22,990 bases of DNA from a virus, in the IMG/VR virus record IMGVR_UViG_3300044699_000109, positions 1 to 22,990 of that record; one strand, written 5' to 3'. The notes beneath the pieces were generated by a model, which ran no database searches, was not told the DNA's origin, and worked only from the letters and a program-made list of their open reading frames with translations. How positions within the stretch are numbered: the first letter of the stretch is position 1; the number at the start of each line of letters is the position of its first letter. Shown here piece by piece: positions 1 to 22,990 of this stretch. Position numbers and translations under genes: made by a program.

Positions 1-1
1 T

Positions 2-20
2 ACCGGATAATTTATCCGGC
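2..20. promoter_or_regulatory. Phage operator, left copy 1
   Basis: Near-perfect palindrome: arms ACCGGATA (2-9) and TATCCGGC (13-20) around a 3-base centre, with only the last base breaking symmetry. The same arms and spacing recur perfectly at 660-678, on the other side of the repressor gene. Its place at the left edge suggests control of a leftward early promoter lying outside or at the edge of the window. Repressor or Cro binding is inferred from position and symmetry. Confidence 0.65.
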
Positions 21-23
21 ATG

Positions 24-42
24 CAAGGATTATTTATCCGGT
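24..42. promoter_or_regulatory. Phage operator, left copy 2 (half-degenerate)
   Basis: The right arm TATCCGGT (35-42) is perfect. The left arm keeps only GGAT (27-30) of ACCGGATA. Its centre lies 22 bp, about two helical turns, from the centre of copy 1, which would place two bound dimers on the same face of the DNA. This is the usual geometry of cooperative phage operators, but cooperativity is inferred. Confidence 0.5.
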
Positions 43-293
43 GAAGAAAAGTTACGAGCTGCGGCGCGCAAGTGAGGCGCTGTCCGATGGCTGGAAATGC
101 CGCGCTGCGTCTTTCCAACACGATGCTAGGTGATTAACGTAACCGCCCCCAGGACGGGCCCCTAGCAGTCCTAGCCAGGAGGTCGGCAGACCAAAGAAGA
201 AGGCAAATGGAACCGCTAGGACCCTAATTCAGGCTGCTGCGTGATCCCACGGGCGATTTTTTTCCTCGAGGAGATCGATGATCTCCGCGGACG
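43..293. other. Left stretch without a convincing gene
   Basis: I see no supported gene here. A 30-codon reading frame opens with GTG at 41 and closes at TGA 131-133, but it overlaps the operator and has no clear ribosome binding site. A 7-bp inverted repeat (GGAGATC/GATCTCC, 270-286) has no U-tract in the correct orientation. On the minus strand, the frame next to the repressor's stays open down to 229 and reads SAEIIDLLEEKNRPWDH, which looks protein-like. It could be the true repressor C-terminus if one base is missing from the A-run near 310. Confidence 0.3.
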
Positions 294-602
294 TTACGCT
301 GCGCTTTTTCTGGAGCGTACTGGGGCAGAGGAAGCTTTTGAGAAAGGGACTGGCGCGAGGAATTCCCAAGGATGGATATGCGCCATGTTGCACAGGGGCA
401 TGATGACGTCCAGGGGCAACGTCGTTTCTTTTTCCCACTGTCTGTAGGTGTCGGCCGAGATGGGGCGCTGGCACTCGGCGGAGAGCTTCTCCGCCATCTC
501 TTGCTGGTTTAAGCCCAGCTTCTCGCGCGCCTTGCGGGTGCGCTCGATGATCGCTTCTCGGTATTCGGTGGGCGTGCCGATGCGCCGGCCGACATTGCTC
601 AT
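294..602 (-). CDS. XRE-family helix-turn-helix repressor (CI-like)
   Basis: Probable prophage repressor of about 102 residues. The HTH is visible in TRKAREKLGLNQQEMAEKLS, followed by a recognition-helix region ending DTYRQWEKE, a normal XRE pattern. No peptidase (LexA/S24) domain is present, so this is the short repressor type. I chose the ATG at 602. An in-frame ATG at 611 and GTG at 638 are possible, and none has a strong ribosome binding site. The gene points away from the early operon and is flanked by copies of one palindrome (2-42 and 660-678), the usual layout for a switch repressor that also controls itself. The C-terminus may be longer, because the neighbouring frame continues to 229 with protein-like sequence after a run of five A/T bases. 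The family is clear; the CI role is inferred from the layout. Confidence 0.75.
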   Translation of the reverse strand: MSNVGRRIGTPTEYREAIIERTRKAREKLGLNQQEMAEKLSAECQRPISADTYRQWEKETTLPLDVIMPLCNMAHIHPWEFLAPVPFSKASSAPVRSRKSAA

Positions 603-656
603 GCCGGGCATCGTCAGTTGAAGCAATACGGCTGTCACTGGAAGCTTATTCCGCCC

Positions 657-685
657 TTTACCGGATATTTTATCCGGTGTATAAC
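657..685 (+). promoter_or_regulatory. Rightward early promoter (pR-like)
   Basis: A -35 box TTTACC (657-662), a 17-base spacer and a -10 box TATAAC (680-685) give 4/6 and 5/6 matches to the sigma70 consensus at ideal spacing. The perfect operator palindrome (660-678) fills the spacer, so a bound repressor would exclude RNA polymerase. Transcription would begin near 692, just before the Cro-like gene, and feed the whole early operon. The boxes are visible; activity is inferred. Confidence 0.65.
660..678. promoter_or_regulatory. Phage operator, right copy (perfect palindrome)
   Basis: ACCGGATA (660-667), TTT, TATCCGGT (671-678): 8-bp arms with perfect symmetry. It sits between the divergent repressor and Cro-like genes and inside the spacer of the rightward promoter. 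It matches the two sites at the left edge of the window, so it is a strong candidate for the binding site of the repressor, the Cro-like protein, or both. Confidence 0.75.
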
Positions 686-708
686 AGCGGAATGCAGCGA
701 ATCACAAC

Positions 709-1011
709 ATAACCCCGGCGGTCTTCGGCATCTGGACGGACTCAGCGGCCCTGGGAGAGGACATCGGCGTCAAGCCGGATACCGTCTACCGCGCGTTGGC
801 GCGCCGGCGCCTGCCGGTGCACTGGTGGCCCAAGATGATCGATCGGGCCGCGCAGCGCGGGAAGCTCCTCACCGCAGACGTGTTGCTCGCATTCAACCAG
901 CCCCGCCGAAGCTTGGACGACGTGCAATCCGGGCAACTCGCCGCAAGCGTTCCGAAGCGCGGGCGAGCTGACGGTGCCTTTTTTTGTTCACGTGGCGAGT
1001 CTTGGGCGTAA
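709..1011 (+). CDS. Cro-like DNA-binding protein, no normal start codon
   Basis: Small protein of about 100 residues just downstream of the operator-promoter. Its N-terminal half reads like phage Cro/YdaS-type regulators: a segment around ALGEDIGVKPDTVYRALARR forms a plausible HTH, followed by LPVHWWPKMIDRAA, a pattern seen in short Cro-like proteins. The frame is open from before 700, but the only sensible start is ATA at 709 (ATA ACC CCG GCG), about 17 bases after the predicted transcription start. One changed base would make it ATG. An ATG at 692 lies in another frame and gives only six codons. Either the start is non-standard or there is a base error. The C-terminal 35 residues look less conserved and may also be out of frame. 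The family call is moderate; the position strongly supports an antirepressor-type switch role. Confidence 0.55.
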   Translation: MTPAVFGIWTDSAALGEDIGVKPDTVYRALARRRLPVHWWPKMIDRAAQRGKLLTADVLLAFNQPRRSLDDVQSGQLAASVPKRGRADGAFFCSRGESWA

Positions 1012-1059
1012 CCCAAGCACCCAGCATATCGCGTACCTGATTTCGCATGCGGCCTGACG

Positions 1060-1822
1060 ATGGCAAAAGAAGCCTTCCTGCCGCTCTTTTTCGGGGATTT
1101 CTGGCGTCGACAGCGGAATGGGAAGGGGAAGAGCGCGCGCTCTACCTGCTTCTGCTTGGATACCAGTGGTCTCTTGGCTCACTTCCCGATGAGCCACGGG
1201 CGCATCTGCAAACTCGTTGGATGGGACTCTACGCTCTTCGAGCGGAGCTGGGTCGTGGTGAGCTCGAAGTTTCCTCAGGCAGGGGGCGCCGAGCAAATGC
1301 CCGACTCGAGATGCATCGGGCGCGGAGCAAAGAGATCTCCGAAAAGCGAGCAATTGCTGGTGCGCGTGGTGGAGCAACCACCAAGCAAAAGCAAAGCAAT
1401 TGCCTGATGAAAGCGAAGCAAATGCTAGAAATTTGCTGGGCCATCCATCCCATCCCATCCCATCCTCTCTTACTCCAGAGTCTCAAATCTGAGACTCAGC
1501 ACTCCGTAGTTACCTCAGTAGGTGCGTCGCGCAAGCGCGCCGCCGAGCAACGTGGGTCACGCATACCCACTCCGTTTCTTGTGACCGCAGAGATGCGGAA
1601 GTGGGCGGCCGAGAAGTCGCCTCACGTAGACCTCGAGGCGGCTACCGAGGACTTCTGCAACTACTGGCGCGCCCTTCCTGGGCAGCGAAGCCGAAGCTCG
1701 ATTGGGTGTTGACCTGGAAGAACCGCATGAAGGAATGCGAGGACAAGGCTGTAGCGCGAAACGGCGGCGCGGCGCCCCGCAAGACGTTCGAAGAACGAAT
1801 GGCCGCCTTGGGAGAGGATTGA
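1060..1822 (+). CDS. DUF1376-type phage replication protein, frameshifted
   Basis: Composite of about 253 residues. It opens MAKEAFLPLFFGDF at ATG 1060, continues LASTAEWEGEERALYLLLLGYQW in the frame one base back, then RICKLVGWDSTLFERSW in the first frame, then NARLEMHRARSKEISEKRA. This order of motifs (GDFLAxT, aYxLLL, W.SLFE, N.RLE...K) is that of the DUF1376 (YdaU-like) family found in phage replication operons. A basic, low-complexity linker follows, then a C-terminal part ending in KLDWVLTWKNRM, typical of primosome/DnaT-like phage proteins. The frame changes near 1098-1100 (T-run), 1198-1200 (G-run), 1282-1286 (G-run) and 1672-1675 (C-run). Indel errors are more likely than true decay, because the protein pieces stay conserved in each frame. 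It probably acts in replication initiation with the next gene. Confidence 0.6.
1445..1464 (+). repeat. (CCATC)4 pentanucleotide tandem repeat
   Basis: Four exact tandem copies of CCATC, preceded by CCAT, lie inside the linker of the DUF1376-type gene. The unit length is not a multiple of three, so gain or loss of one copy would shift the frame. Such repeats can drive slipped-strand variation, but this linker is low-complexity in the family and the tract is short. Confidence 0.7.
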
Positions 1823-2112
1823 TGAGTCTGACACGTGCTGTGCACGCCCGATTCTGGAAGTCGATGGGTGAGCGCTTCGGAAAGCGATGGCTGGATGATT
1901 ACGGCAATGAGCCGACGAAATCGTGGAAGGATCTGCTCGATCGCTTCACGCCTGACGATCTCGCGGAGGCGCTTGCTCGGCTTAAGGATCGGCCGGAACA
2001 CAATCGATCACACCCGCCGACGCATGCCGAGTTCGAAGCGCTGCTGACATCAGCTGCACGCCGAAATAACCGGCCCACGGAAAACTTCCGGCGTGGTATT
2101 GGCGTTCAGTGA
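1822..2112 (+). CDS. Small replication protein, helicase-loader (P-like) type
   Basis: 96 residues, starting at ATG 1822, which overlaps the stop of the upstream gene (TGATG). The sequence has the pattern FW..M.ERFGKRW...YGNEP..SWKDLL, then ...LAEALARLKDRP...HPPTHAEFEALL. This resembles the C-terminal domain of lambda P-like helicase loaders and DnaT-like phage proteins, where W...G.KW, a central W and PP...EF are conserved. It follows a DUF1376 protein, as is usual in these operons, and probably brings the host helicase to the phage origin. The similarity is by motif only; the protein is far shorter than lambda P (233 residues) and may need the upstream protein as a partner. Confidence 0.5.
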   Translation: MSLTRAVHARFWKSMGERFGKRWLDDYGNEPTKSWKDLLDRFTPDDLAEALARLKDRPEHNRSHPPTHAEFEALLTSAARRNNRPTENFRRGIGVQ

Positions 2113-2360
2113 TCGTGTACGCCGCAGCGGGCGCGATTCAGCGCCGCGGTCTGATCTCTCGTTTTGCGGAGTTTGAGCAGTTCCTGACTCAGCACAAAAC
2201 GACCTTGGGTGAGCGCCTGCGAGCGCTACTCGATGAGGTCGAAACGATGGAGGTAAATACCGGACAACGCACGCCGGGCATGGAGGATCACGCAGAATCT
2301 CGTGCGGTTGAGATCGCCACAAACTGGTCGCCTCGTCCGCAGCTGGAGATAGTGCGATGA
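2109..2360 (+). CDS. Hypothetical early protein
   Basis: 83 residues from GTG 2109, overlapping the previous stop by four bases (GTGA). I do not recognise the family. Residues 14-50 (IQRRGLISRFAEFEQFLTQH...LRALLDEVE) are predicted helical and amphipathic. The C-terminal third is polar and probably disordered. Overlaps on both sides (the next gene starts at 2357) argue that it is translated as part of the early operon. Confidence 0.5.
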   Translation: MIVYAAAGAIQRRGLISRFAEFEQFLTQHKTTLGERLRALLDEVETMEVNTGQRTPGMEDHAESRAVEIATNWSPRPQLEIVR

Positions 2361-2566
2361 CGCTCGAATGGCAGCGTATTCATCCCGGCGCGATCGGCTC
2401 TCACTCGAAATGCCGTCGCTATAGCGTGTGCCGCTCAAACGACGAAGGCACGCTCTGGGAAGTGTGGAAGCTCGCGCCCGGCGGCCCGTGGTTCTCTTTG
2501 GTGGCCAAGAATCTTCCGACCGAGGATGCGGCGCGTGAAGTGGCGCAGCAGGACGTCGTCCGATGA
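2357..2566 (+). CDS. Hypothetical small early protein
   Basis: 69 residues from ATG 2357, overlapping the previous gene by four bases (ATGA). It begins MTLEWQRIHPGAIGSHS, has a central YSVCRSN...WEVWKLAPGGPW and ends in a helical TEDAAREVAQ. Spaced aromatic residues and the strand-turn pattern suggest a small beta-rich fold such as those of ssDNA- or nucleic-acid-associated phage accessory proteins, but I cannot name a family. Its stop overlaps the RusA start. Confidence 0.5.
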   Translation: MTLEWQRIHPGAIGSHSKCRRYSVCRSNDEGTLWEVWKLAPGGPWFSLVAKNLPTEDAAREVAQQDVVR

Positions 2567-2918
2567 TCGTCCTGATCTTCGATGAGCCGACGCCCAGCAT
2601 CAACGTGCACTACGGTCATCACTGGAGCAAGAAGCACGCGCTGCGCACGCGGTGGTTGTGGCTCGTGAAGCGGGAACTGCGTCGCCAGCAGATCTGGATA
2701 CCGCCGAAGTGGTCGAAGGCAAAAATCCGTATCGAGCGCTACGGCCCAAAGCTGCTGGATGCCGACAATGCTCGAGCAGGCACGAAGCCGCTGATCGACC
2801 GGCTCGTGCAGGAGGGCATCATCACCGACGACAACCCGAATGTGATCGGGAGCCGGAGCTCAAGCAGATCGTGGGCAAGGAACGCGGCACGCGGGTGTAT
2901 GTGGAGCAGGTCGCGTGA
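2563..2918 (+). CDS. rusA: RusA-type Holliday junction resolvase, frameshifted
   Basis: Composite of about 118 residues, the usual size for RusA (E. coli RusA has 120). The metal-binding core is clear: LDADN (Asp66, Asp68), Lys75 in GTKPLIDRL, then the DD pair at 89-90 in IITDDNPNV. These match the catalytic Asp70/Asp72/Asp91 and Lys76 of E. coli RusA. A base appears lost in the GGG at 2848-2850; after it the next frame continues EPELKQIVGKERGTRVYVEQVA to the TGA at 2916-2918, giving the normal last strand. The enzyme cuts four-way junctions in replicating or recombining phage DNA so that it can be packaged. It starts with a four-base overlap with the gene before and ends with one on the gene after. 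Confidence 0.85.
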
Positions 2919-3112
2919 GAGGCAGGCCATCACGACTGACTGACGAGGCCCGACTGCGCCTGGATCGCGAGGCGGAGATAATATCGCAGCACACACCGTA
3001 CAAGACGCTCGCCGCTGAACTGCACCTGACCGCGAAGTACATCTCGAACTACATCAGCCGTAAATTGCAGTCGCGGATTAACATGGAAAAGGCATCAAAT
3101 AAAGACGGTTGA
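2915..3112 (+). CDS. Small HTH-like protein at the end of the early operon
   Basis: 65 residues from GTG 2915, overlapping the RusA stop (GTGA). The segment TPYKTLAAELHLTAKYISNYISRKL (about 27-51) has the spacing of a helix-turn-helix: a helix ending AAEL, a turn HLT, and a recognition helix KYISNYIS. The N-terminus RGRPSRLTDEARLRLD resembles the basic arm of small phage regulators. In lambdoid phages this place downstream of the resolvase is often held by a late-gene regulator, so such a role is possible. The family was not recognised. Confidence 0.5.
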   Translation: MRGRPSRLTDEARLRLDREAEIISQHTPYKTLAAELHLTAKYISNYISRKLQSRINMEKASNKDG

Positions 3113-3132
3113 TAGTCGCGCACAATGCGTGG

Positions 3133-3840
3133 ATGAAGTCGCTCCTCGCGTTGCTGTGCCTGTTGCTGCCGCTGCTCGCGATCCCGGCTCACGCCACCGA
3201 CATCACTGTCGCCTGCACCGCGCCGACGAAGTTCACCGACGGCACGCCGATCACAGGTCCGGTAACGTACAACCTGTATGGCGCGCTGCAGGGCCAGCCG
3301 AAGAAATTGCTCGCGCCTTCGCCGCTCACCACCTGCAGCTCCGTGCGCTCGAACGTCAACGCGGGCACGCAGTGCTATGAGGCGACGGCCCTCGTGCCGG
3401 GTTACGGTGAGTCGGACCACACGAGCGAGTCGTGCGTCACGATCACCGCCGAGCCAACGTGTCCTGCCCAGCCTGCTCCGCAAACGCGCACACAGGCCTG
3501 CATAGCGCCGCTCGTCGGCAGCTGGTCCCAGACCCTCACCTACACCTCGGTCGCCGCTCCTGCGTGCTGGCAGCCCGGTGCATGGCTACCTACGCAAGCC
3601 CCTGAGGGCGTCTGTGCACCGCCTGTGCTCGTGACGGCCGACCAGCGCGCCTACGCCTATCGCGGTACGACGCTCCCGATGGCGCTTCGTAGGCATGGTC
3701 GCCGCGGGTGCTCCCTGCGGTCCGCTGACGCAGATCGTGAACGGGTGAGGTACTGCCACATCACCAAGGCCCAGGTTGACATGGTCGTGTGGCCGAACGA
3801 TCTCGCGCTCACCGACTTCTGGGCAAAGGTCGGTCCCTGA
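3133..3840 (+). CDS. Secreted cysteine-rich protein with Fn3-like domain
   Basis: Composite of about 235 residues. I chose ATG 3133 because it opens directly with a signal peptide: MK, a leucine-rich core (SLLALLCLLLPLLAIP), and an AHA cleavage site near residue 21. The next 80 residues (TVACTAPTKFTDGTPI...YNLYGALQG...) look like a fibronectin-III-type repeat ending ESCVTI. A proline/cysteine-rich middle follows, then a C-terminal domain beginning AYRGTTLPM. The frame shifts near 3681-3685 and returns at the GGG of 3743-3745; the alternative frame between them reads FVGMVAAGAPCGPLTQIVNG and fits the domain better than the listed one. The protein is likely exported to the periplasm. It is the first gene of the block leading to the tail genes. 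Its function is unknown; a role at the cell envelope is inferred. Confidence 0.55.
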   Translation: MKSLLALLCLLLPLLAIPAHATDITVACTAPTKFTDGTPITGPVTYNLYGALQGQPKKLLAPSPLTTCSSVRSNVNAGTQCYEATALVPGYGESDHTSESCVTITAEPTCPAQPAPQTRTQACIAPLVGSWSQTLTYTSVAAPACWQPGAWLPTQAPEGVCAPPVLVTADQRAYAYRGTTLPMALRRHGRRGCSLRSADADRERVRYCHITKAQVDMVVWPNDLALTDFWAKVGP

Positions 3841-4150
3841 TGGATATCACCGTCCACGTTTTCCACCACTTCGCGCCGCATGCGGACGAAGCCAATCCCC
3901 TGTTCAAGCAGATCCTCTCGAAACTGGAGAAAGCCATGGCGACTCTCGACGATGTTGTTGCAAAGGTTGCAGCCTCTCACCACGGTCGATGACAGCGTGG
4001 TTGCGCTGCTCGGGGACCTCAAGACGAAGCTCGATCAGGCCATCGCGAACGGTGCCGATCCTGCGAAGCTGCAGGCGCTCTCGGATGCCCTCGGTGCGCA
4101 GACGCAGCGTCTTTCGGACGCGGTAACGACGAACACGCGCGGCCGCGTAA
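3840..4150 (+). CDS. Small helical phage protein, frameshifted
   Basis: Composite of about 103 residues. ATG 3840 overlaps the upstream stop (TGATG). It begins MDITVHVFHHFAPHADE, then has a helical stretch NPLFKQILSKLEKAMATLDDVVAKVA. The adjacent frame carries on with LTTVDDSVVALLGDLKTKLDQAI and SDALGAQTQRLSDAV, the heptad style of short coiled-coil phage proteins found next to tail genes. The frame changes near 3970-3980, and again probably near 4138 to reach TAA 4148-4150. Without that second change it would fuse to the HTH gene downstream. The function is unknown; it may be a small trimeric virion or chaperone-like protein. Confidence 0.45.
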
Positions 4151-4155
4151 CTCTC

Positions 4156-4371
4156 ATGCGGATTCGCGTTGCCATGAATGAGGCAGCCCGCGCCTACCTG
4201 GTGGCGACCCTTGCGGCCACCAAGGGGAACAGGGCGCGGGCCGCATCGATCGCAGGCGTGCATCGCTCGACCTTCTACCGGCTCCTGCATCGATATGGTC
4301 TCGGCCACACCTCGGGGCGGCGTGTGAACCGTGGGAACGCGGCCTGGCAGCACCTGGCGATCCGGCTGTAA
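4156..4371 (+). CDS. Stand-alone Fis-type helix-turn-helix protein
   Basis: 71 residues from ATG 4156 (a second ATG lies at 4174). The core AYLVATLAATKGNRARAASIAGVHRSTFYRLLHRYGL is almost the textbook C-terminal DNA-binding domain of NtrC/Fis-type regulators: a helix, then GN..RAA..LG(V), then H/RSTFYR.LH.YGL. The usual AAA+ and receiver domains are absent, so it is a DNA-binding domain on its own. A basic tail follows (GRRVNRGN). It sits between a coiled-coil protein and tail genes, an unusual place. It may control late or tail genes, or bind host promoters. The open frame upstream is continuous with the previous protein, so a fusion is possible if the frame change I propose at 4138 is wrong. 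Confidence 0.6.
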   Translation: MRIRVAMNEAARAYLVATLAATKGNRARAASIAGVHRSTFYRLLHRYGLGHTSGRRVNRGNAAWQHLAIRL

Positions 4372-4382
4372 CGGAGTTGATC

Positions 4383-4636
4383 ATGGCGGTCCTGTCTGAT
4401 ACCGATCGAGCGGATCTCTTCGCCGAGATCAATCGCGATCGCGGCGCCATCGCCGGCATGTCGATCACGAAGGCGGACCTGCGTGCCGCGCTCAACGCGG
4501 CGGATGACTGGGCCAACACGAACGCATCCGCATACAACTCGGCGCTGCCTCTGCCGGCCCGCACCGCCATGACGGCGGACCAGAAGGCGGCGCTTCTCAT
4601 GTATGTGATCCGGAAGCGTCGCGACTCAGGGTCTGA
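4383..4636 (+). CDS. Small phage protein of the tail region
   Basis: About 84 residues. ATG 4383 has a clear GGAG (4373-4376) seven bases upstream. The sequence MAVLSDTDRADLFAEINRD, then LRAALNAADDWAN and ADQKAALLMYVIRKR is a pattern I associate with small helical phage proteins encoded beside tail or virion genes; no function is assigned. The frame as given runs into the next gene, but loss of one G at 4629-4631 would end it at TGA 4634-4636, just before the next ATG, which is the natural arrangement here. Confidence 0.5.
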
Positions 4637-4637
4637 G

Positions 4638-5144
4638 ATGGCTACGACCAAGCAGCAATTCTACGTCGGCGATGCGGAGTACCCGACGAGCAACCCTGCA
4701 ACGCCGGTGCTCACGCAGGGCACGAACTTTCCGGTCAGCGGCATCGCGTTTTCGACGCCACGACGCAGCAGACGGCCTATTTCCGCACGCGGGCTACCAA
4801 CTACGGCTCCGGCATCTCACCGCACAGCTTGACTGGTACGCCGACACAGCCACCTCCGGCCGGCATCGTCCTACGAGATCGCGATCGCGGCGATCACGCC
4901 CGATACGGACTCGCAGGACATCGAGACCAAGGCATTTGCGACAGCCCAGCAAACGGCCGACACGCACCTCGGCACGACCGGCCAGCGCGTGCACACGATG
5001 TCGGTCACCGTCAGCAACCTCGACTCGCTGGCGGCGGATGACGAGCTCGTGATCCGGCTGCGGCGCGTGCCGGCGGACGGGAGCGACACGATGACCGGGC
5101 TGGGAATCGTGACCAGCATGGTCCTGTCCTACAGCGACACATGA
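4638..5144 (+). CDS. Probable virion/tail structural protein, frameshifted
   Basis: Composite of about 168 residues beginning MATTKQQFYVGDAEYP at ATG 4638. After frame changes in the T-run at 4749-4752, near 4816 and near 4865-4871, the pieces are FDATTQQTAYFRTRATNYGSG, LTAQLDWYADTATSG, then YEIAIAAITPDTDSQDIETK and HLGTTGQRVHTMSVTVSNLDSLAADDELVIRLRR, ending VLSYSDT at TGA 5142-5144. This beta-rich order (WYAD, AITP..D, GTTGQR, LAADDE, YSD) is typical of a phage virion protein seen next to LamG-like tail proteins. At least three indels in 130 bases make this the most damaged gene in the window. The next gene starts on its stop (ATGA). Confidence 0.5.
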
Positions 5145-5882
5145 GCGTCCGACTCGCCGGTGGTGAGACGCTCAGCCGCACGGCGAACCTGCCGGACGAT
5201 ATTGCGTTCACCGCCTGTGGCTGGGGACGCCTCGTCGTCGACAGCAACGACTTCGTCACGGTTTGCGCACTCGAGAGCGCTACTGCGGACGCCGGCAACT
5301 TCCTGCGCCTGCAGACTGCGGGCCGATGGAACCGCACTCACCTACTTCACCGATTCGGCGACGAGCAGCGCTCAGACGCTCACGGTGGGCACGGACTTCT
5401 TCTGGGCCATCATCTGCTCGGGCCTCACCGTCGGGGCGCACGTCGGGTACTACCGCGCCTCGACCGCCAACACCCTGACCACGCTCACGATGTCGGGCGG
5501 CTCGCGCGTCAACATGACGCCCGCCCTGCTGCGGTTCGGCAAGACCAGCGAGACGGGCGCGGCAGGCTGGAACGGCCGGCTGTGGAACATCAAATGCTGG
5601 AACCGCGCGCTCACGGCCGCCGAGCTTCTGATCGAGAGCTTCTACACGCGGGTGATGTACCCGAGCTCGATCAATTTCCACTGGCCGCTGCGCAACGCAA
5701 GTGACACGCGGGATCTTTCGGGCAACGCCCGCTCGCCCACCACTGCCGGATCGCTTGCGACCGAGGACGAGCGCGGCTTTTTTGGCCCTCGCCGTCGCGT
5801 GTTCATCCCGGCTGCTGCGGCCGCCAGCTTCGAGTCCGCATGGGCCCGTAACGCGAATACGGTGCTCGGGGTGCGCCCGTGA
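5141..5882 (+). CDS. LamG/concanavalin-like tail protein, frameshifted
   Basis: Composite of about 247 residues from ATG 5141. The visible order is FTACGWGRLVVDSNDF, NFLRLQTA, DGTALTYFTDS, DFFWAIICSG...VGYYRAS, FGKTSETGAAGWNGRLWNIKCWNRALTAAELLIE. The last block (NGRL..IK.WNRALTAAE) is a hallmark of LamG/concanavalin-A-like jelly-roll domains, common in phage tail fibres and decorations that bind sugars. The last 60 residues contain FHWPLRNASDTRDLSGN and end at TGA 5880-5882. One frame change lies near 5318-5324. It overlaps its neighbours by four bases at both ends, so it belongs to the tail-protein operon. Sugar binding is inferred from the fold. Confidence 0.55.
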
Positions 5883-7066
5883 AGAAGTCGGTGGCCGGGC
5901 AAGTCGTGGGCGCACAAATGGTGAGCGCCACCGATGGATCCGCTTTCACCAGCGCCGTCACAGTCTCCGTCACGGGCGACGGCGGCACGCAGGCGACAGG
6001 CTCAGTAGGTTCTGGCGCCTGCACGCACGAAGGTAACGGCTTTCACACCTATGCCCCCGCACAAGCCGAGACGAACTACGACCACGTCGCTTTCACCTTC
6101 ACCGGCTCAGGTGCGGTGCCCGCCACGGTGCAGATCTATACGACCTTCCCGCAGACCGGGGACAGCTTCGCGCGCGTGGGTGCGCCAGTGGGCGCCTCCA
6201 TCTCGGCAGACGTGGCTGCGGTCAAGGCAGTACTGCCATCGGCCCTGGTCAGTGGCCGTATCGATGCAAGCGTCGGCGCGATGGCGGCGAACGTGCTCAC
6301 CGCTACAGCCATTGCCGCGGATGCCATCACAGATGCCAAGGTCGCAAGCGACGTGACGATCGCCTCGGTGACGGGTGCTGTCGGTTCGATCGCCAGCGGT
6401 GGAATCACGGCGGCCAGTTTCGCAGCAGACGCCATTACGGCGGCGAAGGTCGCTGCCGACGTCGGAACGGAAATCGGCACGGCCGTTTGGGGCCACCACT
6501 ACGCGCTTGCTTACGGCCGGCACCAATATCGCCCTGGCCAAGGGAACCGGCGTGACGGGGTTCAACGATCTGGACGCCGCCGGGCTCGAAGTGCCGTAGG
6601 CCTCGCGTCCGCGAATCTCGATACGCAGATCGCAACGCTTGCCACGGCGGCGAACCTTTCCACAGTTGCCGGTTACCTCGATACCGAAGTGGCCGCCACG
6701 CTCGCCATTGCGAACAAACTCGACACTGCCATGGAGCTTGACGGCGCCGTCTATCGCTTTACCACGAACGCACTCGAGCTTGCGCCAGCGGGGGGCGCCG
6801 GCCTCGATGCAGCGGGTGTGCGCGCTGCATTGGGGCTGGCTTCTGCGAATCTCGACACGCAACTGGATGCCCTGCCAACCAATGCCGAGCTGGCAACAGC
6901 CCTTGGCACAGCAGACGATGCAGTGCTGACCGTAGTGAATGCGATCAAGACGAAGACAGACAGCCTGACATTCACGGTCGCCAACCAGCTCGATGCAAAC
7001 ATCCAGAGTGTCAACAGCGCCAACGTCACGGGCGACGGGCAACCCGGATCGGAATGGGGGCCGTGA
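5879..7066 (+). CDS. Tail-fibre-like protein with repeats
   Basis: 395 residues from GTG 5879, which overlaps the previous stop. The N-terminal part (MKKSVAGQVVGAQMVS...VTVSVTGDGGTQA) is a beta domain seen at the start of phage fibre-like proteins. It is followed by a long alanine/serine-rich region with helical repeats such as TAIAADAIT, AASFAADAIT and GLASANLDTQ, typical of trimeric fibre shafts. GLASANLDTQ occurs twice (6599-6628 and 6833-6862). Between about 6494 and 6595 the listed frame reads unlike the rest (Arg/Gln-rich), while the adjacent frame gives TRLLTAGTNIALAKGTGVTGFNDLDAAG, so a pair of compensating indels is likely. No adhesin tip domain was recognised, so it may be a fibre stem or a linker to the next protein. 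Confidence 0.6.
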   Translation: MKKSVAGQVVGAQMVSATDGSAFTSAVTVSVTGDGGTQATGSVGSGACTHEGNGFHTYAPAQAETNYDHVAFTFTGSGAVPATVQIYTTFPQTGDSFARVGAPVGASISADVAAVKAVLPSALVSGRIDASVGAMAANVLTATAIAADAITDAKVASDVTIASVTGAVGSIASGGITAASFAADAITAAKVAADVGTEIGTAVWGHHYALAYGRHQYRPGQGNRRDGVQRSGRRRARSAVGLASANLDTQIATLATAANLSTVAGYLDTEVAATLAIANKLDTAMELDGAVYRFTTNALELAPAGGAGLDAAGVRAALGLASANLDTQLDALPTNAELATALGTADDAVLTVVNAIKTKTDSLTFTVANQLDANIQSVNSANVTGDGQPGSEWGP

Positions 7067-7600
7067 TTGGCAGACAAATGGGGCGGTTCCTTTGGCAGTT
7101 GGCTCAACAGTTGGAGCGGCGCATCTCCTCAGATTGGAGACCCCGACACGTGGGGCACTTCTTGGGGCGGCGTGGGCGGTGCGTGGGGCTATTCGTGGAT
7201 CGGCTCACAGGTGGAGGAGCCGTCCGAGCCTGCCGGCAGCGGCGGCTTCCTCTACGACTATGGGCTGTACCTTCGTCGGGCAGCGAAGAAGCGTCGCCGG
7301 CAGAAAGAACTCGAAGAGGAGGCGCGCGCCCTCAAGGACAAAGTCGACCGGGAGATCGCAGAGCTTCTGCGCCTGCAGGAAGTCGAGGACGAAAAACGCG
7401 ACAACCTCGCGCGCCTGCAACGACTCGTCCAGAAACACTCGAAGGATGCGCTGGAATTATCAGATCGCGCCAAGATCGCGTACGTACGTGCCTTGACGCA
7501 AGCCAACTTCAGTGCATTGGAAGCGCTCGACCGGGAACTGCAGCGGATGATCGAAGAGGAAGAGATCACGGCCCTGATGATTCTGCTGAACGAGGACTGA
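7067..7600 (+). CDS. Coiled-coil virion protein with Gly/Trp-rich N-terminus
   Basis: 177 residues. I propose TTG 7067, which follows the previous stop directly, because the next residues ADKWGGSFGSWLNSW continue a regular pattern; no better start lies downstream. Residues 1-45 are Gly/Trp/Ser-rich (WGTSWGGVGGAWGYSW), an aromatic motif typical of fibre or receptor-contact tips. Residues 70-150 form a long charged coiled coil (RRQKELEEEARALKDKVD..., EVEDEKRDNLARLQRLVQ). The pairing of an aromatic head with a coiled-coil stem suggests a trimeric fibre accessory or a fibre chaperone. The family was not recognised. Confidence 0.55.
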   Translation: MADKWGGSFGSWLNSWSGASPQIGDPDTWGTSWGGVGGAWGYSWIGSQVEEPSEPAGSGGFLYDYGLYLRRAAKKRRRQKELEEEARALKDKVDREIAELLRLQEVEDEKRDNLARLQRLVQKHSKDALELSDRAKIAYVRALTQANFSALEALDRELQRMIEEEEITALMILLNED

Positions 7601-7601
7601 G

Positions 7602-7949
7602 ATGACCGCCGCCACCGCCATCTACTTCAGCACCCCCACGCGCAAGGTCAACGAGCGCAGCGTGATGACCATCGTCGCGCGCTTCCGCGATCGATCTGCA
7701 GGCACTGACGTGACGCCGACTAACGTCAGGTACCGCCTCGACGGAGAGTGCGGAGAGATCCTGGGATGGACCACCGCTACTCCGGGAACCACGGCCACCA
7801 TCACGCTCACGCCTGCGCAGACCGCCGTGCTCAACGGCTCGCGCAATATCGAGACGAAGACGCTGTCTGTGGCCGCTGATTACGGCCTCGCAACCCAGTT
7901 CGTCGAGAGCATGGACTTTCAGGTTCGCAATCAGCCGTATACGTCATGA
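7602..7949 (+). CDS. Small beta-rich virion protein
   Basis: 115 residues from ATG 7602, one base after the previous stop. Alternating hydrophobic strands are evident (AIYFSTP, VMTIVARFRD, VRYRLDG, TATITLTPAQTAVL, ETKTLSVAADYG, SMDFQVRNQ). The overall pattern, with TPTNVRYRLD and TP.QTA.LN, resembles small Ig-like or beta-sandwich proteins in phage tail clusters that carry a 'VTPTnvry' motif. It is the last gene before the packaging module. The function is not assigned; it is probably a virion decoration. Confidence 0.55.
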   Translation: MTAATAIYFSTPTRKVNERSVMTIVARFRDRSAGTDVTPTNVRYRLDGECGEILGWTTATPGTTATITLTPAQTAVLNGSRNIETKTLSVAADYGLATQFVESMDFQVRNQPYTS

Positions 7950-7982
7950 CTGAATCACCTGTGAGACAATAGGTTAAAGGTT

Positions 7983-8276
7983 GTGTCAACCGGGGGCGCA
8001 CCACAAGGAAATCAGAACGCCAGGAAGGCGAAGCTCTGGGAGCAAGCTCTCAAGCGGCCCCTTGCGCGCGCATCGAATGCGACGGTCGACGCCGGGCTCG
8101 ACAAAGTTGCCGACGTCGTCGTTGCTCAGGCGATGGAAGGCAACAAGGACGCATGGGCCGAGATCGGCAATCGCGTCGACGGCAAGGTGCCACAAGCCAT
8201 CATCGGAGGCGGAGAGGACGATCCGGCCATCAAGGTCGAAGAGATCGTGATCCGGGCTATCGATGGCAGCTCTTGA
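7983..8276 (+). CDS. Small terminase subunit-like protein
   Basis: 97 residues. GTG 7983 follows an AAAGG box. The N-terminus STGGAPQGNQNARKAK is a DNA-binding-like motif (G.P.GNQNA) seen in phage small terminases and related DUF5681-like proteins. Next comes a helical core, ASNATVDAGLDKVADVVVAQAMEGNKDAWAEIGNRVDGK, then PQAIIGGGEDD. It lies directly upstream of the large terminase, overlapping it by 14 bases, the classic place for TerS. It would recognise the packaging site and regulate the large-subunit ATPase and nuclease. It is shorter than P22 gp3 (162 residues), so the assignment rests on motif and position. Confidence 0.7.
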   Translation: MSTGGAPQGNQNARKAKLWEQALKRPLARASNATVDAGLDKVADVVVAQAMEGNKDAWAEIGNRVDGKVPQAIIGGGEDDPAIKVEEIVIRAIDGSS

Positions 8277-9537
8277 AATCGAACTGCCACGTAAAGCCAC
8301 CGAGACGCTGGTTCCCAAGGCGCGCTTCAAGGTTCTGTACGGGGGCCGAGATAGCGCGAAGTCATGGTCGATCGCTCGCATGCTGCTGGCCCGTGGCCGG
8401 GCCAAACCTGAGCGCATCCTGTGTACGCGCGAGGTGCAGAAGTCGATTGCCGAATCGGTGCACCAGTTGCTGAAAGACCAGGTGGCCGCGCTCGGCATGA
8501 GCGACTTCTACGACGTGCAGCAGAACTACATTCACGGCCAGAACGGCACGCAGATCAGCTTCCACGGCCTGTCGGGCCAGACCGCGAATAGCATCAAGTC
8601 ATTCGAGGGCACGACGATCTGCTGGGTCGAGGAAGCCCAGACAATTACCAAGCGATCGTGGGACCTGCTCGAGCCGACGATTCGTGCGCCTGACTCCGAG
8701 ATCTGGGTGAGCTTCAACCCGGACATGGACACGGACGAGACCTATAAGCGCTTCGTCACGAGCGAGCAGCCGAACAGCATCGTCACGATGATGAACTGGC
8801 AGGACAACCCGTGGCGCTCCAAGGTTCTGGATGCTGCCCGGGAGAAGATGCAACGTGAGGACCCCGACAACTACGCCCATATCTACGGCGGAATGTGTCG
8901 TGCGGCTGTTGAGGGCGCGATCTACTTCAACGAAGTCTCCAAGCTCCGTGCCACCCACCGACTCTGCAACGTGCCATACGACCCGATGCTTAAAGTGCAT
9001 GTCGTGGCTGATCTGGGTCGAAACGACTACATGGCGCTGCTGCTCGTGCAGCGACTCGCCAGCGAGATCCGCATCATCCGGTACATCGAGGACCGCTTGC
9101 GAGACATCCCGAGCTACAGTCAGGAGCTTTACGACCTGAAGCTCAACTGGGGCAAGGTCTGGATACCCCACGACGGGCGCGCCAAGACGCTCACGAGTGC
9201 GAGCAATCCACTCGGTGCCTCAGCCGAAGAGCAGTTCCAGAAGCTCGGCTGGGATGTTGAGATCGTGGATAACGTCGACCGGGAGCAGGGCATCAGGAAG
9301 ACGCGCGAAGTGTTCCCGCGCTTCTACATCGATAAGACGCACGCAAGCGAACTCCTGAGCCGGCTCGGACGCTATCGCCGCCGGGTCAATGCGGACGGTC
9401 AGGCGGGCGATCCCATGCACACCGACGACAGCAACGGCGCGGACGGCACGCGCTACCTCGCGCTCGTCGCCGACCAGCTCAGCAATGACAACCATGCGGT
9501 CGTCAATCCCTATCGCAACTTCAGGCGGGCCATGTGA
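8263..9537 (+). CDS. Terminase large subunit (Terminase_3 / Sf6-P22-like)
   Basis: 424 residues, intact. The N-terminal ATPase has a Walker A-like GGRDSAKS at 27-34, Walker B ICWVEEAQ at about 119-126, and the coupling motif WVSFNP near 146-151. The C-terminal nuclease has VVADLG near residue 248 and further acidic residues in HTDDSNGADGTRY, the RNase H-like metal cluster. These, with the start-to-end pattern YGGRDSAKSW...LCTREVQ...SIKSFEG...CWVEEA, match the Terminase_3 family, including Sf6 gp2. It drives ATP-powered packaging and cuts the concatemer (headful). The Walker A has Asp and Ala where Gly-Ser-Gly-Lys is usual; Lys and Ser are kept. It overlaps the small subunit and precedes the portal, as expected. 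Confidence 0.93.
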   Translation: MAALEIELPRKATETLVPKARFKVLYGGRDSAKSWSIARMLLARGRAKPERILCTREVQKSIAESVHQLLKDQVAALGMSDFYDVQQNYIHGQNGTQISFHGLSGQTANSIKSFEGTTICWVEEAQTITKRSWDLLEPTIRAPDSEIWVSFNPDMDTDETYKRFVTSEQPNSIVTMMNWQDNPWRSKVLDAAREKMQREDPDNYAHIYGGMCRAAVEGAIYFNEVSKLRATHRLCNVPYDPMLKVHVVADLGRNDYMALLLVQRLASEIRIIRYIEDRLRDIPSYSQELYDLKLNWGKVWIPHDGRAKTLTSASNPLGASAEEQFQKLGWDVEIVDNVDREQGIRKTREVFPRFYIDKTHASELLSRLGRYRRRVNADGQAGDPMHTDDSNGADGTRYLALVADQLSNDNHAVVNPYRNFRRAM

Positions 9538-9591
9538 TGAGTTCGAGCAACGTTGTTACAACCGCTCGTCGGCGCGCAGGAACGAAATAAC

Positions 9592-11855
9592 ATGGCTGAC
9601 GACTCAGACAAAGAACCGGGAAAGCTCGACAAAAAAGCGCTACTCAAGCGCATCCGCGAGCGCTGCACCGCCATGATTGAGGGCGATCGGGAGAACCGCG
9701 AGGATGCGAAGGCGGACATCCGCTTCGTGTCCGTGCCGGTGTGAGCAGTGGGATGCGAGGGTAAAGCAGGCCCGTAATGGGCGCCCCTGCTATGAGTTCG
9801 ACAAACTGTCGATCAAGGCCCAGCGCGTCACCAATGAGATGCGCGCCAACCGCCCGGCCGGCAAGGTGCGTGCGGTGGAGGACACCGATAAGCCTACCGC
9901 CACGGTACGCGAGGGTATCTGCAGAAACCTCGCCAACGTCAGCGACCTCGACACTATCTGCGATTACGCCGGGATGTACCAGACCGAAGGCGGCATGGGC
10001 GCTTGGCGTGTGGTCACGGAATATGTGCCGGACACCCTGAAGAAGCAGCGTATTCGGGCAAAACCCATCCCAAATCCGTTTTGTCTGTACTGGGATGAAA
10101 GCTCGACCGATCCGCTGAAGCGCGATGCGCGCGATTGGTGCCTCATCGATTCACTTCCGAAGTCCGTATATGCCGCCAAGTACGGCAAGAAAGCCAAGAA
10201 GGTGAGCTTCGAGCCCGGCGACTGCGCGGACGATCCGGACTGGGACAACGAGGAGGAAATTCGCGTCTGTGAGTATTGGTACAAGGAAACTTATGAAAAG
10301 GAGTTGTGGCTCCTTCAGAACGGCAAAACGATAGATCCTGCCAAGGAAGAGAAGCGCCGACCAGGCAGCCTGGCTCAGCTCGAAACAATGGTTAAGGAAA
10401 AGGGTCAGGTTGACTGCGATCGCATCATGATGTGCATCGCGTCTGGTGACGCCATCATCGAAGGGCCGCTTGAGCAGGCCGGGCGTAACCACCGTTTCAT
10501 CGTCGTGCACGGTGCGTGGAAGATTGTGGACGGCAAGCCCAAATGGTGGGGAATAGTCCGCAAATCGAAGGACGCGCAAAAGAGCTACAACGTTGAACGC
10601 ACGGCATACGTCGAGGACACCGCGTCGCCCAACAATCAATTCTGGGCAACCGCCAAGCAGGCGGCAGGACAGACCGATACCTGGGATCGCGCGCAGACCG
10701 AAAACCTGCCTTATATGCTTTACAACGCTGACCCGCAGGCGCCTGGTCCTCCGCAAAGGATGCAATCGACGCCAGTCCCGCGGCTCGCGTGCAGGCCATG
10801 ATGATGGCTGATCAGGAGATGAAGGACGTAACAGGCGTCCTATGACGCTGCGCTGGGTGAACGCTCAAACGAGAAGTCTGGCGTCGCGATCAGCCGTCGA
10901 GAGCAACAGACGCAGCTCGTCAACTTCAACTATCCCGACAACATGGCGAAGGGCGTCCAGCGCACGTGGGAGATCTTTAATGACCTCATCGGCGAGGTGA
11001 TGGATACCGAGCAGATCACGCGCACGCTGGGTGTGGATGGCGCAGAGGATTACGTCAAGGTCAATACAGTCGGAATGGATGAGAAGGGGCAGCCGATCAT
11101 CGTCAATGACCTGACCACGGGCGAGTTCGACATTACGGTGACGGTGGGTCCGAGCTATGCGACGCAGGCGCAGGAGGCAAGCGAGTATTACTCGACGATG
11201 GCGCAGGCCGATCCGCTGCTGATGCAGACAGCTCCAGACCTCGTGTACAAGGCCGCGCAAACGCCGTATGCCGATGAGATCGCGGAACGACGCCGCGCAA
11301 TGCTACCGCCTCCGATTCTAGAGATCATCAACAAGGACAAGAAGCTGCCGCCTGAAGTGACCGCGGCCATGCAGCAGGTCAAGCAGATGCAGGACATGGT
11401 CGCCCAGCATGCGCAGCTCGTGCAGGCTGCGGCGGCTGAAGCGGACAAGAGCAAGGGCGAAGTCGAGAAAGCGATCAGTGACCTGAACGTCAAGCGCTGC
11501 GCAGTTCGATGCCGACGTGGCAAAGTCGCTCGCCCAGCTTGCGCAGAAAGAGGCTGGGCTCGTATTGCAGGAAGCGAAGATGGTTGCCGGAGCTGCAACC
11601 GAGGAGGCCGACTCCACGCGCGAACAGCTTGCCAGCGACGTGCAGAACGCGGTGAGCGAGATCGGGCAGCGCTCGAGCGAGTTCCTGCAGCAGGCGTTGC
11701 AGTCGCTCGCCCAGATCCATGCGTCGAGCCAGCCACAGGTCGTCATGCAGCCCCAGCCGCTTCGCCCGCGCATCAAGGCGATCCAGCGTGGCCCGAACGG
11801 CACGCTCATTCCCCAGTACGAGGATGCGACGCCGGTTGCAGGGGCGATGCAATGA
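9592..11855 (+). CDS. Portal protein, P22 gp1-like, frameshifted
   Basis: Composite of about 754 residues (P22 gp1 has 725). ATG 9592 has an AGG about 12 bases upstream. It begins MADDSDKEPGKLDKK. After frame changes near 9735-9745 it reads EQWDARVKQARNGRPCYEFDK...VTNEMRANRP and GGMGAWRVVTEY, matching P22 gp1's QWDDW, VSEMRQNP and GVGAWRLVTDY. Further changes near 10745-10797 and 10839-10841 lead to VQAMMMADQEMKDVTG, YDAALGERSNEKSGVAI, RTWEIFNDLIGEV, VGPSYATQAQEA, and one more near 11500 opens an Ala/Gln-rich helical C-terminus (QFDADVAKSLAQLAQKEAG), the P22-style barrel. The dodecameric portal is the DNA entry and exit port of the capsid. A real decay of so essential a gene is unlikely, so these are probably sequence errors. 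Confidence 0.85.
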
Positions 11856-12022
11856 GCCGCCCGCGCAAGCTCAGTGACGAGCAACTGGCGCGTGCACGTG
11901 CCGCACAGGAGCGTCGCCGGGTGCTGCTCGACGAACTGCGCGCGCTTCCGACGCTTCGCCAATACGCACGCGAGTGGCACTGCACTGAAAGACTGCTCTG
12001 GGCCAAACTTCAGTCTTCGTGA
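11852..12022 (+). CDS. Small HTH-like protein between portal and scaffold
   Basis: 56 residues from ATG 11852, overlapping the portal stop (ATGA). MSRPRKLSDEQLARARAAQERRRVLLDELRALPTL is helical and basic; LRQYAREWHCTERLLWAKL has the spacing of an HTH (helix, turn with His-Cys-Thr, second helix). A chance frame is less likely because the start overlaps the stop, as in most genes here. The function is unknown; a regulator or small DNA-binding protein within the head operon is an inference. No family was recognised. Confidence 0.5.
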   Translation: MSRPRKLSDEQLARARAAQERRRVLLDELRALPTLRQYAREWHCTERLLWAKLQSS

Positions 12023-12082
12023 AGAAACCCGGCTAAGCCTAGCTTGTGCGCACCGTCTTAACCACGGGCCTCTATACGCTCA

Positions 12083-12910
12083 ATGAGCGCGACTGCCGAT
12101 GATGTCGCTGCAACAACTGCCGAAGCCCCTCCAGTAGCGGATGCGAACGAGCCGGAGCCACAGCAGGGTGCGGAATCAGCCCCCGCCGTCAGCAATACGG
12201 ACGAAGAAACGACCCGAGTCCTCGACCCGGTTCAGAAACGTATTGATGAGCTGACTCGCAGAAGGTACGACGCCGAACGGGATGCACAGTACTGGCGGGA
12301 GCAGGCGCAACGCGCGCAGGCCCCCAAGCCGGAACCGCCCCCGGTCGAAGCACCTCAGGCGACCGGCAAGACCCTCGCTGACTTTGCGTACGACGAATCG
12401 AAGTATCAGGACTATCTCTTCAAGCAGGCCGAGGCGCGAGCCGTCGCAGCTGCCGAGAAGGTCCTGACGCAGAAGCAGACCGAGACCGCTCGCTTTCAGA
12501 CCGTGACCGCTCACAAAGAGCGCGAGGCGGAGTTTGCGAAGAAGGTCCCGGACTACTTCGAGGTCGCCCACTATGCACCGATCACCGAATCCATGGCGGA
12601 AATCATCATGGATTCGGACAACAGCGCCGAGCTTGCCTATCACCTGGGGAAAAACCGACAGGTTGCATTGAATCTCGCCCGACTCTCACCGTTGCAACAG
12701 GCGCGGGAGATCGGCCGGATCGAGGCGAAACTGGCGGCGAAGCCTACCCCTGCTGCAGTCAGTGGAGCGCCGCCGCCGGCCCCACGCCTCGAGAACGCAG
12801 GTAATCCCGGAGGGTCTGCCAAACCAGATGCCCCCGAGAGCGACAAGCTTTCAGATGCGGAGTGGACCCGGCTGCGGAACAAGCAAGTCGCCAAGCAGCG
12901 AGGCAAGTAG
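12083..12910 (+). CDS. Scaffolding protein (P22 gp8-like)
   Basis: 275 residues (P22 gp8 has 303), intact. The N-terminal 80 residues are acidic and disordered (PPVADANEPEPQQ...), then comes a helical charged middle with PVQKRIDELTRRRYDAERDAQYWREQAQ, typical of phage scaffolds, and KTLADFAYDESKYQDYLF. The C-terminus is Pro/Ala-rich and ends basic (RNKQVAKQRGK), consistent with a coat-binding helix-turn-helix tail. It lies between portal and coat, its place in P22-type phages. It guides coat assembly into procapsids and is then released. The primary sequence of scaffolds is poorly conserved, so the family call rests on composition, order and these motifs. Confidence 0.8.
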   Translation: MSATADDVAATTAEAPPVADANEPEPQQGAESAPAVSNTDEETTRVLDPVQKRIDELTRRRYDAERDAQYWREQAQRAQAPKPEPPPVEAPQATGKTLADFAYDESKYQDYLFKQAEARAVAAAEKVLTQKQTETARFQTVTAHKEREAEFAKKVPDYFEVAHYAPITESMAEIIMDSDNSAELAYHLGKNRQVALNLARLSPLQQAREIGRIEAKLAAKPTPAAVSGAPPPAPRLENAGNPGGSAKPDAPESDKLSDAEWTRLRNKQVAKQRGK

Positions 12911-12913
12911 TCC

Positions 12914-14182
12914 GTGGCCAACAATCTTCTGACCAACCTCATCATCACGCGTGAGGCCGCCCGAGTTCTGCACCAGGAAGGCACCTTCCTCACGAGTGTG
13001 AATCGGGAATATCGCGACGAGTTCGCGAAGTCCGGCATGAAAGCCGGTGACACCATCAACATGCGCCTGCCCAGCAAGTACACGGTGCGTACCAACGCGA
13101 CGTTCGCCGGTCAGGATCACTTCGAGCGCTCGACCCCGCTCGCTGTCCTCAGCCAGTACGGTGTCGACGTGTCCTTCACCACGAAGGACCGCACTCTTTC
13201 GCTCGATGACTACAGCAAGCGCGTGCTGCGCCCTGCGATGAAGCAGCTTGCGGCCAAAATCGAGTTCGACGCGCTCACCGCCGCGTACAAGGTCGTGAAC
13301 AACGGCGTCAACGCGACGACCAACACGGTGATGACCTATCGCTCGTTCCAGAAGATGGGACAGCGCCTGACGGACGAGCTCGCCCCGATCGCCAACCGCA
13401 CGGCGATCCTCGCGCCGGCAAGCGTCGTGGAGTTCCTCGACACCACCAAGGGCCTGTTCGCGGCTCAGAGCAACCTCAACGAGCAGTTCCGCGAAGGCAT
13501 GATGGGCCGCACGGGCGGCCTCGACGTCGGCGAGAACACGCTGCTGCCGCCGCATACCACGGGCACGATGGCAGGCTCGCCGCTCACCTTCGGTGCGGCG
13601 CTGGGCCTTTCGACGACGGCCAACTCGTGGGTCTCAACCACGGCGCTGTCGATCACGGGCGCCACGGCCACCGGTACGGTCAAGGCGGGCGATATCATCA
13701 CGCTGTCGGGCGTGTTCGCGGTGCATCCGGAGTCGAAGGCCAACAGCGGTCGCCTGCAGCAGTTCGTGGTACAGGCCGACGTCACGATGACGACGGCCAC
13801 CAGCACCTACACGGTGACGGTGAAGCCGGCCCTCATCTGGGGCTCAGGCAACGCGTTTCAGAACGTGGCGCTGTCGGGCGTGTCAGATACGAGCGCGCTC
13901 ACGGTCACCCGTCTGGGTGCTTCGGCTACGGCCTTCGCGCAGGATCTCGCCTTCCATCAGGATGCCTTTGCGTTCGCCTCGGTCGACCTCGAGGACATGA
14001 CGCCGTACGGCGCGGCCTGTTCGCGGGCGGTCTCGGACAACATCTCCATACGGTTCATCCAGCAGTACGCCGTGGGCAGTGACACGGTCGCCGGCCGCTT
14101 CGACGTGCTGTGGGGATTCGCGCCGCTCCTGCCGGAGCTCGCAGTCCGGCATCTGACGACTCTGTCCCTCCTCAACACGTAA
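12914..14182 (+). CDS. Major capsid protein, P22 coat (gp5) family
   Basis: 422 residues (P22 gp5 has 430), intact, from GTG 12914. It starts ANNLLTNLIITREAARVLHQEGTF, then EYRDEFAKSGMKAGDTINMRLPSKYTVR, the strongest signature of the P22 coat family in HK97-fold phages. Residues 1-220 and about 345-422 form the HK97 core; residues about 225-345 (SITGATATGTVKAGDIITLSG...YTVTVKPAL) are beta-rich and fit the inserted telokin-like I-domain. It ends AVRHLTTLSLLNT. It would form the T=7 shell with the scaffold just upstream, and a terminator follows. GTG is the only sensible start after the scaffold stop. Confidence 0.93.
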   Translation: MANNLLTNLIITREAARVLHQEGTFLTSVNREYRDEFAKSGMKAGDTINMRLPSKYTVRTNATFAGQDHFERSTPLAVLSQYGVDVSFTTKDRTLSLDDYSKRVLRPAMKQLAAKIEFDALTAAYKVVNNGVNATTNTVMTYRSFQKMGQRLTDELAPIANRTAILAPASVVEFLDTTKGLFAAQSNLNEQFREGMMGRTGGLDVGENTLLPPHTTGTMAGSPLTFGAALGLSTTANSWVSTTALSITGATATGTVKAGDIITLSGVFAVHPESKANSGRLQQFVVQADVTMTTATSTYTVTVKPALIWGSGNAFQNVALSGVSDTSALTVTRLGASATAFAQDLAFHQDAFAFASVDLEDMTPYGAACSRAVSDNISIRFIQQYAVGSDTVAGRFDVLWGFAPLLPELAVRHLTTLSLLNT

Positions 14183-14185
14183 CGA

Positions 14186-14213
14186 AAGGGGGCCCGGGAA
14201 ACCGGGCCCTTCT
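14186..14213 (+). terminator. Hairpin terminator after the coat gene
   Basis: GGGCCCGG (14190-14197), GAAA loop, CCGGGCCC (14202-14209) form a perfect 8-bp GC stem, extended by AA/TT pairs, with a stable GNRA tetraloop and a short TTCT afterwards. Its place 4 bases after the coat stop fits a terminator or attenuator that keeps coat mRNA high. The weak U-tract suggests incomplete termination, so downstream genes may still be read. Confidence 0.7.
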
Positions 14214-14215
14214 AC

Positions 14216-15074
14216 ATGGCATTCAAACACAAGCAGTCCGGCCCCGCCCCTGCATGCCTATATCTGTACGCCTGCCTACAACGGACAGGTGGACGATGCG
14301 TTCGCGCAATCGCTGGCAGAGACCGCCTTCTGTTGCCCGATGTACAACATCCAGGTCACGGCCGGGATCATCGGCAACGTCGGATTTATCGAGCTCGCGC
14401 GCAACATCTTCGTCAAGAAGTTCCTCGAAGAGCACACCGACTGCACGCACCTCTTTTTCATCGACGGAGACCTGCAGTTCGAGTCGCGCGCTTTCGTGGG
14501 GCTCGTGCGCTCGGGATTGCCGATCTGCGCCGGCATCTATCGCAGGCGTCAGGCGCACGAGGACTATCCGTTCAAGCCTGCGGAGAATCCCGATGGCGGC
14601 GGCCTGTGGTTCATCAACGACTGGCTTCAATGTGAACGGGTGCCCACGGGGTTCCTGTGCATCACGCGCGCGGTGCTCGAAGAGATGGCGAGGGATGCGC
14701 CGGTCCTGGAAGTCGCCGACCAGCCCGGTGGCGTGCCGTGGCTCTTCGACCTGAAGAAGGAAGCCATCGAGCCCGTAACCGCTCCAGGCAAGACGATTGC
14801 GCATACCTACGGGGAAGCGCGGGCGCTACTGAAGCAGGGCAAGCCTGTGGCGGGTGGGTTCCGCCTGATCGGCGAGGACTACACGTTCTGCGACAAGTAT
14901 GTCGAAAGGTACAAGTCACCGGTTCCGGTGTGGTCGAACTTCACCTTCAAGCACCACGGGTTCCAGGGCAATTTCTGGGACTACCTCAACCGGTTGAAAG
15001 ATGCCGGGGAAATGGTCAAGCACGACGGCGGCGTCGTGACGCGCGCCGACGGCAACGTGAGTTCAGCGGCATGA
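14216..15074 (+). CDS. GT-A type glycosyltransferase-like protein, frameshifted
   Basis: Composite of about 285 residues. ATG 14216 lies a few bases past the terminator hairpin. After a frame change in the C-runs at 14241-14251 it reads YICTPAYNGQVDDAFAQSL, then FIELARNIFVKKFLEE and HLFFIDGDLQFE. The DGD (about residues 83-85) is a GT-A DxD metal/nucleotide-sugar site, and the start resembles the first Rossmann strand of such transferases. Further on are GIYRRRQAHEDYPFKP and DYTFCDKYVERYKSP, a pattern of phage- and bacteriophage-encoded glycosyltransferases. It likely moves a sugar to an unknown acceptor, such as capsid protein, DNA or host LPS. Its stop overlaps the methyltransferase start (ATGA). 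Confidence 0.65.
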
Positions 15075-15676
15075 GCGCTGTCATGAAAGACAACCTCGAA
15101 GTCGTGATCGGCATGGACGGCAAGGAAGTTGACCTCACCGACTACCGCGAGCTTCTCATCGGTTGCGGCAACCGCTCGACCAAGCAGATCAAGTTCCAGT
15201 ACGTCCCGCAGCAGTTCAAGAACCTGACCCGGCTCGACATCGATCCGGACTGCAAGCCCGACGTGCTGCACGACCTGAACGTGCTGCCGCTGCCGTTCGG
15301 GGACAACTCGTTCAACGAGATCCACGCGGTCGACATCCTCGAGCACACGGGGCAACAGGGCGACTGGCGATTCTTCTTCGCACAGTTCGAAGAGTTCTGG
15401 CGAATCCTGAAGCCGGGCGGCTATCTCGTGGGTGCGTGTCCCAAGTGGGATTCGCCGTGGGCGTGGGCAGATCCCGGCCACTCGCGCGTCCTGTGTCCGC
15501 ACACGCTGATCTTCCTCGACCAGAACGGATACAACCAGGTCGGCAGCACGCCGATGACCGACTACCGTCACGTCTATAAGGGCAATTTCCGCACGGCCGT
15601 GACGACTGAAGACGTTCCCAACGGGCCTGGAAGCAGCGAAGACAAGTGGGGCTTCGTGCTCGTGGCAATGAAATAA
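15071..15676 (+). CDS. SAM-dependent methyltransferase
   Basis: 201 residues, intact, from ATG 15071 on the previous stop (a second ATG lies at 15083). Class I fold motifs are clear: LLIGCGNRSTKQ (motif I), TRLDIDPDCKPDVLHDLN (acidic motif II), LPFGDNSFNEIHAVDILEHTG (motif with the LEH turn, close to motif IV) and FWRILKPGGYLVG (motif V). These are all found in small-molecule or sugar methyltransferases; none of the DNA methylase NPPY/DPPY signatures is seen. It ends WGFVLVAMK. Coupling to a glycosyltransferase suggests methylation of a glycan or an acceptor linked to it, but the substrate is unknown. Confidence 0.8.
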   Translation: MSAVMKDNLEVVIGMDGKEVDLTDYRELLIGCGNRSTKQIKFQYVPQQFKNLTRLDIDPDCKPDVLHDLNVLPLPFGDNSFNEIHAVDILEHTGQQGDWRFFFAQFEEFWRILKPGGYLVGACPKWDSPWAWADPGHSRVLCPHTLIFLDQNGYNQVGSTPMTDYRHVYKGNFRTAVTTEDVPNGPGSSEDKWGFVLVAMK

Positions 15677-15737
15677 AAGAGACGATTTTCGGGGGTTGAG
15701 GTCGCACACCATACCCAACCAATTCGAGGTAAGAGTC

Positions 15738-16289
15738 ATGCCAGAAGCAGCCGTTAAAGATGAAGTCCGTGCGGACAAGGAAGCGAAGGACAAGGCCGCG
15801 GAAGATGCGCGAGCCGCGACCAAAGCCGCCGCCGCAGACGCCAAACGGGAGGCCGACGAACGCGCCAACACGAAATCCCACCTGAACGAGATCCTGCTGT
15901 TGCGTGGCCTTGCACGCGCGGTCTCTCCGCACGGGGCGGAGAATCTCGCGGCAGCACTCGACGGCATCGCCAACGCGATTGCTGCGGGCCGCAAGCTCGG
16001 CGATGCAGCGTTGGTGGAAGTCGCGCTGGCCCTGAAGAACCCCAATGGTGACTGGAGCGCGATGGTGAAGAGCATCGACGCGATCCTGCGGCCGACGCTT
16101 GTCCATGATCGCTCGGTGAGCGGGATTCTTGCGGCTGTCGAGCGGCGCGAGCTCACCGTCGATCAGGGCCAGCAGCTGCTGAGCGAGGTGCCCAAGACCT
16201 CCACGCCGCCGAGCAAGCCGGCATCGCCTGAGACGGATGCTGAATATCAGGCGTGGCTTGCACAGCAGAAGAGGAAGCCAGGCGAATGA
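15738..16289 (+). CDS. Coiled-coil protein, unknown
   Basis: 183 residues. ATG 15738 has a strong GAGGTAAGAG about 5 bases upstream, so I prefer it to earlier in-frame starts. The N-terminal 50 residues are a very charged Ala/Lys/Asp/Glu coiled coil (KDEVRADKEAKDKAAEDARAA). Next is a more conserved helical domain (LNEILLLRGLARAV...NLAAALDGIANAIAAG), then a short C-terminal tail. It lies between the methyltransferase and radical SAM genes, and its stop overlaps the latter (ATGA), so it may be a partner or scaffold of those enzymes. No family was recognised. Confidence 0.5.
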   Translation: MPEAAVKDEVRADKEAKDKAAEDARAATKAAAADAKREADERANTKSHLNEILLLRGLARAVSPHGAENLAAALDGIANAIAAGRKLGDAALVEVALALKNPNGDWSAMVKSIDAILRPTLVHDRSVSGILAAVERRELTVDQGQQLLSEVPKTSTPPSKPASPETDAEYQAWLAQQKRKPGE

Positions 16290-17124
16290 GCCTCGCGGCG
16301 ATGCGCAGCGCCCATATGGACTACCCGATCGAGGTATCCATCGAGACGCTGGCGCTGTGCAACGCCCGCTGCACGTTCTGCCCTATCCGACGCTTACCCG
16401 CAAGGGTGAACGAATGAGTGACGAGACGCTCGATCGGCTCGTGGACGAGGTCATCGGCTGGCAACGGCCGATGTACTTCTCCCCGTTCAAGGTGAACGAG
16501 CCGCTGCTGGACAAGCGCACGATCCCGATCTGCGAGCGCATCAATCGCGAGGCACCGGAGGTGGTGTTGCGCCTGTTTACGAACGGCGCGGCGCTGACGC
16601 CGAAGATCATCGGGCAGATCGCGGGGCTTAAGAAGGTCGCTCACCTTTGGGTGTCGCTCAACTCGCACATCCCGGAGGAATACGAGCGAATCATGGGCCT
16701 GAACTTCGAGCTGACCGCCAAGCGACTCGACTACCTGCATTCGCAGCCCTTTCCGCATCAGGTGGTGCTTTCTACGGTCGGCTATCCGAACGAGGAGTTC
16801 CGCTACTACTGCTACGAACGCTGGCCGCATTTCCAGTCGGTCGCGATAAAGCGCGACTCGTGGCTCGGCTATGTAGATGCGCAGAATACGCACGTTCCGG
16901 ACACGCCGTGCTCGAGATGGTTCGAGCTTTCGGTCATGGCGGACGGCCGCGTCGCCCACTGCTGCATGCATTCCGGTGAGGACCGCCAATACGACATCGG
17001 CGATGTGAACACCCAGACGCTGCACGAAGTCTACAACGCGCCACGCTGGCGCCAACGGCGCGAACGGATGCTCTCGCGTCGCCAGCTCGATGACACGTCC
17101 CCCTGCGCGAGGTGTAGCTACTGA
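16286..17124 (+). CDS. Radical SAM protein with SPASM-like C-terminus, frameshifted
   Basis: Composite of about 279 residues. ATG 16286 overlaps the upstream stop. The first 32 residues end in CNARCTFC (Cys25, Cys29, Cys32), the CX3CX2C of radical SAM enzymes. The reading frame then loses one base in the CCC at 16381-16383 and resumes YPTLTRKGERMSDETLDRLVDE, with FTNGAALT (barrel strand 3 motif), VSLNS and an STVG-type motif. The C-terminus has DTPCSRWFELSVMADGRVAHCCMHSGEDRQYDIGDVNTQTL and ends CARC, a SPASM/twitch-like cysteine cluster for extra Fe-S clusters. Such proteins modify peptides, proteins or small molecules via 5'-deoxyadenosyl radical. Within a phage head operon this is unusual. 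The substrate is unknown; peptide maturation is the usual SPASM role. Confidence 0.75.
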
Positions 17125-17537
17125 TGAGCATCACGAACGCCGATCTGATCGCGGACGCCCTGCGCGAGCTGAACGTCGTCAGCGAGATCCAGACGCCGAG
17201 CTCGGAGCAGTATGCGCATGCGCTTCGCAAGCTCAACCAGATGCTGGCGAAGTGGCTGGAGGACGGCATCGAGTTTGGCTTCTATCCGCAGACATCCCCC
17301 TCGGACCCGTGCCCGATTCCAGACTATGCGGAAACCGGCGTGACGCTCGCCCTTGCGATCAGCTGCGCCAGCAACTACGGCGCGACGGTGAGCCAGGAGC
17401 TGGGGGCCACAGCCGCAAGCGCCTACGACACGATTCTGCGCACGGCCATGAATGCCCGCCTGCCCGTCGGACGCATGCTCAATCGGCCTGCCGCGACGGG
17501 CGACGGGACGTTCTGGGATATCACGACCATCCCATGA
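17124..17537 (+). CDS. Tail accessory / DNA stabilisation protein, gp4-like
   Basis: 137 residues (P22 gp4 has 166), intact. ATG 17124 overlaps the preceding stop (TGATG). The order MSITNADLIADALRELNVVSE..., SEQYAHALRKLNQMLAKWLEDGIE, then ALAISCASNYGATVSQELGATAASAYDTILR is the pattern of P22 gp4-type tail accessory factors and related head-completion proteins: a helical protein that assembles on the portal and closes the neck. It sits immediately before gp10-like, as in P22. It would seal the packaged head and anchor the tail hub. Confidence 0.85.
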   Translation: MSITNADLIADALRELNVVSEIQTPSSEQYAHALRKLNQMLAKWLEDGIEFGFYPQTSPSDPCPIPDYAETGVTLALAISCASNYGATVSQELGATAASAYDTILRTAMNARLPVGRMLNRPAATGDGTFWDITTIP

Positions 17538-18932
17538 GCCAGCTCTCACTCCGATCAGCAGCTACAAGACGCGCGCGACGCAGGCGTCGACCTCGCGCCT
17601 CGTCAACTGCTATCCGGAAGCATTGCCGCCGACGCGAAGACGCCTGTGATGCTGCTTCGGGCGCCCGGTATCGGCAGCTGGACGACAGTTGGCACGGGTC
17701 CCATCGCGGGCCTTTTCTATGCGATTGGCTACCTGTTCGTGATCTCCGGCACAAAGCTCTACAAGGTCGATTCGGCGAAGACCGCAACGCTCCTCGGAGA
17801 CATCGGCACTCCGGGCAATATCGACATCGACGCGAACACGACCTCGATCGTGGTCGTGAACGAGCCCAATGCGTATTACTACGACGGCACGACCTTCGGT
17901 CAGATAACCGATCCCGATTTCACCGCTCTCGGCGCCAACAGCGTCGAGTTTCTGGATAACTTTCTGCTCTTCACCGAGCCTGACTCCGATGTGTTCTTTG
18001 GCTCGGATCTGGGCTCCGCTACTTCGTTCGACGCACTCAACTTCGCAAGCGCAGAAGGGGCGCCCGATAACCTGCTCGGGATGAAGGTCGACCACCGGCA
18101 GGCGATCCTGCTCGGTGCCAAGACGATTGAGATCTGGGACAACATCGGAAGCGCCGGTTTTCCGTTTCAGCGCGCGGCCAACGGCTTCGTCGAGATCGGC
18201 TGCCTCAATGCCGCCATGGCCTTCAAGCTCGATCAGTCCGTGTGCTGGCCGGCGGACGACTACACGATCCGCAAGCTTCAGGGCACGACCGCCGTACGTA
18301 TCTCGACGCATGCGGTCGAGCAGTTTCTGACCACGGTGACAATGGCCTCGGGGCGCGGCTACAGCTACACGCAGGACGGCCATCTCTTCGGGGTATTCAC
18401 CTTTCCCGAAGGCACCTACGTCTACGATGCGACGACGCAGGAATGGCACGAGCGCCAGAGCTACGGCTATGACTACTGGATCGCGGGCCAGTGTCACACG
18501 CAGGCATTCGGCCTGGAGCTCGTCGGGGACGCCACTTCGAGCCGCATCGGCTACCTCTCCTCGGCGATCTATGACGAGTGGGGTTCGATCCAGCGCATGG
18601 AGTGGACCTATCAGCCGGTGCTGCCGGATAGCCGCACTCCGGCCTTCCACGATCGCCTCGATATCGTCGCAGAGTCAGGCGTGGGTCTCACGAGCGGGCA
18701 GGGCTCGGCGCCCGAAATGATGCTCGACTACTCGGACGACGGCGGCAAGACGTGGCTCTCGATGCCGAACCGGACGATCGGCGCGATCGGCGACTACCTG
18801 CATCAGATCGGCTGGCCGCGCCTGGGTAGCTCGAGGAAGCCGCGCGTGTTCCGCGCCGCTGTCACGGATCCGATACAGGTCGCGATCCGTGATACGCAGT
18901 GGACCGGACGGGGCGGGAGGATTGCGGCATGA
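17534..18932 (+). CDS. Packaged DNA stabilisation protein, gp10-like, frameshifted at N-terminus
   Basis: Composite of about 465 residues (P22 gp10 has 472). ATG 17534 overlaps the previous stop. The correct N-terminus, MSQL..TPISSYKTRATQASTSRLVNCYPEALP, shifts frame near 17545 and again at 17625-17632 before continuing through ADAKTPVMLLRAPGIGSWTTVG. The rest is in one frame, with repeated beta strands of a propeller-like fold: LLGDIGTPGNIDIDANTTSIVVV, YYYDGTTFGQI, VEFLDNFLLFTEP. It ends DTQWTGRGGRIAA. P22 gp10 forms the hexameric tail hub below gp4. The motif order NCYPE...APG, then D..FG, is characteristic of the Phage_stabilise family. Confidence 0.85.
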
Positions 18933-19345
18933 AGCCCAACCGCACGTTCCCGGCAGTGCCGGGGGACCTGCGTGAGTGGACACGCTACCTCTCGGCGCTG
19001 TTCTACGCGCGCGAGTTCACGGCATCGATGAGTGACGGAACAAGCACTAGCGGAACGGCCCGCTACACCGTGAGCGCCGGCATCGTGTGCCTGGCGCTTC
19101 CCACGCTGCTGGTCACTTCGACCTCGACTCTGTCGTTCATCGACAATCTGCCGGACGAGATCACTCCGGAGCACGACCAGCAGTGTCTGGCGCGCATCGT
19201 GAATAACGGCGTCACGGCGATGGGTCTCGTTCAGATCGGGACGGATACCGGCATTACGCTGTTCAAGGATCTCGATGCAGGGGCTTTCACCGCAGCCGGC
19301 ACCAAGGGCATCAAGTCCTCCATCGTGGTGTACGCCCTTGACTGA
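18929..19345 (+). CDS. Small virion protein between tail hub and cupin
   Basis: 138 residues, intact, from ATG 18929 on the previous stop (ATGA). MKPNRTFPAVPGDLREWTRYLSALFYAREF is helical. It continues into beta-rich TARYTVSAGIVCLALP and LVQIGTDTGITLFKDLDAGAF. A single chain with this pattern is often found next to tail hub genes in podophages; the family name is not known to me. Its stop lies inside the start region of the following gene, arguing for coupled translation. It is likely a component or chaperone of the tail or ejection apparatus. Confidence 0.6.
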   Translation: MKPNRTFPAVPGDLREWTRYLSALFYAREFTASMSDGTSTSGTARYTVSAGIVCLALPTLLVTSTSTLSFIDNLPDEITPEHDQQCLARIVNNGVTAMGLVQIGTDTGITLFKDLDAGAFTAAGTKGIKSSIVVYALD

Positions 19346-19790
19346 AGTCCCCACTATTTTCGATCAGATCCACGCGCCTACCTTACGGGAGAAAGTGCTG
19401 CGGCTGGAGCAGTGGCTGAAGACCTTCCCGCCGCTGCCCGAGGATGTGCGTCATCACTTCGCGCCCGGAGTGTATATGCGCGAGCTGCGCATTCCAAAAG
19501 GGGCCGTGCTTACGGGCAAGATCCATCGCACCGAACACCTCAACATTCTCGCGCAGGGTGAGATTTCCGTGCTGACCGAGCATGGCGTGCAGCGCCTCAC
19601 GGCCCCCGCGGTAATCCAGTCCTGTGCCGGCATCAAGCGCGCGGGTTTTGCGCACGAGGACACCGTGTGGATCACCGTCCACCCGACGACTGAAACCGAC
19701 CTTGCAAAGCTCGAAGAGCTGCTGATCGCGCCGTCCTTTGAGGCGCTGGGGGATATGACCGTGAAACCCGACCTTCTGGTGTCCCAGTGA
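19338..19790 (+). CDS. Cupin-fold protein of the tail region
   Basis: 150 residues. Starts before 19338 would overlap more of the upstream gene; TTG 19338 overlaps its stop by 8 bases and gives MTEVPTIFDQIHAPTLREKVL. A cupin core is clear: KGAVLTGKIHRTEHLNILAQGEISVL (motif 1, metal-binding His/Glu/His) and CAGIKRAGFAHEDTVWITVH (motif 2). The helical N-terminal part (PTLREKVLRLEQWLKTFP) is a feature seen in cupin proteins of phage tail clusters. It lies between tail-hub and ejection genes and could be a structural component. Enzymatic use of the metal site is not known. Confidence 0.7.
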   Translation: MTEVPTIFDQIHAPTLREKVLRLEQWLKTFPPLPEDVRHHFAPGVYMRELRIPKGAVLTGKIHRTEHLNILAQGEISVLTEHGVQRLTAPAVIQSCAGIKRAGFAHEDTVWITVHPTTETDLAKLEELLIAPSFEALGDMTVKPDLLVSQ

Positions 19791-20986
19791 GCTGGGCGGC
19801 GGTAATCGCCGGAGGCGCAGCGGTCGTCGGCACCTATGTTAACCAGCAGGGCGCGAAAAAGGCGGCCAACACCGCAGCCGGCGGCTCGGATGCGGCGGCC
19901 GCTGAAGCAGCACGCCAGTTCGACACAATCCGCGGCGACACCCTCGGCCGCATCAACATCGGCAACCAGGCCATCAACTCACTGGGGGCGATGTACGGGT
20001 ACTCGCCGACCGTGGGCTCGTCCGCGCAGGTCAATCCAGCAACCTATGGCGCAACCCCGTATCAGCCTGCGCCGATCGCGGCGAGTGGGTTCGGCAACAC
20101 GGGCACAAGCCAGATCCTCAACCCGTGGACGGTCACCGGAAAGCTCGGCGGCGCGGGCAAGATCCTCGATCCCGCCGGAGGACTACTCGGCAATCTCTTC
20201 GGCGGCGGTCACGGCGATGAAAAGCGCAACCTGCAGGCATTCGCCGCAGAATCCGGCGTGCAGCAGCTCGCCAACGGCATGCTCATGCTGCCGGACGGCT
20301 CGACGTTCTCGCCGGACAGGCTGAAGGACGTCGCGGGTACATGGTACGGCGCTGTACATGCGCCGGACGGCAACCAGCAGGACTGGCAGAGCCGTTACAC
20401 GTCGCTGCTCGGTGGCCTGCAGAAGGTTCCCGGTATCGGCCAACAGAACGGCCTTGCGGGTAACGCCGGAGGCGGGCTTACCTCAGAGGGCGTGCCCAAC
20501 AGCGCACCCTTCGGCGCAGGGACGAATCCGCTTGCGGCTCCCGACTACAGCGCGTTCTTCAAATCCCCGGACTACACCTTCCGACGCGACGAAGGGACGC
20601 GCGGTATCCAGAACAGTTTCGCAGCGAGTGGGGGCGCCAAGTCCGGGAATGCACTGAAGGCACTCGCGGAGTTCAACGGCAATCTTGCGGCGGGCGGATT
20701 CAACGACTACTTCAAGAATCAGCTGGCGCTTGCCGGGCAGGGACAAGGCGCGACAAGCCAGAGCGGGCAAGCCGGAATCGCCACCGGCCAGATCATGGGC
20801 AATGCGCTTCAGAACAGCGCCGATGCCCGGGCCTCTGGTGTCGCCGGCCAATACAACGCATATGGACAGGGGCTGTCGGGACTCGGGCAGGGTCTCGGGT
20901 ACTACATGCAGCAGCGCCAGAATCCCTACGGCTATGACCCAAGCGGCATCGGCTACTTCTCGCCCACGCAGCGGAGGGTCGGCTGA
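19787..20986 (+). CDS. Probable DNA ejection protein (gp7/gp20-type)
   Basis: 399 residues, intact, from GTG 19787 on the previous stop. SWAAVIAGGAAVVGTYVNQQGAKKAANTAAGG is a hydrophobic helix followed by an Ala-rich stretch, typical of podophage internal virion/DNA transfer proteins. The rest is Gly/Asn/Ala/Gln-rich with little regular structure. YTFRRDEGTRGIQNSFAASGGAKSGNALKALAEF in the C-terminal half is a motif shared by phage ejection proteins of this type, followed by YQNAYGQ-like repeats. It would be ejected into the host before DNA. It is the first of three probable ejection genes here. Confidence 0.65.
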   Translation: MSWAAVIAGGAAVVGTYVNQQGAKKAANTAAGGSDAAAAEAARQFDTIRGDTLGRINIGNQAINSLGAMYGYSPTVGSSAQVNPATYGATPYQPAPIAASGFGNTGTSQILNPWTVTGKLGGAGKILDPAGGLLGNLFGGGHGDEKRNLQAFAAESGVQQLANGMLMLPDGSTFSPDRLKDVAGTWYGAVHAPDGNQQDWQSRYTSLLGGLQKVPGIGQQNGLAGNAGGGLTSEGVPNSAPFGAGTNPLAAPDYSAFFKSPDYTFRRDEGTRGIQNSFAASGGAKSGNALKALAEFNGNLAAGGFNDYFKNQLALAGQGQGATSQSGQAGIATGQIMGNALQNSADARASGVAGQYNAYGQGLSGLGQGLGYYMQQRQNPYGYDPSGIGYFSPTQRRVG

Positions 20987-22221
20987 TGCCGTACCGAAAC
21001 GAAGTTCGGCCCCTCAACCTCTTCGGTGATTTACCTTGCGGGTCGCGATGCCGCGCTCGGCCAGCAGCGCGCGCAGCAGGTCAACGCGCTCGGAAGCCTG
21101 CAGGTTGAACGCGCGCAGCGGTTGAACGCGCTCGCACCCGATGCCACGCCCGAGCAGTACGTGCGTGCGGGTGATGCACAGACCGGCATGGCCCTGCAGA
21201 CGATGAACCAGCAGGGACAGATCGATAAGCAGCAGGCACTCAGCCAGCTCGCGGGCATCGCGCAGAAGGCGCTCACCATCCAGGACCCGGCCCAGCGCAA
21301 AGGTTTCCTGCAGCAGGCCGGGCAGATGTACGCGCCGTCGTTCCAGGCGCTCGGCGCCGACATGTCGCAGTTCCCGGCAATGCTCGCGATGCCGGACGAT
21401 CAGCTTGCGCAGAAGTTGCAGCAGGTCGCGCAGTTTGCGGCGCCTCAGAAGCCGATCGAGGTTGCCGCAGGGGCCTCGCTCGTTATGCCAAACGCGTCTG
21501 GCGGCTTCACCTCGCAGTTCACGGCGCCCGACAAGGCCGGTACAACTCCCGGCGCGATTCAGGAATACGAGTACGCGAAGCAGCAAGGCTACAAAGGCAC
21601 GTTCCAGCAGTACCAGCTGCAGATGAAGCAGGCCGGCGCGCAGCAGATCAATCTGCCAAGCGGCTACAAGTGGAACGCGGACGGATCGATGGCGCCGATT
21701 CCGGAGGTCCGGCAGACCCCGCCGCAAAGAACAAGCCGCCGACCGAGGCGGACAAGAAGAATGCCGTGCTGTTCTCGAGCATGACCAATGCTGAGGACCA
21801 GATTGCGAAGCTGGAAAAAGAATCGGGAGGCGCCACCGATACGGGCAGCATCTGGAATCAGGCGCTGGGATCGAATGCACTCACAAAGCCCATGCAGTCG
21901 GACGCCTTTCGCAAGTACGAATCCGCGGCGCTTCGATGGTCTGCGAATCTGCTCTATCTCAAGTCCGGCGCGACTGCGACACCTGAAGAAGTGCAGTCCA
22001 CGCGCAAGCAGTTCTTCCCGCAACCGGGCGATGGCCCTGATGTAAAGGCTCAGAAAGAAGCCGCACGTCAGCAGGAAGTGGAGTCGGTACGTCAGTACAT
22101 GGTGCCGGGAGCCTCGTCGCGCGCGCCGTCGCAGTCTCAAGCAACAGACTCTGTTCCCACAGCCACCGGCCCGAACGGCCAGAAGCTCTACCTGCGTAAC
22201 GGTCAGTGGGTGTCGCAGTAA
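20986..22221 (+). CDS. Probable DNA ejection protein (gp20-like), frameshifted
   Basis: Composite of about 411 residues. ATG 20986 overlaps the previous stop (TGATG). After about 12 codons (MPYRNEVRPLNLFG) the frame changes near 21020-21026, and the main part, AGRDAALGQQRAQQVNALGSLQVERAQRLNAL, is Gln/Ala-rich helical. The frame changes again near 21703-21715 and continues KNKPPTEADKKNAVLFSSMTNAEDQIAKLEKE, then LLYLKSGATATPEEVQSTRKQFFPQPGD. The block KSGAT.TPEE...FFPQPGD is common in phage internal virion proteins. The order before the large protein below fits gp20 or gp16 in P22. Its role is inferred. Confidence 0.65.
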
Positions 22222-22990
22222 TGGCCGGCATGCCGCCACTGCCGCCGGGCTTCACACTGGATCAGCCGGCACAGCAGGTTCCGCCGTTGCCGCCGGGCTT
22301 CACCCTCGATAGCGCGGCTCCGGTGCCACCCGCACCCGCGGAAGCGCCGAGTCTCGCCATGGCTCCCGTTGGCGGTGCCGAGATGCTGATGAGGCGCGCC
22401 ACGGGAATTCTCGCGTCCGTTCCGGCAGGCGTCGCATACGGTGGCGCCGCGATAGGAAAGGCCCTCGGCGCCGACGTCTCGCCGCGGGATGTGCAGAGCA
22501 AGGTGCAGGAATACCTCACCTACGATCCTGTGACCGCAAGCGGCCAGGCGGGCGAGCGAACACTTCAGCAGCAACGCAGCCGATCATCAGGCCCATCGCG
22601 AAGTATGCCGACAAGGCGGCGAGTGCCGTCGGCAAGGTCTCGCCCGTCGCCGAAACGATGCTTCGAGAAGCCCCGTATGCGGCTCAGGCCGCGAGCTCCA
22701 TCGTGCCGCTGTATTCCGGAGCGCAGGCCGTCAAGAGCGCCCTCGCGACGAATCGCGAAACGCAGGCGATGGCCGATATGACGCGCGCAGTGCATCCCAC
22801 GCCGGAACAGGTCGCGCTCGACAAGGCACAGAATCTGGGGCTGAAGCTCCTGCCGTCACAGCAGGGCCGCAAGGTCGGGACCGTTGCGGAAGGCATCTCA
22901 GGACAAGCGAAGCTCGAGCGCACCCTGTCGAAGCAGAATGCCCAGGTGGTCGATGCGGCCGCCGCGGAAGAGGTCGGCATCACCGGCCGG
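22221..22990 (+). CDS. Large ejection/internal virion protein, partial, frameshifted
   Basis: At least 256 residues; it continues past the right edge. ATG 22221 overlaps the previous stop (TAATG). It opens with two copies of PPLPPGFTLD, a motif of the N-termini of large phage internal virion proteins. A helical hydrophobic region follows (GILASVPAGVAYGGAAIGKALG), which may contact membranes. Near 22565-22574 the frame slips by one base; after that QPIIRPIAKYADKAASAVGKV and APYAAQAASSIVPLYSGAQAV continue to the window edge. It is likely gp16-like. A lytic transglycosylase or other enzyme domain could lie further downstream. Confidence 0.6.
22233..22310 (+). repeat. Two copies of a 30-bp coding repeat (PPLPPGFTLD)
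   Basis: Copies at 22233-22262 and 22281-22310 encode the identical ten residues PPLPPGFTLD and share about 26 of 30 bases, 48 bases apart. Most differences are in wobble positions, so the protein repeat is selected. Short repeats of this type occur in large ejection proteins; their role may be in packing or export. Confidence 0.75.

Follow-up and report, generated by a model that had tools for sequence, protein, structure and literature searches.

A conserved glycosyltransferase–methyltransferase cassette with an optional radical SAM enzyme behind the coat gene of uncultured short-tailed phages: a candidate virion-modification system

Why would a short-tailed phage carry predicted sugar-transferring, methylating and radical-forming enzymes amid the genes that build its head? 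To our knowledge, the decoration of tailed-phage capsids by enzymes has been little studied, and this question is raised by IMGVR_UViG_3300044699_000109, a complete virus record from IMG/VR that spans 22,990 bases and whose whole length is hereafter called the window. Its plus strand carries, in order, the terminase large subunit, the portal, a scaffold-like gene, a P22/Sf6-type coat, the cassette, a gp4-like adaptor (Ad3) and Hc3. The cassette is anchored by the major coat protein gene (12914–14182, + strand; phrog_283, E 2e-63; profile match to the Sf6/P22-type coat 5l35, E 9e-16) and bordered downstream by the head-tail adaptor gene Ad3 (17124–17537, + strand; phrog_637, E 4e-21). Four genes lie between them on the same strand: a GT-A-fold glycosyltransferase (GT, 14216–15074), a class I SAM-dependent methyltransferase (MT, 15071–15676), an alanine-rich helical or coiled-coil protein (CC, 15738–16289) and a radical SAM enzyme with a C-terminal twitch domain (rSAM, 16286–17124). 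These borders bear out the preliminary description of four same-strand genes running from the coat to a gp4-like gene, and the four-base overlaps that it had given for the first two and the last two genes are both present in the sequence as ATGA, at 15071–15074 (GT/MT) and 16286–16289 (CC/rSAM); rSAM and Ad3 overlap by one base, at 17124. Directly 3' of the coat stop, the window holds a GC-rich hairpin (14188–14211, + strand; stem GGGCCCGG/CCGGGCCC), and a hairpin stem of varying sequence occupies the same place in 16 of the 16 relatives that were folded, followed by a short T tract in most of the 17 sequences inspected. This hairpin is probably a terminator or attenuator, which would fit high expression of the coat and lower read-through into the enzyme genes.

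As recorded in the window, two of the cassette genes change frame. A -1 jump at ~16383 breaks the rSAM frame (16286–16381, then 16381–17124): the CX3CX2C motif sits in the frame that opens with the ATG at 16286 and stops at 16415, the remaining rSAM in the frame ending at 17124, and the closest relative is one base longer at the jump (TGCCCGTAT, against TGCCCTAT in the window). An extra C at ~14245 places the ATG at 14216 and the GT body (frame 14157–15074) in different frames. Relative to L050, its nearest relative, the portal gene (9592–11855) shows at least two single-base frame jumps, at ~9740 and ~11498, judging from which the record looks error-prone, and the start of Hc3 (17541–17646) is displaced by one base at ~17552, with CTCC for CTCCC. 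Because genes essential to the particle have similar jumps, because rSAM is unbroken in the 13 aligned relatives (proteins of 273–298 aa), and because purifying selection acts on its part downstream of the jump (dN/dS 0.10–0.16), the jumps in rSAM, GT, portal and Hc3 most likely stem from sequencing or assembly error. A programmed frameshift in rSAM was rejected, since no slippery heptamer is present, the relatives are single-frame and like jumps occur in portal, GT and Hc3; a pseudogene was discarded given the low dN/dS kept after the jump.

Is this arrangement peculiar to one genome? IMG/VR was searched in five scans, by rSAM, MT, GT and coat, with later scans using coat, MT and GT alignments, and bias was avoided by counting only the contigs that were found through their coat and contained the whole interval (n = 57). 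The preliminary description had grouped the three enzyme families in one cassette, leaving their joint or single occurrence near podophage coats to be checked: GT and MT follow the coat in 53 of the 57 contigs, and all three families are present in 22, with rSAM after MT and every one of these among the 53. The other four comprise one contig with GT alone and three, bearing distant coats, with none of these genes; rSAM without GT and MT was seen behind this coat in none of the 57. Collected through the rSAM alignment alone, 51 rSAM contigs were nearly all ordered GT-MT-rSAM, behind the coat wherever the contig reaches it, and GT is present at all 65 MT loci having this coat nearby. Recurring in dozens of independent contigs, the arrangement thus goes beyond chance. 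GT, MT and rSAM evolve under purifying selection (dN/dS 0.05–0.16), with similar values for the coat. When mapped on the coat tree (65 rows), the presence of rSAM changes about 9–11 times, and at least 9; these repeated changes and the counts of 53 versus 22 contigs out of 57 identify GT and MT as the core and rSAM as optional, and strongly support, at the level of sequence, a conserved unit so composed. In L009, a remnant of the 40 C-terminal residues of rSAM (4518–4637) lies between MT and Ad3, pointing to a recent loss. As for the fourth gene, CC (dN/dS 0.16) matches no Pfam or PHROG family and is common to the window and L006 only; it was rejected as a member, and the four-gene cassette first proposed is reduced to a GT and MT core with an rSAM add-on.

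How closely is the cassette tied to the coat gene? Coat, GT and MT are still together in nine contigs where Ad3 was not found behind the cassette, and the three of these nine that were checked carry other virion genes instead (phrog_2941, phrog_3287). Large ORFs (538–1175 aa) are inserted between Ad3 and Hc3 in L072, L079, L081 and L088. The cassette is absent from named phages with more distant coats (28–35% identity), such as PAE2, PBR31, an EBPR podovirus and phiAX1. In the podophage MW202691.1 (L183), a 425-aa protein annotated 'polysaccharide biosynthesis' (5028–6305) is flanked by a tail accessory factor on one side and, on the other, by an HNH gene that follows the coat; its GT domain is joined to a C-terminus weakly similar to a methyltransferase (E 0.0035), so that the protein is possibly a GT-MT fusion. 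Rearranged versions also exist, as MT-rSAM-GT between a T7-like head-tail connector and head genes (phrog_332, phrog_212) in L075 (9722–11438), and, in L100, as rSAM-MT-GT close to genes for tail fibre and lysozyme. In the short contig L096, rSAM is directly 3' of the portal gene. An exclusive link with the coat is weakened by the L100 arrangement and by the MT family itself, which at 16 of 88 unique MT loci has neither GT nor rSAM with it and lies near TerL or portal; it is gene order that supports the association of cassette and coat.

Such mobility could suggest that GT, MT and rSAM are independent cargo genes gathered at one insertion spot with no joint pathway, as MT is found alone elsewhere and rSAM comes and goes (the nine or more changes above). 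This is quite improbable, however, in view of the joint presence of GT and MT in 53 of 57 contigs, of an rSAM that behind this coat never stands without them, and of the possible GT-MT fusion and the rearranged trios of L075 and L100, all of which speak for genes that work together.

What reactions could this unit then catalyse? GT is identified as a GT-A glycosyltransferase by its modelled fold and its motifs. Pfam gave no match to any GT family and PHROG only phrog_1574 (E 4e-14), and the sequence profile searches with GT and MT yielded no convincing solved relative. The AlphaFold model of the GT of L050 (pLDDT 84) has its best fold match in STIV A197 (2c0n; Z 15.2, rmsd 2.7, 164 aligned, 19% identity), and next resembles the GT domain of the lysyl hydroxylase LH3 (Z 14) and many GT-A enzymes, with 957 of 999 chains at a Z of at least 5. 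Among them are the polysaccharide or teichoic-acid GTs TarP and WrtF (Z ~11–12). Foldseek also matched the phage GT to the A064R-D1 structure (2p72; E 1e-3). The metal-binding DxD motif (D83-x-D85) is invariant across 20 GT relatives.

The methyltransferase is assigned by alignment and by a score of 25.2 bits against Pfam Methyltransf_11 (cut-off 21.2). Its PHROG match to a DNA methyltransferase (6e-4) was judged weak, and this function was rejected. The same match bears on a reading of the cassette as a set of enzymes for DNA or nucleotide hypermodification, producing glycosylated and methylated bases: DNA hypermodification by phage GTs is indeed mentioned in one statement of the literature (PMC12619734), but the genes belong to the late head operon rather than to a nucleotide-metabolism cluster and MT falls within Methyltransf_11, making this reading highly improbable. 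MT need not act on the product of GT, because its family also occurs without GT or rSAM. MT is duplicated in tandem within the cassette of L017 (4206–5254), and an extra gene of ~110 aa separates GT from MT in L212, L213, L215, L217 and L221, which lack rSAM and belong to one coat clade.

Read through both frames, rSAM matches Radical_SAM (PF04055, 46.5 bits; cut-off 29.5) and SPASM (PF13186, 39 bits; cut-off 21.5). Its cluster motif CX3CX2C is CNARCTFC at 16358–16381, and C24, C28 and C31 are invariant in the 13 aligned relatives. A full SPASM domain follows the pattern CX9-15GX4C, then CX2CX5CX3C, then a final C. The auxiliary cysteines conserved in the 13 relatives are C208-x11-G-x4-C225(C226) and C269-x2-C272, where the protein ends, that is four and not seven, and a full SPASM domain was rejected. 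A twitch domain has four cysteines and one auxiliary cluster, SPASM seven cysteines and two auxiliary clusters (PMC9012708); with only four auxiliary cysteines conserved, the C-terminus is consequently a twitch. What had been called a 'SPASM-like' cluster in the preliminary description therefore holds as a radical SAM enzyme with a PF13186 match, and is better described as a twitch with one auxiliary cluster, like that of BtrN. BtrN is the top match of rSAM by profile (E 4.5e-11) as by fold (4m7t; Z 17.4, rmsd 3.6, 221 aligned, 16% identity; model pLDDT 78), a likeness that covers fold and profile only, and peptide-modifying enzymes such as EpeE and ChlB follow closely by fold (Z 15–16). A viperin identity was not recovered (NCBIfam viperin 20 bits, cut-off 180), and the padloc pVip profile matches the relative L050 weakly (7.9e-6). 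Cellular relatives (42–46% identity) come mostly from Betaproteobacteria MAGs, and their varied neighbours give no hint of a substrate. One more distant cellular relative (39% identity), in a Hyphomicrobium MAG (L121, 6303–10855), has a type 2A encapsulin operon (HK97 fold) in its vicinity; this link was dismissed as coincidence, the encapsulin having its usual neighbours of the cysteine desulfurase and serine acetyltransferase type.

Could the enzymes instead act on the side chains of a virion protein, by methylation, radical epimerisation or crosslinking, with GT working on the same protein and no methylated sugar being made? The closeness of rSAM to the peptide-acting EpeE/YydG, ChlB and SuiB in profile and fold would suit such chemistry, but a small-molecule (aminocyclitol) enzyme, BtrN, comes first in both searches, and a four-cysteine twitch suits BtrN and MoaA more than the two-cluster SPASM peptide maturases (PMC9012708). 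The coat itself was examined for residues that track the presence of rSAM, the comparison being with rSAM labels simulated along the coat tree. The segment 228–248 emerged, peaking at Thr234, with family-wise p of 0.013–0.031 on two trees, one of them built without that region; Thr234 is found in 33 of 33 coats with rSAM versus 14 of 31 coats without. When sixteen new coats, drawn from the MT and GT scans, served as a hold-out, the association was not reproduced (T in 4 of 5 with rSAM and 7 of 8 without), and coat residues were dropped as a lead to the substrate. This failure also counts against modification of side chains without a methylated sugar, which we regard as clearly unlikely.

We thus propose, at about an even chance of being right, that the cassette is a virion-modification system made late with the head genes, in which GT would place a sugar on a virion protein, MT would methylate and rSAM, where present, would add an optional tailoring step. 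The target of GT is most likely the virion, and the coat in particular, with A064R and A197 as precedents; BtrN is the precedent for the radical step. For the substrate, the sequence of steps and the purpose, we infer the following scheme. The GT-A enzyme would take its sugar from a host nucleotide-sugar and attach it to a virion protein, the coat being the likeliest; MT would methylate the transferred sugar or the growing glycan; rSAM would oxidise or epimerise a carbon of the same sugar or, with lower likelihood, modify a coat side chain; and the product might serve shielding, stability or adsorption. As gene adjacency alone cannot prove a substrate, the coat is here a candidate and not a proven one. 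A more specific version, a dedicated coat-modification pathway where a radical step on a methylated glycan or residue would take part in particle maturation and rSAM would be a switchable antigenic or adsorption trait, is possible but rather doubtful.

The same activities could also be directed at the host, with GT, MT and rSAM modifying a surface glycan or its precursor and thereby blocking superinfection or freeing progeny from receptor-bearing debris. That phage GTs change host surface polysaccharides is general knowledge, repeated in a statement of a review (PMC12619734), and the resemblance of the GT fold to TarP and WrtF goes in this direction. Against it, GT, MT and rSAM have no membrane segments (maximum 19-residue hydropathy 1.2), the search for a Gtr-type serotype conversion cassette found neither a membrane-bound GT nor a flippase beside the cassette, and the position behind the coat is fixed across the coat clade, unlike variable moron sites. 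A role on host glycans accordingly appears unlikely, although less so than the other alternatives considered above.

The GT-MT-(rSAM) cassette is real and apparently undescribed. No match to MT was obtained by tblastn in 50,697 named phage records, the same search with rSAM and two of its variants returned a single match (21–23% identity), and a literature search in open-access full text found no description of the cassette. So far, reports of capsid and tail subunit glycosylation by phage-encoded enzymes concern mycobacteriophages, in which we know of no radical SAM partner; what is new, as far as the genomes suggest, is this unusual partner in a putative setting of virus-encoded virion or glycan modification. 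Dozens of environmental, uncultured short-tailed phages carry the cassette at a fixed place, right after the coat gene, about four in ten of them with rSAM. If the virion-modification proposal is true, an entire group of phages would have capsid modification as a default trait, and relatives with and without rSAM whose coats are 90% identical, such as the window and L010 versus L007 and L009, would offer the first natural test set for each step.

Known systems provide partial counterparts. In the chlorovirus PBCV-1, A064R couples GT and MT domains, which assemble the methylated end of the glycan on the capsid (PMC9614988). A064R/A061L thus resembles the cassette in having a virus-encoded GT-A glycosyltransferase and a methyltransferase act jointly on a capsid glycan, but it concerns the N-glycans of a eukaryotic virus, with a separate domain set, no radical SAM and no close sequence relation shown. 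A197 of STIV is an essential GT, discussed as a possible coat glycosyltransferase of this virus (PMC10551542); it is, like the phage GT, a small soluble viral GT-A enzyme and the closest solved fold, whereas it belongs to an archaeal virus and has no described MT or rSAM partner. BtrN, a 2-deoxy-scyllo-inosamine dehydrogenase, oxidises an aminocyclitol with a radical SAM and twitch architecture (PMC9012708) that rSAM appears to share as its best profile and fold match, while the phage protein differs by its 16% identity, its location in a phage head operon and its status as a predicted enzyme. Finally, PMC12619734 and PMC10955285 cite Freeman et al. (2023) for mycobacteriophages that encode the glycosylation of their own capsid and tail tube subunits, which, in different phages, is what the cassette is proposed to perform: the glycosylation of virion subunits by enzymes that the phage itself encodes.
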